This document shows positions 1 to 64,000 of a DNA stretch of 64,000 nucleotides, piece after piece. The first letter of the stretch is position 1. Each line of letters begins with the position of its first letter. The notes under the pieces were generated by a model. That model searched no databases. It saw nothing but the letters and a program-made list of their open reading frames with translations, and had not been told where the DNA came from. This DNA comes from an uncultured Pelagibacteraceae bacterium (GTDB lineage Bacteria > Pseudomonadota > Alphaproteobacteria > Pelagibacterales > Pelagibacteraceae), in assembly GCA_902517745.1 (NCBI GenBank), contig CABYDS010000001.1, positions 62,001 to 126,000 of the forward strand, in the 5' to 3' direction. Made by a program: the position numbers and the translations under genes.

Positions 1-1
1 C

Positions 2-448
2 GCGGTTGTATATTTTGTTTTTTGGGTTTTCTTGAATCATAGTCGAACAGGAAAGTGGATTTATGCAATTGGTGGAAACCCAAGCGCAGCAAGAGCTTCA
101 GGAATTAATGTTAATAAAATTTTAATAATTGTTTATTCACTTTGTGGATTTTTATCAGGTATTGGAGCATTAATTTTAGCAGGAAGAACAGACTCTGGTT
201 ATCCTAATGCAGGATTACAATCTGAATTGGATGCTATCGCAGCATGTATAATTGGTGGAGCCAGTTTCTTTGGTGGTAGAGGAACTGTTCTTGGAGTTTT
301 TGCTGGAGTAATGATTATGGGAATTTTAAGAAATGGACTTAATTTGATGGATGTAAGTTCTTTCTGGCAACAAGTATTGATTGGCTCGATCATTGTATTA
401 GCAGTTTACGTGGATGTTTTAAGAAGAGATTTCGGCACGAGGAAATAA
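2..448 (+). CDS. Ribose-type sugar ABC transporter permease (C-terminal part, 5' truncated by window)
   Basis: The reading frame is open from base 2, so the TTG start at 32 in the ORF track is only an artefact of the window edge. About 148 C-terminal residues are visible. The stretch YAIGGNPSAARASGI is the hallmark of RbsC/AraH-type inner-membrane permeases (BPD_transp_2), and several hydrophobic segments follow, with a typical GGASFFGGRGTVLG turn. It would form the channel for the sugar delivered by the binding protein encoded 107 bases downstream. The partner ATPase (RbsA type) is presumably upstream of the window. Family call is secure; the sugar is not known. Confidence 0.93.
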   Translation, partial: AVVYFVFWVFLNHSRTGKWIYAIGGNPSAARASGINVNKILIIVYSLCGFLSGIGALILAGRTDSGYPNAGLQSELDAIAACIIGGASFFGGRGTVLGVFAGVMIMGILRNGLNLMDVSSFWQQVLIGSIIVLAVYVDVLRRDFGTRK

Positions 449-555
449 ACACGTCAAAGTTGAATAGATGCTATCATAAGAGACCTTGTAAACAGTTGAA
501 TTTTTTTTAAAAATTTTATTAAATTAAGCTTTAATAATTATTAAAGGGGAAATTT

Positions 556-1488
556 ATGAGAGAACTATCAAGAAAAATTGTTGTTTTAGTATCAGCAATT
601 TTTTTATCGATAAGCATGATTTCAGCTTCTTTTGCTGATGGTCATGGTAAAAAAATCTTGTTCAGTATTAAAGGTCCTGGGTCTGGAAATCCTTTCTGGG
701 CTTCTGTTACAAAAGGTGCTGAAGAAGAAGCTAAAAAATTAGGTGTTAAGTTAATCTTGGTTGCGCCACCTCAAGAAGGTGATGTTCAAGCACAAATTAA
801 CCAAGTTGAAGACCAACTTGCTAAAGGTGTTGATGCTTTAGCTCTTGCACCAGGAGATCCAAATGCATTCGCTCCAATTGTAGATGACGCTATCAAAAGT
901 GGTGTTCCAGTTGTATTTGTAGATACAAAGGGGATCAATGAAGGTGTTACTTTTATTGGAACTAACAATATGAATGGAGCAGAATTAGCTGCTAAATTCA
1001 TTTGTGACAAAACTCCAAAAGGTTCAGATGTTGCAATTTTGACTGGAATAGAGTCTCAATCAACAGCTTTACTAAGAAGAGACGGTGCAATTAAAGGATT
1101 TAAAAATTGCGGTTTAAATATAGTTGCTACTCAAACAGCTGAGTGGGATACTGCAAAAGGTAGATCAGTTACTGAGTCTATTATTTTGAAAAATCCTAAC
1201 ATCAAAGCAATATTTGCTTCAAATGACAATATGGGCTTAGGTGCTATGCAAGCTCTTAAAGATGCAGATATGAATGATGTTGTTGTTGTTGGTTTTGATG
1301 CAACTCCAGATGCTGCTACAAGTATCTTAAAAGGTGAAATGACTGCAACTATTGCTCAGTTCTCATATAACATGGGTGCTTACGGTGTTAAATATGCACT
1401 TGAGCTAGCTAATGGCGGAAGTATTGATCCAAACATTGATACTGGAACACAACTAGTAACAAAAGAAAACGCTAACGATTTTAAATAA
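556..1488 (+). CDS. Periplasmic sugar-binding protein of the ribose type
   Basis: 310 residues with a signal peptide of about 27 residues (basic start, hydrophobic run, then SFA/DG). The mature part follows the Peripla_BP_4 pattern: NPFWASVTKGAEEEAKKLGV near residue 47, a QINQVEDQLAKGVDALALAP stretch, and a hinge GFDATPDAA near residue 256. It captures a sugar in the periplasm for the permease upstream. A good Shine-Dalgarno (aagggga, 544-550) precedes the ATG. A strong terminator-like hairpin follows the stop. RbsB-like; ribose, a deoxy-sugar or another pentose are all possible, and the FucU-like gene next door argues for keeping L-fucose in mind. Confidence 0.92.
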   Translation: MRELSRKIVVLVSAIFLSISMISASFADGHGKKILFSIKGPGSGNPFWASVTKGAEEEAKKLGVKLILVAPPQEGDVQAQINQVEDQLAKGVDALALAPGDPNAFAPIVDDAIKSGVPVVFVDTKGINEGVTFIGTNNMNGAELAAKFICDKTPKGSDVAILTGIESQSTALLRRDGAIKGFKNCGLNIVATQTAEWDTAKGRSVTESIILKNPNIKAIFASNDNMGLGAMQALKDADMNDVVVVGFDATPDAATSILKGEMTATIAQFSYNMGAYGVKYALELANGGSIDPNIDTGTQLVTKENANDFK

Positions 1489-1507
1489 TCATTAGTCTAT
1501 AACATTT

Positions 1508-1544
1508 AAAAAAGGGTGGAATTTTTATTCCACCCTTTTTTTTT
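1508..1544 (+). terminator. Rho-independent terminator after sugar-binding protein gene
   Basis: Perfect stem AAGGGTGGAAT / ATTCCACCCTT around a short T loop, followed by an uninterrupted T tract. It sits 20 bases after the binding-protein stop and before the mutarotase gene on the same strand, so it probably limits read-through into the downstream sugar genes. Confidence 0.93.
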
Positions 1545-1562
1545 ATGTAATATAATCTTTTG

Positions 1563-2024
1563 ATGTTAATAAATATTAACCCAGTTTTAAGCCCTGATTT
1601 ACTTTTTCATTTAAGATCTATGGGTCATGGTGAGAAAATTATTCTTGCTGATGCTAATTTTCCCGCAAACTCTATGAACAAGAATGTAATACGATTAGAT
1701 GGGGTAGATATTAAAAGTGCAGCAAATGCAATTTTATCTGTTTTTCCATTAGATAGTTTTACCGTATCACAAGGGGGCTCACCTGCACTTAGAATGGAAG
1801 TAGATGATAAACCAGAAGAACTAACTGAAACTCATAAAGAATTTATTGAAGCGGTAAAAAATAATTCTGGTCCCCAATGGAAAGTTGGATCAATTTCAAG
1901 ACAAAATTTTTATGAAGAAGCAAAAAAAGCATATTGTATTGTAACCACTACAGATGCTCGACCTTTTGGATGTTTTATTATTACTAAAGGAGTTATTCTT
2001 CCTGACGGTAAAGTCTGGTCTTAA
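1563..2024 (+). CDS. RbsD/FucU family sugar mutarotase
   Basis: 153 residues from ATG 1563 (the ORF track uses the TTG just before it). The N-terminus contains MGHGEKIILADANFPA, the RbsD/FucU signature with the catalytic His near residue 20. The C-terminus reads YEEAKKAYCIVTTTDARPFG..., closer in pattern to FucU (L-fucose mutarotase) than to RbsD (ribose pyranase). Such enzymes interconvert anomers of sugars entering the cell. The kinase gene follows 4 bases after the stop, so the two are co-translated. The specificity (fucose or ribose) is inferred from motif resemblance only. Confidence 0.88.
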   Translation: MLININPVLSPDLLFHLRSMGHGEKIILADANFPANSMNKNVIRLDGVDIKSAANAILSVFPLDSFTVSQGGSPALRMEVDDKPEELTETHKEFIEAVKNNSGPQWKVGSISRQNFYEEAKKAYCIVTTTDARPFGCFIITKGVILPDGKVWS

Positions 2025-2028
2025 TCAA

Positions 2029-2943
2029 ATGAAATCTATATGTGTATTTGGAGTATTTGTTGCGGACTTGTGTTTTATTGGTGAAAAAATTCCTGAAGTG
2101 GGGCAAACTATTTTAGGAACAAAACACTTAATAGGACCTGGTGGAAAAGGATCTAACCAAGCCATTGCTGCAGCAAGACTTGGCGGAAACATAAGTTTTA
2201 TTACAAAAATAGGTGATGATAATAATGCTGAAATGGCACTAAATTTATATAAATCCTCTGGAGTAAATACCGATTATATTATTAAAGACAAAAATCACTC
2301 AACTGGTGTTGCTGGTATTATGATTAATGCTAATACAGGTGATAATGCAATAAACATTATACCAGGCGCTGCTGGCACTTTAAATAGTTCTGATATAGAT
2401 AATAATTTAAAAGCAATCGAGAAGTCAGATATATTCTTAACACAATTAGAAACACCATATGATGTTACTAGTTATGCTTTACAAAAAGCTAAAGATACTG
2501 GATCAATTACAATTTTAAATCCAGCTCCGGCTTCAAAAATATCTGAGAATGACTTTAAAAACATAGACTATTTTACACCAAATGAAACTGAGGCTAGTTT
2601 TTATTTAGAAAAGAAAATAGAAACAAAATCTGAAATAGAAAATGCAGCTAAAGAATTTTTAAAAAAAGGAGTAAAAAATATTTTAATAACTCTAGGTTCT
2701 AAAGGAGTTTATTTTTCAAATGGAACCGAAAGCCATTTTGTAGATGTTCATAAATTAAAAGACGATGTAAAAGATACTACTGGAGCAGGAGATGCATTTA
2801 ATGGAGCTTTTAGTGTGGCATTAGCTAAATCGTTAAAAATTGTTGATGCATTAGAATTTTCTAATAAAGTTGCTGGCATTTCTACAACTAAAGAAGGGGC
2901 TGCAAATTCAATGCCAAGTATCAATGAAGTAGAAAATTATTAA
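2029..2943 (+). CDS. PfkB-family sugar kinase, ribokinase-like
   Basis: 304 residues from ATG 2029. The ORF track extends the frame upstream to 1954 over the mutarotase, but MKSICVFGVFVADLCF is the expected ribokinase N-terminus. Signatures seen are GPGGKGSNQAIAAARLGG near residue 39 (sugar binding) and DTTGAGDAFNGAF near residue 247 (catalytic Asp and anion hole). It phosphorylates a sugar with ATP in the cytoplasm. It is the last gene of the ABC sugar block; its stop abuts the stop of the convergent enolase-family gene with no spacer. Ribokinase is the default call. Confidence 0.88.
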   Translation: MKSICVFGVFVADLCFIGEKIPEVGQTILGTKHLIGPGGKGSNQAIAAARLGGNISFITKIGDDNNAEMALNLYKSSGVNTDYIIKDKNHSTGVAGIMINANTGDNAINIIPGAAGTLNSSDIDNNLKAIEKSDIFLTQLETPYDVTSYALQKAKDTGSITILNPAPASKISENDFKNIDYFTPNETEASFYLEKKIETKSEIENAAKEFLKKGVKNILITLGSKGVYFSNGTESHFVDVHKLKDDVKDTTGAGDAFNGAFSVALAKSLKIVDALEFSNKVAGISTTKEGAANSMPSINEVENY

Positions 2944-4119
2944 TTACTCAATAATTTTAAATTCTGATTTATATTTATCTGTTATCTTAAGCCCAAGACC
3001 AGGAACATTATCATCTAGATCTATCATTCCATCTATTGGAGCAGGATCACCTTCAAAAATATAATAAAATAGTTCGTTACCAATTTCTACATCATGAACT
3101 GGAAAAAACTCTGAGATAGGACAATTAAAATTCGACATTGTTAAATGATAGTTATGCATTTGACCTGCATGTGGAATTACTGGAACTTGATAAGCCTCTG
3201 CAAGAGCATTTATTTTCTGAGCGATTGTAAATCCACCAACTCTATTATTATCATATTGAATGTAGCTAACTGCTTTGAGGTCTAACAATTGTTTAAAACC
3301 AAATAGATTAAATTCATGTTCTCCCCCAGAAATTGGTATAGCGTTCATATTATTCAGTTCCACATACCCATGAATATCATCAGCAATAACTGGTTCTTCT
3401 AACCATCTTGGATTAAATTTTACCAATTTAGGTATCATTCTTTTAGAATAATCTAGGTTCCAACCCATATAACATTCTAACATTAAGTCAGTATCATCCC
3501 CGATTACTTCTCTTACAGCTTCTACAAGTTCAATGTTTTTTCTCATACCTTCAGGACCGTCTTTTGGCCCCCAACCAAATCTCATTTTAAACATTTTAAA
3601 ACCTTGTTTTTTATATTTTTCAGCTTCATTTTGTAAATCTTTGATAGGTTGGCTATAAAGTTTTGATGCATAAACAGGTATCTTTTCTTTTGTTCTACCC
3701 CCTAACAATTTAAATACGGGTTTGTTAGTTAACTTTCCTAATATATCCCAAATAGCAATATCAATTGCAGATATTGCAACCATACCCAAACCTCTTCTTC
3801 CCCATGCATGAGTTCTTCTATACATTTTTTCCCAGATGTAAGCGTAATCAAAAGGATCTTCTCCTATAACTAATGGTTTAAGATACTCATCAATAGTTTT
3901 TTTTACTAACTGAGGTGCAAGAGCTGCATTACCAATTCCAATATGACCATCATCAGTTTCAATTTCACAAATTAACCATTCATGAAATCTGAAAGAACCC
4001 ATGGCATCTGATTTTTCATAAAGTAAATCTGATGCATTTGTGCAAAAATTATTTTGTGGAGGAACGGTTTTACCATTCCATTGATATACTTTTGTTCTTA
4101 TATCTTTAATTTTAGACAT
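2944..4119 (-). CDS. Enolase-superfamily sugar-acid dehydratase, L-rhamnonate-dehydratase-like
   Basis: 391 residues. The C-terminal barrel has the mandelate-racemase layout: LMLECYMGW (first metal ligand), WLEEPV (second), SGGEHEF (third ligand plus His), [11 protein letters not shown] (Asp of the dyad) and VIPHAGQ (catalytic His). Spacing and flanking words (the GEHE segment, the YHL segment after the His) resemble RhmD, which dehydrates L-rhamnonate to 2-keto-3-deoxy-rhamnonate. The first metal ligand is Glu where Asp is usual. It ends next to pdxA-like and is divergent from a Tct transporter. The exact aldonate (rhamnonate, fuconate, mannonate) cannot be fixed from sequence. Confidence 0.85.
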
Positions 4120-5112
4120 TTAATTTAAATTTTGAGCCATTCTTAGTGCAATTTTAAACGATTGCAATGTTGGCTCCAAATTTGCCTGATTTTTTCCAGC
4201 AATATCAAACGCAGTTCCATGCGCAGGTGTTGTTATTGGAATTGGAAGACCACCTTGAACTGTTACCCCTCTATCAAATCCAAAAGCCTTTAGTCCAGAT
4301 TGAAGAGCATCATGATACATTCCAACAATGCAATCATGATTTTTATTTTTAAATGCTGTAATGAAAGAAGTATCACATGGCAAAGGACCATCAGCATTAA
4401 TACCAAGTTTTTTTGCTTCCTCTATTGCTGGTATTATCTCATCTTTTTCTTCATTACCAAACTCTGCATGAGGGTTAAGAGCTTGAACCGCAACTCTTGG
4501 ATTTTTTATACCGTTTAATTTCATTGCTTCATTAATCAATTTTATTGGCTTCATTATTTTATCTTTCTTAATATGTTCTGGAACTTCTTTGATAGGTATA
4601 TGAGATGTCACTCGTGCAGTCCAAAAATTATCAACTACATTAAATTCACAAAAAAAACTTTTTACATTTAATTTATCAGCCATATGATGTAATTCGTCAT
4701 CAAATTTACATCCACCTAATTTTAAGCTTGTCTTATTAAAAGGACCAAAATTAATAGCATCAATTTTTTTCTCTTTCGCAAGTTCTAGTGCTAAATTTAA
4801 TGCATTTAAAACAGTTTCTCCAGATTCGGCAGAGCACTCTGATAAATTATAATCTTTGTTTTTACCCTTAGAGATATCTAAAAAATACTTACTTTTTTTA
4901 TCAAAATTTATTTCATCAAAATCAGTAACAATTTCTAGGTCTGAATTATTTCCTGAAATTTTATCTCCAGCATTTAAAATATTTTTTTCACCAATTATAG
5001 TAATGTTTGCATTCGATAGTTCGTTTTGGGTCAAAAGTTTTGATATAAGTTCTGGTCCAATACCTGATGGATCTCCAAGCAATAAAGCAATATTTTTTTT
5101 CTTATTTGTCAT
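4120..5112 (-). CDS. PdxA-family NAD-dependent 4-phospho-acid dehydrogenase (PdxA/PdxA2-like)
   Basis: 330 residues with the PdxA fold signatures: LLGDPSGIGPEL at the start, three metal-ligand histidines in TSHIPIKEV, ALNPHAEFG and GMYHDA, GPLPCDTSF, and HGTAFDIAGKN near the C-terminus. PdxA oxidises 4-phosphohydroxy-L-threonine in vitamin B6 synthesis. Paralogues (PdxA2) oxidise 4-phospho-erythronate/threonate in sugar-acid catabolism. Its start is one base after the enolase-family gene's operon partner boundary, and a Tct transporter is divergent, so the catabolic paralogue is favoured, but the biosynthetic role is not excluded. No four-carbon acid-sugar kinase partner is in the window. Confidence 0.85.
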   Translation of the reverse strand: MTNKKKNIALLLGDPSGIGPELISKLLTQNELSNANITIIGEKNILNAGDKISGNNSDLEIVTDFDEINFDKKSKYFLDISKGKNKDYNLSECSAESGETVLNALNLALELAKEKKIDAINFGPFNKTSLKLGGCKFDDELHHMADKLNVKSFFCEFNVVDNFWTARVTSHIPIKEVPEHIKKDKIMKPIKLINEAMKLNGIKNPRVAVQALNPHAEFGNEEKDEIIPAIEEAKKLGINADGPLPCDTSFITAFKNKNHDCIVGMYHDALQSGLKAFGFDRGVTVQGGLPIPITTPAHGTAFDIAGKNQANLEPTLQSFKIALRMAQNLN

Positions 5113-5123
5113 CTTTTTTCTTA

Positions 5124-5136
5124 CTGTTTCTAACAG
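5124..5136. promoter_or_regulatory. Inverted repeat in divergent promoter (candidate operator)
   Basis: CTGTTtctAACAG, a perfect 5-base inverted repeat with 3-base spacer, in the 69-base space between the divergent pdxA-like and tctC-like genes. Its size resembles GntR-family half-site spacing, but no regulator gene is adjacent. Candidate only. Confidence 0.35.
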
Positions 5137-5181
5137 ATTATGATTAAATATTTAAATATAAATTAACTTAAGAGGGAAATA

Positions 5182-6156
5182 ATGAAAAAAAGCTTTAAAC
5201 TATTTTTAGCTGCTGCTTTTTTAGTAACTGAATTTTTTGTTGTAGCACTTCCACTTATGATTACATCTGCAAAAGCAGATGGTCATCCAATACAAGCAAT
5301 TACTCATGCTGGTTTTGGTGGTGGAACAGATGTTACTACGAGAATGATGTTGTTAAGAGCAAGAAGAGTTTTAAAACAAGACATGCAATTAGTTAATAAA
5401 AAAGGTGGTGGTGGAGCTGCATCTATGGACTACATGATGACACTTCCTGCTGACGGTAATCACACTTTGACTTGGACTACTGGTCACGCAGTATCAATGG
5501 CTTTAGGTAAAACAAAAGTCAAAATAAGCGATATGCAACCGCTAGCTAGAGGAACTGATGATCCTCAACTATTTGTTGTTAATTGTAATAATGACATCAA
5601 AGATGCTAAGAAATTTATTAGCACTCAAAAATCAAAATCACTAAAATATGGAACAACTCACACTGGTGGAATTGATGATGTTAGTGCAATTGCATTTACT
5701 AAAAAAGGTGGATTAAAAGATCCAACTATTGTTGCTTACAAAGGTGTTGCGCCAATTAAAACTAACCTAATCAAGGGAGATATTGATGTAGGAGTTTTAA
5801 ATTTAGGTGAGGCCCTAACTGAAATTAATGAAGGCAAACTTTGTGTTTCAGTTGTATTAGCAAATAATAGAATGGCTAAAATAGGAGACTCTCCAACGGC
5901 AAAAGAATTAGGGATACCTGTTTCTTTATCTACTGTTAGAGGTTTCGTAACTAAAAAAGGTGCTCCAGCAGACAGAGTTAAACAACTAGAAGCTGGAATG
6001 ATGAAAGCTATGAGCCACAATTACTATAAAAATTTCCTAACAGAAATTGGTCTTGATGAATCTAGTGTTGTAGGCGCAGATGAATGGGGCAAGCAAATGG
6101 AAGAAATGCTTGCTGAAATGACAGCTCAACTCAAAGCATTGGGTTACATTAATTAA
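5182..6156 (+). CDS. Tripartite tricarboxylate transporter binding protein (TctC/Bug family)
   Basis: 324 residues; long signal peptide ending SAKADG near residue 33. The mature part carries AGFGGGTDVTTRMM, the ligand-carboxylate loop of TctC/Bug proteins, and KKGGGGAASMDYM. It binds an organic acid in the periplasm for the TctB-TctA pair that follows. Shine-Dalgarno agaggga precedes the ATG. The neighbours point to an aldonic acid rather than citrate as the substrate, which is an inference. A terminator-like hairpin lies only about 40 bases after the stop. Confidence 0.9.
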   Translation: MKKSFKLFLAAAFLVTEFFVVALPLMITSAKADGHPIQAITHAGFGGGTDVTTRMMLLRARRVLKQDMQLVNKKGGGGAASMDYMMTLPADGNHTLTWTTGHAVSMALGKTKVKISDMQPLARGTDDPQLFVVNCNNDIKDAKKFISTQKSKSLKYGTTHTGGIDDVSAIAFTKKGGLKDPTIVAYKGVAPIKTNLIKGDIDVGVLNLGEALTEINEGKLCVSVVLANNRMAKIGDSPTAKELGIPVSLSTVRGFVTKKGAPADRVKQLEAGMMKAMSHNYYKNFLTEIGLDESSVVGADEWGKQMEEMLAEMTAQLKALGYIN

Positions 6157-6174
6157 TAAATTTTGTACATTTAA

Positions 6175-6681
6175 ATGAATGATGTACATAACGAAAAAGG
6201 GACAAACAAAAGTTTGTCCCTTTTTTTTAAAAGTTCATTCATTGTTTCAGCTGTAATAATATTAATTTCTTCAATTCTATTATACTTTACGTTTACTTTT
6301 GACATAGTGCCTCCTATATTAAATAGAGGTATACAGCCAGCAACGTTTCCAAAGGCCCTATTAATTTTAATTATTGCGCTAACTTTATTAACTTATTTTA
6401 TTTCTCTTAAAAATCCCTGGAAAAATGAAAAAAAATTACCTAATTCATTTTACATCACTTTGTTTTCATTTGTTGTTTTTATAACTGTTTCAAAATTTTT
6501 AGATTTCTTTTTAGGCATAGCATTACTTTCAATCATAGTTTCTTACTTTTGGGGAGAAAGAAGATTTGCCTATTTAATAATCGTATCAATTATATTTCCT
6601 TTAATTGTTTTTGTATTTTTTGAAACAATTTTAGGATTACGATTTCCACCTGGAATTATTACAAACATTTATTACGGATAA
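6175..6681 (+). CDS. TctB-family small membrane subunit
   Basis: 168 residues with four predicted membrane segments (around 22-41, 60-78, 92-112 and 127-152). This is the usual size and topology of TctB, and it lies between tctC-like and tctA-like genes; the stop is one base before tctA. The start is uncertain. ATG 6175 lacks a clear Shine-Dalgarno and the first 18 codons are formed by a terminator hairpin. No convincing ATG, GTG or TTG exists between the hairpin and the first membrane segment, so either translation starts at 6175 or a rare codon is used. Confidence 0.8.
   Translation: MNDVHNEKGTNKSLSLFFKSSFIVSAVIILISSILLYFTFTFDIVPPILNRGIQPATFPKALLILIIALTLLTYFISLKNPWKNEKKLPNSFYITLFSFVVFITVSKFLDFFLGIALLSIIVSYFWGERRFAYLIIVSIIFPLIVFVFFETILGLRFPPGIITNIYYG
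6194..6228 (+). terminator. Terminator-like hairpin inside the start of tctB
   Basis: AAAAAGGGACAAAC, loop AAAA, GTTTGTCCC, then eight T residues: an intrinsic terminator with a perfect stem. It follows the tctC stop by about 37 bases and overlaps codons 7-18 of the tctB reading frame, so it would act as an attenuator between the binding protein and the membrane subunits. Confidence 0.9.
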
Positions 6682-6682
6682 A

Positions 6683-8161
6683 ATGGAAAATTTAGGTTTA
6701 ATCTTTGCTCCTTTATTTAGTTATAAATTATTAATTGTTTTATTTTTTGGAACAATTTTTGGATTAATTCTTGGAGTTCTTCCTGGACTAGGGCCAACAA
6801 CAGGCGGTGCTTTAATATTACCTTTTACGATGACACTAGATCCACTATCTGCAATTGTATTACTAACTGCAATTTATTGTGCAGGAACTTATGGAGGTGC
6901 AATTACTGCAATTTTAATAAATACCCCTGGAACCCCTGCAGCAGCAGCCACATGTTTAGATGGTTACCCTTTAGCACAAAAAGGAGAAGCTGGAAGAGCT
7001 TTAGGTATGGCTACTGTTTCAAGCGTAATTGGTGGAATTGCTAGTGTTATAGTTCTTATATTTTTTGCTCCTTTACTTGCAAATTTAGCTTACGAATTCG
7101 GTCAACCTGAATATTTTGCGCTAGCAATTTTTGGATTAACTATGCTTGCATCAATTGGTGAAGGCAGTCCTATTAAAAATTTAATTGCTGGTGCTTTTGG
7201 AATTCTAATTTCAACTGTTGGTAAAGATTTTATGACATCTATAGATAGGTTTACATTTGGAATTAATGAATTGACTGAAGGTATTGGTTTTATTCCAGTA
7301 GTAGTAGGTTTGTTTGCTATTAGTGAAATGTTAACTCAATCTACTTTAATAAATCAAATATTTAATAGAGTAGCTTTAAAGGCAGTTAAACTTCCATCAA
7401 TCGATGATTATAAAAAAACTTGGAAAACAATTATAAGATCTAGTGGGATAGGATCATTTATTGGTGTTTTGCCAGCAGAGGGAGGAACTGTTGCATCTTT
7501 AATAGGATATGCTGAAGCAAAAAGATGGTCAAAAAAACCTGAGGATTTTGGAAAAGGATCAATTGAAGGAATAGCTGGAGCTGAAGCAGCAAATAATGCT
7601 GCTACTGGAGGAGCCATGGTTCCAACTCTAGCTTTAGGCATTCCGGGTAGTGCGACTACAGCAGTAATACTTACAGGATTAATCATACATGGTGTAAGAC
7701 CGGGTCCAGATTTATTTAGAGAGCAACCTGAGTTTCTTTATGGAATATTTGGATCAATGCTAATTGCAAATATTTTATTCTTCGTATTAGGATTTTTTGG
7801 AGCTAAAATATTTGCAAGAATAACTTTAGTTCCGAATAAATTATTATGGCCGATGATTTTTGCGGTTTCTGTTTGCGGAACATATTCTTTAAATCAGTCA
7901 ATTATTGATGTTTGGTTGATGCTATTATTTGGAGTTATTGGTTTCTTTATGAGAAGATATGGATTTTCAGTTGTACCTGTAATTATAGGTTTAATTTTGG
8001 GTGAATTGGTAGAAGGAACTTTAAGACAATCGCTTGTTATTTTCGATGGAAACTGGTTAATGTTTCTTCAAAGACCTATTGCATTAACATTTTTTGTTTT
8101 ATCTTTAATTGCTCTAAGTTTTCCATTAATAAAGAGAAAGAAAAAAAATGATAAAGTTTGA
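6683..8161 (+). CDS. TctA-family large membrane subunit
   Basis: 492 residues, strongly hydrophobic, with the TctA signatures GVLPGLGPTTGGALILPFT near residue 31 and GVLPAEGGTVASLIGYAEAKR near residue 257. It forms the transport channel of the tripartite tricarboxylate transporter and works with the small TctB and the periplasmic TctC, both just upstream. It overlaps the following SDR gene by 14 bases, so catabolic enzyme and transporter are translationally linked. Confidence 0.93.
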   Translation: MENLGLIFAPLFSYKLLIVLFFGTIFGLILGVLPGLGPTTGGALILPFTMTLDPLSAIVLLTAIYCAGTYGGAITAILINTPGTPAAAATCLDGYPLAQKGEAGRALGMATVSSVIGGIASVIVLIFFAPLLANLAYEFGQPEYFALAIFGLTMLASIGEGSPIKNLIAGAFGILISTVGKDFMTSIDRFTFGINELTEGIGFIPVVVGLFAISEMLTQSTLINQIFNRVALKAVKLPSIDDYKKTWKTIIRSSGIGSFIGVLPAEGGTVASLIGYAEAKRWSKKPEDFGKGSIEGIAGAEAANNAATGGAMVPTLALGIPGSATTAVILTGLIIHGVRPGPDLFREQPEFLYGIFGSMLIANILFFVLGFFGAKIFARITLVPNKLLWPMIFAVSVCGTYSLNQSIIDVWLMLLFGVIGFFMRRYGFSVVPVIIGLILGELVEGTLRQSLVIFDGNWLMFLQRPIALTFFVLSLIALSFPLIKRKKKNDKV

Positions 8162-8897
8162 TTTAAGTAATAGGGTTGCGGTTATAACAGGTGGTGCTCA
8201 GGGTTTTGGATTTGCAATAGCGGAAAGATTCATTCAATCAGGTGCAAAAGTTGTTATATGGGATATTGATGAACAAGAAGCAAAGAAAGCCGTTGAAAAA
8301 ATAAATTCAGAAAACATAAGTTATAAAATTGTAAATGTATGTAACTTTGAAGAGATTTCTAAAAGCTTAAAAGATATTGAGACTGAACATAATAAAATAG
8401 ATATTTTTGTAAACAATGCTGGGATAACAGGCATGAATAAAACAGTTGCAGAATATCCTATTGAAGAGTGGGAAAAAGTTATTCAATTAAATTTAAATGC
8501 AGTATTTTACTGTTGCAAAGCAGTTGTTCCTTATTTGGAAAAAAATAATTATGGAAGAATAGTTAATATTGCATCAATTGCTGGAAAAGAAGGCAATCCT
8601 AACGCTGGAGCTTATAGCACATCAAAAGCAGGGGTTATTGGTTTAACAAAATCTCTAGGAAAAGAGTTAGCGTTAAAAAATATAGCAGTAAATTGTGTAA
8701 CACCGGCAGCTGCAAAAACAAGAATATTTGATCAAATGACCGAAGAACATATAAATTACATGCTTTCAAAGATTCCAAGAAATAAGTTTGCAAAAGTTAA
8801 TGAATTGGCTTCTTTAGTAACTTATTTAGCTAGTGAAGAAAACTCTTTTGCGACTGCTGCAGTGTTTGATCTAAGTGGGGGAAGAGCTACTTATTAA
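8148..8897 (+). CDS. Short-chain dehydrogenase/reductase, candidate sugar-acid dehydrogenase
   Basis: 249 residues with all classical SDR elements: TGGAQGFG cofactor loop near residue 15, NNAG near 89, Ser in IASIAG near 142 and the YSTSK catalytic pair near 155. Asp following the second strand (IWDID) favours NAD over NADP. The start overlaps tctA. Between an organic-acid transporter and an FAH-family hydrolase, a likely role is oxidation of 2-keto-3-deoxy-aldonate at C4. That role is inferred from gene company; the family alone would be annotated 3-oxoacyl-ACP-reductase-like. Confidence 0.85.
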   Translation: MIKFDLSNRVAVITGGAQGFGFAIAERFIQSGAKVVIWDIDEQEAKKAVEKINSENISYKIVNVCNFEEISKSLKDIETEHNKIDIFVNNAGITGMNKTVAEYPIEEWEKVIQLNLNAVFYCCKAVVPYLEKNNYGRIVNIASIAGKEGNPNAGAYSTSKAGVIGLTKSLGKELALKNIAVNCVTPAAAKTRIFDQMTEEHINYMLSKIPRNKFAKVNELASLVTYLASEENSFATAAVFDLSGGRATY

Positions 8898-8921
8898 TGT
8901 ATTTAATTTAATATTTTTTTT

Positions 8922-9950
8922 ATGAAATACTCTGCATCTAAAAATAGATACTCAAATATGTTATATAGGACTTGCGGTGACAGCGGTGTAAAATTACCTT
9001 TAATCAGCTTGGGTCTTTGGCATAATTTTGGTGCCAAAATCCCACTTTCAAATATTAAAAAAATCCTATTTTACGCTTTTGATAGAGGTGTTACTCATTT
9101 TGATTTGGCGAATAATTATGGCCCACCATATGGTAGCACAGAAAGTAATTTTGGAAAAATAATAAGTAAAGACTTAAAAAAATATAGAGACGAACTCATC
9201 ATATCATCTAAAGCTGGTTATGATATGTGGGAAGGACCTTATGGAGAATGGGGATCAAAAAAACATATTATCGCGAGTTGTGATCAAAGTTTAAAAAGAA
9301 TGAAAGTTGATTATTTTGACATATTTTATTCACATAGATTTGACCCAAATACACCTTTAGAAGAGACAGCAGATGCTTTAGAAACTATTTATAAATCTGG
9401 AAAAGCTTTATATATTGGCATTTCATCTTATTCCTCCAAAAAGACAAATCAAATCTACAAAATTTTAAAATCAAGAAATATTAAATTGTTTATTCATCAA
9501 CCATCATATTCGTTAATAAATAGATGGATTGAAAAAGATTTGACTAAGACAATAAGAAAACTAAAAATTGGATGTATTGCTTTTTCTCCGCTAGCTCAAG
9601 GAATGCTATCAGATAAATATTTAAAAAAGATACCTAAAGTTTCAAGAGCAAGCGATACAACATCATACTTAGATAAATCTTTGATAACAAAAAAAAATTT
9701 AAAGATTGTTTCGGATTTAAATAAGATTGCAATTAAAAGAGGGCAATCTTTATCTCAAATGGCAATCTCTTGGGTTCTATCAAATAATTATGTAACATCC
9801 GCTCTAATAGGAGTTAGAAATATTAATCAATTAAAAGAAAATTTAGAAAGTCTAAACAAACTTAATTTTACAACTTCTGAAATGAAAATAATTAATAAAA
9901 CTGCAAAAGATGGTAATATTAACATCTGGAAGCAATCAAGTTCATATTAA
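8922..9950 (+). CDS. Aldo/keto reductase, YghZ/Gpr-like
   Basis: 342 residues. The catalytic tetrad is visible: Asp and Tyr in HFDLANNYGPPYGS (near residues 64-70), Lys in SSKAGYDMWEGPYG (near 98) and His in YSHRFDP (near 132). The extended YDMWEGPYGEWGS segment is characteristic of YghZ, the L-glyceraldehyde-3-phosphate reductase, which also reduces other short aldehydes. In this cluster it may reduce an aldehyde product of deoxy-sugar breakdown such as lactaldehyde, or oxidise a sugar to a lactone; this is inference. The next gene begins one base after its stop. Confidence 0.88.
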   Translation: MKYSASKNRYSNMLYRTCGDSGVKLPLISLGLWHNFGAKIPLSNIKKILFYAFDRGVTHFDLANNYGPPYGSTESNFGKIISKDLKKYRDELIISSKAGYDMWEGPYGEWGSKKHIIASCDQSLKRMKVDYFDIFYSHRFDPNTPLEETADALETIYKSGKALYIGISSYSSKKTNQIYKILKSRNIKLFIHQPSYSLINRWIEKDLTKTIRKLKIGCIAFSPLAQGMLSDKYLKKIPKVSRASDTTSYLDKSLITKKNLKIVSDLNKIAIKRGQSLSQMAISWVLSNNYVTSALIGVRNINQLKENLESLNKLNFTTSEMKIINKTAKDGNINIWKQSSSY

Positions 9951-9951
9951 A

Positions 9952-10857
9952 ATGCATATTGGTATTGATTTAGGTGGAACCAAAACAGAGTCAATCATTA
10001 TTGATGAAAATGGAAAAGAGCTCGAGAGAATTAGGAGAACAACACCAAAAAATTATAATGGAACTTTAGATACAGTATGTGAACTTGTAAATTATTTAGA
10101 AGATAAATACAAAAAAAGTTGTAGTGTGGGTGTAGGCTCGCCTGGAGCTTTATCAAAAGAAACAAATTGTATAAAGGGTGGTAATTCAACCTGGTTAAAT
10201 GATAGGCCTTTAAAAAAGGATATTGAGCTTAGGCTAAATAGAAAAATATTTCTTGAAAATGATGCTAATTGCTTTGCTTTATCTGAATCAATTGATGGAG
10301 CTGGTCTTAACCATGAAATAGTATTTGGAGTTATAATTGGAACAGGTGTTGGTGGAGGATTAATTATTAATAATAAAATTGTTAATGGATTTAATAACAT
10401 AACTGGGGAATGGGGACATAATCAAATGCCAATAGGAACAAATGATAAGTGGAAAAGGCACGATTGTTATTGTGGTAAAAAAGGATGCATTGAAACATTC
10501 CTATCCGGTCCAGGGTTTTCAAAACATTTTTATGACATTCATAAAATAGAATTAGATGCTAAAATAATTCAAGAAAATGCAAACAAAGGAGATGAAAAAT
10601 CTTTAGAATTTGTATTTCAATACTTAGATTACTTAGCACGAGGCTTATCCACTGTAATTAATATTGTTGATCCTGGTGCAATTGTTATGGGTGGAGGTGT
10701 TTCCAATATGAAGCAGATTTATGGAAATATAAATTCAAAATTAAAAAAATATGTATTTAGTGACACTGTAAATACTAAAGTTTTAAAAAATATCCATGGA
10801 GATTCTAGTGGCGTAAGAGGAGCTGCAGATTTAGGAAGATCTAACGATACAATATAA
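9952..10857 (+). CDS. ROK-family sugar kinase
   Basis: 301 residues from ATG 9952 (the ORF track starts inside the previous gene). It has an N-terminal ATP loop MHIGIDLGGTKTES, GVGSPGAL, a GEWGHN motif near residue 155 and the ROK zinc motif HDCYCGKKGCIE (three Cys and one His) near 174. It would phosphorylate a hexose or amino-hexose with ATP. It belongs to the operon running from tctC to the FAH hydrolase. Fructokinase (Mak) or glucokinase activity are the common possibilities. Confidence 0.87.
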   Translation: MHIGIDLGGTKTESIIIDENGKELERIRRTTPKNYNGTLDTVCELVNYLEDKYKKSCSVGVGSPGALSKETNCIKGGNSTWLNDRPLKKDIELRLNRKIFLENDANCFALSESIDGAGLNHEIVFGVIIGTGVGGGLIINNKIVNGFNNITGEWGHNQMPIGTNDKWKRHDCYCGKKGCIETFLSGPGFSKHFYDIHKIELDAKIIQENANKGDEKSLEFVFQYLDYLARGLSTVINIVDPGAIVMGGGVSNMKQIYGNINSKLKKYVFSDTVNTKVLKNIHGDSSGVRGAADLGRSNDTI

Positions 10858-10866
10858 ATTTAAATA

Positions 10867-11727
10867 ATGAAAAAATATAAAATCGGTTTTATTGGAATAG
10901 GTTTAATGGGATTTCCAATGGCTAAAAATCTTCTAAAATCAAAATATGAAGTTAAAGTTTTTAATAGAACTAAAAATAAAGCCATTAGACTAAAAAAATT
11001 TGGTGCGAAAGTATGTAATTCTCTAAAGGAAGTTGTTAAGGACCAGGATCTAATAATTACCATGTTGTCTGATGATAAGGCTATAAAAAAAATATATTTT
11101 AATTCAGAATTTTTAAAAAATTTAAAAAAAGGATCTACAGTAATTGATATGAGTTCTGCAAACCCTAGAACAGCAATTAATTTATCAAAATTATTAAAAA
11201 AATATAAAATTAATTTTTTAGACGCACCAGTTTCCGGAGGCACCAATGGCGCAGAGAATGCAGAGCTCGCCATAATGGTTGGTGGAGATAAGAAAGTTTT
11301 TTCTAAAAATATAAATGTACTTAAGAAATTAGGCAATCCTGTTTTAGTTGGAAAAAATTCCGCAGGTCAAATAGCAAAATTAGCTAATCAAATAATAGTT
11401 GGAATTACAATAGGATCTGTTTCAGAAGCAATTAAACTATCACAAAAAAATAACGTAAATCCAATTAATATTCTCAAAGCATTGAAAGGAGGATGGGCTG
11501 ACAGTAAAGTATTGCAAACTCACGGACTAAGAATGATCAAAAATGATTTTAAACCAAGAGGAAAAAATTTTTCGCAATTAAAAGATATGAATAACATCCT
11601 TGATTGTGCAAAAAATAAAAAGTTAGAATTACCTTTATCTAAAATAGTAAAAAAAATGTATAATAAACTTGTTAAAAAGGGTTTAGGTAATTATGATCAT
11701 AGTTCGTTATACAAAAGCTATAAATAA
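10867..11727 (+). CDS. Beta-hydroxyacid dehydrogenase (3-hydroxyisobutyrate / tartronate-semialdehyde reductase family)
   Basis: 286 residues with the family order: GIGLMGFPMAKNLL dinucleotide loop at residue 8, DAPVSGGTNGAENAELAIMVGG near 119 (substrate binding), and GQIAKLANQ near 166 with the catalytic Lys and Asn. It oxidises or reduces a 3-hydroxyacid with NAD(P). In a sugar-acid operon a tartronate-semialdehyde or related reductase is plausible. A distant paralogue sits in the TRAP cluster at 25.5 kb. Substrate not determinable. Confidence 0.88.
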   Translation: MKKYKIGFIGIGLMGFPMAKNLLKSKYEVKVFNRTKNKAIRLKKFGAKVCNSLKEVVKDQDLIITMLSDDKAIKKIYFNSEFLKNLKKGSTVIDMSSANPRTAINLSKLLKKYKINFLDAPVSGGTNGAENAELAIMVGGDKKVFSKNINVLKKLGNPVLVGKNSAGQIAKLANQIIVGITIGSVSEAIKLSQKNNVNPINILKALKGGWADSKVLQTHGLRMIKNDFKPRGKNFSQLKDMNNILDCAKNKKLELPLSKIVKKMYNKLVKKGLGNYDHSSLYKSYK

Positions 11728-11741
11728 TTATTGGAGATGAA

Positions 11742-12584
11742 ATGAAATTACTAAGAGTAGGAGAAAAAAATAAAGAAAAGCCAGCTATATTAGATAAAGA
11801 TGGAAAGTTGAGAGATATATCCAAACATATAATTGATTTAGATCCAACTCATTTAAATTTTGAAACATTTGAAAAAATTAAACAAATTGATTTATCATCA
11901 CAGCCCGAGATTTCAAATAATACAAGAATTGGTTCATGCATAACTAAACCAGGAAAATTTATTGCAATTGGATTAAATTTTTCTGACCATGCAGCGGAAA
12001 CTGGAGCAAAACCACCAACAGAACCAATTGTATTTATGAAAGCCACTAGTTCAATCAATGGACCAAATGATGATATTGAAATTACAAGCTATTCAAACAA
12101 ACTAGATTGGGAAGTTGAGCTAGGTTTAGTTATTGGAAAAAATGCTAAAAATATTCCAGAGAAAAATTCACAAGATTATATCTTAGGTTATTGTTTAGTG
12201 AATGATGTAAGTGAGAGGGAGTGGCAAATAGAAAAAATGGGACAGTGGGTAAAAGGAAAGTCACACGATACATTTGGTCCTGTTGGTCCATATCTTGTGA
12301 CCAAAGATGAGATTAATGATGTAAACAACCTAAATATGGAATTAGATTTAAATGGTGAACGAATGCAAACGGGTAATACAAAAACAATGATTTTTAATGT
12401 AGATCATATTGTTTCATATGTTAGCAGATATATGTCTCTTCAACCTGGAGATATCATTACCACAGGAACACCCCCAGGAGTTGGAATGGGAATGAAGCCA
12501 CAAAAATTTTTAAAAGCAGGTGATGAAATGAGGCTTTCAATAGAACTTCTTGGTGAACAAAAATCAAAAGTAGTAGCAATTTAA
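11742..12584 (+). CDS. FAH-family hydrolase, candidate 2,4-diketo-3-deoxy-aldonate hydrolase
   Basis: 280 residues. The catalytic domain begins with IAIGLNFSDHAAETGA, followed by DWEVELGLVIGK (metal ligands Glu-x-Glu), DVSERE, GKSHDTFGPVGPYL and TGTPPGVGMGM. This is the fumarylacetoacetate hydrolase fold, in the group annotated as ureidoglycolate lyase or 2,4-diketo-3-deoxy-L-fuconate/rhamnonate hydrolase. Shine-Dalgarno-like tggaga lies upstream. It closes the tct operon, and together with the dehydratase and SDR it could release pyruvate and lactate. Confidence 0.86.
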   Translation: MKLLRVGEKNKEKPAILDKDGKLRDISKHIIDLDPTHLNFETFEKIKQIDLSSQPEISNNTRIGSCITKPGKFIAIGLNFSDHAAETGAKPPTEPIVFMKATSSINGPNDDIEITSYSNKLDWEVELGLVIGKNAKNIPEKNSQDYILGYCLVNDVSEREWQIEKMGQWVKGKSHDTFGPVGPYLVTKDEINDVNNLNMELDLNGERMQTGNTKTMIFNVDHIVSYVSRYMSLQPGDIITTGTPPGVGMGMKPQKFLKAGDEMRLSIELLGEQKSKVVAI

Positions 12585-12618
12585 TCCAAATATAATCTCT
12601 TTTTTGATATAATAAATT

Positions 12619-15300
12619 GTGATCAAAAGAGACCTATACTACGAAAGAATTCCTACAAAATCATTAAGAGAGGATGTTAGGTTTTTAGGAAATTCATTAG
12701 GAAATGTAATTAAAGAACAAGAAGGTAAAAGCTTTTATAATCTTGTTGAGAAAATTAGAAAGTTATCAAAAGCAAATAAAATCCAAAAAAAATCATATAA
12801 AAAAATTTCTAGTGAAATAAAAAGTATTAATCCTAAAAATACTTACAAGCTTGCAAGAGCATTTAATCATTTTATGAATTTTATAAATCTAGCTGAGTCT
12901 ATTGATGCATCTAGACAACTAAACCAATATGAAAATAAAAGAGACGGCAAAAATCAAAAAAATATTTTTATAGAAGAAATTTTTGAGAAATTATTTAAAA
13001 ATAAAAAAATTAATAATAATAAAATATATAGTTTTGCAAAAAATTTAAATATTGGAATAGTTTTGACAGCCCATCCAACAGAGGTCAAAAGAAGAACTTT
13101 AATTCAAAAATACCATAAAATTACAGAAATACTTGAGGATAGAGAGTTATTTAAAGATCACTCTTCAAAAATAAAATCTTTAAATAAAAAAATTCATGAT
13201 GAATTTACCATTATCTGGAATACAGATGACTTAAAAAGATCAAAACCGTCTCCAGCCGATGAAGCGCGATGGGGTCTTGCAATAATAGAGGATAGTCTTT
13301 GGGAAACTATTCCAAAAGTCTACAGAAGACTCAATGATATATTTTTGAAAAATATGGGTAAAGGTTTGCCAAAAAATTTTAATCCTATTGAGTTTGGATC
13401 ATGGATGGGAGGTGATAGAGACGGAAATCCAAATGTAACTTCAAAAGTAACAAAAGAAGTTTTGTTATTATCAAGATGGGAAGCGGCAAAATTGTATGAA
13501 AAAGAACTTACCAAATTAATTAGATCATATTCAATGAAAAAGTGTTCAAAAAAAATTCAAAAACTTACAGGAAAATCATTTGAACCTTACAGAGTTTTCT
13601 TAAGACCTTTAAGAGATAAAATGCGATTTACTCATCGAGCAATTGAACAGTTTATAGTGAACAAAAAACCTTTAGACTATAACAAATTGTTAAACTCAAA
13701 AGAAGAAATTTTAAAACCCCTTAGAATTGTCCGTGAATCTTTAGAGGAAAATCAAAGTGAAAATATCGCAAGCGGTGAATTATTAGACTTAATGAGAAGA
13801 GCAAAATGTTTTGGAATTAATTTAGCAAAACTAGATATTAGACAAGAATCATCTAGACACTCACAATTAATTAATGAACTTGTTCAGAAAAAAAATAAAC
13901 ACAATTATTTAAAATGGAGTGAGGAGGAAAAAATTAAATTTTTATCATCTAAGATGAAAAAAAAATCCAATTTCATCAAAAATTTTAATTTTAAAAATAA
14001 AGAAAACAAAGAAGTTTGGTCAACATTTAAAATTTTATCTGAAGAGCCACCTGAATGTTTGGGGGCTTATGTTATTTCAATGACATCATCTGCATCTGAC
14101 ATTCTCTCTGTTTTATATTTGCAAAAAGAAGCAAATATTAAGAATAGATTAAGAGTTGTCCCATTATTTGAAACATTAGATGACTTAATTAATGCAAAAT
14201 CAATAATGGCCAGCTTGTTTTCATTAAAGTGGTACAGAGATTTAATAAAAAATAAACAAGAAGTCATGATTGGATATTCAGACTCAAGCAAAGATGCTGG
14301 AAAAATTTGTGCAAGTTGGCATCAATATAAGGCTCAAGAAGAAATTATTAAAATTGCAAAAAAATATAAAATAGATGTTACTTTCTTTCATGGAAGAGGT
14401 GGTTCAGCGGGTAGAGGTGGAGGCCCAATTCAAGCTACTTTAAAATCTCAGCCGCCAAATACAGTTAATGGAAAAATTAGAATAACCGATCAAGGAGAAG
14501 TTATTCAGCAGAAATATGGATATCAGCCTTTAGCAATTTATAATTTATGTAGCTATATAGGAGCAGTAATGGAGGCAACATTAACACCACCTCCAGTCCC
14601 TAAAAAAGATTGGAGGAATCTAATTGAAAAAATGTCTGATATTTCAAAAAGTTCATATAGAAAAAATATTAATCAAAGTTCAGATTTTATTAAATATTTT
14701 AAAACCGTTACGCCACATGTGTCTTTAGGAAAACTTTCAATTGGATCAAGACCGTCTAAAAGAAAGAATATTGATAATATCAAAGGTTTAAGAGCAATAC
14801 CCTGGGTATTTGCTTGGACTCAAATAAGACTAATGCTCCCAGCATGGCTTGGAAGTGCAGAAGCTTTAAGATATTCATCGATAGAAAAATTTGAGAAAAC
14901 ACTAATAGATATGGAAAAATATTGGCCTTTCTTCAATTCAATGATGGATATCTTGGATATGGTAATTTCAAAAGTGGACCCAGATATTTCAAAAATATAT
15001 GAGGAATACTTAGCTGATAAAGATTTAAAAAGAGTTGGAAAAAAACTTAGGTTCCAATTCGAAGTTATTAAAAAATTAAATAAAAAGATTACGCCTAAAG
15101 AAATTATAAATGAAAGAAAAAAGTTTAGATCAGGAGTTATTGTAAGAAATATTTACACAGAAGTATTAAATATAATTCAAGCAGTAGTTATGAATAAAAT
15201 CAAAAATAAAAAATTAAATTCAGAAAAAAAAAATGATCTTAATGATGCATTATTAACATCTATTGCAGGTATTTCAGCTGCAATGAAAAATACTGGTTAA
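12619..15300 (+). CDS. ppc: Phosphoenolpyruvate carboxylase
   Basis: 893 residues from a GTG start. Signature segments: VLTAHPTEVKRRT with the catalytic His near residue 154, SWMGGDRDGNP near 257, GYSDSSKDAGK near 553, the FHGRGGSAGRGGGP loop near 594 and the C-terminal NTG. It carboxylates PEP to oxaloacetate to feed the TCA cycle. Length matches the family (about 880-930). It abuts ccdA with no spacer. No product-specific regulator is evident nearby. Confidence 0.97.
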   Translation: MIKRDLYYERIPTKSLREDVRFLGNSLGNVIKEQEGKSFYNLVEKIRKLSKANKIQKKSYKKISSEIKSINPKNTYKLARAFNHFMNFINLAESIDASRQLNQYENKRDGKNQKNIFIEEIFEKLFKNKKINNNKIYSFAKNLNIGIVLTAHPTEVKRRTLIQKYHKITEILEDRELFKDHSSKIKSLNKKIHDEFTIIWNTDDLKRSKPSPADEARWGLAIIEDSLWETIPKVYRRLNDIFLKNMGKGLPKNFNPIEFGSWMGGDRDGNPNVTSKVTKEVLLLSRWEAAKLYEKELTKLIRSYSMKKCSKKIQKLTGKSFEPYRVFLRPLRDKMRFTHRAIEQFIVNKKPLDYNKLLNSKEEILKPLRIVRESLEENQSENIASGELLDLMRRAKCFGINLAKLDIRQESSRHSQLINELVQKKNKHNYLKWSEEEKIKFLSSKMKKKSNFIKNFNFKNKENKEVWSTFKILSEEPPECLGAYVISMTSSASDILSVLYLQKEANIKNRLRVVPLFETLDDLINAKSIMASLFSLKWYRDLIKNKQEVMIGYSDSSKDAGKICASWHQYKAQEEIIKIAKKYKIDVTFFHGRGGSAGRGGGPIQATLKSQPPNTVNGKIRITDQGEVIQQKYGYQPLAIYNLCSYIGAVMEATLTPPPVPKKDWRNLIEKMSDISKSSYRKNINQSSDFIKYFKTVTPHVSLGKLSIGSRPSKRKNIDNIKGLRAIPWVFAWTQIRLMLPAWLGSAEALRYSSIEKFEKTLIDMEKYWPFFNSMMDILDMVISKVDPDISKIYEEYLADKDLKRVGKKLRFQFEVIKKLNKKITPKEIINERKKFRSGVIVRNIYTEVLNIIQAVVMNKIKNKKLNSEKKNDLNDALLTSIAGISAAMKNTG

Positions 15301-16008
15301 ATGATAGAATTATTTGTTGCATTTGGAGCTGGATTGATAAGCTTTTTGTCTCCATGTGTACTTCCATTAATACCTGGATATATATCTTATATTTCTGGAA
15401 GCTCTTTAAATGAGTTATTAGAAAAAAAAACAATTAATATATTCCCTATAGTTTTATTTACTTTTGGTTTTTCCATTGTTTTTATAAGCTTTGGAGCTAC
15501 CGCAACTTTTTTAGGTTCTTTAATTTTAAGTAACTCTTTTGAATTAAGAATTATTGCAGGAAGTATAATAATCATTTTCTCCCTTCATATTATGGGATTA
15601 ATTAATATTAAGTTTTTAAATTATGAAAAAAGAATTAATACTGAGATTAAATCAGGAAATTTTAGCTCAATATTAGTTGGTATGGCATTTGGATTTGGAT
15701 GGACTCCATGTATTGGACCTATTTTGGGATCAATATTAGCTTTAGCTTCAATTGAGCAAAGTTTGAACCGAGGCATATTGTTACTTGTGTTCTATTCACT
15801 TGGTTTAGCACTACCATTTATTGCATCAGGTTATTTGATTCAACGTTTTATGGTTGTTACAAAAAATCTAAAATCAAAAATGATAACTATTTCAAGAATT
15901 GGTGGAGGATTATTATTGATAACAGGAATATTAATGATTACAAACCAGTTGCAAGCTTTAGGATTTTACATATTAAAGTATTTTCCTTTACTTCAGAAAC
16001 TTGGATAA
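15301..16008 (+). CDS. ccdA: Cytochrome c biogenesis / thiol transport membrane protein CcdA
   Basis: 235 residues, six hydrophobic segments. The two redox cysteines sit in the hallmark stretches SFLSPCVLPLIPGY (near residue 19) and GFGWTPCIGPILGS (near 136). CcdA carries reducing equivalents across the inner membrane to periplasmic thioredoxin-like proteins for cytochrome c maturation. Its ATG directly follows the ppc stop; the flavoprotein gene follows two bases after its own stop. No thioredoxin-like partner is adjacent. Confidence 0.93.
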   Translation: MIELFVAFGAGLISFLSPCVLPLIPGYISYISGSSLNELLEKKTINIFPIVLFTFGFSIVFISFGATATFLGSLILSNSFELRIIAGSIIIIFSLHIMGLINIKFLNYEKRINTEIKSGNFSSILVGMAFGFGWTPCIGPILGSILALASIEQSLNRGILLLVFYSLGLALPFIASGYLIQRFMVVTKNLKSKMITISRIGGGLLLITGILMITNQLQALGFYILKYFPLLQKLG

Positions 16009-16010
16009 AA

Positions 16011-16598
16011 ATGAAAATATACCAAATCGATTGCAGCGCTAGAAAAGAGGGTTCTACCTCAAGGATGCTTGCAAAAAAAATACTTGATAAAGTTAAAAAA
16101 GATGATGATGAAGTCATTTATAGAGATCTAGATGACGAAATGCTTTTTATATCTGGTTTAACTGAGTCTGGAATGAAAATTCCAGAAAATGAGCAAACAG
16201 ATGAACATAAAAAAATGTTTGAATTGTCTGATAAGTTAGTATCAGAGTTAAAAGAATGTGATGTAATTATTATATCAGTGCCAATTTATAATTTTGGCCC
16301 ACCAGCAACACTTAAAGCTTGGGCTGATCTTGCAGCCAGAGTAAAATTGACATTTAAATATGGGGATGACGGAAGAAGAAAAGGTTTATTAGAAGATAAG
16401 CAGGTCTATTTAGTAATTACTTCTGGCGGAACAAAAATACAAGGTGAAGAAGACTTTTTAACTCCGTGGTTGATACATATGTTAAATTTTTTTGGTATTA
16501 AAAAAATCGATATAGTTGCAGCAGATCAAATGGCTTTAGATTATGAAAAGTCGATAAAAAACGCTGAAGAAAAAATAAAAGAATTATTTAAAGATTAA
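16011..16598 (+). CDS. FMN-dependent NAD(P)H reductase (AzoR/flavodoxin-like fold)
   Basis: 195 residues. An N-terminal phosphate loop CSARKEGSTSRMLA binds FMN, and VPIYNFGPPATLKAWAD near residue 88 is the AzoR-type flavin and substrate segment. Such proteins are soluble two-electron quinone or azo-compound reductases. The 3' end overlaps the convergent dioxygenase gene by 11 bases. The physiological substrate is unknown. Confidence 0.87.
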   Translation: MKIYQIDCSARKEGSTSRMLAKKILDKVKKDDDEVIYRDLDDEMLFISGLTESGMKIPENEQTDEHKKMFELSDKLVSELKECDVIIISVPIYNFGPPATLKAWADLAARVKLTFKYGDDGRRKGLLEDKQVYLVITSGGTKIQGEEDFLTPWLIHMLNFFGIKKIDIVAADQMALDYEKSIKNAEEKIKELFKD

Positions 16599-17691
16599 AT
16601 TTTCTTTTTAAATGTCTAAGTTTACCTTCTGTACTGTCGAAATCAATGTAGCATCCTTGTAAATATCTATCACCTTCGTTAACATCATACTTTGTTCTTC
16701 CATGAAGTAATCTATGATTGTCCATCATTAATAAATCTCCAGTTTCTAATTTAAATTCAACTTTATATTTATCAGAGTTATATAATTCAGAAATTTTATT
16801 TCTAGCTTTATAGAATAAATCCAATTTTGATTTTTCTAATATCGGAGCATAATCTAATCTTGGACTAAATCTAACTTGTTTAAAATTATTTTTTTCATCC
16901 AATTTAATTAACTCAGACATATCTTCTAGAACAACTGTATTGTCTATAAATTTAAATTTTACTTTAACTGAAGATAAAATTTCATAATATTCTGGATAAT
17001 CCTCTTTGATTTTTTCACTTACTGTGTAACCATCAACCAAGGTAGAATTTCCTCCACTCACATTATTTGTAATACAATGCAATAATTGAACACAAGGAAC
17101 TGGTTTTCTATACGGATTATCTGTATGTGGAGATAATGCTAATGATGTATAAGCCAAATCATTTGGATTAGGCACAGATCTTACATTAAAAAATTCCCCA
17201 AAATTAGTTCTTCTTACACTGCCAATTGAATTTGCAAATTTAATAATAAAATTATCTTCAGTTGTAACATTAGTTAAAACTACAAAACCATATTTATAGA
17301 ATGATACTAATAAATCATACATGACTTTTTTTTCAAAAATATCATTTTCAAATTTAAATTTTTGAAAATTATTAAAATTTGAATCCCATTTAATTTTATC
17401 AATTGAAATAGGATCAAGATTTTGTGATTTATACTCATTTAATATTTGATCTTCTTTTATTTTATAATTGGTTCCATCATTGAAAAATAAATTAAGTAAT
17501 CCATCTTCATTCTCAATTTTTTCTATATCAATGTTAGTATTTATAGAATTTGGATCAAATAATCTTTGTTGATTTCCTTTATCCAGAGCATCTTCGTTAT
17601 TTATTCTTTCTCTAAGCCAAAATGGATGTATTTCTTCTTTGTTATTCCCACTATTTATAAATACTTTTTTAGAATTGATTTCTATTTTCAT
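16588..17691 (-). CDS. Gamma-butyrobetaine-hydroxylase-like 2-oxoglutarate/Fe(II) dioxygenase
   Basis: 367 residues with the two-part layout of BBOX/TMLH enzymes: a short N-terminal domain (HPFWLRERINNED near residue 22) and a TauD-type barrel. Iron ligands appear as His and Asp in SPHTDNPYR near residue 187 and the distal His in MDNHRLLHGRTKYD near 330, with Arg for 2-oxoglutarate. In characterised BBOX enzymes the N-terminal domain binds zinc through Cys residues after WLRD; here those cysteines are missing. It probably hydroxylates a trimethylammonium-type or other small acid. Confidence 0.86.
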   Translation of the reverse strand: MKIEINSKKVFINSGNNKEEIHPFWLRERINNEDALDKGNQQRLFDPNSINTNIDIEKIENEDGLLNLFFNDGTNYKIKEDQILNEYKSQNLDPISIDKIKWDSNFNNFQKFKFENDIFEKKVMYDLLVSFYKYGFVVLTNVTTEDNFIIKFANSIGSVRRTNFGEFFNVRSVPNPNDLAYTSLALSPHTDNPYRKPVPCVQLLHCITNNVSGGNSTLVDGYTVSEKIKEDYPEYYEILSSVKVKFKFIDNTVVLEDMSELIKLDEKNNFKQVRFSPRLDYAPILEKSKLDLFYKARNKISELYNSDKYKVEFKLETGDLLMMDNHRLLHGRTKYDVNEGDRYLQGCYIDFDSTEGKLRHLKRKFNL

Positions 17692-17778
17692 CTATCTGGA
17701 TTCTTCTATCAAATTCTAAAATTTTCAAGATATTTTATTTGAACTAGTTGTATATTTTAACTATTACTCATCAGATAA

Positions 17779-18582
17779 ATGACCTTCAAAAAAACAAAAG
17801 ATTTCAAGATTTATTATACCTTTTTGAATAAGCTTGCTAAGGATTTAACTAATTTTTATTACACTAAACTTAACAAAACTTTTACAATTAATAACAAGTA
17901 TAAAGGTAAAGGTTATGATCCCGTTACAAGTGCTGATAAAGCTTTTGAAAAATTTATAAGAAAAAAGATTAATGATAAGTTCCCAGATCATCAAATTATC
18001 GGTGAAGAGTTTGGAGCAAAAAAAACAAAAAGTCTATTTTCATGGATAATTGACCCAATTGATGGGACAAGATCATTTGTCGCTGGAAATCCTACATGGA
18101 GCAATTTAATTTCTCTAAATTATAACGACGCCCCTATAGTTGGTTTAGCAAATTTTCCAAGAATGAAAAGATACTATTTAAATCAAGATGATAAATCTGC
18201 TTTTGTGTTTGAAAATAGAAAAAAAAGAAAATTAAAAGTAAACAAAAAAATAAAATTTGATTTTTTGAAAGTAGCTGCTGCTTTTCACGGAACTTTATCT
18301 TTTCAAAAACAAAAAAAAATAATGAAATTTATTAAGAGAATGCAGTTTCCATGTTTCGATGCACTAACATATTGTCAATTAGCAGAGGGAAGACTAGATA
18401 TTGTAGCTCAATGTGCAAACAAAATTTGGGATATACATCCGATAATACCAATTATTAAAGCATCAGGTGGAATAATTACTACATGGGATAATAAAGATGC
18501 TTCATTAGGTGGAAACATAATTGTTTCAAATAATTTATCAAATCATAAAAAAATTTTAAAATTACTCAAGCCAGCTACATGA
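17779..18582 (+). CDS. hisN: Inositol-monophosphatase family phosphatase, HisN-type histidinol phosphatase
   Basis: 267 residues. Metal-binding motifs: VTSADKAFEKFIR near residue 52, IIGEEFG near 73, and WIIDPIDGTRSFVAGNPTWSNLI near 91. The RSFVAGNP wording is typical of the HisN (histidinol-phosphatase) branch of the family rather than SuhB. A C-terminal IWDIHPIIPII replaces the usual WDxAA/P motif but keeps the metal-binding Asp. The stop overlaps the start of the amidotransferase (ATGA). No other his gene is nearby, so inositol phosphatase or CysQ-like activity remains possible. Confidence 0.8.
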   Translation: MTFKKTKDFKIYYTFLNKLAKDLTNFYYTKLNKTFTINNKYKGKGYDPVTSADKAFEKFIRKKINDKFPDHQIIGEEFGAKKTKSLFSWIIDPIDGTRSFVAGNPTWSNLISLNYNDAPIVGLANFPRMKRYYLNQDDKSAFVFENRKKRKLKVNKKIKFDFLKVAAAFHGTLSFQKQKKIMKFIKRMQFPCFDALTYCQLAEGRLDIVAQCANKIWDIHPIIPIIKASGGIITTWDNKDASLGGNIIVSNNLSNHKKILKLLKPAT

Positions 18583-19304
18583 AAAATATAATTGTTCTTC
18601 AACACATTAAAATCGAGGATCCTGGTTATATTAAAGATTTGATGTTAAAGGATAAAGTTCATATTAAAACTGTAGAACTTGACGAAGGAGAAAAAATACC
18701 TGATGATTTAACTGGATTTGATGCAATGTTTTGTATGGGCGGACCAATGGATACTTGGATGGAAAAAGATTACCCTTGGTTAATAGAAGAGAAAAAAAAA
18801 ATCAAAGAATTTGTAGTAGACTTAAATAAACCATATTTAGGTTTTTGTTTAGGTTGTCAATTATTAGGAGAGGTAGTTGGAGGTAAAGTAGTTAAATCAA
18901 AAAATCCAGAGATAGGTATTTTAGACATTAATTTTTTAAATAGTAAAAAGGAAGATTTATTATTTAAAGAATATCCTGATATTATTAAATCACTCCAATG
19001 GCATTCATATGAAGTTCAAAATCTAGAAAATAATAATGATATAACTCTTTTAGCGTCATCTTCTGAAACGAAATACCAAATTTTTAAATACAAAAAACAT
19101 GCTTACGGTATTCAATTTCACATAGAGATAAAAGATACCACTGTAGGAGAATGGGGATGTGTGCCTGAATATAAGTCTGCTTTAGAGAGTCAGTTAGGAC
19201 AAGGAGCTCTTGATAAATTTGATAGTGATGCGAAAGACAACATTCAATCTATGAACAAATATTCTAAAATTCTTTACGAAAACTTCAAAAAAATAGTGAA
19301 TTAA
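18579..19304 (+). CDS. Class I glutamine amidotransferase-like protein
   Basis: 241 residues. The nucleophile elbow GFCLGCQLLG near residue 89 and the HIE pair in IQFHIEIKD near 176 complete the Cys-His-Glu triad; MGGPMDTWME near 52 is the oxyanion segment. Stand-alone proteins of this type are annotated as GMP-synthase-like amidotransferases and often act on gamma-glutamyl compounds. It is translationally coupled to the hisN-like gene (4-base overlap). The acceptor or real substrate is not apparent. Confidence 0.85.
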   Translation: MKNIIVLQHIKIEDPGYIKDLMLKDKVHIKTVELDEGEKIPDDLTGFDAMFCMGGPMDTWMEKDYPWLIEEKKKIKEFVVDLNKPYLGFCLGCQLLGEVVGGKVVKSKNPEIGILDINFLNSKKEDLLFKEYPDIIKSLQWHSYEVQNLENNNDITLLASSSETKYQIFKYKKHAYGIQFHIEIKDTTVGEWGCVPEYKSALESQLGQGALDKFDSDAKDNIQSMNKYSKILYENFKKIVN

Positions 19305-19365
19305 ATCACTTTAGTTTACATAATTAATAAGTTAGATTTTTATTTTAATAATATAGGAGAGAGAA

Positions 19366-20928
19366 ATGAAGTATGGGTATTTTATAAAAATTTTATTGGC
19401 TTTTTTTCTAGCTTTTGCTCCAACACAAGCGTTTGCAAAAACTATTAAATGGTCAATGCAGGGTGATAGTTTAACACTTGATCCTCATGCTCAAAACGAA
19501 GGTCCTACCACTCAAGTATCTAGACAAGTATACGAAGCTCTAGTTACCAGAGGATTAGATATGAAAATTGGACCTCAACTAGCAACAGAGTGGAGAACTC
19601 AAGGTCCTAATACTTGGATCTTTAAATTAAGAGAAGATGTTAAATTTTCTGATGGAACTCCATTTACATCTGAAGATGTTGTATTTAGTATTTTAAGAGC
19701 AAAACAGAGAACATCTGATTTTAAAGAATATATTAGTACAGTATCAGGTGTAAAAGCAGTTAATGACTACACAGTAGAAATTACAACAAGTAAACCAAAT
19801 CCAATTCTTTTAAACCAACTTTCAAACATTTTTATAATGTCAAAAAAATGGAGTGAAAAGAATTTTGCAGTCATGGCGCAGAACTGGGATGCTGGACAAG
19901 AAACATTTTCAGCTACAAATGCTATGGGAACTGGACCATTTAAAATTACATTAAGAGAACCAAATACTAAAACAGTTTTCAAACGTAATAAAAAATGGTG
20001 GGGTACTATGAAAGATGACAAAGTAACAGAAATTCATCTACTACCTATAAAAAATGCAGCTACTAGAGTCGCAGCTCTTTTATCTGGTGAAATTGATGTT
20101 GTTACTGATGCACCTGTGCAAGATTTAGCTAGAATTAAAAATTCACCTGCTCACAAAGTTGAAAGCACTGCTCAAATGAGAACTATATTCCTTGGTATGG
20201 ATCAGGGAGCAGATAAACTTAGAACAGGTAATACAGGTGATAACCCATTTAAAAAGAAAGCAGTTAGACAAGCTCTTTATCAAGCTATAGATATTGAAGC
20301 TATTAAGAAAAAAGTAATGAGAGGTTTAAGTGAACCTGCTGGAATAATTACTTTTCCAGGTGTTAACGGATACACAGAAGAACTTGATAAAAGACTTCCT
20401 TATGATGTAGCTGCTGCAAAAAAACTTCTAGCTGATGCTGGATATCCGAATGGATTTGAAGTTGAGCTTAGATGTCCAAATGACAGATATGTAAATGATG
20501 AAGCTATATGCACAGCTGTTGTTGGTATGTTAGGTAAAATCGGTGTTAAAGTAAATTTATTTGCCCAAACAAAAAGTAAGCACTTTAAAGAACTAAAAGA
20601 TAATCAAGGTGACTTTTATATGTTAGGTTGGGGAGTTCCAACTTTAGATAGTCATTATGTTTTCCATTACTTATATGAAAGTGGAGCAAGCTGGAACAGA
20701 GTTAACTTTAGTAACTCTGATGTAGATGCTGCGATAAGAGTTATGGAAGGTGAAGTTAACCTAGATAAGAGAAATGCTGCGATAGCTAAAGCTTGGAAAA
20801 TAGTAAAAGATGATATTTCTTATCTTCCTTTACATCACCAAGTTATATCTTGGGCTGCAAAAAAAGATGTTAATGTTCCGATAAGACCGAATAACGAGCC
20901 GTTATTCCGTTTTGCGAGCTTTGACTAA
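19366..20928 (+). CDS. Dipeptide/oligopeptide ABC transporter binding protein
   Basis: 520 residues; signal peptide of about 24 residues ending AFAK. SBP_bac_5 features: LDPHAQNEGPTTQVSRQVYEAL near residue 38, WIFKLREDVKFSDGTPFTSEDVVFS near 84, and a C-terminal region ordered as in DppA/OppA. It binds peptides or similar cationic ligands in the periplasm. A good ggagag ribosome site precedes it. A 12-base-pair hairpin separates it from the permease genes of the same operon. Confidence 0.92.
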   Translation: MKYGYFIKILLAFFLAFAPTQAFAKTIKWSMQGDSLTLDPHAQNEGPTTQVSRQVYEALVTRGLDMKIGPQLATEWRTQGPNTWIFKLREDVKFSDGTPFTSEDVVFSILRAKQRTSDFKEYISTVSGVKAVNDYTVEITTSKPNPILLNQLSNIFIMSKKWSEKNFAVMAQNWDAGQETFSATNAMGTGPFKITLREPNTKTVFKRNKKWWGTMKDDKVTEIHLLPIKNAATRVAALLSGEIDVVTDAPVQDLARIKNSPAHKVESTAQMRTIFLGMDQGADKLRTGNTGDNPFKKKAVRQALYQAIDIEAIKKKVMRGLSEPAGIITFPGVNGYTEELDKRLPYDVAAAKKLLADAGYPNGFEVELRCPNDRYVNDEAICTAVVGMLGKIGVKVNLFAQTKSKHFKELKDNQGDFYMLGWGVPTLDSHYVFHYLYESGASWNRVNFSNSDVDAAIRVMEGEVNLDKRNAAIAKAWKIVKDDISYLPLHHQVISWAAKKDVNVPIRPNNEPLFRFASFD

Positions 20929-20937
20929 ACAATTTAT

Positions 20938-20967
20938 TACAAGCCCTTTTTAATTAAAGGGCTTGTA
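20938..20967 (+). promoter_or_regulatory. Intercistronic hairpin between peptide-binding protein and permease genes
   Basis: Perfect 12-base-pair stem TACAAGCCCTTT / AAAGGGCTTGTA with a 6-base loop, starting 9 bases after the binding-protein stop. There is no T tract after it, so it looks more like a 3'-end stabiliser or processing stop than a terminator. Confidence 0.75.
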
Positions 20968-20987
20968 TAAAAATAAAATTTCATAAA

Positions 20988-21971
20988 TTGATAAAGTATT
21001 TTTTTAAAAGATTGTTTCAATCTGCAATGGTTATGCTTGTCGTAGCTTTTGTATCTTTTTCTCTTTTTAATTTTGTAGGAGACCCAATAAATAACATGGT
21101 GGGTGAGGAAACATCAGATGAAGAAAGAGCTGAGTTAAGAGAAACCTTGGGTTTAATGGACCCAATTCATGTACAATTTACTAGGTTTATAATTAATGCC
21201 TCTAAAGGAGAATTTGGAATATCTTATCAATTAAGAAGACCTGTTTCAGAATTAATCATTGAAAGATTACCTGCAACAATTGAATTAGTTTTAATATCTG
21301 CTCTAATTGCATTGGTTTCTGGTACTTTATTGGGAGTATATACAGGCATAAAAAGAAAAGGTTTTTTGAGTGATTTTATCTTAGCAGTTTCTTTATTAGG
21401 AGTTTCTCTTCCAACTTTTGTAATTGGTATTTTATTTATTTATCTTTTTGCAGTTATATTGGGCGTTCTACCATCGTTTGGAAGAGGCGAGGTGGTAGAT
21501 CTAGGATTTTGGTCGACAGGCTTTTTAACCATCTCAGGTTTAAAAGCAATTATATTACCATCGGTTACTTTAAGCCTTTTTCAAATGACTTATATAATCA
21601 GACTCGTTAGAGCAGAAATGATGGAAATACTTCAGACTGATTACATAAAGTTTGCAAGAGCAAGAGGTATTAATGAAAAAAGCATTAATTATAAGCACGC
21701 ACTTAAAAATGGACTAATTCCAGTAATAACTATTGCTGGTATAAATATTGGAACATTAATTGCATTTTCAATTATTACAGAAACAGTATTTCAATGGCCA
21801 GGTATGGGATTTCTTTTCATTCAAGCTGTTCAGTTTGTAGATATTCCAATTATGTCAGCATATTTAGTATTTATAGCATTCGTTTTTGTAATGATAAATT
21901 TTATAGTCGATATCTTGTATTACTTTATAGACCCAAGAATTAGAGTTAAAGGAGATTCAGCTAGTGGATAA
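20988..21971 (+). CDS. Peptide ABC transporter permease (DppB type)
   Basis: 327 residues from a TTG start (MIKYFFKRLFQ). It has six hydrophobic segments and a DppB/OppB layout, with the conserved DPIHVQFTRFI segment near residue 58 and the EAA loop YIKFARARGINEKSINYKHALKNGLIP near 217. It pairs with the DppC-type permease whose GTG start overlaps its end by 8 bases. Non-ATG starts on both permeases would lower their translation relative to the binding protein. Confidence 0.92.
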   Translation: MIKYFFKRLFQSAMVMLVVAFVSFSLFNFVGDPINNMVGEETSDEERAELRETLGLMDPIHVQFTRFIINASKGEFGISYQLRRPVSELIIERLPATIELVLISALIALVSGTLLGVYTGIKRKGFLSDFILAVSLLGVSLPTFVIGILFIYLFAVILGVLPSFGRGEVVDLGFWSTGFLTISGLKAIILPSVTLSLFQMTYIIRLVRAEMMEILQTDYIKFARARGINEKSINYKHALKNGLIPVITIAGINIGTLIAFSIITETVFQWPGMGFLFIQAVQFVDIPIMSAYLVFIAFVFVMINFIVDILYYFIDPRIRVKGDSASG

Positions 21972-22893
21972 TAAAGCTTTAACAACTTGGGATAAAATAA
22001 AAGATAGTGAAATTTATTTTAGTTTTATAAAATCTCCTACAGCAATAGTTTCATCGATTTTATTAGTAATAATATTTTTCTGTTCATTTTTTGTAGAATT
22101 TATCACACCTTATAATCCATTCGATCCATCATCTTTATCTTTAATGGATGCATTCACTCCACCATCTTGGACTAGTGATGGAAAAGTAGAATTTTTACTT
22201 GGTACTGACGGACAAGGAAGAGATATGTTATCAACTATTCTTTATGGATCTAGAATATCTTTGATTGTTGGTTTCTCAGCAATTTTATTTAGTTTAATTT
22301 TAGGAGTTGGATTAGGTCTTACTGCTGGTTTTTTTGGCGGCAAGTATGAAATGATTGTTATGAGATTAACTGATGTTCAATTAACAGTTCCAAGTATTTT
22401 GATGGCTCTTCTGGTTGATGGTATTGCTCGAGGTATAATTTCGCGTGAACTTCATGACGAGATGGCAATATATGTTTTAATTTTTGCAATTGGTATTTCA
22501 GAGTGGCCTCAGTTTGCAAGAGTATCAAGAGCAGCAACTTTAGTTGAAAAAAATAAAGATTATGTTTCAGCCTCAACAATTATTGGAGTTTCTAATTTTA
22601 TAGTAATGTTTAAACATATTCTTCCAAATATAATGAGACCGGTACTTGTTATTGGAACCATAGGTCTTGCATTAGCAATCATTGCAGAAGCCACATTGAG
22701 TTTTCTAGGTGTTGGCGTTCCCCCAACTACTCCTTCTTTAGGAACTCTGATTAGACTTGGAAATGATTTTTTATTTTCTGGTGAATGGTGGATTACCTTT
22801 TTCCCAGCAATATTCTTAGTTGTTTTAGCTTTTTCGATTAATCTATTAGGAGATTGGATGAGAGACACACTTAATCCTAAATTAAAAAAATGA
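21964..22893 (+). CDS. Peptide ABC transporter permease (DppC type)
   Basis: 309 residues from GTG. Typical DppC features: LGTDGQGRDMLSTILYGSRISL near residue 79 and an EAA loop KNKDYVSASTIIGVSNFIVMFKHILPN near 198. Second channel subunit of the peptide transporter. It overlaps the DppB-type gene by 8 bases and the ATPase gene by 4 bases (ATGA). Confidence 0.93.
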   Translation: MDNKALTTWDKIKDSEIYFSFIKSPTAIVSSILLVIIFFCSFFVEFITPYNPFDPSSLSLMDAFTPPSWTSDGKVEFLLGTDGQGRDMLSTILYGSRISLIVGFSAILFSLILGVGLGLTAGFFGGKYEMIVMRLTDVQLTVPSILMALLVDGIARGIISRELHDEMAIYVLIFAIGISEWPQFARVSRAATLVEKNKDYVSASTIIGVSNFIVMFKHILPNIMRPVLVIGTIGLALAIIAEATLSFLGVGVPPTTPSLGTLIRLGNDFLFSGEWWITFFPAIFLVVLAFSINLLGDWMRDTLNPKLKK

Positions 22894-24572
22894 GTTTTTT
22901 AAAAATACAAAATTTAAGCGTGGATTATAAATTGAGAAAAGAGACGGTTCATGCTGCAAAAGACATTAATATTGAGATAAAAAGAGGAGAAATCGTAGGA
23001 TTAGTTGGGGAATCTGGTTCTGGAAAAAGTACCGTTGCAAATGCAATAATTGATTTAATTGACGAACCAGGGAAAGTATCTGAAGGATCAATTTATTTAA
23101 GTGACATAAATATTCATGAAAATAAAAAAAATATTCTAAGTTTAAGAGGAAAAAAAATTGGATTTATTTTTCAAGATCCCCAGACATCTTTAAATCCTAT
23201 CTTAACAATTGGACAACAACTTATTGAAACAATCCAAACTCATCTAAACCTCAGTAACTCAGAAGCAAAAGAAAAATCAATAAATCTTTTAAAAGAAGTA
23301 GGCATAAAAGATGCTGATAAAAGATTTAATGATTATCCTCATCAATTTTCAGGAGGTATGAGACAAAGGGTTGTTATATCACTTTCTCTATGTTGTGAAC
23401 CAGAGTTGTTAATTGCAGATGAGCCCACAACTGCACTTGATGTATCAATACAATCACAAATATTAGAACTTATCAAAAAGCTGACTAAAGAGAGAAATTT
23501 AGCAGTTATATTAATCACACATGATATGGGAGTTATAGCAGAGACCACCAATAGAGTTGCTGTAATGAAAAATGGTAATTTGGTAGAATTGGGAACAACA
23601 AAGCAAATATTAACAGAACCAAAAGAAACTTATACAAAAAGTTTAGTTAGTTCTGTTCCTCCCACAAATAAAAAAATATCCAGATTTAAAATTATAGAGA
23701 AAGAAAATAATAACCAGGAAAATATTAATTTAAAAATTTTAAACAGATGGAATAAAAGAGAAATTTCAAAAAAAGATTTAGTTCAAATAAAAAATCTTTC
23801 TAAAACTTTTAATGAAGGTTTTTTTACAGAAAAATCTCAAAATAATGTATTAGCAGTTGATACGGTTTCATTTAATATACAAGAAGGAAAATCTTTTGGA
23901 CTTGTTGGTGAAAGTGGCAGTGGAAAGACTACAATTGCAAAAATGATAGTTAATTTATTTAAACCCACCTTAGGTGAAATATATTTCGATGATGTATGTA
24001 TTAATAATATAAAAAGTAACAAAGAATTACTTAAATTCAGAAAACAAATTCAAATGATATTTCAAGATCCATACTCTTCGTTGAATGGTAGGCTTAAGGT
24101 TAAAGATATCATTGCTGAGCCTATAAAGTTACATGATGCAAATATTAGCTCTAATGAATTAAATGAGTATATAAATGATCTCTTAGACTCGGTAGAGTTA
24201 TCTAAGTCTTCAGCTGAAAGATATCCACATGAGTTTTCGGGAGGACAAAGACAAAGAATTTCTATTGCAAGAGCGTTAGCAACAAAACCAAGATTATTAG
24301 TTTGTGATGAACCAACATCTGCTTTGGATGTGAGTATTCAGGCTCAAATACTAAATTTACTTAAAGATTTACAAGAACAACTTAATTTAACTATACTTTT
24401 CATAAGTCATGATCTACCAGTTGTACGACAAATGTGTGATGACATTGGAGTTTTAAGAAATGGAAAACTATGCGAGGTTTCTGAGACAGAAGAGTTGTTT
24501 AAAAACCCAAATCATGAATATACTAAGGAATTATTAAGATTAATGCCTAAAATAGAAACAATTTACAATTAA
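22890..24572 (+). CDS. Fused peptide ABC transporter ATPase (DppD-DppF / GsiA type)
   Basis: 560 residues with two complete ABC domains. The first has Walker A GESGSGKST near residue 37 and signature FSGGMRQR near 154; the second has GESGSGKTT near 343 and FSGGQRQR near 450, each followed by LLIADEPT or LLVCDEPT. It energises the DppBC-type channel just upstream. Fusion of the D and F ATPases in one chain is common in such systems (GsiA). The next gene begins 9 bases on, after a perfect aaggaggtg Shine-Dalgarno. Confidence 0.95.
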   Translation: MSFLKIQNLSVDYKLRKETVHAAKDINIEIKRGEIVGLVGESGSGKSTVANAIIDLIDEPGKVSEGSIYLSDINIHENKKNILSLRGKKIGFIFQDPQTSLNPILTIGQQLIETIQTHLNLSNSEAKEKSINLLKEVGIKDADKRFNDYPHQFSGGMRQRVVISLSLCCEPELLIADEPTTALDVSIQSQILELIKKLTKERNLAVILITHDMGVIAETTNRVAVMKNGNLVELGTTKQILTEPKETYTKSLVSSVPPTNKKISRFKIIEKENNNQENINLKILNRWNKREISKKDLVQIKNLSKTFNEGFFTEKSQNNVLAVDTVSFNIQEGKSFGLVGESGSGKTTIAKMIVNLFKPTLGEIYFDDVCINNIKSNKELLKFRKQIQMIFQDPYSSLNGRLKVKDIIAEPIKLHDANISSNELNEYINDLLDSVELSKSSAERYPHEFSGGQRQRISIARALATKPRLLVCDEPTSALDVSIQAQILNLLKDLQEQLNLTILFISHDLPVVRQMCDDIGVLRNGKLCEVSETEELFKNPNHEYTKELLRLMPKIETIYN

Positions 24573-24581
24573 GGAGGTGAA

Positions 24582-24974
24582 ATGGCAGTTTTTAATATGA
24601 TTGAAGAATCTGATGCTACAGGAAAGGTGAAAGAGGTATTTGAAGATATAAAAAAGAAGAGAAATACAGACTACATAAACAATTTTTGGAAAATGTTAGC
24701 CAACAACCCAGAAACTTTAGAGAGAACTTGGAATTCTATACAGCAAGTGATGAAAAAAGGCGCTTTAGATGAAATGACAAAAGAGCTTATTTATGTTGCA
24801 GTTTCAATGACAAATAGTTGTGAGTATTGTATTAAATCTCACAGTATCGCTGCTAAATCTAAAGGTGCTACTACAGAGATGTTAAGCGAACTTATTGCAG
24901 TTGTTGCAATGGCAAATGAAACTAACAGACTTGTTGAATCATATCAGGTAAAAGTTGATAAAGTTTATGAATGA
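24582..24974 (+). CDS. AhpD-like / carboxymuconolactone decarboxylase family protein
   Basis: 130 residues, all-helical CMD domain with the redox motif NSCEYCIKSHS near residue 67 (CxxC followed by His), as in AhpD-type alkylhydroperoxidases. Likely a cytoplasmic thiol-dependent peroxide-reducing protein. It is preceded by an ideal ribosome site and overlaps the DUF924 gene by 8 bases. It is tied to the peptide transporter only by position. Confidence 0.88.
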   Translation: MAVFNMIEESDATGKVKEVFEDIKKKRNTDYINNFWKMLANNPETLERTWNSIQQVMKKGALDEMTKELIYVAVSMTNSCEYCIKSHSIAAKSKGATTEMLSELIAVVAMANETNRLVESYQVKVDKVYE

Positions 24975-25527
24975 TAGAGCCAAAGCAATATTAGATTTTT
25001 GGTTTGATGATATGATCGTTGAAAAGCGATTTAAAAGAGATGATAATTTTGATCAATTGATTAGAGATAAATTCAAAGATGATCATGAAAAAGCTACTTT
25101 GAATGAATATGATGATTGGCAAGATGAACCATTAAGCACTCTAGCTTTAGTTATTTTATTGGATCAATTTTCAAGAAATTTATATAGGGATGATAAAAAA
25201 GCTTTCGAGTTTGACCATAAAGCAAGACTGATTGTAAATGATGCAGTCTATAACGGGTATCTTGATCAAATGGATGAATATCAACGTTTTTTCATGCTAC
25301 TGCCATACATTCACAGCGAAGAAGTTATAGATCATGATAGAGCATATAAATTGTTGGATAACTATTTATCTAATCATCCAAACTATAATGAGATAAAAAA
25401 ATTTTGGAAAGATCATACCGCTGCAATTAAACGATTTCATAGATATCCTCATCGAAATAAAGTTATGGGGAGAAAATCTACACCAGATGAGTTAAGATTT
25501 TTGGAAAGTCCAAATTCCTCTTGGTAA
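24967..25527 (+). CDS. DUF924 family protein
   Basis: 186 residues from ATG 24967 (the ORF track begins at an upstream TTG). The family words are clear: ILDFWFDD at the start, TLALVILLDQFSRNLYRDD near residue 60, RFFMLLPYIHSE near 103 and AIKRFHRYPHRN near 153. The fold is a TPR-like helical bundle and function is undetermined. Its stop abuts the stop of the convergent dehydrogenase gene. Confidence 0.9.
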   Translation: MNDRAKAILDFWFDDMIVEKRFKRDDNFDQLIRDKFKDDHEKATLNEYDDWQDEPLSTLALVILLDQFSRNLYRDDKKAFEFDHKARLIVNDAVYNGYLDQMDEYQRFFMLLPYIHSEEVIDHDRAYKLLDNYLSNHPNYNEIKKFWKDHTAAIKRFHRYPHRNKVMGRKSTPDELRFLESPNSSW

Positions 25528-26442
25528 TTATTCTATTGGATAATCCCAAGCGTCTCCACCAATAACCTTTGATATAGCGGAAAAATCTTTCGAACTGTTA
25601 CCATCCTCACAAAACTTTGAATATATTTCTAATGCCATCTCTCCTAATGGAGTAGATGCATTTGCATTTTTAGCACATTCATTTGCAAGTTTTAAATCTT
25701 TGTTCATCATACCTGCAGAAAAGCCAGGCTTATATTTATTGTTAGATGGAGTTCCTTCAATTAATCCAGGTAAAGGTGGATAAACTGAAATAGGCCAACT
25801 ATTTCCGGAAGCATTTTTCATTATTTCATGAACTCTCTTGATATCTATATTCAATCTTCTTGCCAACATTAATGACTCTGATGCAGCAATCATTGTTATT
25901 CCAAGAGACATATTGTTACAAATCTTTGCACCGTTTCCGCTTCCTATCTCTCCAGCATGATAAATATTTTTACCCATTAATTTTAAAATAGGTAAAGCTT
26001 GATTAAATGCATCATTTGATCCACCAACCATAATATTTAAAGTTGCTTTTTGTGCACCCATCACTCCACCACTTACTGGTGCATCAATCATCTTAATACC
26101 TTTTTCATTTGCTTTCTTTCCTATTTCCTTAGAAGTATCTATATCGATTGTTGAACAATCTATCAGTAAACAATTTTTTGAAACTTTATCTAGAACACCG
26201 TTTTCTTTTAAATAAACTTCTTTTGAATGTTTACCCTCAGGCAGCATAGTGATTACAACAGACGTTTCACTATTGATTAATTTTCCAAAATCCTTCTCAA
26301 CATCAAGATTATTTTCAATGGCTTTATCAATCATTTCTTTAGAAACATCAAAAACCTTAACTTTTTTCCCTGCATTCTTTAAATTACAGGCCATTGGGTT
26401 TCCCATATTACCAACTCCTATAAAAGCTATATTTTCACTCAT
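25528..26442 (-). CDS. 3-hydroxyisobutyrate dehydrogenase family protein (MmsB-like)
   Basis: 304 residues. GVGNMGNPMACNL cofactor loop at residue 7, DCSTIDIDTSKEIG near 95, DAPVSGGVMGAQKATLNIMVGG near 119 and GNGAKICNN near 169 with catalytic Lys and Asn: the standard order of 3-hydroxyisobutyrate dehydrogenase. Such enzymes oxidise a branched or short 3-hydroxyacid with NAD. It is last in a leftward operon with a TRAP transporter and a C-C lyase, so it may process a product or substrate of that lyase rather than serve valine breakdown. Confidence 0.88.
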   Translation of the reverse strand: MSENIAFIGVGNMGNPMACNLKNAGKKVKVFDVSKEMIDKAIENNLDVEKDFGKLINSETSVVITMLPEGKHSKEVYLKENGVLDKVSKNCLLIDCSTIDIDTSKEIGKKANEKGIKMIDAPVSGGVMGAQKATLNIMVGGSNDAFNQALPILKLMGKNIYHAGEIGSGNGAKICNNMSLGITMIAASESLMLARRLNIDIKRVHEIMKNASGNSWPISVYPPLPGLIEGTPSNNKYKPGFSAGMMNKDLKLANECAKNANASTPLGEMALEIYSKFCEDGNSSKDFSAISKVIGGDAWDYPIE

Positions 26443-26454
26443 ATGACATCCTCT

Positions 26455-26676
26455 CTATTTAGTAATTTTTTCCACTAATTTATTAACCAACGGTGCAACA
26501 AAAGTTGTTGCAACTAATGCAACTGGCAAACTAATAGACCAAGCTTTGAAAAATCTTTTATAATAAAATTCATCATAACCTGTATTTATAAATGTAATAA
26601 TTAGGGTCATTAACAAACTCATTCCTAAACCCATAAAAAAAACGAAAAGAATTTTAGAAAATTTTTTTGGAAACAT
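26455..26676 (-). CDS. Small two-helix membrane protein (DUF2798-like)
   Basis: 73 residues with two hydrophobic segments (about 8-30 and 45-65), short basic ends and the FKAWSISLPVALVATTFVAPLVNKL wording found in DUF2798 proteins. Its ATG overlaps the stop of the lyase gene by one base (TAATG), so it belongs to the TRAP operon. Function unknown. Confidence 0.75.
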   Translation of the reverse strand: MFPKKFSKILFVFFMGLGMSLLMTLIITFINTGYDEFYYKRFFKAWSISLPVALVATTFVAPLVNKLVEKITK

Positions 26677-27551
26677 TATTTATATTTGTCTTCAATATCG
26701 TAATATTCGTTGAAGCCAACTATATCTCTTAAGTCTGAAAATTTAGAAACATTTTTATTATAAATTTTATTTTTCATATTATTTAAACATTCTTGCATCG
26801 TTTTTACTGATGCACTCATTAGGGTTAGAGGCATTACAGCAATTTTATAGCCAATTTCCTCTATTTCATTAATTTCTAATAATGGGGTTTCACCATCTTC
26901 GATCAAATTTAACATATGATGACCTGGTACTTCTTTAATAATTCTTTTCATATCCTCTTTATTTTTAACAGCTTCAATAAATAAAATATCAACACCAAGT
27001 TTTGAAAATGATTGCATTCTTTTAATTGCATCATCTAATCCTCTAGTTGCTATGGCATCAGTTCTTGCCATTATTAAGATATCTTTATTTCCATATTCTC
27101 TTGCATCCACTGCAGCTTTAATTCTTGAGTTTGCTTCATCAAGATCGACAACATCTTTACCTTTTGTATGACCACATTTTTTTGGCCACTTTTGGTCCTC
27201 AATCATCACACCAGCTGCTCCTGCATCTGCATATCCTCTTACAGTTCTAAATACGTTTACTGAATTTCCATATCCAGTATCCCCATCAAATATTATTGGA
27301 ATTGATGTAGCATTACATATATTTCTTACTTGTTCTGCCATTTCAGAGAAAGAAATTAAACCTGTGTCTGGCATACCAAGTTTTGTAGATGAAACACTGA
27401 AGCCAGACATAAATCCAACTTTCAAACCTTCTCTTTCAATTAATTTTGCTGACAATGCATCAAAGCATCCAGGCATTACAATTATTTCTGGTCCATTTAA
27501 TAATTGTCTTAGTTGTTCTGCTTTATCTTTTGATTTTATTTTTGAAAACAT
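26676..27551 (-). CDS. Isocitrate lyase/PEP mutase superfamily lyase (2-methylisocitrate or dimethylmalate lyase-like)
   Basis: 291 residues. Motifs seen: VMPGCFDALSAKL near residue 20, FDGDTGYGN near 86 (metal-binding Asp), IEDQKWPKKCGHTKGK near 116 with the catalytic Cys of C-C lyases, and MARTDAIATRGLDDAI near 158. The family cleaves or forms C-C bonds in 2-hydroxy diacids to give pyruvate, glyoxylate or similar products. The KKCGH motif argues for a lyase rather than a phosphonopyruvate mutase. It lies next to TRAP genes, so the imported acid is a likely substrate. Dimethylmalate lyase and oxaloacetate decarboxylase are alternatives. Confidence 0.86.
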   Translation of the reverse strand: MFSKIKSKDKAEQLRQLLNGPEIIVMPGCFDALSAKLIEREGLKVGFMSGFSVSSTKLGMPDTGLISFSEMAEQVRNICNATSIPIIFDGDTGYGNSVNVFRTVRGYADAGAAGVMIEDQKWPKKCGHTKGKDVVDLDEANSRIKAAVDAREYGNKDILIMARTDAIATRGLDDAIKRMQSFSKLGVDILFIEAVKNKEDMKRIIKEVPGHHMLNLIEDGETPLLEINEIEEIGYKIAVMPLTLMSASVKTMQECLNNMKNKIYNKNVSKFSDLRDIVGFNEYYDIEDKYK

Positions 27552-27553
27552 AT

Positions 27554-28825
27554 TTATAATTTAAAAGGTATATATAATGCTAGGTCAGGGAATAAGTAAA
27601 TAACAAATACTGTAAATAACATTATAATGACAAAAGGTATCACACCTTTAGCTATTTCTGACATTTTTGCTTTACCAATTGCTTGGAGAACATAAATATT
27701 TAGTCCAACAGGAGGTGTAATTAATGCACACTCAATCATTAGTGTAAAAATTATTCCAAACCAAATTAAATCAATGTTCATTGCAGCAATTGAGATCGAA
27801 AATATAGGCATCATGATTAAAATTAATGACAGGGTTTCCATTATAAATCCTAAGATTAGCAAAGTAATACAAACAACTAGTATAAATAAACCAGTCTCAT
27901 TAATATTAGTAACTATGAAAGACGATAAATCTTGAGGAATTCTATAAAGAGAAATTGCTTTACCAAAAACTTTTGCTCCTGCAATAATGATAAATATAGT
28001 AACTGTAGTTTTCATTGTCTCCAAACCAGCTTCGATAAAACCTTTAAAATCTAATCTTTTTTTAGCCACAACATAGATAAATGATATTAAAAAACCAATA
28101 CCACCTGCTTCTGTTGGTGTATAAATTCCAGCATAAATTCCACCCAGCATGATGAAGGCCATTAATAATATTGGCAAACCTCTTTTTGTGTATTTAATTT
28201 TTTCTTCTAAAGTGCTGGATACATTTTGAACTTCTTTATTAAAAAATTTTACGTAAAAAACTGAAAAGATAATAAAAAATAATGCTAAAACTATTCCTGG
28301 CCCAATTCCCGCAAGAAACATACTTAGTACAGACTCTTCCACAACAAATGCATATACAATCATTGGAATTGATGGAGGAATTAAAATCCCTAAAGTTCCG
28401 CCTGCTGCCAAAATACCTAAAGTAAAGTTTCTGTGATAACCTCTATTAATCATTGCAGGAAATGCTACAGTTGAAATTGTTGCTGCAGTAGCCACTGATG
28501 ATCCAGATATAGCAGCGAAAATACTGCAAGAAACTATAGTTGCTATTGCTAAACCGCCTGGAAAATTTCCAACCCAGCTTTGAGCAAAATTAAATAGATC
28601 TTCTCCAACACCTGCTTTTAACAGTATATTAGACATCATCAAAAACATCGGAACAGCTAATAAAATAAAGTTATCTGCCACACTGTAAAAAGTTTGTGGG
28701 ATCATTAAAGGAGAAATATCTCCAAATAACATTAAACCCAATCCTATAGAACCTAAACCAAATGCTATTGGCACTCCTAAAAAAAGTACAAAAAATAACA
28801 AAAATAAGATTATTGCTACTGTCAT
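27554..28825 (-). CDS. dctM: TRAP transporter large permease (DctM)
   Basis: 423 residues, about twelve membrane segments. Family hallmarks are GVPIAFGLGSIGLGLMLFG near residue 17, GSSVATAATISTVAFPAMINRGY near 108 and GILIPPSIPMIVYAFV near 146. It is the sodium-driven channel of a TRAP system for organic acids. The start overlaps the small permease gene by 4 bases; the lyase gene follows 2 bases after the stop. Confidence 0.95.
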   Translation of the reverse strand: MTVAIILFLLFFVLFLGVPIAFGLGSIGLGLMLFGDISPLMIPQTFYSVADNFILLAVPMFLMMSNILLKAGVGEDLFNFAQSWVGNFPGGLAIATIVSCSIFAAISGSSVATAATISTVAFPAMINRGYHRNFTLGILAAGGTLGILIPPSIPMIVYAFVVEESVLSMFLAGIGPGIVLALFFIIFSVFYVKFFNKEVQNVSSTLEEKIKYTKRGLPILLMAFIMLGGIYAGIYTPTEAGGIGFLISFIYVVAKKRLDFKGFIEAGLETMKTTVTIFIIIAGAKVFGKAISLYRIPQDLSSFIVTNINETGLFILVVCITLLILGFIMETLSLILIMMPIFSISIAAMNIDLIWFGIIFTLMIECALITPPVGLNIYVLQAIGKAKMSEIAKGVIPFVIIMLFTVFVIYLFPDLALYIPFKL

Positions 28826-29298
28826 TTAATTATATCTTTGATGTATTTAGGTACTTCAAAAAGCACTCTTAAAACCAAAAATGCAAAACATAATGGTATT
28901 GCAAATTCAGTAAGAAAGGATGGAACATCTAAAATTGTAGAGCTTGTTCTTCCAACTTTAAGAGAATCGTAAGCAATTAACCATCCATAATAAAGTACAA
29001 ATCCACTAAAAATTAAAATAAATATTGCACTTATTAAATCTAATATCTTTTTTCCTTTATCTCCTACCTTGTCATATATAACTGTTATTCTGATAAAATC
29101 GTTTTTATGAAAAGTATAAGTTAAAGCTAAATAAGTAGCCCAAATTTGTAAAAATCGAGAAATTTCATTTACCCAAATAGTAGGTGAATTAAATATGTAT
29201 CTCATGATAACTTCATAAGAAACTATAAAGCCTATCATAATAAATAACGCTGAAGCTAAATAGCCAGAATATTTTACAATTTTGTCGTAGGTATTCAT
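28822..29298 (-). CDS. dctQ: TRAP transporter small permease (DctQ)
   Basis: 158 residues from ATG at 29298 (the ORF track begins five codons earlier, inside the hairpin). Four membrane segments and the DctQ words SYEVIMRYIFNSPTIWVNEISRF near residue 30 and LALTYTFHKNDFIRI near 57. It forms the membrane complex with DctM. It is separated from dctP by a GC-rich hairpin only a few bases before its start. Confidence 0.92.
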   Translation of the reverse strand: MNTYDKIVKYSGYLASALFIMIGFIVSYEVIMRYIFNSPTIWVNEISRFLQIWATYLALTYTFHKNDFIRITVIYDKVGDKGKKILDLISAIFILIFSGFVLYYGWLIAYDSLKVGRTSSTILDVPSFLTEFAIPLCFAFLVLRVLFEVPKYIKDIIK

Positions 29299-29304
29299 TT
29301 GAAA

Positions 29305-29326
29305 ACCCCGCACTTTAGTGCGGGGT
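29305..29326 (-). terminator. GC-rich hairpin between dctP and dctQ
   Basis: On the minus strand the stem ACCCCGCAC / GTGCGGGGT encloses a 4-base loop and is followed by TTTTC, then the dctQ ATG. It is the most GC-rich stretch of this intergenic space. Probably a partial terminator or attenuator placed between the binding protein and the membrane genes. Confidence 0.85.
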
Positions 29327-29337
29327 ATTTATATGAT

Positions 29338-30327
29338 TTAAAGTTTGTTTGCAGCTTTTACAAGTTGATCACCAACTCCACCAGCTCCACCTGTTCTAGA
29401 AATGTAATCATCAATAACAGATGACGATGCTTTTTTAAGAGCAGAAACTTCAGAACTACTTAGGTTTACAATGTTCATTCCATTTGCTTTTGCTTCTTTG
29501 TAAGCGCCAGCTTCGATATTAGCCATGTCATCTCTTACAGCTTTTTCAGCTACTTTTGATGCTTCAGCTATAGCGTCTCTTTGTTTTTGAGTTAATGAGC
29601 TTAGCCATTTATCATTAGCAACAACAACGAATTCGATATCGCCATGATTTGTAACTGTTAAAGTATCCATTACTTGATATAATTTTCTAGACTTTACACC
29701 AGATACACCAGTCATACCTGCATCAACAGTATTTCTTTGGTAAGCTAAATATTGCTCAGATCCAGATATTAATGCTGGTTTACCACCTAAAGAACTTACA
29801 AAAGCTCCAAGTGTTTTTCCAAATACTCTAATTTTTTTATCTTTAAAGTCAGCCGGAGTTTTCATTGGACCACCATTAGATAACATAATTGCTGATCCAT
29901 AAGCTTGATAATAAAGTGGAACAGCTCCAGTTTTTGCTATTGCAGGATCAAGAATAGCTCTTATCTCAGATCCAGCTTGAGTTGCTTTTCTTACTTTTTG
30001 TTCTGAATCAAATAAGAATGGAAGATAGAAAACATCAACTTCAGGATTAGTTCCTGCAAATCTTGTTATAGATGCAACACCAGCTTCGATCGCTCCTGAA
30101 CCTACAGCTTGTGGAACCTCTTTATCTTTGTAAAGTTGTGCAGAGTCGTAAATCTCTACTTTAATGTCTGATCTTGATTCTAATTCTTTTTTAAATACCA
30201 AAAGGTTCTGACCTAAGTGAGCCTTTAATGGTAATTGAAGTGTAATTCTCATTTTTGTTTCTGCCAAACTTGCACTGGCAAAAGAAACGAAAATTAGAGA
30301 AAATATTATTCTTTTAAAGATTTTCAT
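29338..30327 (-). CDS. dctP: TRAP transporter solute-binding protein (DctP)
   Basis: 329 residues; signal peptide about 22 residues ending SLAET. DctP-family words: LGQNLLVFKKELESRSDIKVEIYDSAQLY near residue 38, TPADFKDKKIRVFG near 157, and AGMTGVSGVKSRKLYQVM near 203. It binds an organic acid in the periplasm for DctQM. Shine-Dalgarno gaggga is seen upstream on the minus strand. The neighbouring lyase and dehydrogenase hint at a 2- or 3-hydroxy acid; this is inferred. Confidence 0.93.
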   Translation of the reverse strand: MKIFKRIIFSLIFVSFASASLAETKMRITLQLPLKAHLGQNLLVFKKELESRSDIKVEIYDSAQLYKDKEVPQAVGSGAIEAGVASITRFAGTNPEVDVFYLPFLFDSEQKVRKATQAGSEIRAILDPAIAKTGAVPLYYQAYGSAIMLSNGGPMKTPADFKDKKIRVFGKTLGAFVSSLGGKPALISGSEQYLAYQRNTVDAGMTGVSGVKSRKLYQVMDTLTVTNHGDIEFVVVANDKWLSSLTQKQRDAIAEASKVAEKAVRDDMANIEAGAYKEAKANGMNIVNLSSSEVSALKKASSSVIDDYISRTGGAGGVGDQLVKAANKL

Positions 30328-30362
30328 GTTATTTCCCTCTTTTTTGTTAAATGAGACTATTT

Positions 30363-30372
30363 AAGTCGACTT
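30363..30372. promoter_or_regulatory. AAGTCGACTT palindrome upstream of dctP
   Basis: Perfect 10-base palindrome with a GC-rich centre, 36-45 bases upstream of the dctP start and in the divergent space shared with a DMT exporter gene. Position suits an operator. No regulator gene adjoins it. Confidence 0.35.
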
Positions 30373-30402
30373 TAAAATTAAATACAATATTAATAATCAT
30401 CA

Positions 30403-31302
30403 ATGAATTGGATAATTGTAGCTATTTCTGGGGCTTTTTTTCAAAATCTTAGATCAACTTTACAGAAAAAACTTAATCAAAAAGTATCTACTATTGCATC
30501 TACTTATGTAAGATTTGCTTTTGCATTACCATTTGGGACAATTTTATTTTTTTTGTATTTTCAAGACTTAAATGTAATTCCTGAAATCCTTAGTCAAAAA
30601 AAATTTATATTTAACGTATTATTAGGTTCAATTTTCCAAATAATTTTTACATTTGTTTTACTCTATTTATTTAGATTTGCTAATTTTGTAGTTGGAACTT
30701 CATTGAGCAAAACTGAAGTTATTCAGGTTGCGATTTTTGAATATTTGATAATAGGGGACAAATTAAATAAATTTGGAATAACAGGTATTATCGTATCTAC
30801 AATTGGAGTAATTATACTTTCGATTAAAGATTTAAGTTTATTTCTAAAAAACTTATTTTCAAAAACAACTTTAATTGGTTTATCTGCAGGATTATTCCTA
30901 GGTTTAAGCGTTGTATATTTTAGAGCTGCAGCATTAACATTGGAAAATTTTAGTAATAACTTTGAAAAAGCTATAGCAACACTATTTTTTGGTTTAGTTA
31001 TACAAACAACATTAGTTACTATTTATTTAATTATATTTGAAAAGTCACAGTTTAAAAAATTATATGAAAACAAATACGAATGTTTGACAGCAGGGTTAGC
31101 TGGATTTCTTGCAACATTATCTTGGTTTTATGCTTTTACATTAATACAGTCTTCATTTGTTAGAGCTATCGGCCAAATAGAATTATTATTTAGTTATGTG
31201 TCTTCAAAGTATATGTTTAAAGAAAAAGTCAAAATTACAGAAATTTTAGGGATAATTATATTTGTAATAGGTGTACTAATTTTATTACTTAATAAGAGCT
31301 AA
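30403..31302 (+). CDS. DMT-superfamily (EamA-like) membrane transporter
   Basis: 299 residues with ten hydrophobic segments arranged as two five-helix halves, the usual EamA layout. FVVGTSLSKTEVIQVAIFEY near residue 94 matches the conserved region before the fourth helix in this family. Likely an inner-membrane metabolite exporter or importer. It is divergent from the TRAP operon and its 3' end overlaps the convergent SMR-like gene by 4 bases. Substrate unknown. Confidence 0.85.
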   Translation: MNWIIVAISGAFFQNLRSTLQKKLNQKVSTIASTYVRFAFALPFGTILFFLYFQDLNVIPEILSQKKFIFNVLLGSIFQIIFTFVLLYLFRFANFVVGTSLSKTEVIQVAIFEYLIIGDKLNKFGITGIIVSTIGVIILSIKDLSLFLKNLFSKTTLIGLSAGLFLGLSVVYFRAAALTLENFSNNFEKAIATLFFGLVIQTTLVTIYLIIFEKSQFKKLYENKYECLTAGLAGFLATLSWFYAFTLIQSSFVRAIGQIELLFSYVSSKYMFKEKVKITEILGIIIFVIGVLILLLNKS

Positions 31303-31634
31303 TTAATTCTCCCAAGATAATTAACCATTACAACACCAATAATAATTAAAAAAATTCCAATTAAACCGTATATATTTGGTATCTGATTATATTTAATCAT
31401 CCCGAAGACTAAAATAGCAGCCACTGTTGTCCCACTATAAGTAGCATAAGTAAAACCTACTGGTATCATAGACATTGCTTTTGCAAGTCCATACATAGTT
31501 ATACACATAAAAGCTATTGATAATATCGTTGGAGTTAATTTTGAAAATCCATCTGAAATTTTAGCAAAACTATTTGCGGCAATTCCTGTTGATATAGCTA
31601 ATACTAAATAAATATAACCAGATAATGGTTTCAT
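31299..31634 (-). CDS. SMR-family-like small membrane protein, copy B (membrane-embedded Glu absent)
   Basis: 111 residues, four membrane helices and the SMR frame (IPVGFTYATYSGTTVAAILVFGMI near residue 56 corresponds to EmrE helix 3). In ungapped alignment on NSFAKISDGF, the residue at the position of EmrE Glu14 is Gly, and no acidic residue lies in helix 1. It overlaps copy A by 4 bases, the arrangement expected of a heterodimer pair. Drug/proton antiport of the EmrE type is therefore doubtful. Confidence 0.82.
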   Translation of the reverse strand: MKPLSGYIYLVLAISTGIAANSFAKISDGFSKLTPTILSIAFMCITMYGLAKAMSMIPVGFTYATYSGTTVAAILVFGMIKYNQIPNIYGLIGIFLIIIGVVMVNYLGRIN

Positions 31635-31966
31635 TTATTTGTTCCTAATAAGTTAACTATTAAGACACCCGATATAATTAAAATCAATCCAATTATTGTA
31701 TAAAAATTTGGTACTTGATTAAATTTTATAACACCAACAGCAGCTGTAGCAATTATACATAGGCCCGCAAAAGAGGCATACGTTATTCCAACTGGTATAC
31801 TTTTCATAACTAAAGACAAAGTATACATGCATCCAACAATTGTTACTGCTGTGATTATACTAGGTATTAATAATGTAAAACCTTGAGCACTTTTAGCAAA
31901 ACTATTTGATGCCGTTCCAAGAATTACTGCGATTAATAAAATTATATAAGCAGTTATACTATTCAT
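31631..31966 (-). CDS. SMR-family-like small membrane protein, copy A (membrane-embedded Glu absent)
   Basis: 111 residues from ATG at 31966 (MNSITAYIILL); the ORF track's upstream extension lies in the isomerase gene. Four helices; NSFAKSAQGF near residue 21 and IPVGITYASFAGLCIIATAAVGVIKFNQVPN near 56 align without gaps to copy B. As in copy B, the EmrE Glu14 position is Gly. Both share the NQ(I/V)PN turn before helix 4. The start overlaps the end of the HCCA-isomerase-like gene by 8 bases. Confidence 0.82.
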   Translation of the reverse strand: MNSITAYIILLIAVILGTASNSFAKSAQGFTLLIPSIITAVTIVGCMYTLSLVMKSIPVGITYASFAGLCIIATAAVGVIKFNQVPNFYTIIGLILIISGVLIVNLLGTNK

Positions 31967-32555
31967 TTGCCTTCGACCATTTGATTGCATCTTCCATTCT
32001 ATCATCTCCCCAGAATATTTCATTTTTTACAACAAATGACGGACTTCCAAATATTTTATTTTTTCTAGCTTTTTCTGTATTTGATAAATAAATATTATTT
32101 ATTTCCTCAGAGCTTGCCTCTGAAACAATCTTTTCTTTATCTAAGCTTAGTTTTTCGCAGATTTCACTCAAGTTGGGTTCAACAGCAGGCTCTTTTCCTT
32201 CTTGAAACCATCGTTTATACGTAAGCTGAACGTAATCTACACCCCAGTTATTTTTTAAACCTAATATTGCAATTTTATTAGCTAAATCAAATTCTGTTAA
32301 AGGGTAAGGGACTGGTGTTTTGGCAAAAAATCCATAATTTTTTGCTCGTCTTTCTATGTCTCTCCACATGTAATCTACTTTATTTTTTTTTTCTTTAGGA
32401 AAGGGAACATTGTTCATTTCTTTCATTATTGCTCTCACACTAAAAGGAGTCCAGTTAAACTTAATTTGATGTTGTTTTTCTGCTTCTAGTGCTCGAGTAA
32501 CCGAAAGATAAGTATAAGTACTTCCAATAGAAAAATAAAAATCTATAATGTTCAC
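31959..32555 (-). CDS. DsbA-family 2-hydroxychromene-2-carboxylate isomerase-like protein
   Basis: 198 residues. The thioredoxin-type start IDFYFSIGSTYTYLS has Ser/Gly in place of the DsbA CxxC, as in HCCA isomerases. FGSPSFVVKNEIFWGDDRMEDAI near residue 168 is the C-terminal hallmark with the cis-Pro region. Such enzymes use glutathione to isomerise aromatic ring-cleavage products, and relatives act as glutathione transferases of kappa type. It is the only clear enzyme in a run of small proteins, and no aromatic ring-cleavage genes are in view, so another electrophile may be the substrate. Confidence 0.87.
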   Translation of the reverse strand: MNIIDFYFSIGSTYTYLSVTRALEAEKQHQIKFNWTPFSVRAIMKEMNNVPFPKEKKNKVDYMWRDIERRAKNYGFFAKTPVPYPLTEFDLANKIAILGLKNNWGVDYVQLTYKRWFQEGKEPAVEPNLSEICEKLSLDKEKIVSEASSEEINNIYLSNTEKARKNKIFGSPSFVVKNEIFWGDDRMEDAIKWSKANE

Positions 32556-32876
32556 TTATTTTGACATTGGCGTTGCGCCAGTTTCTAAACTAATCATTTT
32601 GCCATCTTTGTATTTGTAGACTGCCATAACTGCTTCTACATTACCATCATCAAATGTTACGAACGCATGGTGAACACCAACTTCATCATTTTCATAAACA
32701 ATTCTAGTTTTATCTTGCTTGATATCACCACTCATTGCCCATTTGATAACATCACCTTTAGTTAAAACACTCCCTGATTTATGCATTGTGAATTTAAAAT
32801 CATCATGCAAAAGTTCGTTCATTGCTGCTTCATCTTTATTTTTAATTGCAGCACTATATTTTTCTAATATTGACAT
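32556..32876 (-). CDS. NTF2/SnoaL-like small protein
   Basis: 106 residues with the NTF2-like pattern: an N-terminal helix pair (YSAAIKNKDEAAMNELLHDDFKFTMH), then strands ending in VMAVYKYKDGKMISLE. No signal peptide. Its stop directly abuts the start of the isomerase gene. Could be a small hydrolase/isomerase or ligand-binding dimer; no catalytic set can be assigned. Confidence 0.72.
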   Translation of the reverse strand: MSILEKYSAAIKNKDEAAMNELLHDDFKFTMHKSGSVLTKGDVIKWAMSGDIKQDKTRIVYENDEVGVHHAFVTFDDGNVEAVMAVYKYKDGKMISLETGATPMSK

Positions 32877-32887
32877 TTTTTTCTCCT

Positions 32888-33178
32888 TTATGCTCCTTTA
32901 ATTATTAATGTATTTGATACTGTATTATCTAATCTAATTTGTCTGATAGGTTTATATATTTCTGAATTGTACCACTCAAAAACTTTTTCATAAGATGGGA
33001 ATTTAATTACAACAGTTCTTGGATATTTCCACTCACCTTCAATGACTTCATTTTCGCCACCTCTTATTATGTACTCGCCACCAAACATTTGAGCAGTTGG
33101 AGGAGCTTTTTCCAAATACTCTTTGTAATTTTCAGGATTTAACACATTAATATTTAATATGATATATCCTGAAGGCAT
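32888..33178 (-). CDS. DUF1330-like alpha/beta-barrel protein
   Basis: 96 residues. GYIILNINVLNPENYKEYLEKAPPTAQMFGGEYIIRGG and the later KFPSYEKVFEWYNSEIYKPIRQIR are the words of DUF1330, a dimeric ferredoxin-like barrel. Cytoplasmic, function undefined. The following gene in the run starts 11 bases after the stop. Confidence 0.85.
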   Translation of the reverse strand: MPSGYIILNINVLNPENYKEYLEKAPPTAQMFGGEYIIRGGENEVIEGEWKYPRTVVIKFPSYEKVFEWYNSEIYKPIRQIRLDNTVSNTLIIKGA

Positions 33179-33201
33179 TACAAACCTTATTACAAAAATT
33201 A

Positions 33202-33492
33202 TTACATATCTACTTTATTTAATTCGTAGACACTATAACTTTCCATAACTTCTTTCATAACTGGAGCTGATACTGGATTGCTTCCATCTATAAAAGCTTT
33301 AAGAGCAGCTTTATCAGTCACAAAAATTTTAAACATTACTGTTTTTTTGTCAGGTGCAACTGTTCCAATTGTTTTTGATACATTTGCAACTTTCGATCTT
33401 TCTGCCATACCAGCATCTGATTGCATAAAGCCCATAAATTTTTCTAACTTACCTTCTTTTAAATGAGCTACTACTAGTGTTTCTGTTTCCAT
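33202..33492 (-). CDS. Small alpha/beta-barrel protein of unknown function, paralogue 1
   Basis: 96 residues, no signal peptide. Two beta-alpha-beta halves are suggested, with VMFKIFVTDKAALKAFIDGSNP near residue 50. This segment resembles VIVKYATMEGFEAFKNDKEL in the next upstream gene of identical length, so the two look like tandem duplicates of a dimeric barrel family. No catalytic residues stand out. Confidence 0.7.
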   Translation of the reverse strand: METETLVVAHLKEGKLEKFMGFMQSDAGMAERSKVANVSKTIGTVAPDKKTVMFKIFVTDKAALKAFIDGSNPVSAPVMKEVMESYSVYELNKVDM

Positions 33493-33519
33493 ATTTTATC
33501 CTTTCTTTATATTGATTGT

Positions 33520-33810
33520 TTATCCACTAAAATTTTCCATAAAATTTTCATGCATCGGTGTAACCTTTGCTGAATCTAAATCCACGCCTGCTTCAGCTCT
33601 TGCTGCATGAAGTTCTTTGTCATTTTTAAATGCTTCAAAACCTTCCATGGTTGCATACTTAACGATTACAGTAAATTTTGTAGGGTCTTCTTTTGATACA
33701 CCTGCAAAAATAATCGTAGCACCAAATCCTTTAATTTTTTCAGCATTCGCCTTTACCATATTCATCCAAGATGAAAATGATTTTATATTTTCTTCGATTT
33801 TTATGATCAT
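33520..33810 (-). CDS. Small alpha/beta-barrel protein of unknown function, paralogue 2
   Basis: 96 residues, no signal peptide. It begins with a beta strand and a helix containing WMNMVKANAEKIKGFG, then VIVKYATMEGFEAFKNDKEL near residue 48, and ends HENFMENFSG. Same length and strand order as the gene 27 bases downstream. Resembles antibiotic-monooxygenase-type or DUF3764-type barrels, but I cannot place it firmly. Confidence 0.7.
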   Translation of the reverse strand: MIIKIEENIKSFSSWMNMVKANAEKIKGFGATIIFAGVSKEDPTKFTVIVKYATMEGFEAFKNDKELHAARAEAGVDLDSAKVTPMHENFMENFSG

Positions 33811-33823
33811 TTCTTTTTCCTTT

Positions 33824-34222
33824 TTATTTTACCGGTGTCATAATTTTCTGTCCTTCGACACCAATTGCAACTACAATCGCTTTAACTGGAACATTTCCAA
33901 TATTTTTCGACTCGTGTACAATTCCAACATCTTCAACAAATGCATCACCAGCTTTGAATACTTGGGTTTTTCCTTCATGAATTAATTCAATTTCACCTTG
34001 CTGAATCATAATTAGAACTGGAAATGAGTGCGTATGAGGAGTTACTGGAGCTCCTACAGGTACAGTAAATTCAAAAGCTGTTATTTTTGCTTTTCCTGTA
34101 GGGTATACAATATCATTTCCCATTCCTGTTTGACTTGTTGATAAAATTCTCTTTACATGGCTATCTGCGTAAACATTAGCTGTAAATAAACTTAAAATTA
34201 ATACTAAAATTGTTTTTTTCAT
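33824..34222 (-). CDS. Exported single-domain cupin
   Basis: 132 residues; clear signal peptide (MKKTILVLILSLFTANVYADS). The cupin motif 1 segment PVTPHTHSFPVLIMIQQGEIELIHEG gives a metal-binding HxH near residue 64, and VEDVGIVHESKNIG near 104 gives the second-motif His. A periplasmic metal-binding cupin; enzymatic or sensory role is not known. It is followed by four small cytoplasmic genes in the same direction. Confidence 0.83.
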   Translation of the reverse strand: MKKTILVLILSLFTANVYADSHVKRILSTSQTGMGNDIVYPTGKAKITAFEFTVPVGAPVTPHTHSFPVLIMIQQGEIELIHEGKTQVFKAGDAFVEDVGIVHESKNIGNVPVKAIVVAIGVEGQKIMTPVK

Positions 34223-34235
34223 TTTTTCCTTTCAG

Positions 34236-34703
34236 TTAGTTCAAATTATAAGTACCAACGATTTGATTGTAAGATTGTACAACTCCATCTTTAGCTGAAT
34301 CAATTTGCGCATAAGATGTTGTTCCACCTCCAGAAATATTCTCATATTTCCCTGTTCCACTTACAAACTTCCATCTTAATATTTTTCCCATTACGCCTTC
34401 GTAATGTGTTGTTGTAGTACTACCATCTTCAAATTTGTTTATACAAACGCCTGTCTCAAAACCTTTTCCTTTAAGTCCAACAATTGATCCAACACAATAT
34501 GATGAAGATCTGTCACCAAAAGTTGTTCCCTCAATAGCTTTATTACCAATAGTTCCTTCATATATTATCGAAAAATTGCCTTTATCATCACCTATAACTT
34601 TAGAAGTGCCAGAGAAAAAACCAGTTTGTTTAATTTGTCCTTGCTCAGCAAAAGCTGTACTCGACATAAATACGAAAATTAAAATAAAATATAATTTTTT
34701 CAT
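34236..34703 (-). CDS. Exported beta-barrel-like protein of unknown function
   Basis: 155 residues; signal peptide ending TAFAEQ at about residue 20. The mature part is Gly/Thr-rich beta sequence with two Cys (near residues 70 and 82) and the repeating GTGKYENISGGGTTSY wording that recalls dirigent or allene-oxide-cyclase-like barrels. No catalytic assignment. It lies between the NTF2-like and cupin genes, 13 bases from the latter. Confidence 0.7.
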   Translation of the reverse strand: MKKLYFILIFVFMSSTAFAEQGQIKQTGFFSGTSKVIGDDKGNFSIIYEGTIGNKAIEGTTFGDRSSSYCVGSIVGLKGKGFETGVCINKFEDGSTTTTHYEGVMGKILRWKFVSGTGKYENISGGGTTSYAQIDSAKDGVVQSYNQIVGTYNLN

Positions 34704-34709
34704 AAACTC

Positions 34710-35084
34710 TTACTTCTTAATTGCATTGAACATGCTTAGTGTGTCATCAAACGCAATAAATAATGTCAGTTTACCATCATCGCCTACTTCAAAATAATGA
34801 CCAAAAATAGTATCCATGCCATCTGCCTTAGCAGTTGCTTTAACAAACACTTTATTCCCCTCACTAATCATCATATCAGGGGTTACTGAAAAATTACTCC
34901 AAAGATTTGGAACTTGCATCATGGTTTTCATATATGCCTCTTTGCCTTTATGAGTTCCTGACATTGGATGCTTATCCCCAGGATAAATCCAAGTGATATC
35001 ATCATGTACCATTTCCATAAATCCCTCCATATCTCCTTTGCCAAAAAGTTCATATCCTTTTTTAACTACTTCTTTTGCGTCCAT
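34710..35084 (-). CDS. NTF2/SnoaL-like protein
   Basis: 124 residues with KKGYELFGKGDMEGFMEMVHDDITWIYPGDKHPMSGTHKGKEAY at the start, the classic SnoaL-like opening (Asp and Trp in DDITW). FGHYFEVGDDGKLTLFIAFDDT follows near residue 90. First gene of the leftward run of ten small genes, so its upstream 80 bases should hold the promoter. Function unknown. Confidence 0.8.
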   Translation of the reverse strand: MDAKEVVKKGYELFGKGDMEGFMEMVHDDITWIYPGDKHPMSGTHKGKEAYMKTMMQVPNLWSNFSVTPDMMISEGNKVFVKATAKADGMDTIFGHYFEVGDDGKLTLFIAFDDTLSMFNAIKK

Positions 35085-35132
35085 AAAATTTCCTTAATTT
35101 TTTAATTATTATTATTTATTGTAAGTTAAAAA

Positions 35133-35150
35133 TGTAATGGTTTTATTACA
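35133..35150 (-). terminator. Weak terminator-like hairpin after cysK-like gene
   Basis: Minus-strand reading TGTAAT-AAAACC-ATTACA followed by a T run. The stem is short (6 base pairs) but lies 17 bases after the cysK-like stop, where a terminator is expected. Confidence 0.4.
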
Positions 35151-35166
35151 GTGCTGATATGCGTGA

Positions 35167-36168
35167 TTATATCCAATCGGGATAAGGCAAACCTTTTTCA
35201 ATTAAAAAAGGCTTATTAAACATCTTTGAGTTGTATCTGTCTGATTTGTCGCAAAGAATAGTGACAATAGTTTTTCCTGGTCCTAATTTTTTACCCAATC
35301 TTATTGCGCCTGCAATATTTACTCCACAACTTGTTCCAAGACTTAAACCTTCATTTTTGATTAAATCATATAGTATTGGCAAAGACTCTTTATCTTCAAT
35401 TGAAAAGGCTCCATCTATTTTTGCTTCTGCAAAATTAGCAGTTACTCTGCTGGATCCAATGCCTTCAGTTATTGATCCACCTTCAGCTTTTAACTCACCG
35501 TTTTCAATGTGATTGTAAAGAGAGGATCCCTTTGGATCTGATAGATAAATTTTTATATCTTTATTTTTTTCTTTTAAAAAACTACTTACTCCACCAATTG
35601 TTCCCCCAGTTCCAGAAGAACATACAAATCCATCAACTTTACCTTCAGTTTGTTCCCATATCTCAGGACCCGTTGTATTATAGTGACCTTTTGAGTTTGC
35701 TGTATTATCAAATTGATTTGCCCAAACAACTCCGTGATTATTTGAACTTTTTAGGTCTTCAGCCATTCTAGCAGCAACTTTAACAAAGTTATTTTCATCT
35801 TTATAAGGTTTTGGTGGAACTAATTTTAAATCTGCACCAATATTTCTTAATGTATCTTTTTTTTCTTGAGTTTGATTATCATTCATTACAATAATCGTTT
35901 TGTAACCAAGTGAATTTCCAATAAGGCATAAACCAATGCCAGTGTTTCCTGCAGTTCCTTCTACAATTATTCCACCTTTAGATATTAATTTTTTTTGTTC
36001 AGCATCCCTTATTAAAGCAAGTGCTGCTCTGTCTTTTACAGATCCTCCTGGATTTAAATATTCGGCTTTACCATAAATGTTACAGCCAGTTATTTCAGAT
36101 GCAGCTTTCAGTTTTATTAAAGGAGTATTTCCAATTGATTGGATAAAATCATCCTTGTAATTTTTCAT
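35167..36168 (-). CDS. cysK: Cysteine synthase (O-acetylserine sulfhydrylase)
   Basis: 333 residues. SIGNTPLIKL near residue 11, the PLP lysine in NPGGSVKDRAAL near 44, EGTAGNTGIG near 69 and CSSGTGGTIGG near 183 are the family set. It makes cysteine from O-acetylserine and sulfide. The start overlaps the cysE stop by one base (TAATG), so the two enzymes of the pathway are co-translated. A few residues vary from CysK (TAGNTG rather than TSGNTG), a feature shared with CBS-like and CysM-like relatives. Confidence 0.9.
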   Translation of the reverse strand: MKNYKDDFIQSIGNTPLIKLKAASEITGCNIYGKAEYLNPGGSVKDRAALALIRDAEQKKLISKGGIIVEGTAGNTGIGLCLIGNSLGYKTIIVMNDNQTQEKKDTLRNIGADLKLVPPKPYKDENNFVKVAARMAEDLKSSNNHGVVWANQFDNTANSKGHYNTTGPEIWEQTEGKVDGFVCSSGTGGTIGGVSSFLKEKNKDIKIYLSDPKGSSLYNHIENGELKAEGGSITEGIGSSRVTANFAEAKIDGAFSIEDKESLPILYDLIKNEGLSLGTSCGVNIAGAIRLGKKLGPGKTIVTILCDKSDRYNSKMFNKPFLIEKGLPYPDWI

Positions 36169-36743
36169 TATTCTTTTTCCTCATTGCCATTTGTAACAGC
36201 ATAAGGTTTAAATTCTTCAGTTGCTGTTCCAACATTCTTAGCAGGTATTCCTACCATAACAGCATTTTCAGGAACATTTTTTGTTACAACTGCATTAGCA
36301 CCAATTCTTGCATTTTTCCCTACAACTACAGGCCCCAAAATTTGTGCCCCTGAACCAACAACAACATTATCATGAAGAGTAGGGTGTCTTTTAATTTCTC
36401 TTTGATCATTGGAATTTATGCTTGGAGATATTCCACCTAAAGTAACCATATGATAAATTGTTACGTTATCTGCAATGTCAGATGTTTCACCTATAACGAC
36501 GCCCATACCGTGATCAATAAATAAATTTTTACCTATCTTAGCTCTTGGATGAATTTCAATACCAGTTAAAAATCTTGAAAATTGAGAAATTATTCTTGCG
36601 ATAAGATCGAATTTTGCAGTAGCAAAAAAATTTGCAATTCTGTGAAAAAATACAGCCTTAACGCCAGGGTACGTTAATATTACACTTAACTTAGATCTTG
36701 CCGCTGGATCCCTATCAATAATTGATTGCAAATAGTCATTCAT
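36168..36743 (-). CDS. cysE: Serine O-acetyltransferase, short form
   Basis: 191 residues with left-handed beta-helix hexapeptide repeats. [33 protein letters not shown] near residue 62 includes the catalytic His/Asp region, and [20 protein letters not shown] follows. It lacks the long N-terminal helical domain of the E. coli enzyme, like several short bacterial CysE forms. Forms a two-gene cys operon with cysK. Confidence 0.92.
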
Positions 36744-36780
36744 AGACTGCCTATATAGTTATTAATGTTGGAATTTAAAG

Positions 36781-37476
36781 TTAATTAATATTGTCTAAAG
36801 TAAGCCCTTTTACATTAGCTGGCACTGCGACATCCATCATTTTTGGATTTGCAAGATTTAGATTATTCATTATATCCGCGTATTCTTCCTTTGAACTTAC
36901 TTGTAATCTTGGATTATTATTTTTTTCATTTTCAATAGTGGAAAATTTCTTGCCATTATAATCATGAGCTGGAAATACGAGAGTTTTTTCGGGTAATTTT
37001 AATAATTTATTAAATATAGAATCATAAGCATCGTAAGCATTACCATTTTGAAAATCTGTTCTACCACTTCCATTTATTAAAAGTGTATCTCCAGTAAAAA
37101 CTCTATCATTCATCAAAAAACTATAAGAGCAGTCAGTATGACCAGGAGTATAAATTGCTTGAAGTTCAACTTCTTCAACTTTAATCTTTTCACCATCTTT
37201 AATTCTTAGATCTATAACTTCTGATTTAGATTTTTCTCCCATAACTCTTATACAGTTTGTTCTTTTATTTAATTCATTTAAAGCTGATATATGATCAGCA
37301 TGAATGTGAGTATCAATTACTTTTACAAGTTTAAGATCTAAATTATTTAAAATAGTTGAATACTCATCAGAATGTTCAATGACCGGATCTATTATTAATG
37401 CTTCTCTACCTTCACCACTTGCAATTATGTAAGTGTATGTAGAAGACTTTTGATCGAAAAGTTGTTCAAATATCAT
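36781..37476 (-). CDS. ETHE1-like persulfide dioxygenase (MBL fold)
   Basis: 231 residues. Metal ligands THIHADHIS near residue 56, PGHTDCSYSF near 111 and PAHDYNGK near 170; the DCSY and NGSGRTDFQ words match ETHE1/persulfide dioxygenase rather than glyoxalase II. It would oxidise glutathione persulfide to sulfite. It lies just upstream of cysE-cysK on the same strand, placing sulfide and persulfide handling beside cysteine synthesis. Confidence 0.9.
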   Translation of the reverse strand: MIFEQLFDQKSSTYTYIIASGEGREALIIDPVIEHSDEYSTILNNLDLKLVKVIDTHIHADHISALNELNKRTNCIRVMGEKSKSEVIDLRIKDGEKIKVEEVELQAIYTPGHTDCSYSFLMNDRVFTGDTLLINGSGRTDFQNGNAYDAYDSIFNKLLKLPEKTLVFPAHDYNGKKFSTIENEKNNNPRLQVSSKEEYADIMNNLNLANPKMMDVAVPANVKGLTLDNIN

Positions 37477-37494
37477 AAATACCTAACTTTATAA

Positions 37495-37509
37495 AAGTTT
37501 GCTTAGTAA
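37495..37509. promoter_or_regulatory. Inverted repeat between persulfide dioxygenase and peroxiredoxin genes
   Basis: AACTTT-ATA-AAAGTT, a perfect 6-base inverted repeat in the 74-base divergent promoter region. AT-rich, so chance is possible; position suits a shared redox or sulfur operator. Confidence 0.3.
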
Positions 37510-37550
37510 AACAATCTTTCATATAATATTTTTTTTATAAGGAGGAGACA

Positions 37551-38210
37551 ATGTTAAAAATAAATAGTATGTGTCCTGATTTTCAAGCTAAAACAACTGA
37601 AGGAGATATTTCTTTTCACGAATGGTTAGGTGATAGTTGGGGAGTTATTTTTTCACACCCTAAAGATTTTACACCAGTTTGTACTACAGAACTTGGTGCT
37701 TTAGGTTTAATGAAAGATGAATTCGATAAAAGAAATGTCAAAGTAATTGGTTTAAGCGTTGATGGGGTAGAGGATCATAAAAAATGGCTAGATGATATTA
37801 AAGATGTATCTGGTACAAAACCAAATTATCCAATTATTGCTGATGAAGATTTAAAAGTAGCAAAATTGTTTAATATGTTGGAAGCAGATGCTGGAACAAC
37901 CTCAATGGGTAGAACTGCAGTTGATAATGAAACTGTAAGAACTATTTTTGTAATCAGACCTGATAAGAGAATTGGATTATATCTTACATATCCTATGGCA
38001 ACTGGAAGAAACTTTTTAGAGATTTTGCGTGCAATAGACTCTATGCAGCTAACAGCTAAACATAAAGTAGCTACTCCTGCTAATTGGAAAAAGGGAGAGG
38101 ATGTTGTTATTTTGCCAGCGATTAAAGATGATGAAGCTAAAAAAATATATCCAGATGGATGGGAAACTGTAAAACCTTATCTAAGAAAGGTTCCAGATCC
38201 TTCTAAGTAA
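37551..38210 (+). CDS. 1-Cys peroxiredoxin (Prx6 type)
   Basis: 219 residues. The peroxidatic Cys sits in SHPKDFTPVCTTELG near residue 45, and the long C-terminal domain with PANWKKGEDVVILP near 177 is typical of Prx6. Reduces hydroperoxides in the cytoplasm. Preceded by an excellent Shine-Dalgarno (aaggaggag), implying high expression. Divergent from the persulfide dioxygenase gene. Confidence 0.93.
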   Translation: MLKINSMCPDFQAKTTEGDISFHEWLGDSWGVIFSHPKDFTPVCTTELGALGLMKDEFDKRNVKVIGLSVDGVEDHKKWLDDIKDVSGTKPNYPIIADEDLKVAKLFNMLEADAGTTSMGRTAVDNETVRTIFVIRPDKRIGLYLTYPMATGRNFLEILRAIDSMQLTAKHKVATPANWKKGEDVVILPAIKDDEAKKIYPDGWETVKPYLRKVPDPSK

Positions 38211-38211
38211 A

Positions 38212-38865
38212 TTGGATAAAAATATTTTAAACCGACAATCTCAGCATTGGGAAACTAATTTCTCAAATAAGCCTGAGATGTTTGGTTTAGAACCAAGTTT
38301 ACCTGCAAAAAAAGCTTTAAATATTTTCAAAGAAAACAATTGTTCTAAAATTGTTGAGTTAGGAGCAGGCCTAGGAAGAGATAGCATTTACTTTGGAAAA
38401 AATTCGATAAATGTTACTGCATTAGATTATAGTGAAAATGGAATTAAAATTATCAATGAAAAAATAAAAAAAGAAAATCTAATATCTTCAATTTCAACAT
38501 TAAAATTTGACATAAGAGAAGACTTACCATTTGAAACTAATTCAGTTGACGCTTGTTATTCACATATGCTTTATTGCATGGCTTTAACCCAGAAAGATTT
38601 GGACAAACTTAATAGCGAAATTCATAGAATTTTAAAACCTGGAGGATTAAATATTTACACAGTCAGAAATACTGATGATGGAGACTATAAAAAAGGAATT
38701 CATAGAGGAGAAGATCTATACGAAATAGATGGTTTTATTATTCATTTTTTTTCTAAAGATAAAATACTGAATTTAACAAATGGATTTAAAAACTTAAATA
38801 TTGAGTATTTTGAAGAAGGATCATTTCCAAGAAAATTATATTTTATTTGTAATAAAAAAAATTGA
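38212..38865 (+). CDS. Class I SAM-dependent methyltransferase
   Basis: 217 residues from a TTG start one base after the peroxiredoxin stop. IVELGAGLGRDSIYFGKN near residue 44 is motif I, ALDYSENGI near 67 motif II, and DACYSHMLYCMAL near 109 motif IV; HRILKPGGLNIYTVR near 140 follows. The layout resembles thiol or metalloid methyltransferases of the TehB/UbiE type. Substrate not known; coupling to a peroxiredoxin suggests a detoxification role. Confidence 0.82.
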   Translation: MDKNILNRQSQHWETNFSNKPEMFGLEPSLPAKKALNIFKENNCSKIVELGAGLGRDSIYFGKNSINVTALDYSENGIKIINEKIKKENLISSISTLKFDIREDLPFETNSVDACYSHMLYCMALTQKDLDKLNSEIHRILKPGGLNIYTVRNTDDGDYKKGIHRGEDLYEIDGFIIHFFSKDKILNLTNGFKNLNIEYFEEGSFPRKLYFICNKKN

Positions 38866-38867
38866 AT

Positions 38868-39569
38868 TTACTTTAAATTTTTGTATTTTTTCATGCAAAC
38901 TTGAGCTAACAAAAGATTTGGGTCTATAAATAATTTTGAATCTTTTGCTTTTTTAAAAGATTTGTATGAAAAAATAGCTATTGGTAGTTCTGTACAACCA
39001 AGAATAATTTTTTTACATTTTTTTTTCATTAAAAATTTAACCGCTGGTCTTAAAGCTTTTTCAGCATCTTTTACTTTACCTTTTTTTACATATTTAATAG
39101 CAGTATTTACTGAACTCTTTTGTAATCTTTCACTCGGACTTATCAAATTATAATTTTTTTCAAAAAACTTATGGTAGATTTTTGTGTCCAAAGTAGCCTC
39201 AGTACATAACAATCCTATAGTTGAATCTTTCTTAAATCTTTTTTGTGTGTTTAAATATACTTCTTTTGGCATACTAAGAAATGGTACAGATATTTTTTTT
39301 TGAATATCTTCATGCCAATAATGTGCTGTGTTACATGGCATTACAATAAACTTGCATTTATTTTTTTCAAGCATTCGACAACCAGCAATTAATTCTTTTA
39401 AAACATTTTTGTATTGCTTTAAATTCTCTGCTCTTCGTGGTGTATTTGATTTATTATAGAGGACAAACATCGGATATTTTTGATCTAATTTTCCCCTGTT
39501 TAATTTTGCAAGCTTATCGCAAAAGTCTAAGCCTGCTTGAGTTCCCATGCCACCTAATATTCCAATCAT
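38868..39569 (-). CDS. Aspartate/glutamate racemase family protein
   Basis: 233 residues. GILGGMGTQAGLDF at the start, and two catalytic Cys in MPCNTAHYWHEDI near residue 79 and LGCTELPIAIF near 189. This is the cofactor-independent two-cysteine racemase layout, likely acting on aspartate. Convergent with the methyltransferase gene, leaving only two bases between them. Substrate assigned by family only. Confidence 0.87.
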   Translation of the reverse strand: MIGILGGMGTQAGLDFCDKLAKLNRGKLDQKYPMFVLYNKSNTPRRAENLKQYKNVLKELIAGCRMLEKNKCKFIVMPCNTAHYWHEDIQKKISVPFLSMPKEVYLNTQKRFKKDSTIGLLCTEATLDTKIYHKFFEKNYNLISPSERLQKSSVNTAIKYVKKGKVKDAEKALRPAVKFLMKKKCKKIILGCTELPIAIFSYKSFKKAKDSKLFIDPNLLLAQVCMKKYKNLK

Positions 39570-39605
39570 AATTTAAATAATATCTTCTATATTAAAATTC
39601 AAAAC

Positions 39606-39617
39606 ATCTATATAGAT
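39606..39617. promoter_or_regulatory. ATCTATATAGAT palindrome in racemase / MFS divergent promoter
   Basis: Perfect 12-base palindrome between the divergent racemase and MFS genes. It is AT-rich and may simply overlap a -10 element. Confidence 0.25.
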
Positions 39618-39652
39618 ATTTAAATAACAGCAAAAATATATTGACGCTAATT

Positions 39653-40822
39653 ATGAACAGAAATTTATCATTACTTACGTTAAGTCAGATATTTGGTTTT
39701 ACCACAGCAACAATAACAGTATTTCTTAGCGGAATAGTTGGTTCTCAAATTAGCTCAAATCAATCTTTATCAACCTTACCAACCGCTTTATTCGTAGTTG
39801 GAACAGCAAGCTTTACTGTTTTAGCGGCAAATATTATGAGTAAAATTGGAAGAAGAAATGGTTTTGTCTTTGCGGCTATCGGAAGTTCTTGTTCAGGACT
39901 ACTTGCTGCTTTTGCAATTAGTCAGAAAAGTTTTAATTTATTTTGTCTATCTTGCTTAATTCTTGGAATGGGCGCTGCATTTAATCATCAATATAGATTT
40001 GCAGCAGCTGAAAGTGTTGAAAAAGACAAAATACCAAAAGCAGTTTCTACTCTCTTGTTAGCAGGAATTGTTTCTGCATTTTTAGGTATAACTCTTGCAA
40101 ATTACACTAAAGATTTAATTCAAGATCAATTGTATGTTGGTTCTTATCTTTTGCTATCTTTCCTATCTTTTATGCCTGGAGTTTTTTTATTTTTTTTTAA
40201 AAATGTAGAAAATGTACAGGAGGATAGTCTAAAGGAAGGAAATGTAAGAAATCTAAAATCTATAGTATTACAACCAAGATTTTTACAAGCAATTACCGCA
40301 GCTGCTTTTGCTTATGCAGTAATGTCATTTTTAATGACAGCAACACCTTTAAGTATGCATGTTATGGAAAATATGAGCTTAAAAGAAACTGGGTTAGTAT
40401 TACAATTTCATGTAGTTGCAATGTTTTTACCGTCGTTAATAACGGGTAATTTAATAAAAAAATATGGACACAGTGCAATAATTTATGGTGGAGTTTTATT
40501 TTTTTTTATTACAGTTCTTTTAAGTTTATTTGAACAGACATATCTTAATTATATGCTCTCATTAATTTTTCTAGGTCTCGGTTGGAATTTTTTGTTTATA
40601 TCAGGTACCAGCTTAGTAGTTTTGACTTATAACAAAGAAGAAAAATTTAAAGTACAAGGGATAAATGATTTAATTGTTTTTTCAACTATGGCTTTGGCCA
40701 GTTTATCTGCTGGAATTTTACTAAATTCTATTGGATGGAAAATGATGAATATTATTTGTATACCTTTTTTAATATTAATTATTTTAGTAAGTTTTGTTGC
40801 TGATAAAAAATCAGTTTCTTAA
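39653..40822 (+). CDS. Major facilitator superfamily transporter
   Basis: 389 residues from ATG 39653 (the track uses a TTG four codons upstream). About twelve membrane helices, with an MFS-type loop MSKIGRRNGFVFAAIGS near residue 62 between helices 2 and 3. Likely an exporter or importer of a small molecule. Followed 2 bases later by a LysE-type exporter gene. Substrate unknown. Confidence 0.85.
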   Translation: MNRNLSLLTLSQIFGFTTATITVFLSGIVGSQISSNQSLSTLPTALFVVGTASFTVLAANIMSKIGRRNGFVFAAIGSSCSGLLAAFAISQKSFNLFCLSCLILGMGAAFNHQYRFAAAESVEKDKIPKAVSTLLLAGIVSAFLGITLANYTKDLIQDQLYVGSYLLLSFLSFMPGVFLFFFKNVENVQEDSLKEGNVRNLKSIVLQPRFLQAITAAAFAYAVMSFLMTATPLSMHVMENMSLKETGLVLQFHVVAMFLPSLITGNLIKKYGHSAIIYGGVLFFFITVLLSLFEQTYLNYMLSLIFLGLGWNFLFISGTSLVVLTYNKEEKFKVQGINDLIVFSTMALASLSAGILLNSIGWKMMNIICIPFLILIILVSFVADKKSVS

Positions 40823-40824
40823 AC

Positions 40825-41439
40825 ATGTCTTTCCTTTTTTTAGGTTTTTTGACGGGCTTAACATTAATTTTTGCAATAGGACCTCAAAATGTTTTTGTAA
40901 TAGAGCAAGGACTAAAGAAACAATATATATTTTTAGTTTGCTTAGTCTGTGCGTTATCTGATTTGATTTTAATTTTCTTAGGTATCTTTTTATTTAATTA
41001 TTTTTCTAATTATTTTAATAATGTAGTGGAGCTGATTTTAAATATCCTTTTAATTATTTTTTTATCTTTTTTTATTTATGGAAAAATTAAAGAAATATTT
41101 AAATTTAGATCTTTAGAATTTAAAAATAATGTCATAGCACAGAGCTCATTTAATATTTTTATTAAGACCTTAGGTTTTACATATTTAAATCCTCACGTAT
41201 ATTCTGATACAGTATTTTTTTTAGGAAATTTCTCAAAATCCTTTAATATTGAAAACAAATTTTACTTTGGAATAGGTGCTTCTATAGCTTCTTTTTTATT
41301 TTTCTTTTCTTTAGGATACTTATCTAAGATTTTCTCAAACAAATTAAATAATAGAAGTTTTTGGAAATACATAAATATTTTTATTATAATATTTATGTCA
41401 GGTATAGTTTTTTACATTATTAGAGATATTATTTATTAA
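40825..41439 (+). CDS. LysE/ArgO-family amino-acid exporter
   Basis: 204 residues, about six helices. The family opening GLTLIFAIGPQNVFVIEQGLKK near residue 10 and the FTYLNPHVYSDTVFFLG segment near 113 are diagnostic of LysE/ArgO. Exports basic amino acids across the inner membrane. The 3' end overlaps the convergent HAD-like gene by 11 bases. Confidence 0.9.
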   Translation: MSFLFLGFLTGLTLIFAIGPQNVFVIEQGLKKQYIFLVCLVCALSDLILIFLGIFLFNYFSNYFNNVVELILNILLIIFLSFFIYGKIKEIFKFRSLEFKNNVIAQSSFNIFIKTLGFTYLNPHVYSDTVFFLGNFSKSFNIENKFYFGIGASIASFLFFFSLGYLSKIFSNKLNNRSFWKYINIFIIIFMSGIVFYIIRDIIY

Positions 41440-42088
41440 AGATTTTTTTTGATAATTTATTAACCTTTAAATGGTTCCCATCAAATCCGTATTGAGTGTG
41501 ATATTTTCCAGGAAATGCAACACATTTTATGTCTGCACTTAAAGCAGAATTTAAACTTTCTTCTGTATCTTCAATTGCCACACATTCGTCTGAGTTAATA
41601 TTCAAGTATTTTAAAGCATAATTATAAATATCGGGATATGGTTTTTCTCTTAATATGAATTCATTATTGCCGATAAAATCAAAATCTTTTTTTTCAATTC
41701 TTCCTCTTAACGAGTTAAAAATAGAATTGATATTGTTACTCGTTGTTGAGCTAGCAAGCCCAATTTTTATTTTGTTCTTTTTGCAAAATTGAATTATTTC
41801 TTTTACACCGTCTCTAGGCTCAACCTTGTGTTTGTTTAAATATTCATTAAAAATTTTGGTTTTTAAATTTCTTATTTTTTTTCCGTCTATTTCAACACTA
41901 GTATCTTTTGCGTAATCATTGATTCTCGTAGTTCCACCTGATTTTGACAATAGTTTTCTGTATATATCTTCATCCCAAAACCAGTCTAATCCACTTATTT
42001 TAAAAGCTTGATTAAATGCATCTCTTTGAAGATCTGATGTCTCAGCTAAAGTTCCAATAGAACCAAATAAAACAGCTTTGTAATTCAT
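41429..42088 (-). CDS. HAD-like protein with degenerate motif I (both aspartates replaced)
   Basis: 219 residues from ATG at 42088 (the track extends into the permease gene). The overall frame is a CbbY/beta-phosphoglucomutase-type HAD: helical cap, motif II ASSTTSNN near residue 118, motif III Lys in REKPYPDIY near 149, and motif IV AIEDTEESL near 172. Motif I, normally DxDGTL, reads FGSIGTL, so the nucleophile Asp and the acid/base Asp are Gly and Ile. It overlaps the MalG-type permease stop by one base (TAATG), making it the last gene of the sugar ABC operon. Phosphatase activity of the standard type is unlikely. Confidence 0.85.
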   Translation of the reverse strand: MNYKAVLFGSIGTLAETSDLQRDAFNQAFKISGLDWFWDEDIYRKLLSKSGGTTRINDYAKDTSVEIDGKKIRNLKTKIFNEYLNKHKVEPRDGVKEIIQFCKKNKIKIGLASSTTSNNINSIFNSLRGRIEKKDFDFIGNNEFILREKPYPDIYNYALKYLNINSDECVAIEDTEESLNSALSADIKCVAFPGKYHTQYGFDGNHLKVNKLSKKIFNK

Positions 42089-42969
42089 TATCCCTTCACA
42101 GCACCAGCTGTTAATCCACTGATTACTTGTCTTTGGAAAAACATAACTAACATAAATAAAGGAGCAGTAGCTGAAACAACTGCTGAAACAGCCCACATCA
42201 AATTACCTTCATGTTGATTTGTTCCAAGATAACTTTGTATTTTAGGAACCATAGTATGATTTTCCTGATTTAATAAAAGAGCAGTCACAGTAAAATCGTT
42301 ATACGCAAGCATTAAACTAAATAATCCAGCTGTTATTACTCCAGGCCACATAACTGGCATAATGATATGTCTAAATGCTTGAAAATAAGAACAGCCATCA
42401 ATTAAAGCACTTTCATCAAGTTCTTTAGGAACAGTTTTAAAAAATGAATACAATAACCATAAAGTAAATGGTTGATTTATCGCAACAAGAACAACGATGG
42501 TCGTAGGTAGTATTCCCCAAATTTGTAATTGAAAAAAGGGAAATAAATAACCAGAGACTAGAGTAATGTGTGGCATTGCTCTAAAAATTAATGCCGCAAT
42601 TAAAATCCAAAATGCATAATTTCTTGTTGATCTGGATAAAGCATAAGCTCCTAAGGTCCCGAGGAACAATGAAATGGTTACAACAAAAAATGTAACTATA
42701 ACTGTATTCCTAGATGCTTTCCAAAACTCTCCTTCAGTCCATGCTTGACTATAAGCATCTGTTGTAAACTTTCCTCCAGTTTCTAACAACGTATTGAATG
42801 CCGTAATAGCATACCACCAGTCGGCTCTTGAAAAAAAATCAGCTCTTACTTTAAATGACCCCCAGAAAGTCCAAATAAAGGGAAAGCATGCAACCAAAAG
42901 CCAAACTATTATAAAGGTTGTATTAAAAATTTTTAAAGCATTTGATCTTTTATCAAGTCCGTATTCCAT
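42088..42969 (-). CDS. Sugar ABC transporter permease (MalG type)
   Basis: 293 residues, six helices. The EAA loop ELDESALIDGCSYFQAFRHIIMPVMWPG near residue 182 is typical. It forms the channel with the MalF-type permease, which ends immediately before its start. No ATPase gene is found in this operon, so an MsmX-like shared ATPase elsewhere must energise it. Confidence 0.92.
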   Translation of the reverse strand: MEYGLDKRSNALKIFNTTFIIVWLLVACFPFIWTFWGSFKVRADFFSRADWWYAITAFNTLLETGGKFTTDAYSQAWTEGEFWKASRNTVIVTFFVVTISLFLGTLGAYALSRSTRNYAFWILIAALIFRAMPHITLVSGYLFPFFQLQIWGILPTTIVVLVAINQPFTLWLLYSFFKTVPKELDESALIDGCSYFQAFRHIIMPVMWPGVITAGLFSLMLAYNDFTVTALLLNQENHTMVPKIQSYLGTNQHEGNLMWAVSAVVSATAPLFMLVMFFQRQVISGLTAGAVKG

Positions 42970-43998
42970 TTATCTCGCTGTCCTAAATTCCTTCCATGTT
43001 CTTATTAAAACTGGTGCTAAAAGTATGGCTATCCCAACAATCGTCATCATTGAGGTGGCTGCGGCCGAACCAAATAATATTACTTCCTCATTAACGAGGT
43101 TATCATAAATTAACCAAGATAAAGATTGAGCACTTCCTTCAGCACTAAAACCAATTATAGGCTCAAAAACTCTAAAATTATCCATCAAGGATATGAGAGC
43201 AACAAATGTAACTACAGGATAAATATGAGGTAAAACAATATGTCTTACTCTCTGCCATCTTGATGCTCCATCAATAATAGCTGCCTCAACAGGTTCTTGA
43301 GGAACAGTTTGTAAAGCTGCATAAAATACTACAAAAGCAAATGGTGAATGGTGCCAAATTCCATAAATTATTATAGTTATCCAAGTAAGAGTTTTTGAGG
43401 ATTTTAAGGATAAATAAGGGTCATCCATCAACATTTGCAAATTCGCTCCAATAATTCCTTCTGCATCTATCATCCAAAATAAAACTAAAGAACCTACCAA
43501 TGGAGTAACAATCATCGGCAAAATGGTTCCAAATATTAGTGGTCCTCTAATTCTTCTAGTTACTGCATTAAGACTTAAAGCAATTATAAAACCTAAAAGT
43601 AAGACGTTAGGCGTTACAAACAAGCAATAGGTTAAAGTAAAAATTAGAGCCTTGTAAAAGGGTAGGTTGGTAACTTGATCTACAAATTCCCCAAAAGTAT
43701 TTGTTTCATTCCAAAATTTTCCAATTTCTTCTATTGCAAGATGATTTCTATCTACATAAGTCCCAAATCCATTGAATTTTCCTAAAGGCTTTTCTTCTCG
43801 AATTTTAGAGGTTTTTTCTTGGTCAACAACTATAGAAACTGTACATCCAAAAGGATCACATTTTTTTACTTCCTTAACAACTTGGTCGTGCTGCGCATAA
43901 AATGATTGTATCCCTGTTGAAATAATAGGAAGACCTATAAATAAAATCATTGCCAATCCAGTTGGCAAGAAAAACCAAAAAAAAGTTTTGTTAGGCAT
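42970..43998 (-). CDS. Sugar ABC transporter permease (MalF type)
   Basis: 342 residues. A first helix at 5-25 is followed by a roughly 90-residue periplasmic insertion containing two Cys (KKCDPFGCTV near residue 47), then the helices of BPD_transp_1 with the EAA loop PVEAAIIDGASRWQRVRHIVLPHIYP near 232. Partner of the MalG-type permease. A 10-11 base-pair hairpin lies between it and the binding-protein gene upstream. Confidence 0.92.
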   Translation of the reverse strand: MPNKTFFWFFLPTGLAMILFIGLPIISTGIQSFYAQHDQVVKEVKKCDPFGCTVSIVVDQEKTSKIREEKPLGKFNGFGTYVDRNHLAIEEIGKFWNETNTFGEFVDQVTNLPFYKALIFTLTYCLFVTPNVLLLGFIIALSLNAVTRRIRGPLIFGTILPMIVTPLVGSLVLFWMIDAEGIIGANLQMLMDDPYLSLKSSKTLTWITIIIYGIWHHSPFAFVVFYAALQTVPQEPVEAAIIDGASRWQRVRHIVLPHIYPVVTFVALISLMDNFRVFEPIIGFSAEGSAQSLSWLIYDNLVNEEVILFGSAAATSMMTIVGIAILLAPVLIRTWKEFRTAR

Positions 43999-44006
43999 TA
44001 ATGTAA

Positions 44007-44032
44007 TAAGTGGGGATTTTCATCCCCACTTA
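44007..44032 (-). terminator. Hairpin between sugar-binding protein and permease genes
   Basis: Perfect stem AAGTGGGGAT / ATCCCCACTT with a 4-base loop, 12 bases after the binding-protein stop. On the minus strand it is followed by only a weak T run (ATTAC), so partial termination or mRNA 3'-end protection are both possible. Confidence 0.75.
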
Positions 44033-44043
44033 AAATTTATAGA

Positions 44044-45264
44044 TTATAGAAAGCCTTGTTCTTTTGCTTTACTCATGTAAGCTGCTTCCACATCTTTTAA
44101 AGCTTGTTCTGCTGACTCTTTACCTTGTAAAAATTCAACAATCTCACTTCCTAATGCACCATGCATTAAACCCATTTGTGGTAACATTGGATATGGTTTA
44201 GCTTTCATTTTAACAGCTTCGATAACTCCAATTGATTTTGGTCCAGGCTTAAAACCTTCAATTAACCAAACAGCTTGATCCGCTGCATCTGCAACCATCT
44301 TTTTGTTAGCAGCTGCGTGTGCCAAAGCTCTAAATGTTGCTTCAGCATCAGCGTCAGATCTATTTTTTGCTAATGTGAAACCGTCCCACCATAAAGTCGC
44401 TGCTGGTATGTTTCCTCCAGCAACTGTTGCTGGTCCAGTTAATTTAGTTGCAGCTGTAATTTTTGCATCACCATCATCATCAAGCAATGTTCCTGATCTT
44501 GATGCCCAAAGAGTCATTAATGCAACATTTCCAGATTCCCATTCAACCTTAATAGCTTCACTATCGTGAGTTAAATAATCTGGGTTACTTAAACCTGCTA
44601 ATTTTTTTAGCATATTTAATGTTGCTAAGCCTTTTGCATTGTTAATGCTTGGCTGAGCAGTTCCTGCCTTAAAGAATTCTCCTCCATGTCCAATGTACAT
44701 GTTAACGAATTCTTCTGCTAAATTCCAACCAGCTTTGTATGCTGCTGCATAAGGATATTGCATTTTACCAGAAGCTCTTATTTTTTCTGATGCCGCAACT
44801 ACTTCCTCATATGTTTTAGGAACAGCTATACCCAATTCTTTTAAAACATCTTCTCTGTAATATAAGTGCTGAGTGTTTGCCATAAAAGCAACTGCCATTA
44901 TTTTTCCATCAATTGTTATCAATTGAGAGTCTTGTATTCCTTTTCCATATTTCTTAACAAGATCATCAAGTGGTCTAATTAAATCTTGGTTCATCAAAGG
45001 AACTATAGAGCTATTTGCTGCAATTCTTGCAGAAAACTCTGATGGATTTGCAGTTAGAGCTGGTACAGCAATTTTATTGTGCTCAGATGAGTGTGTGACT
45101 TTAAAATCTGCACTTCCTTTACATCCTTTAGCAGTTTCCACGAAAGTTCTTAAAGCTGGAAAATCATTAGCTAAAATATTTATTGATCCACTCTTAATGT
45201 TACAATCTGCATAAGCAGAAGTTCCAAAAAGAAGAAACAATAAAGATATTAATATTTTTTTCAT
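44044..45264 (-). CDS. Sugar ABC transporter binding protein (SBP_bac_1)
   Basis: 406 residues from ATG at 45264 (the ORF track's five extra codons include the Shine-Dalgarno gaggga). Signal peptide ends TSAYADC near residue 20. Family words: YYREDVLKELGIAVPKTYEEVVAASEKI near 135 and GGEFFKAGTAQPSINNAKGLATL near 192. Binds a sugar or sugar derivative. A GC-rich 14-base palindrome lies about 50 bases upstream of the start. The genes upstream on the same strand are a MetE-like enzyme and NTF2-like/cupin proteins. Confidence 0.9.
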   Translation of the reverse strand: MKKILISLLFLLFGTSAYADCNIKSGSINILANDFPALRTFVETAKGCKGSADFKVTHSSEHNKIAVPALTANPSEFSARIAANSSIVPLMNQDLIRPLDDLVKKYGKGIQDSQLITIDGKIMAVAFMANTQHLYYREDVLKELGIAVPKTYEEVVAASEKIRASGKMQYPYAAAYKAGWNLAEEFVNMYIGHGGEFFKAGTAQPSINNAKGLATLNMLKKLAGLSNPDYLTHDSEAIKVEWESGNVALMTLWASRSGTLLDDDGDAKITAATKLTGPATVAGGNIPAATLWWDGFTLAKNRSDADAEATFRALAHAAANKKMVADAADQAVWLIEGFKPGPKSIGVIEAVKMKAKPYPMLPQMGLMHGALGSEIVEFLQGKESAEQALKDVEAAYMSKAKEQGFL

Positions 45265-45310
45265 ATTTGTTTCCCTCATTAAATTTAAATTTATGAATGA
45301 AAGGATATAT

Positions 45311-45324
45311 ATTCCCTAGGGAAT
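45311..45324. promoter_or_regulatory. ATTCCCTAGGGAAT palindrome upstream of sugar-binding protein gene
   Basis: Perfect 14-base palindrome with a CCCTAGGG core, 47-60 bases upstream of the binding-protein ATG and 14 bases after the MetE-like stop. It is a good operator candidate for the sugar ABC operon; it could also fold as a short hairpin at the 3' end of the preceding transcript. Confidence 0.5.
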
Positions 45325-45337
45325 TTAAAAGTATTTT

Positions 45338-46465
45338 TTAAATCGCATTTGACGCAAGCTCTGCACCTGCGACCAAAGATTCAAATTTCTTGTAAACAAT
45401 ATTTTCATCAACATTTCCAAAGCCTGCAAAAGTACTAAATCCACAATCACTTCCAGCCATCAATTGATCTTTATCAATTACTTTTGAATACTGAATTATT
45501 CTATTTTTTACTAACTCTTCATGCTCTATGAAGTTTGAGGTTGAGTCTATTACACCAGGAACTATTACTTTATCATTAGGAAGTTTAATATTCTCAAAAA
45601 CCTGCCATTCATGAGCATGTCTTGGGTTCGAGGCTTCAATTAAATAAGTTTGGATATTTGCTTTTAAAGCAATAGGTAATATTTTTTCTAATTCAATATC
45701 GTGAAGATGTGGTCCTTCATAATTTCCCCAGCAGATATGCATTCTCAACTTAGAGGCATCGATATCTTTGGTTGCTTCATTAAGACATTCGATTTGTTTT
45801 TCAGCTCTAACCAAAAATTCTTCATCTGATACATTTTTAAAAGTCATATGTCTTGCTAGTGCAAGATCTGGGCAATCAATTTGCAATAATAAATCATTCT
45901 TTGTTATTTCATCGTATTCAGTTTTCATCATTTTTGATAATGCCTCTAAATAATCATCATCATTTTTATAGAATTTGTTTGGAAGGAAATTTGAAATTAC
46001 TCCTGGTGATGCAGAGTTAATAAATCCTTGAGGATGGTTATTTTTTTTTAACGCTGATTTTAAATTACTGATATCTTTAGTAAGAGACTCAGTATCTTTG
46101 ATTTTTAAATCAGCAGTACAACATGGTCTTGTATAAGTAGGCGTACCCCCTGATTTTGCAATTTTTTCTTTATATGATGGAAAATCATCCAAGTCTTTAG
46201 GAGCTCTTCTTTCGCTTTCACCGCTAAAGCCATGTAAACGATCCTTGACGTAGGTAGCGTAGCTTATTTTTGACATTTCACCATCACTTATAATATCAAT
46301 TCCGATATCAATTTGTTTTTTTACAATTTTGTTTACATCTTCTTCAATTATCTGATCAAGTTCTCCTTGATCAAATAATTCATTTTTATCTTTTTTAAAT
46401 AGTATCTCAGATAGCTTTTTTGATCTTGGCAGACTTCCAACATGTGTGGTTTTAATTTTATTCAT
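45338..46465 (-). CDS. MetE-like cobalamin-independent methyltransferase (C-terminal catalytic domain only)
   Basis: 375 residues from ATG at 46465; an upstream ATG at 46492 would overlap the previous gene. THVGSLPRSKKL at the start is the substrate loop. Zinc ligands of MetE are recognisable: His and Cys in RMHICWGNYEG, Glu in IEASNPRH, Cys in AGSDCGFSTFAGFG. The N-terminal half of full-length MetE is absent, as in YxjG/YxjH-type or archaeal proteins that use other methyl donors. Its operon with NTF2-like and cupin genes suggests demethylation of, or thiol transfer to, a catabolic substrate rather than methionine synthesis. Confidence 0.85.
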   Translation of the reverse strand: MNKIKTTHVGSLPRSKKLSEILFKKDKNELFDQGELDQIIEEDVNKIVKKQIDIGIDIISDGEMSKISYATYVKDRLHGFSGESERRAPKDLDDFPSYKEKIAKSGGTPTYTRPCCTADLKIKDTESLTKDISNLKSALKKNNHPQGFINSASPGVISNFLPNKFYKNDDDYLEALSKMMKTEYDEITKNDLLLQIDCPDLALARHMTFKNVSDEEFLVRAEKQIECLNEATKDIDASKLRMHICWGNYEGPHLHDIELEKILPIALKANIQTYLIEASNPRHAHEWQVFENIKLPNDKVIVPGVIDSTSNFIEHEELVKNRIIQYSKVIDKDQLMAGSDCGFSTFAGFGNVDENIVYKKFESLVAGAELASNAI

Positions 46466-46470
46466 AGTTT

Positions 46471-47430
46471 TTACATTAATATTTGTTTCCAAATAGCTAC
46501 TTCATCAAATAATACCCATTCTCTTATTATTTTATCATCTCTTAATTCTGCATGATTTATACCCATTATAAATAAATCTTTGTCAGTCTTTTTCCCAAAT
46601 TCTTCACTGTCTTTAGAGTGCTTACCACTTAAAAACCATCTGATTGTTGCTTTTTGATTGTTATTTTTTTCATCTAATGATGCAACATGTTCGATTGTAA
46701 ACTTTATTTCAGAAAATATATTTTTTAAAGAGCTCCAATATTTAATTATATCTTCACTGCCATTTCCAACTTTATTACTTGGCCAAAATAGACTCGCTGC
46801 TCTATCATAATCTTCAAAATCATAATCATTATTAAATATTTTCTTTAAAATATTGGAATATATATAACCTGATGAAACTTCATTAACTTTTACTGGAGTA
46901 TAATCTGATTTTTTATCAGAAGATCTATTAAAAACTTTGATAGCTTTAGATACCCCACCTTCTTTATCAATTAAATGCCTTGCAAATTGCGCAGGTGTAT
47001 AACCTAGCTGTCGAACCATTGCACCTTGATCTCTCACAATCCACTCATCATAAACCTGATTATTTTTACATGCACAGTCAGCTATAACTCTATAAACAAT
47101 TTTGTTTCCTGTTTTTTTTCCGTAATACCCGTCATTTAAATGTGTAGCTTTGCTCAGAATTCTGTGAGATGAATGATATCCTTCATCGTCATTTCCACTC
47201 CAAATTACATCTTCACCTAATAATTGTCTGTCTGGAAATTCGTCTAAAGTTTTATAAGTTGCATCAATAACAGGTTTAAAACCATAGGTTATTCCAAAGG
47301 GTGATCTTACAGGGATATTCTCTGAATAATATTTAGATATCGACTCGACATCTTTCCCTTCCCAAATTTGTTTAGTAATTTTTAAAATGTAATCAGTTAA
47401 ATTTTTATAATTACTATCAAATCCTTTCAT
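46471..47430 (-). CDS. Double NTF2/SnoaL-like protein (cluster copy 1)
   Basis: 319 residues containing two SnoaL-like halves. The first opens ILKITKQIWEGKDVESISKYYSENIPVRSP near residue 16 and continues EFPDRQLLGEDVIWSGND; the second has DRAASLFWPSNKVGNGSEDIIKYWSSL near 210 and ends AELRDDKIIREWVLFDEVAIWKQI. Single-domain SnoaL/ester-cyclase proteins are half this size. It overlaps the bicupin stop by one base. No signal peptide. Enzymatic role unknown; a cyclase, lyase or isomerase on a ring substrate would fit. Confidence 0.75.
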   Translation of the reverse strand: MKGFDSNYKNLTDYILKITKQIWEGKDVESISKYYSENIPVRSPFGITYGFKPVIDATYKTLDEFPDRQLLGEDVIWSGNDDEGYHSSHRILSKATHLNDGYYGKKTGNKIVYRVIADCACKNNQVYDEWIVRDQGAMVRQLGYTPAQFARHLIDKEGGVSKAIKVFNRSSDKKSDYTPVKVNEVSSGYIYSNILKKIFNNDYDFEDYDRAASLFWPSNKVGNGSEDIIKYWSSLKNIFSEIKFTIEHVASLDEKNNNQKATIRWFLSGKHSKDSEEFGKKTDKDLFIMGINHAELRDDKIIREWVLFDEVAIWKQILM

Positions 47431-48368
47431 TAGATCTGACTAACAAAATTTAAAATACTATTTTCTGAATTATTACAAGAGATATCTATTTTGCTACTCA
47501 AAGGAACTGAAAAAGTGTCTCCTTTTTCTAATTTTATATTTGAGTTTCCTATTACTATTTTCCAATTACCTTCTTGAGCAAAAAGAACGGTAGGCTTTAT
47601 ACATTCAATACCCTTAATTTCGCCAGATATAGAATTTAATGTTGTTAAATTAAATCCAGTATCTTGTTTGATTGAAGGTTCATAAGTTTTTTTATTAAAT
47701 TTGTTTCCTAATACTTGATATAATTTAATACCATTAACTTCATCGCTAATATTGTTTTGTTTATTTCTATAAATATTTTTTTCTAATTCTTCTGGCAAAT
47801 AATTATCAAATCTTTCTAATTCATCTTGAGTGATAGGCTCTATCATCTTTCTACCGTTAGGCACTTCAACCTTTTTTAAATCTATTAACGAATTATCATC
47901 AAGCAATGCCATACCGGTCTCTTTTGCCTTTTTTAAAATTTCTGGAACCCATGTTATTATACCAGGATCATCACCGCCTAATACAACAAACATCAAACTT
48001 TCTTTATCTCCAACATTTTCAAATGCTCTGAACATATTTGTAGGCATTGAAATTATATCGCCAGCTTCTAATATTGTTTCTTGTTTTCCATCAGCGCCCC
48101 AATAAAATCTCCATTTACCTGAGTAAATTACAAATACTTCAGCCGTAGTATGACTGTGAAGACCAGATCCATTTTTTGGCATAGCACTCACTGCTCCTAA
48201 ATTATACCCATGTAAAGACTGTATTTTTATTAGTTGTTTGGTGTCTTCAGCGACACCACGTCCAATAATTGTATAATTTTTTCTTTCTTTATGACCTTCT
48301 AATCTACCCTCTACAAAAGGGAGGCTACTCGGAACGAGCTCATTAAATTTTGCCAATCTATCAATCAT
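47430..48368 (-). CDS. Bicupin protein
   Basis: 312 residues. The first cupin has MPKNGSGLHSHTTAEVFVIYSGKWRFYWG near residue 62 with HxH and Glu ligands and EAGDIISMPTNMFRAFENVG near 100. The second half, near residues 210-312, keeps the fold (LEKGDTFSVPLSSKIDIS) but has no HxH, so only the N-terminal cupin likely binds metal. First gene of the leftward MetE-like/NTF2 operon, divergent from another double-NTF2 gene across a 41-base promoter with a perfect palindrome. Confidence 0.82.
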   Translation of the reverse strand: MIDRLAKFNELVPSSLPFVEGRLEGHKERKNYTIIGRGVAEDTKQLIKIQSLHGYNLGAVSAMPKNGSGLHSHTTAEVFVIYSGKWRFYWGADGKQETILEAGDIISMPTNMFRAFENVGDKESLMFVVLGGDDPGIITWVPEILKKAKETGMALLDDNSLIDLKKVEVPNGRKMIEPITQDELERFDNYLPEELEKNIYRNKQNNISDEVNGIKLYQVLGNKFNKKTYEPSIKQDTGFNLTTLNSISGEIKGIECIKPTVLFAQEGNWKIVIGNSNIKLEKGDTFSVPLSSKIDISCNNSENSILNFVSQI

Positions 48369-48395
48369 ATTCTTGTTATTTATCTCTATTTAAAT

Positions 48396-48411
48396 ATAAA
48401 TTGCAATTTAT
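48396..48411. promoter_or_regulatory. Perfect 16-base palindrome in the bicupin / double-NTF2 divergent promoter
   Basis: ATAAATTGCAATTTAT, perfect over 16 bases, fills much of the 41-base divergent space and runs into the ATG of the rightward gene. A dimeric repressor bound here would block both directions. No regulator gene adjoins it directly; the nearest is at 52.7-53.7 kb. Confidence 0.55.
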
Positions 48412-49498
48412 GCAAATAGAACAATTTGATACAGGTCTTAAAATTAAGAAAAACATTGAAGATGTAGAAATTACTCCTATCCAAAACTTAAATAATAAAA
48501 AATTTGTTATTGAGAATTTTAAAAATGTTTATGGATTAAAAAAGATTAATCTTAAAAAAAATTTACTAAATATATTTGACAAAGATATCAAAGTTAATTG
48601 TTTTGAACCATTAAATGAATTTAATGGCATAGATAATTTTATAGAAAAATTTTGGAATCCTTTATTTGATGCATTTCCAGACATCGAAAGAAGAGAAAAT
48701 ATCATCCTTGGAGGCTCTTTTAGAGACAAAGTCCAAGTTGGTTCTTATTCTACTTTATCAGGTTTCTTTTTAAAGCCCTGGTTAGGTATAAAACCAAATT
48801 TTAAAATGATTAATCTTAAATGTTGTGAAATTCATGAAATTAAAAATGAAAGAATTATTGAAAGTCATATCTTAATTGATGTGATGGATTTTTTAAGACA
48901 AGCTGACAGATGGGTTATTAATCCATCAAGAGGATCCGAAGGAGCATGGTTACCTCCGTTTAATACAGATGGAGTAAATTTTTTTGAAGAAGACATGAGT
49001 AAATCTAAAAATTCATTACAACAGGCTTTGAGCATGAATAGAAGTTTAGATATTAAACCTGAGAAAGAAAATATTTCTAAAGATGAATTAAGACAAAGGT
49101 TAATAAATCATCCTCAAAAAGAGTTTTGGCACAAAGATATGATTTGGTACGGTCCTTGTGGAATTGGAACATCAAGGTCATTAGAAGGATTTGTAGATAT
49201 GCATCAGCTACCTTTTAGAAAATCATTTTCTGAGAGAAATTATTGGGAATTAGGACATTATTGCGAAATTGGAGATGGAAAATTTTCTCTATGTGGTGGA
49301 TGGCATAGTTTAAAGGCAAAGTATGGATCAAATGATTGGCTTGGGTATACAGCAGATAACCAAGACGTTGTTATGAGAGTAATGGATTTTTATCATCATG
49401 ATGAAGGATTAATTAGAGAGAATTGGGTACCTATAGATGTAGTTCATATTTTAAAACAAATAGGTATTGATGTGTTTGAAAAAATTAAAAATACTTAG
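48410..49498 (+). CDS. Double NTF2/SnoaL-like protein (cluster copy 2)
   Basis: 362 residues from ATG 48410 (the track adds 20 codons from the divergent gene). Two NTF2-like halves: the first with FIEKFWNPLFDAFPDIERRENIILGGSFRDKVQVGSYSTLSG near residue 80, the second with KEFWHKDMIWYGPCGIGTSRSLEGFVDMHQLPFRKSF near 244. It is rich in Trp and His in the second half. It resembles the 319-residue neighbour in architecture, so both probably act on the same substrate class. Function unknown. Confidence 0.78.
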   Translation: MQIEQFDTGLKIKKNIEDVEITPIQNLNNKKFVIENFKNVYGLKKINLKKNLLNIFDKDIKVNCFEPLNEFNGIDNFIEKFWNPLFDAFPDIERRENIILGGSFRDKVQVGSYSTLSGFFLKPWLGIKPNFKMINLKCCEIHEIKNERIIESHILIDVMDFLRQADRWVINPSRGSEGAWLPPFNTDGVNFFEEDMSKSKNSLQQALSMNRSLDIKPEKENISKDELRQRLINHPQKEFWHKDMIWYGPCGIGTSRSLEGFVDMHQLPFRKSFSERNYWELGHYCEIGDGKFSLCGGWHSLKAKYGSNDWLGYTADNQDVVMRVMDFYHHDEGLIRENWVPIDVVHILKQIGIDVFEKIKNT

Positions 49499-49552
49499 AT
49501 TTAAATAAGTTTATAGTTTTTGAGTGTAATAGAAAAAAATAAAATTATTTAT

Positions 49553-50839
49553 TTAGTTAGAGAAACCATACTTTCTAAGTCTCACATCACCAGTTCTAGC
49601 ATGAGCCTCCATACCTTCATATCTAGAAATTCTAGCTGCTGCAGCACCAACTTCTTTGTTAGATTCTTTATTCATCTTTTGGTAAGTAACTGTTTTTATA
49701 AATTTTCCAACGTATAAGCCTCCAGTATATTTTCCTGCACCTTTTGTTGGTAGAATATGATTTGGTCCAGAGCATTTATCTCCATATGCAACTGTTGTTT
49801 CTTCACCTAAAAATAAAGAACCATAATTTTTAAGATTTTTTAAATACCAGTCTAAGTTTTCAGCTTGAACCTCCAAATGTTCAGGTGCATATTCATCACT
49901 CACTTTCATCATTTCTTCTTTGGTATCACACATAATTACTTCTCCATAATCTCTCCATGCAGCATCAGCATTATTTCTATTATGTTCAGGTAGTTCTTGA
50001 ATAATTTCTGGAACTCTTTTCATAACATAATCACATAAAGATTTATCAGTAGTGTAAAGCCAAGCTGGAGAGTCAGGACCATGTTCAGCCTGTCCAACTA
50101 AATCATAAGCGATTATTTCTTTGTCAGCTGTATGATCTGCAATAATGCCTATTTCGGTTGGTCCTGCAAATAAATCAATTCCAACTTTTCCAAATAAAAT
50201 TCTTTTAGACTCTGCTACAAATTTATTTCCAGGTCCAACAATCATATCTACTTCAGGATTACCAAAGCAACCATAAGCTAGAGCACCAATTGCTCCTATT
50301 CCACCTATATTCATAATTACATCTGCACCACATAGGTTAGCTGTATAAATTATAATTGGGTTTGCACCATTTGAATCTTTTGGTGGACTTGTTGCAATTA
50401 CATTCTTTACTCCTGCAACTTTTGCAGTTGTGACACTCATTATAGCAGAGGCGATATTATTGTATCTTCCACCAGGAACATAACACCCAACAGTATTTAC
50501 AGGTATTAATTTTTGTCCCGCTATTAAACCAGGTGATAATTCAACTTCTGAGTCTTTTCCAAGATTTTCAAGCTGGTGTTCTGCAAACTTCCTAACTCTT
50601 TCATGAGAAAACTGAATATCGTCTTTAATCTTTTGATCTAAAGTTTTATTTATTTCTTCAATTTTTTCTTTGCTAACAATTATATCACCTTCATAATTAT
50701 CAAATTTTTTTAAAATATCTTTGACACCTTGATCTTTAGTTTTTTCTAAATCTTTTAAAATAGAACTTACCTTAGTTCTTGTTTCATCTTCTCCTGTAAA
50801 TGCAGTTTTTTCAGCTTTTTTTATATAAGTAATTGCCAT
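49553..50839 (-). CDS. Histidinol-dehydrogenase-family enzyme, HpsN-like (sulfopropanediol dehydrogenase candidate)
   Basis: 428 residues. HisD fold words are present: IPVNTVGCYVPGGRYNN near residue 113, MIVGPGNKFVAESKRILFGKVGIDLFAGPTEIG near 200, QAEHGPDSP near 246 (zinc ligands Gln and His), EYAPEHLEVQ with the catalytic Glu-His near 330, GDKCSGPNHILPT near 360 and EAHARTGDVR near the end. AEHGPDSP, GGLYVGKFIKTVTYQ and the short YGEVI segment match my recollection of HpsN, the 2,3-dihydroxypropane-1-sulfonate dehydrogenase, better than biosynthetic HisD. It is probably a zinc NAD-dependent alcohol dehydrogenase on a small acid or sulfonate. Confidence 0.82.
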   Translation of the reverse strand: MAITYIKKAEKTAFTGEDETRTKVSSILKDLEKTKDQGVKDILKKFDNYEGDIIVSKEKIEEINKTLDQKIKDDIQFSHERVRKFAEHQLENLGKDSEVELSPGLIAGQKLIPVNTVGCYVPGGRYNNIASAIMSVTTAKVAGVKNVIATSPPKDSNGANPIIIYTANLCGADVIMNIGGIGAIGALAYGCFGNPEVDMIVGPGNKFVAESKRILFGKVGIDLFAGPTEIGIIADHTADKEIIAYDLVGQAEHGPDSPAWLYTTDKSLCDYVMKRVPEIIQELPEHNRNNADAAWRDYGEVIMCDTKEEMMKVSDEYAPEHLEVQAENLDWYLKNLKNYGSLFLGEETTVAYGDKCSGPNHILPTKGAGKYTGGLYVGKFIKTVTYQKMNKESNKEVGAAAARISRYEGMEAHARTGDVRLRKYGFSN

Positions 50840-50898
50840 TATTTTTCCTCTAATTTTACAAATGTTTAAATTATATAAGATGTTTATTCAATAAAAGT

Positions 50899-51810
50899 TT
50901 AATCTAAAGCAACAACAGCTGCAGCTATAGAAGCAAGTCTTGCTGTCGCATCATCTGATCTACTTGTTATAACAACAGGTACTTTACCTCCAACAACTAC
51001 GCCTGCTGCACATGCTCCCATAAAATAAATCATCATTTTTACAAGTGCATTTCCAGTTTCGACATTTGGAACTAATAATACATCAGCTTCCCCAGCAACT
51101 ATATTCTCAATTCCCTTAATAGAAGCAGATTTTTTTGAAATACTATTGTCAAATGCTAAGGGTCCAAAAATATCAGCATTAAAATTTTCTTTACTCGCTA
51201 ATTCAGTTAATTCTTTAGCTTCAACCGAACTCTGCACACTATTAATAACTTCTTCTGTTGCTGAAAGGATAGAAATCTTTGGTCTTGGAATATTAATTCT
51301 ATGACTAAAATCTATAACATTTCTTAAAATATGCATTTTAGTTTTTAGGTTAGGAGAAACATTCAATGCTCCATCGGTTATGATTAATGGTTTGTCATCT
51401 TTTTGTAATGTCATATGCCAAATATGACTTAGTCTTGTTTTACCAATTAATTTATATTCTCTTTTAAGAACTTCTTTCATCAATATATCAGTATGAATAT
51501 GTCCTTTTACAATAATTTTTACTTTATCTTCCGATGCAAGTTTTGTTGCAATACTTGCTGTATTATTTTCAGCTGGCTCATTAATTATTTCAAAATTTGA
51601 TATATCAAATTTAAGCTCATCTGCGCATTCTTGTATTTTTTGTTTATCACCTATTAGTATTGGGGTGATCAATTTTTCAGAGACAGCATCCATTACCGAC
51701 ATCATTGGTAATTTTTTACCCGCATTTACAATGGCTGCTTTTACTCCTCTTTTTTGATGAGCTATGTTAAGTAGATTAACAGGGCAAACTGTGGATTTAT
51801 CAGATAACAT
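50899..51810 (-). CDS. Phosphate acetyl/butyryltransferase family protein
   Basis: 303 residues of the PTA/PTB fold: TPILIGDKQKIQECADEL near residue 49, VKGHIHTDILMKEVLKREY near 105, ITDGALNVSPNLKTK near 143, and VETGNALVKMMIYFMGACAAGVVVGGKVPVVITSRSDDA near 252. Exchanges an acyl group between CoA and phosphate. No acetate-kinase partner adjoins it. In sulfonate pathways such an enzyme converts acetyl phosphate from Xsc to acetyl-CoA, but no xsc is in the window. Same strand as the HpsN-like gene, 59 bases before it. Confidence 0.86.
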   Translation of the reverse strand: MLSDKSTVCPVNLLNIAHQKRGVKAAIVNAGKKLPMMSVMDAVSEKLITPILIGDKQKIQECADELKFDISNFEIINEPAENNTASIATKLASEDKVKIIVKGHIHTDILMKEVLKREYKLIGKTRLSHIWHMTLQKDDKPLIITDGALNVSPNLKTKMHILRNVIDFSHRINIPRPKISILSATEEVINSVQSSVEAKELTELASKENFNADIFGPLAFDNSISKKSASIKGIENIVAGEADVLLVPNVETGNALVKMMIYFMGACAAGVVVGGKVPVVITSRSDDATARLASIAAAVVALD

Positions 51811-51894
51811 ATGAGTTTAAATATTTGTTATGGTTCTAAATATCAATATTTTTTATTACGTTCGATATAAAAATAGTTTAAAATTGAACAAACG

Positions 51895-52743
51895 ATGGAG
51901 ATAGTTACAAAAATTGCACCTATAGCGTTAGCCCTTATAATGTTAGGTCTTGGATTGGGCTTATCAACTAGAGATTTTTTAAGAGTTATAAATAATCCAA
52001 AAGATTTTACAGTCGGAATAATTTGTCAATTAATCCTTCTCCCAATCGTCGCTTATATTTTACTTTTAATATTAAGATTACCAGTTGAATTAGCTTTAGG
52101 ATTAATGATTATTGCTGCTGCTCCTGGAGGAGTAACATCAAATGTCTTAACAAAATTTGCAAATGGAGATGTTGCATTATCTATTTCGTTAACAGCAATA
52201 GGTAGTTTAATTAGTATTTTTTCTGTTCCATTTATTGTTTTTTCTTCAGCCAAATTATTAGGTGTAACTGATTTATCCTCAGATATTACGATGACTGGTA
52301 TTGCTCTTAAAATGGCACTAGTTGTAACTGTGCCAGTAATTCTTGGAATGATAATTAGAAGTTTCGCTGAAAACTTTATTTCGTCTAATATTAATATTGT
52401 AAATAGAATTACAGGCATTTTATTTATTGTTGTATTTGCAGCAATATGGATTGAGGAAAGAGAAAATATAATATCATACTTAGGTCAAGCGGGTTTAGCT
52501 GTTTTAATATTAAACGTAGTCATGATGACTTTGTCATTTTATATTGCAAAAGGTTTTGCAACTGGAATACCACAGAGAAAATGTATTTCTTTAGAATGTG
52601 GATTACAAAATGGAACATTAGCTGTATTTGTAGCAACACAAATTTTCAATGATGTCGCTTACATGGTTCCCACCGCTGCTTACGCATTAATAATGTATAT
52701 AACTGGATTTATATTTATATATATTCTTAAAAATTCTAATTAA
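51895..52743 (+). CDS. Bile-acid:sodium symporter (BASS) family transporter
   Basis: 282 residues, nine to ten helices. Family words: LGLGLSTRDFLRVINNPK near residue 20, AAPGGVTSNVLTKFANGDVALSISLTAIGSL near 74 and CGLQNGTLAVFVATQ near 235, the crossover helices that bind sodium. Imports an organic anion with sodium. Divergent from the phosphotransacetylase-like gene and convergent with the regulator gene (8-base overlap). Substrate unknown. Confidence 0.9.
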   Translation: MEIVTKIAPIALALIMLGLGLGLSTRDFLRVINNPKDFTVGIICQLILLPIVAYILLLILRLPVELALGLMIIAAAPGGVTSNVLTKFANGDVALSISLTAIGSLISIFSVPFIVFSSAKLLGVTDLSSDITMTGIALKMALVVTVPVILGMIIRSFAENFISSNINIVNRITGILFIVVFAAIWIEERENIISYLGQAGLAVLILNVVMMTLSFYIAKGFATGIPQRKCISLECGLQNGTLAVFVATQIFNDVAYMVPTAAYALIMYITGFIFIYILKNSN

Positions 52744-53698
52744 GATTTATTTGATTGTAGGTTCTTTTTATAAAAACATTTATTGATTTTAAATTTTCAT
52801 CTTGGATTATCGACATATCTTTAAAATTTTGTTTGCTGACATCAAAATTTATCAATTTATTTTTGTCTAAAGAAATAAATTTATTTTTAGTTAATTTCTT
52901 GATTTTTCTTACTACTGTTGGTCTTGGTATTCCTGTTATTTCAGAAATAGACATTGCATTAATTCCTTTTATTTTTTTATTAATAATTTTATCTCTCCAT
53001 TTATCTAAATAACTATCAACTCCTTTAAGTTGCCTTCCAATTTTTGAATTATTATTCAAAATTATAGTTGCTAAAATAGTAAATATTTCCATATCACCAA
53101 AATAATTTTTCCACCTTAAGCAGTACGGGAATAAAAATTTATAAAATTGATACCAGCAAAATGAGAAATTATGTTTTATTAAGTTATTAATTTCATTACT
53201 GGTCATTTCGTTTTTTATAACTTTTTCTTCTTTTAAAATTTGACTAAAAACTGATAAAAGTGTGCATATATTTTTTAATGTATCATTTGGCTGTGTTGAA
53301 TTGTAAGCACTTCTATCTATTGTAATCTTCTTGCCCTTTTTTTTAATTATTCCCTTTTTTTCCAGGGATATAACTTTTCTTCTGACACTTTCTTTTGGTA
53401 TTTTAAGATCCTTTGATATTCTTATAAGGTTAATTTTCTCAATCTCTAATGTTTTATCCTTATAAAAATTATTAAAAGTAATATTTAAATTATTTCGCCT
53501 GTAAAAATCAAACTGCTTACTAATCAAATAAATTAAAATCGTGTAAGTATCTATATCTTTAAACACTTTATAAGCACCGATTGTCCATTCAGACATAAGT
53601 TTTAAAAAAAAAGGACTTAAAATATCAAAATGATTTTTGAAAATTTTATCGATCAGTTCATCATCTAGTTCGGAATTTACACTTGGTAGCTGCTTCAT
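52736..53698 (-). CDS. Putative transcription regulator with two winged-helix-like segments
   Basis: 320 residues, no signal peptide. Two HTH-like segments are visible: IRISKDLKIPKESVRRKVISLEKKGIIKKKGKKITID near residue 92 and ISEITGIPRPTVVRKIKKLTKNKFISLDKN near 248. Each has the SxRRKVxxLxKKGxI pattern of winged helices. The flanking regions also resemble each other (FDFYRRNNLNITFN before the first, YLDKWRDKIINKK before the second), so the protein looks like an internal duplication. Two direct repeats lie just upstream of its start and may be its own binding sites. I do not recognise a named family. Confidence 0.7.
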   Translation of the reverse strand: MKQLPSVNSELDDELIDKIFKNHFDILSPFFLKLMSEWTIGAYKVFKDIDTYTILIYLISKQFDFYRRNNLNITFNNFYKDKTLEIEKINLIRISKDLKIPKESVRRKVISLEKKGIIKKKGKKITIDRSAYNSTQPNDTLKNICTLLSVFSQILKEEKVIKNEMTSNEINNLIKHNFSFCWYQFYKFLFPYCLRWKNYFGDMEIFTILATIILNNNSKIGRQLKGVDSYLDKWRDKIINKKIKGINAMSISEITGIPRPTVVRKIKKLTKNKFISLDKNKLINFDVSKQNFKDMSIIQDENLKSINVFIKRTYNQINLN

Positions 53699-53708
53699 AA
53701 TGTATCAA

Positions 53709-53760
53709 AACCCAATTTGAACAATTTTAAAACTTGAGTCAACCCATTTTGAACAGTTAA
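53709..53760. promoter_or_regulatory. Direct repeats upstream of the double-HTH regulator (candidate operators)
   Basis: AACCCAATTTGAACA at 53709 and AACCCATTTTGAACA at 53741 agree at 14 of 15 bases and start 32 bases apart, about three helical turns. They fill the divergent space between the regulator gene and the small membrane-protein gene, so autoregulation is the simplest reading. Confidence 0.6.
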
Positions 53761-53799
53761 ATTCTGTAAAATTTTTTTACTATATGATTTAATAATTTA

Positions 53800-54006
53800 A
53801 TGAGTACTGAAAGCTTAAACAGAACATCTAATATTGAAATACCTGAAAAAAAACAGAGAGTAATTCGAATGTCCCCTCGTAAAGTAAATATAGATGTTCT
53901 AAAGAAACGAGTAATCACTGAAAAGAAAAAAGAGGCACTTCAGTCAAAAATAATAATACTTTCAGTCTGTTTATCTATCGGAATACTAGGTTATTTTGCA
54001 GGTTAA
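53800..54006 (+). CDS. Small C-tail-anchored membrane protein of unknown function
   Basis: 68 residues. A charged, basic N-terminal 45 residues (EKKQRVIRMSPRKVNIDVLKKR, then KKEALQSK) is followed by one hydrophobic segment IIILSVCLSIGILGYFAG at the very end. No signal peptide, so the N-terminus is likely cytoplasmic. Divergent from the double-HTH regulator. Its TAA stop and the TAA of the convergent dehydrogenase share one TTAA palindrome. Codon use matches the neighbours, supporting a real gene. Confidence 0.7.
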   Translation: MSTESLNRTSNIEIPEKKQRVIRMSPRKVNIDVLKKRVITEKKKEALQSKIIILSVCLSIGILGYFAG

Positions 54007-55007
54007 CTAGCTAAGAGAATATCTAAATCCTTTTTAATATTTTTTGGAATTTTTATAGATTTTTTAGAGTTTGTTTTTGTTCTTAAAAACTTTTGCTCGC
54101 CAGGATAAAAGATTTTTTGTCCTTTTAAATTAGGTATTTTTTTTATTCTTTTAATATTTTTTTTTATCTCTTTTTTATAATCTTTAACAAATAGATTGTC
54201 TTTAAATGCTAAAAATAAGTGACCGATATTTTGTGGCCCAGAGAAATCATCAAATGGGTCTTTTACTTTGCCACCATGATTACTTCCAACAAATACTCCA
54301 GTTAAAATATCTACCATCCAGGCTAATCCAGATCCTCTAAATCCAGCTATTGGAAGTTGTACCCCAGCTAGAGCTTCTTTTGCATTTGTAGTTGGTTTAC
54401 CAAATTTGTTTAAAGCAACGCCATATGGTATTTTTTTTCCTAACTTTTCTGCAATCCTAATTTTACCTCTATTAATCATAGACATTGATGTATCCAGTAT
54501 AAACGGAACCTTACTATTTGTTTGAGTTCCAAAACATATTGGATTAGTTCCAAAGACTGATTTTTTTCCACCGAAAGGCGCAATAGCTGGAGGAGCATTT
54601 GTAAATGCAAATGTTATTAAATTTTTTTTAACCGCTTGCTCAACGTAATACCCTGATAGTCCATAATGTCCGCTGTTTTTTACAGCAACTAACCCAATCC
54701 CTGTTTTTTTTGCATTTTGTATTGTTTTTTTAATTGCTTCATCTGCTGCAACAAAACCTATAGAATTATCAGCATCAATTATTGATATAGATTTTGATAT
54801 ATTTTTTACAGTAATTTTAGGTCTCGGATTAATGACTTTTTTTGAGATTCTTTCACAGTACATTTTTAAACGAGACAATCCATGTGAAGGCGCACCTACA
54901 AGTTCTGCATTCATAATTGCATTTGCGCAAACTATAGAGTGTTTTCTGCTTAATTTAAAATTAGTAAAAATTTTAATAATTAAATTTTTAAGCTCTTTTT
55001 CGTCCAT
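54003..55007 (-). CDS. Malate/L-lactate dehydrogenase family (Ldh_2) NAD(P)-dependent oxidoreductase
   Basis: 334 residues. Motifs of the Ldh_2/MDH2 family: AELVGAPSHGLSRLKMYCERI near residue 29, VAVKNSGHYGLSGYYVEQA near 105, TNAPPAIAPFGGKKSVFGTNPI near 136, DTSMSMINRGKI near 171 and GFRGSGLAWMVDILTGV near 229. The family includes malate, ureidoglycolate, 2,3-diketogulonate and (R)-sulfolactate (ComC) dehydrogenases. Given the HpsN-like gene 3 kb away, ComC-type activity deserves mention but is unproven. Confidence 0.88.
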   Translation of the reverse strand: MDEKELKNLIIKIFTNFKLSRKHSIVCANAIMNAELVGAPSHGLSRLKMYCERISKKVINPRPKITVKNISKSISIIDADNSIGFVAADEAIKKTIQNAKKTGIGLVAVKNSGHYGLSGYYVEQAVKKNLITFAFTNAPPAIAPFGGKKSVFGTNPICFGTQTNSKVPFILDTSMSMINRGKIRIAEKLGKKIPYGVALNKFGKPTTNAKEALAGVQLPIAGFRGSGLAWMVDILTGVFVGSNHGGKVKDPFDDFSGPQNIGHLFLAFKDNLFVKDYKKEIKKNIKRIKKIPNLKGQKIFYPGEQKFLRTKTNSKKSIKIPKNIKKDLDILLAS

Positions 55008-55122
55008 AATTTATGTAAACATAATTGATTTCAAAATTAAACTATAAATTGAATATTTTTTTTATTTATTAAAATTATCTTTAAATTTGAAGTAACAAAA
55101 GATTAACATTAGTAGTTTAAAT

Positions 55123-55142
55123 TTATTATCATTAACTAATAA
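55123..55142. promoter_or_regulatory. AT-rich inverted repeat before Fbp/Afu-type binding protein
   Basis: TTATTA-8-TAATAA, ending 15 bases before the ATG at 55158 in a 150-base intergenic space that otherwise shows only AT-rich sequence and a gtgaggga ribosome site. Possible metal-responsive operator; AT-richness makes chance likely. Confidence 0.25.
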
Positions 55143-55157
55143 AAAAGTGAGGGATAT

Positions 55158-56195
55158 ATGAAAAATATACTTAAAGTAGCTTCTATGGCTCTAGTTCTTT
55201 CATTAACACTTTTCGGCATTACAAATAAAGCTTCAGCTGCAAAACTAACATTATATTGCAGCGTTGAAATAGATGTTTGTGAAATGCTTGAACAAGCTTA
55301 TGAAAAAGAAACTGGAACAAAAGTTGCTATGACAAGAGCAAGTAGTGGTGAAACTTTTGCGAAAATAAAAGCAGAAGCATCAAATCCAAAAGGAGATGTT
55401 TGGTTTGGTGGAACAGGAGATCCACATTTAACTGCAGCACAAGAAAATTTAACTGAGAAATATAAATCTGTTCATTTTAATGATTTATTACCTGCAGCTC
55501 AGAACCAAGCAAAAAATGCTGATTTTAAATCAGTAGGAATTTATGTTGGTGCATTAGGTTTTGGATACAACAAAGATCTTTTAGCAAAAAAAGGTCTTCC
55601 AGCTCCAAAATCATGGATGGATTTAACAAAACCAATATATAAAGGTGAAATACAAGTAGCAAATCCAAACTCATCTGGAACTGCTTACACTACCTTAGCC
55701 ACTATTCTTCAAATATTTGGAGAAGATAAAGGTTGGGATTACATGAAAAAACTTCATGCAAACATAAATACATATACTAAATCTGGTTCTGCACCAATTA
55801 AGGCAACTGGTAGAGGTGAAAACTTAATTGGTATTTGTTTCCAACATGATGGTGTGAAACAAACAAAAAAAGGTTTGCCGGTTGTTACGGTCTCTCCTGC
55901 TGAAGGAACTGGTTATGAAGTTGGATCTATGAGTATTATTGCAGGTGCAAGAAATATGAAGGAAGCTAAAAAGTTTTATGACTGGGCTTTAAGTCCCGCT
56001 ATTCAAACTATGGTCTTCACTTCAGGAAAATCTTTGCAAGTGCCATCTAATACTAAAGCAAAAGCTGATCCTGATGCTCCAGACTTATCAACAATAAACT
56101 TAATTGATTATAATTTTAAAGTTTATGGAGATAAAAGTACTAGAGCGAGTTTGTTATCCAAATGGGATAACGATGTTTCTGTAATTCCTAGATAA
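55158..56195 (+). CDS. Periplasmic binding protein of Fbp/Afu type (iron(III) or related ligand)
   Basis: 345 residues; signal peptide ends ASAAK near residue 28. LYCSVEIDVCEMLEQAYEKETGTKV near 33, SSGETFAKIKAEASNPKGDVWFGG near 63, and IYVGALGFGYNKDLLAKKGLPAPKSWMDL near 129 match FbpA/AfuA-type proteins. Family ligands include ferric iron, hexose phosphates and aminoethylphosphonate. The tyrosine pair used by FbpA for iron is not obvious, and two cysteines near the mature N-terminus are unusual. The permease follows after 9 bases, without a hairpin. Confidence 0.82.
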   Translation: MKNILKVASMALVLSLTLFGITNKASAAKLTLYCSVEIDVCEMLEQAYEKETGTKVAMTRASSGETFAKIKAEASNPKGDVWFGGTGDPHLTAAQENLTEKYKSVHFNDLLPAAQNQAKNADFKSVGIYVGALGFGYNKDLLAKKGLPAPKSWMDLTKPIYKGEIQVANPNSSGTAYTTLATILQIFGEDKGWDYMKKLHANINTYTKSGSAPIKATGRGENLIGICFQHDGVKQTKKGLPVVTVSPAEGTGYEVGSMSIIAGARNMKEAKKFYDWALSPAIQTMVFTSGKSLQVPSNTKAKADPDAPDLSTINLIDYNFKVYGDKSTRASLLSKWDNDVSVIPR

Positions 56196-56204
56196 GGAAT
56201 TATA

Positions 56205-58403
56205 ATGAGAGGGCTCGTTATCTGTTGGATGCTCATCGGAGTATTGGGTTTCCTAATATTTCCATGGTATGTAACAGGTGACGGGTTTTTCTCAATAAAC
56301 TGGATATTAGAATATTCTTTAGAAGATTATGGTTCTGTATTACCACAGGTATTTATTAATAAAAAATATTGGCTTCTTCCTTTAGTTGTTCCTTTATTTT
56401 TTCCATTATCAACCTTAAAATTAAATCAGAGTAATCCCATTTATTCCAAAATTTTCTTGTACTCAGGATTGTTTGGCATTTTTTATTTTATTCTTCAGGG
56501 GTTTTCAATTGGTATAAGAGGGTGGAATTTTGAAATCTTTCAATCGATTTTTGGCGATGTAGAAAATCAATTTGGAGTAGGGTCTGGTGCAGTTCTTTTA
56601 TGCTCTACATTTATTTTTTATATTACACACGGGCTATCCTCACGTGGGTGGTTGAATGGAGACAATTTTATTGTAGGAAGCATAGGAAGCATAATTATTT
56701 TAGTTTCAACTTTTGTTTTTTTTCCTATTTTTAGAATGTTTGCTGTTGCCTTTAAAGGCACAGAGGGTGGATATGAAATCAGTAATTTTTCAACCAAAAT
56801 ATTTAATAAAGGAATTTGGGGTCTTGATTGTTTGTATAGTGATTATGCATGTGGTGTTTTTTGGAACACCGTTACTATGGGAACACTTACAGCTTTCTCT
56901 TCAACAATTTTGGGTTTAGGTTTTGCTTTATTAATTGCAAGAACAAGTTTTAAATTTAAAAAAACGATTAGAATTTTATCTGTTTTACCAATCATAACTC
57001 CTCCATTTGTAATTGGTTTAGCGATAATAATTTTATTTGGTAGAACGGGAGTTGTAAGTTCTTTTCTTGAATGGGCTTTCGAGATAGAGCCCTCGAGATG
57101 GATTTATGGTTTACCAGGAATATGGTTTGCACAAACTCTAGCTTTTACACCTATTGCTTTTTTAGTTTTAATAGGAGTTGTTGAAAGTGTAAGTCCTGCA
57201 ATGGAAGAGGCTTCACAAACATTGAGAGCTTCAAAATGGCAAGTTTTTAAAACTGTTACATTGCCTTTAATGAGACCTGGAATTGCCAATGCATTTTTGC
57301 TTGGCTTTATTGAAAGCTTAGCTGATTTTGGAAATCCACTAGTGTTAGGTGCCGAATATGATGTTTTATCTACAGAAATATTCTTTGCAATTGTGGGTGC
57401 ACAGTATGATGAAACAAAAGCTGCAATATTAGCAATGATTTTATTAACCGTTGTTCTGGTAGTATTTTATCTTCAGAACCAATGGTTGGGAAAAAAATCC
57501 TATATTTCAATTTCTGGCAAAGGGGATAGTGGAGTTCATCCTGAATTACCAAATAATACTAAGTGGATAATTTACTCAACTGTTCTACCTTGGGCACTCC
57601 TTACATTTATAATTTATATAATGATTATGTTTGGTGGATTTGTAGAGATGTGGGGTGTCGATCACAGTTTTACTTTAAGACACTATGTTGAAGCATTTAG
57701 TGTTGAATGGGTTAAAGAAAGAGGAATTTTGTGGACTGGTACCGCGTGGAATTCTTTTAACACTACTTTTGCGATAGCATTAATTTCATCATTTCCTACT
57801 GCTGCAATAGGTATTTTAACAGCATATCTTCTTACAAGACACAAATTTAAAGGAAAAAATGCTTTCGAATTCGGCACAATGTTAAGTTTTGCAATACCTG
57901 GAAGTGTTATTGGCGTGAGTTACGTTTTTGCGTTTAATGTTCCACCACTTGAACTTACAGGAACAGGAATTATTTTGGTAATCGCTTTTGTATTTAGAAA
58001 TATGCCTGTTGGGGTTAGGGCAGGCATAGCTTCAATGAATCAATTAGATCCTCATTTAGATGAAGCATCATCAACATTGAATGCATCTAGTTCTCAAACA
58101 TTTAGGAATGTAATTCTTCCATTGCTTAAACCTGCAATTACTGCTTCTTTAGTTTTTAGTTTTGTTAGAGCAATGACGGCAATTAGTGCTGTTATATTCC
58201 TTGTTAGTGCTAATTATGATTTAGCTGTCTCATATATATTAGGAAGATTAGAAAACAATGATTATGGTCTAGCAATTGTTTATTCGTCTGCATTAATTGT
58301 TGTTATGTTATTTACAATAACTTTAATGCAATTAATAATAGGTAAACGAAAATTAGGAAGAAGAGAAGAAACAGCAGGAATACTACAAGGAAATTTTGGA
58401 TAA
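56205..58403 (+). CDS. Fused ABC permease with two transmembrane domains (Fbp/AfuB type)
   Basis: 732 residues with two BPD_transp_1 domains. EAA loops are MEEASQTLRASKWQVFKTVTLPLMRPG near residue 333 and LDEASSTLNASSSQTFRNVILPLLKPA near 621, the usual fused AfuB/FbpB layout. A hydrophobic N-terminal region of about 170 residues precedes the first domain, longer than in FbpB but seen in AfuB-type proteins. It overlaps the ATPase start by one base (TAATG). Confidence 0.92.
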   Translation: MRGLVICWMLIGVLGFLIFPWYVTGDGFFSINWILEYSLEDYGSVLPQVFINKKYWLLPLVVPLFFPLSTLKLNQSNPIYSKIFLYSGLFGIFYFILQGFSIGIRGWNFEIFQSIFGDVENQFGVGSGAVLLCSTFIFYITHGLSSRGWLNGDNFIVGSIGSIIILVSTFVFFPIFRMFAVAFKGTEGGYEISNFSTKIFNKGIWGLDCLYSDYACGVFWNTVTMGTLTAFSSTILGLGFALLIARTSFKFKKTIRILSVLPIITPPFVIGLAIIILFGRTGVVSSFLEWAFEIEPSRWIYGLPGIWFAQTLAFTPIAFLVLIGVVESVSPAMEEASQTLRASKWQVFKTVTLPLMRPGIANAFLLGFIESLADFGNPLVLGAEYDVLSTEIFFAIVGAQYDETKAAILAMILLTVVLVVFYLQNQWLGKKSYISISGKGDSGVHPELPNNTKWIIYSTVLPWALLTFIIYIMIMFGGFVEMWGVDHSFTLRHYVEAFSVEWVKERGILWTGTAWNSFNTTFAIALISSFPTAAIGILTAYLLTRHKFKGKNAFEFGTMLSFAIPGSVIGVSYVFAFNVPPLELTGTGIILVIAFVFRNMPVGVRAGIASMNQLDPHLDEASSTLNASSSQTFRNVILPLLKPAITASLVFSFVRAMTAISAVIFLVSANYDLAVSYILGRLENNDYGLAIVYSSALIVVMLFTITLMQLIIGKRKLGRREETAGILQGNFG

Positions 58404-59458
58404 TGAAAAAAGCAGAAGTAAAATTTGAAAATATTACAAAAAAATTTAATGAGACTGTTGCTGTTGATAATGTGAGTTGTACTTTTGAAGCAGGAACACT
58501 GACTACATTACTAGGTCCTTCTGGATGCGGAAAAACCACTTCTTTAAGAATTATTGCTGGTCTAGAAAGAGCTACTAGTGGCAGAATTTTAGTAGAAAAT
58601 GAAGATGTAACATTATTACCAGCAACAGACAGAGATGTATCTATGGTATTTCAATCTTATGCTTTGTTTCCACACATGAGTGTGCTTGAAAATGTATCGT
58701 ATGGTTTAAAGATGATAAATGTTCCAAAAGAAGAATTTACAGAAAAATCTTTAGAAACTCTGAAGTTAGTTAATTTAGAAGGTTATGAAAATAGGATGCC
58801 CTCAGAGCTATCTGGAGGTCAGCAGCAAAGAGTAGCAGTTGCAAGAGCAATTGTACTGAAACCTAAGGTTCTACTCTTTGACGAGCCTTTATCTAATTTA
58901 GATGCAAAATTAAGAAGACAAGTAAGAGAGGATATTAGAGAAATTCAACAAAAACTTGGAGTAACTACAATTTATGTAACTCACGATCAAGAGGAAGCAT
59001 TAGCAATTTCTGACAAAGTAATTGTAATGAACAATGCTATTATTGCTCAACAAGGTAGCCCAAAAGAATTGTATAACTTTCCTAAAACTAAATTTGTAGC
59101 CAACTTCATAGGAGACGCAAATGTTGTTAAAGCTAAAATCATTAATCAAAATAATAATGTTTACGAGATTCAATTAGCAGAAATGAAAATTAATATAAAA
59201 AGTGATCAAAAATTAGAAAGTTCAGTTTCCGTCTCTTTAAGACCAGAAAAAATAACTATTTCAAAAAGTCCTGAAAAAAACTCAATACATGCATCTGTTA
59301 ATAATGCGTCATTCGTTGGAAATAGTTATCAATATATAGTTAATTCAAAAGTCGGTAAGATTTACGTAGTTTCTAGCGATACCAATGAAATATTTAATGT
59401 TGGAGAAAACGTTTATTTAAATTTCGACGAAAAAGAATTACGCTTACTCGACGATTAA
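58403..59458 (+). CDS. ABC transporter ATPase (FbpC/PotA type)
   Basis: 351 residues. Walker A GPSGCGKTTSLR near residue 38, Q-loop MVFQSYALFPHMSVLENV near 80, signature LSGGQQQRVAVARAI near 134, Walker B VLLFDEPLSNLDAKLRRQ near 154, and a C-terminal TOBE-like domain with SLRPEKITISK near 272. Energises the fused permease upstream. The convergent long-permease gene ends 3 bases after its stop. It might also serve the ATPase-less sugar ABC system, but nothing in sequence shows this. Confidence 0.93.
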   Translation: MKKAEVKFENITKKFNETVAVDNVSCTFEAGTLTTLLGPSGCGKTTSLRIIAGLERATSGRILVENEDVTLLPATDRDVSMVFQSYALFPHMSVLENVSYGLKMINVPKEEFTEKSLETLKLVNLEGYENRMPSELSGGQQQRVAVARAIVLKPKVLLFDEPLSNLDAKLRRQVREDIREIQQKLGVTTIYVTHDQEEALAISDKVIVMNNAIIAQQGSPKELYNFPKTKFVANFIGDANVVKAKIINQNNNVYEIQLAEMKINIKSDQKLESSVSVSLRPEKITISKSPEKNSIHASVNNASFVGNSYQYIVNSKVGKIYVVSSDTNEIFNVGENVYLNFDEKELRLLDD

Positions 59459-59461
59459 GGA

Positions 59462-61387
59462 TTAGCCTTTACCTCTCCAAGGTATTGTCTTATCTATAAT
59501 TTTTCTCAAAGTTACATCAAAAAGAAGACCCAACATACCCATTATAAAAATTGTGATCCAAATTACTTCATATTGAAAATACTTTTTGGCAACATTTTCA
59601 ACAAATCCAATTCCAGTTGTACCTGCTAAAAATTCTGCTGCAACCAAAGTTCCCCAACACATACCAACCGCCACTCTAATACCTGTTAAAATTTCAGGTA
59701 AAGAATTTGGAAAAATAACATATCTAAGTATTTGTCTTTTAGAAGCACCAAGAGAATGTGCTGCATGTATTTTAGATAGCTGTGTACCTGATGCTCCAGC
59801 TCTAGCTGAAATGATCATTATAGACAATGAAACCATAAATAATAAAAATACTTTTCCAGTATTATCAATACCTAAAACCGAGATTATTAAAGGAGCCCAC
59901 GCAAGTGGAGGTACTGGTCTATAAAGTTCAATTAATGGATCAAAGAAACCTTTAGCAAATCTATTTAAGCCCATGAAAAGTCCTAATGGAACACCAATCA
60001 ATATTCCAAAAACTAATCCAAGAAAAACTCTTAAAAATGAATCCCAAATATGACCATAAGGAACAGGGATTTTAAATAATTTAAAATCACCAGTAACAAT
60101 TTTTAAAACTTTACCTTTAAAATTTTGCTTAACCACACCGTCTTTAGTGTGAACCGGATATTCTCCAGGCAAAACATCAGCTATCCAATCTGGCAATATA
60201 AAGCCAATTATTTGGCTTACATCCATCATATCAATCCAAAGAAGTGGGATATTTTTGTAACCTACACTTGGCTTAGACATTAAAATAAATTTATTAAGTG
60301 TATCTGAGGGTTTTGGTAACCATCTACCTGAACCTTGCTCAGAACAACTAGGACCACTTGCAACTATAGTTCCTGCAGGGAATAAAAGAATGTCAATTAA
60401 TCTTAAACCCCCTTGCTCAGTTTTTTGAAGATTATCAAATTCAATAATTGCATTTTGCATTTCATTAAGAGCATTTGGTGGATAAATACTTGCAAATTCA
60501 ATTCTTCTTGCAATTTTTACAATGTTTTTTGCGTAAGTAGATGCCACTTCCTCAGTGTCATCTAAATTTTTTCTATATAATTTTATCTCTGATTTAAGTT
60601 CTTTTATTGCATTTTTGAATTGAGGATTATGGTTTCTTAATTTAAAAAATTTATCGTTAATTTTTTTTAATTGTTCAGCTGCAGCGTGAAATTTTAACCC
60701 TCTATCAGTTTCAGGCACTAAAGGTACTTCAATAGTGTTTTCTATTGATCCTGTGCCGGCACTTACAGTTACTATACCCCAGCTTCCTTGCTCAGCAATT
60801 GCCTTTTGTCTTTCATTTTTTTGCTCTGGTGTTTCAAATGGATAATCTTTCTTTTGAAAATTAGTGCTTAACAATCTAATTTCATCAGTCATCTCATCTA
60901 TTTTTATTTTTGTATTAATCTCCATTAGATTATCGTTAGTAAGCAATGGAATTAATTTGTTTGTTTTATTAATAAAACCAACTAATGCAGTTTTCTGTAT
61001 GTTGCTTAAATCTGGCGAATTTTGAATTTCTAAACTTATTTTTTTAAGATTTTTATTTTCTATTTTTATTATTGAAGTACTTTTGAATTCTCTTTCTTCA
61101 ATTGGAAATTGATATTTTAATCCTAGTAAAGACTCATTTATTTTTGCGACCTGACATAATTCATTTGCTGATTTTGGATAAAATCCTTTTGCAATATCCC
61201 AGGAATAATAAAGCCAAACTAACAATATTGCACTGCTTCCGACAATTATCCAATGAGTTCCACCTTTTGCTCTTTCTGGATTTCCAAAAACTGCATCAAC
61301 TTTTTCAGTTTTTATTAAACGTCTTCCATAAAGTATGCACCCGATAATTGATAAGAGAATTAATATTGTTATTATTTGAGTAAACAT
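59462..61387 (-). CDS. Taurine/nitrate-type ABC permease with large extra N-terminal domain
   Basis: 641 residues; ordinary SsuC/TauC permeases have about 260. The last 250 residues are a normal BPD_transp_1 unit (GHIWDSFLRVFLGLVFGILIGVPLGLFMG near residue 445, EAA loop AAHSLGASKRQILRYVIFPNSLPEI near 543). Ahead lie two helices (5-22, 48-65) and a roughly 300-residue soluble part with Lys/Glu-rich helices and a WGIVTVSAGTGSIENTIEVP segment near 200. The frame is continuous with no sign of fused genes. Function of the extra domain is unknown; it may be periplasmic and contact the binding protein. Confidence 0.85.
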   Translation of the reverse strand: MFTQIITILILLSIIGCILYGRRLIKTEKVDAVFGNPERAKGGTHWIIVGSSAILLVWLYYSWDIAKGFYPKSANELCQVAKINESLLGLKYQFPIEEREFKSTSIIKIENKNLKKISLEIQNSPDLSNIQKTALVGFINKTNKLIPLLTNDNLMEINTKIKIDEMTDEIRLLSTNFQKKDYPFETPEQKNERQKAIAEQGSWGIVTVSAGTGSIENTIEVPLVPETDRGLKFHAAAEQLKKINDKFFKLRNHNPQFKNAIKELKSEIKLYRKNLDDTEEVASTYAKNIVKIARRIEFASIYPPNALNEMQNAIIEFDNLQKTEQGGLRLIDILLFPAGTIVASGPSCSEQGSGRWLPKPSDTLNKFILMSKPSVGYKNIPLLWIDMMDVSQIIGFILPDWIADVLPGEYPVHTKDGVVKQNFKGKVLKIVTGDFKLFKIPVPYGHIWDSFLRVFLGLVFGILIGVPLGLFMGLNRFAKGFFDPLIELYRPVPPLAWAPLIISVLGIDNTGKVFLLFMVSLSIMIISARAGASGTQLSKIHAAHSLGASKRQILRYVIFPNSLPEILTGIRVAVGMCWGTLVAAEFLAGTTGIGFVENVAKKYFQYEVIWITIFIMGMLGLLFDVTLRKIIDKTIPWRGKG

Positions 61388-62185
61388 TTAATTTTCTTTT
61401 CCCATAATTTCTTCCTCCATGTTCCAAATCATGGATAAAATTTCTTCTCTTTTTGATGAAAAATCTTTATTTTTTTTTATTTCTCTTAAATCTTCTTTTA
61501 ATCCCATCTCTGCAAATGGAAGATTATATTCTTTATGTATCCTACCTGGTCTTGGTGCCATTACGTACAATCTTTCACCAAGCAGTAGTGCTTCCTCAAC
61601 TGAGTGCGTAATTAAAATAATTGTTTTTCCAGTTTCTTTCCAAATTTTCAAAACTAAAGATTGCATTTTTTCTCTTGTTAGAGCATCAAGAGCACCTAAA
61701 GGCTCATCCATTAAAATCAAATCAGGATCATTGATTAAACACCTTGCAAGAGCTACTCTTTGCTGCATTCCTCCAGATAATTGATATGTTGGGGTATTTC
61801 CAAATCCTTTTAAGCCAACAATTTCCAACCACTCATCAACTTTTTTTGAAGTTTCTATAGGATCTTTTTTTTTCATTCTAAGACCAAAGTTGACGTTCTC
61901 TGCAACAGTCAACCATTCAAATAATGCACCTTGTTGAAAAACCATACCTCTTTCAACTCCAGGTCCGTCAATTTCTTTACCGTTCAAAGTTATATTTCCA
62001 GATGTTGGTCTTAAGAAACCAGCTGCAATATTTAACAAAGTTGTTTTTCCACAACCAGAAGGTCCAAGAACTGTTAGAAGTTCTCCTTTTTTTAATTTGA
62101 AATTTAAATCTTTTAGAGCATGAACGGTCTCTCCTTTTGGAGTTTTGAAAATCATGTTTAGATTTTGAGATATTAAATCACTCAT
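61388..62185 (-). CDS. ABC transporter ATPase (SsuB/TauB type)
   Basis: 265 residues. Walker A GPSGCGKTTLLN near residue 40, MVFQQGALFEWLTVAENV near 80, signature LSGGMQQRVALARCL near 134, LILMDEPLGALDALTR near 155 and HSVEEALLLGERLYVM near 189, all in the nitrate/sulfonate/taurine ATPase subfamily. It abuts the long permease gene (stop and start adjacent) and follows the terminator after the binding-protein gene. Confidence 0.93.
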   Translation of the reverse strand: MSDLISQNLNMIFKTPKGETVHALKDLNFKLKKGELLTVLGPSGCGKTTLLNIAAGFLRPTSGNITLNGKEIDGPGVERGMVFQQGALFEWLTVAENVNFGLRMKKKDPIETSKKVDEWLEIVGLKGFGNTPTYQLSGGMQQRVALARCLINDPDLILMDEPLGALDALTREKMQSLVLKIWKETGKTIILITHSVEEALLLGERLYVMAPRPGRIHKEYNLPFAEMGLKEDLREIKKNKDFSSKREEILSMIWNMEEEIMGKEN

Positions 62186-62213
62186 TAGCTGACTTTATAT
62201 AAAATATTTACTT

Positions 62214-62248
62214 AAAAAAATAGGCACCAATAAAATTGGCGCCTATTT
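62214..62248 (-). terminator. Rho-independent terminator after taurine-type binding protein gene
   Basis: Minus-strand stem AAATAGGCGCCAA / TTGGTGCCTATTT followed by a run of T. One position is a G-U wobble in the minus transcript but an A-C mismatch on the plus strand, showing the fold is built for the minus strand. It separates the binding-protein gene from the ATPase and permease genes. Confidence 0.92.
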
Positions 62249-62267
62249 AATTATTCTAATCTTTAAA

Positions 62268-63209
62268 TTATAAAGGTAAGAAACTAGTGTCTACTGCTCC
62301 ACCTGGAGTTCCCATTCCTTTTAAGAATGCATCTAAGTTTCCGCTTTCCATAGATTTTTTAGTTTCTTCTGGAGTTAAGAATTTGAAACCACTTAAAGTA
62401 TCTTTCATATCAGCAATTTTCATCTCTGAAGCTTTTGACATAGAATTCATATCACTTTTTCCATTTCTATATCTTTCATTTGCTTCATGAGTTACTTCAA
62501 TAAAAGTTCTCAACATTCCAGGATTTTCCTTCATAAACTTGTCTGTTACAGAAGTAATATCTATTCCTAAAATACCTGCATCTCTTGCTTCTTGAACAGT
62601 TAAAAGTCTTGATCCTACAGCAACTGCAGCTTTGATAGAATTACCACCAAATAGACATGCCATTACTACATCTCCACTTACTAATGCAGCCGCACCTTCT
62701 TCAGGGTCCATTTGAATAATATCCATTTTGCTTCTATCAGCTCCGACAACTTTCATACTTTCGTCGAAAACGTACTCAGCCATAGTACCTAACGGAACAG
62801 CAACTTTTTTACCTTCTAATTCAGTTGCATTTGCTTTTGTTATTCCTGATGCATTAGATGTTACACAAGTTGTTCCACCCATTCCGTATTCCATTGCAAT
62901 ATCAACTAATTTGATAGGTGCATTTGATTTTACAGCATTAATAAATGGTACTAAACCTTGTGAGTAAGAAATATCAATATCTCCTGCTAACATTGCATCT
63001 GTCATTGCTCCACCATTAGTGAAGTTTGTCCATTTTACTGGAACTCCTAAAGCTTTAGCAAAATTCTTTTTTTGCATGTCCTCTAAATTTGGACTTGGCC
63101 ACTCTAGAAAGTATGCAACTCTAACTTCGTTCGCAGCAGAGTTTGCTGCTGTAATTGTTAAGTTTAGAGCAAATAAACTTCCTAAAATGAAACTAATTAT
63201 TTTTTTCAT
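62268..63209 (-). CDS. Taurine/nitrate-type ABC transporter binding protein
   Basis: 313 residues; signal peptide ends AANSAAN near residue 27. VAYFLEWPSPNLEDMQKKNFAKALGVPVKWTNFTNGGAMTDAMLAGDIDISYSQGLVPFINA near 31 is the TauA/SsuA opening, with the GTMAEYVFD segment near 140. Binds a small amine, sulfonate or similar ligand. Divergent from an omega-amino-acid aminotransferase, which suggests taurine, beta-alanine or a related omega-amino acid; this is inferred. Confidence 0.9.
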   Translation of the reverse strand: MKKIISFILGSLFALNLTITAANSAANEVRVAYFLEWPSPNLEDMQKKNFAKALGVPVKWTNFTNGGAMTDAMLAGDIDISYSQGLVPFINAVKSNAPIKLVDIAMEYGMGGTTCVTSNASGITKANATELEGKKVAVPLGTMAEYVFDESMKVVGADRSKMDIIQMDPEEGAAALVSGDVVMACLFGGNSIKAAVAVGSRLLTVQEARDAGILGIDITSVTDKFMKENPGMLRTFIEVTHEANERYRNGKSDMNSMSKASEMKIADMKDTLSGFKFLTPEETKKSMESGNLDAFLKGMGTPGGAVDTSFLPL

Positions 63210-63400
63210 TTCATCTCCTGTTAATTAAATTTAATTATCGATATTTAAGTTTAAATTTTCTTTTAAGTAAATGATGAATAAATTACACAGGCTTCAAAAG
63301 TCATTAGTTACAACCTATAGTTGCGGTCTTTTAACATAGCAAGTATGACTAAAATTTACTGGTTAATTTATATATTTAGTCTATGAATCGAAACATAATT
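63210..63400. other. Divergent intergenic region between taurine-type ABC and aminotransferase genes
   Basis: 191 bases, the largest gap in the window. It holds the ribosome site of the binding-protein gene (caggag on the minus strand) and a small inverted repeat CAACctataGTTG at 63309-63321 that could be an operator. No RNA gene or riboswitch is recognisable. Confidence 0.4.
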
Positions 63401-64000
63401 ATGAGTTCAGAAAAACCTCAAATACCAAATTCTTTAAATGAACATTGGATGCCATTTACATCTAATAGAGATTTTAAAGAGTCTCCAAGATTAATTGTAG
63501 AAGCAAAAGGCGTTTATTTAAAAAATCATCAAGGTCAAACTCAGATAGATGCAAGCTCGGGATTATTTTGTAATCCTTTAGGTCATGGAAGAGAAGAAAT
63601 TATTAATGCAATTACTAATCAATTAAAAAAATTAGACTATGCTCAACCATTTCAACAAGGTTTTGGTGGTTCATTTGAACTTGCAACAAAAATTTCTAAG
63701 CATACACCAGGAAATTTAAATAGAATTTTTTATACAATTTGTGGATCTACTGCTGTTGAGACTGCAATTAAAATTGCAGTTGCATATCATAAAGCAAGAG
63801 GTGAAGGACATAGATTTAGGTTTGTTGGAAGAGAAAGAGGCTATCATGGAATGAATATCGGAGCTACTTCTGTTGGCGGAATGATTAACAACGTGAAAAC
63901 ATTTGCCAATGTTTTGATGCCAGGTGTTCTTCACATGAGACATACACATTTACCAGAACATAAATTTGTTTCAGGTCAACCTGAAACTGGCGCAGAGATG
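63401..64000 (+). CDS. Class III omega-amino-acid:pyruvate aminotransferase (3' truncated by window)
   Basis: The frame is open to the window end and so is missing from the ORF track. An in-frame ATG also exists at 63383; 63401 (MSSEKPQIP) gives the usual distance to EHWMPFTSNRDFKESPRL near residue 14. DASSGLFCNPLGHGREEI near 49, YTICGSTAVETAIKIA near 110 and GYHGMNIGATSVGG near 147 match beta-alanine:pyruvate transaminases (OapT/Tpa type). It would move the amino group of an omega-amino acid to pyruvate with PLP. The catalytic Lys lies beyond the window. Divergent from the taurine-type ABC genes. Confidence 0.9.
   Translation, partial: MSSEKPQIPNSLNEHWMPFTSNRDFKESPRLIVEAKGVYLKNHQGQTQIDASSGLFCNPLGHGREEIINAITNQLKKLDYAQPFQQGFGGSFELATKISKHTPGNLNRIFYTICGSTAVETAIKIAVAYHKARGEGHRFRFVGRERGYHGMNIGATSVGGMINNVKTFANVLMPGVLHMRHTHLPEHKFVSGQPETGAEM

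Follow-up and report, generated by a model that had tools for sequence, protein, structure and literature searches.

A CbbY-like HAD protein with GSIG in place of the catalytic DxDG motif in a SAR11 transporter operon

Enzymes of the HAD superfamily work through a phospho-aspartyl mechanism that depends on the aspartates of motif I. Pseudo-HADs are known in eukaryotes, where they include TIM50 and the phosphatase-like domain of sucrose-phosphate synthase. Described systems relevant to the protein reported here include the xylulose-1,5-bisphosphate phosphatase CbbY of Rhodobacter sphaeroides (PDB 4uar, 4uas, 4uat and 4uau; hereafter RsCbbY) and plant CbbYA (4uav). In the literature collection searched, no paper relevant to bacterial pseudo-HADs or to the SnoaL/cupin/MetE-like/ABC module described below was found, and the terms haloacid, SnoaL and ABC transporter are absent from a study of habitat genes in SAR11 published in ISME J (PMC12636525).

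The window analyzed in this work, the whole stretch of 64,000 nucleotides, encodes a HAD subfamily-IA, C1-capped protein at the end of a transporter operon (Table 1). Pfam identifies HAD_2 (2.4e-22) and Hydrolase (7e-16) in the 219 aa product, phmmer returns RsCbbY as the closest solved relative (4uat/4uar, E 2e-34), and the AlphaFold2 model (pLDDT 92.5, pTM 0.88) has a complete core and cap, with CbbY structures topping the Foldseek matches (4uat, TM 0.82). The Rossmannoid core and the helical cap after motif I that define subfamily IA are recovered by Pfam, AlphaFold2 and Foldseek alike, and the protein keeps the motif II Thr/Ser (SSTT), the motif III Lys (K149-P150) and the motif IV acidic pair (E173-D174). 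The DxD of motif I, which supplies the nucleophile and the acid/base Asp, is missing. Aligned with RsCbbY, the window HAD reads LFGSIGTLAET where the phosphatase has LFDVDGTLAET and thus has neither catalytic aspartate, as the preliminary description of this locus had proposed.

Table 1. Features of the HAD gene and the surrounding genes, in window coordinates.
Feature	Position	Strand	Evidence or remark
HAD-IA (C1 cap) CbbY-like protein, 219 aa, motif I GSIG	41429..42088	minus	Pfam, phmmer, AF2, Foldseek
Variant motif I, residues 9-12 G-S-I-G where DxDG expected	42053..42064	minus	RsCbbY alignment
Motif III Lys149 (RsCbbY K148)	41642..41644	minus	kept in 43/44 dereplicated members
Motif IV Glu173-Asp174	41567..41572	minus	invariant in variant clade
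ABC permease B (MalG/UgpE type)	42088..42969	minus	stop overlaps HAD start codon
ABC permease A (MalF/UgpA type)	42970..43998	minus	
ABC solute-binding protein (SBP_bac_1)	44044..45279	minus	
MetE-like protein, Meth_synt_2 catalytic domain only	45338..46492	minus	gene order conserved in SAR11 loci
SnoaL-like protein	46471..47430	minus	same operon as HAD
Cupin-domain protein	47430..48368	minus	opens seven-gene operon
Second SnoaL-like protein	48350..49498	plus	divergent; recurrent in wider module
Histidinol-dehydrogenase-like protein	49553..50839	minus	recurrent in wider module

A set of 60 loci fetched from genome contigs includes 58 SAR11 copies with 49-100% identity, and FGSIG[TS] is present in every SAR11 copy that covers the motif I site. 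Homologues were also collected through scans at the level of the class, of the phylum and of two single families. Motif I was scored in matches with fetched loci, the others being mostly weaker and non-alphaproteobacterial, and the 181 scorable rows fall into 116 with G[SA][IV]G (GSIG, GAIG or GSVG; hereafter G-type) and 65 with DVDG or DIDG, with no intermediate between the two classes among them. G-type members occur in six alphaproteobacterial families, namely SAR11, two that appear to be SAR116 and Rhodobacteraceae, and a further three; among the loci read, every G-type member came from the Alphaproteobacteria. The conserved GSIG family suspected earlier extends beyond this genome, and in the sets examined it was seen in Alphaproteobacteria only. 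No viral homologues were found. One GSIG HAD is carried by the Roseobacter litoralis plasmid pROLI81 (L309:11992-12663), flanked by trkH and an L,D-transpeptidase gene; this copy and the presence of RsCbbY in family f24 support the family names assigned here.

The reference record annotates the pROLI81 protein as a HAD-IA family hydrolase, in keeping with an ordinary HAD phosphatase in which an alignment or sequencing error has produced a wrong reading of motif I, or else with a decaying pseudogene. We regard this explanation as extremely improbable: dozens of independent genomes, single-cell and other, carry the motif unchanged, its strand-loop position agrees with the AlphaFold2 model, and the dN/dS of the HAD gene in a close SAR11 group is 0.076. 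An isolated mutation or sequencing error is ruled out by the invariance of the motif across the SAR11 loci and by the 116 G-type rows, and a pseudogene by the dN/dS value together with the intact reading frames. The gene is under constraint, although looser than that on the permease (dN/dS 0.008), and with the variant motif invariant and the predicted fold intact the original suggestion of selective loss, as opposed to decay, stands.

In a maximum-likelihood tree built from 104 rows after dereplication, one branch separates all 44 G-type sequences from the rest; its support is 100/100, a value obtained again when alignment columns 6-22, spanning the motif region, are taken out. RsCbbY, itself found in family f24, is placed in the DxD group, and each of the 60 DxD rows scores above every one of the 44 GSIG rows. 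Since HAD enzymes had DxD ancestrally, the single supported G-type clade represents one ancient loss of the motif I Asp, and the alternative of an isolated change among Asp-bearing homologues, against which the preliminary description had set its claim, fails.

The G-type clade is marked by five coupled switches that are near or at fixation (D8G, V9S/A, D10I, E17S and H20Q, in RsCbbY numbering, used from here on), with Ala at position 9 in 11% of members. Retained residues comprise N25, Y42, G50, G51, R54, K75, R91, T114, K148, E172 and D173, with E172, D173, T114, R54 and N25 invariant across the 44 divergent sequences, whereas E53 and K147 are fixed in the DxD group and variable in the G-type clade. 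Motifs II-IV had been described as well kept, which is accurate for the window copy; across the family, however, motif III is eroded (KP lost) in one SAR11 subclade (L005, L007 and L056) and the motif IV glycine is gone from most members. The 44 dereplicated sequences contain no new conserved nucleophile: neither a Cys nor a His is invariant, and no new Asp is.

Because D8 and D10 are absent, the standard phospho-aspartyl mechanism cannot run in the GSIG HAD, and Asp-based phosphatase activity was presumably lost in the GSIG clade, in which case the hydrolase annotation of these copies is probably wrong. The retained anion-binding residues suggest that the pocket is still used and that the clade has kept its capacity to bind a ligand. 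That motifs II-IV are so strongly conserved could also be explained by an enzyme using another kind of chemistry, and it is possible, if somewhat unlikely, that the protein still acts without the motif I Asp as an isomerase, epimerase, lyase or hydrolase, using E172/D173, K148, S17 and Q20 on a pathway intermediate. The five residues left invariant despite the change in motif I, the changes at E17, H20 and E53 that resemble a remade pocket, and the location of the gene in an operon with catabolic genes all fit such an enzyme, but the lack of a new conserved nucleophile, the Ala found at position 9, the much faster evolution of the HAD than of the permease (49-57% vs 92-95% identity between SAR11 groups) and the occurrence of the gene outside the cluster in many genomes speak against it. 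The more specific proposal that the GSIG clade is an enzyme family reusing the HAD pocket (E172/D173, K148, T114, S17 and Q20) without an aspartyl nucleophile, in an uncharacterized catabolic pathway of SAR11, SAR116 and Rhodobacteraceae, we consider slightly less probable still.

In SAR11, the HAD gene is always the last of a seven-gene operon (cupin, SnoaL-like, MetE-like, solute-binding protein, permease A, permease B, HAD), and this order holds in all SAR11 loci with a contig long enough to show it. The HAD ATG overlaps the permease B stop by one base (TAATG), which fits the co-translation with the permease noted at the outset. The operon had also been labeled a sugar ABC operon, a label that is right about the terminal position of the HAD gene but incomplete, since the operon also includes the cupin, SnoaL-like and MetE-like genes and contains no ATPase gene (transporter part at 42088-45279 of the window). 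MalK-like ATPases encoded elsewhere in the genome (L310 and L311), with 46-48% identity to the SAR116 module ATPase, may serve this operon. Divergence within the operon is very uneven (L031-L087): between SAR11 groups the transporter proteins are 86-95% identical, the cupin 49-58% and the HAD 49-57%.

In SAR116 and Rhodobacteraceae the same transporter sits in a larger recurrent module including several SnoaL-like proteins, a histidinol-dehydrogenase-like enzyme, an SDR, a LacI regulator, a cupin and a MetE-like protein. The module would import and break down a compound that is probably sugar-like, and NCBIfam provides no pathway name for it. The marine alphaproteobacterial module (for instance window 41429-50839, L299:4426-19427, L306:636-14821 and L305:1059-16633) is sometimes also accompanied by RraA-like and alpha/beta hydrolase genes, and its SAR11 version is a streamlined form.

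Most G-type HAD genes outside SAR11 are not adjacent to the transporter, and in several Rhodobacteraceae the gene lies beside asnS and carB. The G-type HAD is nevertheless found preferentially in genomes carrying the transporter, with co-occurrence counts for permease B, which ignore shared ancestry and draft-genome gaps, of 8/8 vs 0/53 in SAR11, 20/25 vs 16/36 in SAR116 (Fisher p 0.008) and 9/10 vs 44/140 in Rhodobacteraceae (p 4e-4), where the permease set includes a more distant type of about 60% identity. Asp-bearing (DxD) CbbY shows the reverse trend with the transporter (1/21). The two distant-type permease loci that were checked (L304 and L305) present the same kind of cluster.

The one-base overlap with the permease gene and the perfect co-occurrence in SAR11 would suit a structural role with no enzymatic activity, in which the protein, as a subunit, chaperone or regulator, attaches by its surface to the ABC transporter or to some other protein of the module and the pocket is a remnant, and pseudo-HAD scaffolds such as TIM50 provide a eukaryotic precedent. 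This explanation is doubtful, and more so than either enzymatic proposal, given that a surface-binding partner should have no need to keep the pocket residues of motifs II-IV and the cap invariant and that the gene lies away from the transporter in most other lineages. A dedicated transporter subunit is unlikely because the HAD gene is usually not adjacent to the transporter outside SAR11. An obligate subunit is likewise disfavored, with most non-SAR11 copies standing alone or beside unrelated genes. The partnership with the transporter suggested in the preliminary description is thus weakened as regards gene linkage, but retains the preferential occurrence in transporter-bearing genomes.

The reading we favor, with a probability of roughly 0.5, is that the GSIG HAD is a non-hydrolytic CbbY descendant that binds an anionic sugar ligand and serves as a sensor, regulator or accessory of the catabolic module. 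A copy of a CbbY-type sugar-bisphosphate phosphatase would have been converted by a single ancient event in marine Alphaproteobacteria, the nucleophile D8 changing to Gly, the acid/base D10 to Ile, and E17 and H20 in the pocket to Ser and Gln, while the fold was preserved along with the other residues that bind anions (T114, K148, R54, K75, E172 and D173). The cap would then most likely still close on a sugar-like metabolite, phosphorylated or anionic in some other way, that the protein does not cleave. Translated in SAR11 together with the SnoaL/cupin/MetE-like/sugar-ABC module, the protein would regulate this module in response to the ligand or serve it as an accessory that binds a metabolite. 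The identity of the ligand and of the regulated partner is speculative, and the usual lack of linkage to the transporter outside SAR11 counts against this reading. SAR11 bacteria are abundant in the ocean. Given how strongly their genomes are streamlined, a HAD of non-catalytic appearance that they keep in a tight operon is unlikely to be idle. The GSIG clade would represent a sharply bounded, single-origin case in which phosphatase chemistry was lost and the pocket kept; it offers many natural variants alongside a close active relative of known structure, and it opens a way into a marine catabolic module that is recurrent and apparently has no name.

Among known systems, the window HAD resembles RsCbbY in fold, size and C1 cap, with 34% identity, and has the W.W and GG..R cap motifs and motifs II-IV in common with it. 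It differs in having G, I, S and Q at the positions of RsCbbY D8, D10, E17 and H20, as does about 100% of its clade; the GSIG HADs form a separate, 100%-supported group apart from biochemically proven CbbY, and their SAR11 context is not a Calvin-cycle operon. The best NCBIfam models for the window HAD are those of the beta-phosphoglucomutase/PGMB-YQAB subfamily, with which it shares the HAD-IA architecture, but its scores fall far below the curated cut-offs (78 bits against 153 for TIGR02009; 69 bits against 189.4 for TIGR01990, beta-phosphoglucomutase) and it lacks both catalytic Asp. The eukaryotic pseudo-HADs similarly reuse the HAD fold without Asp-based catalysis, although TIM50 and the sucrose-phosphate synthase domain belong to other HAD families and other organisms.
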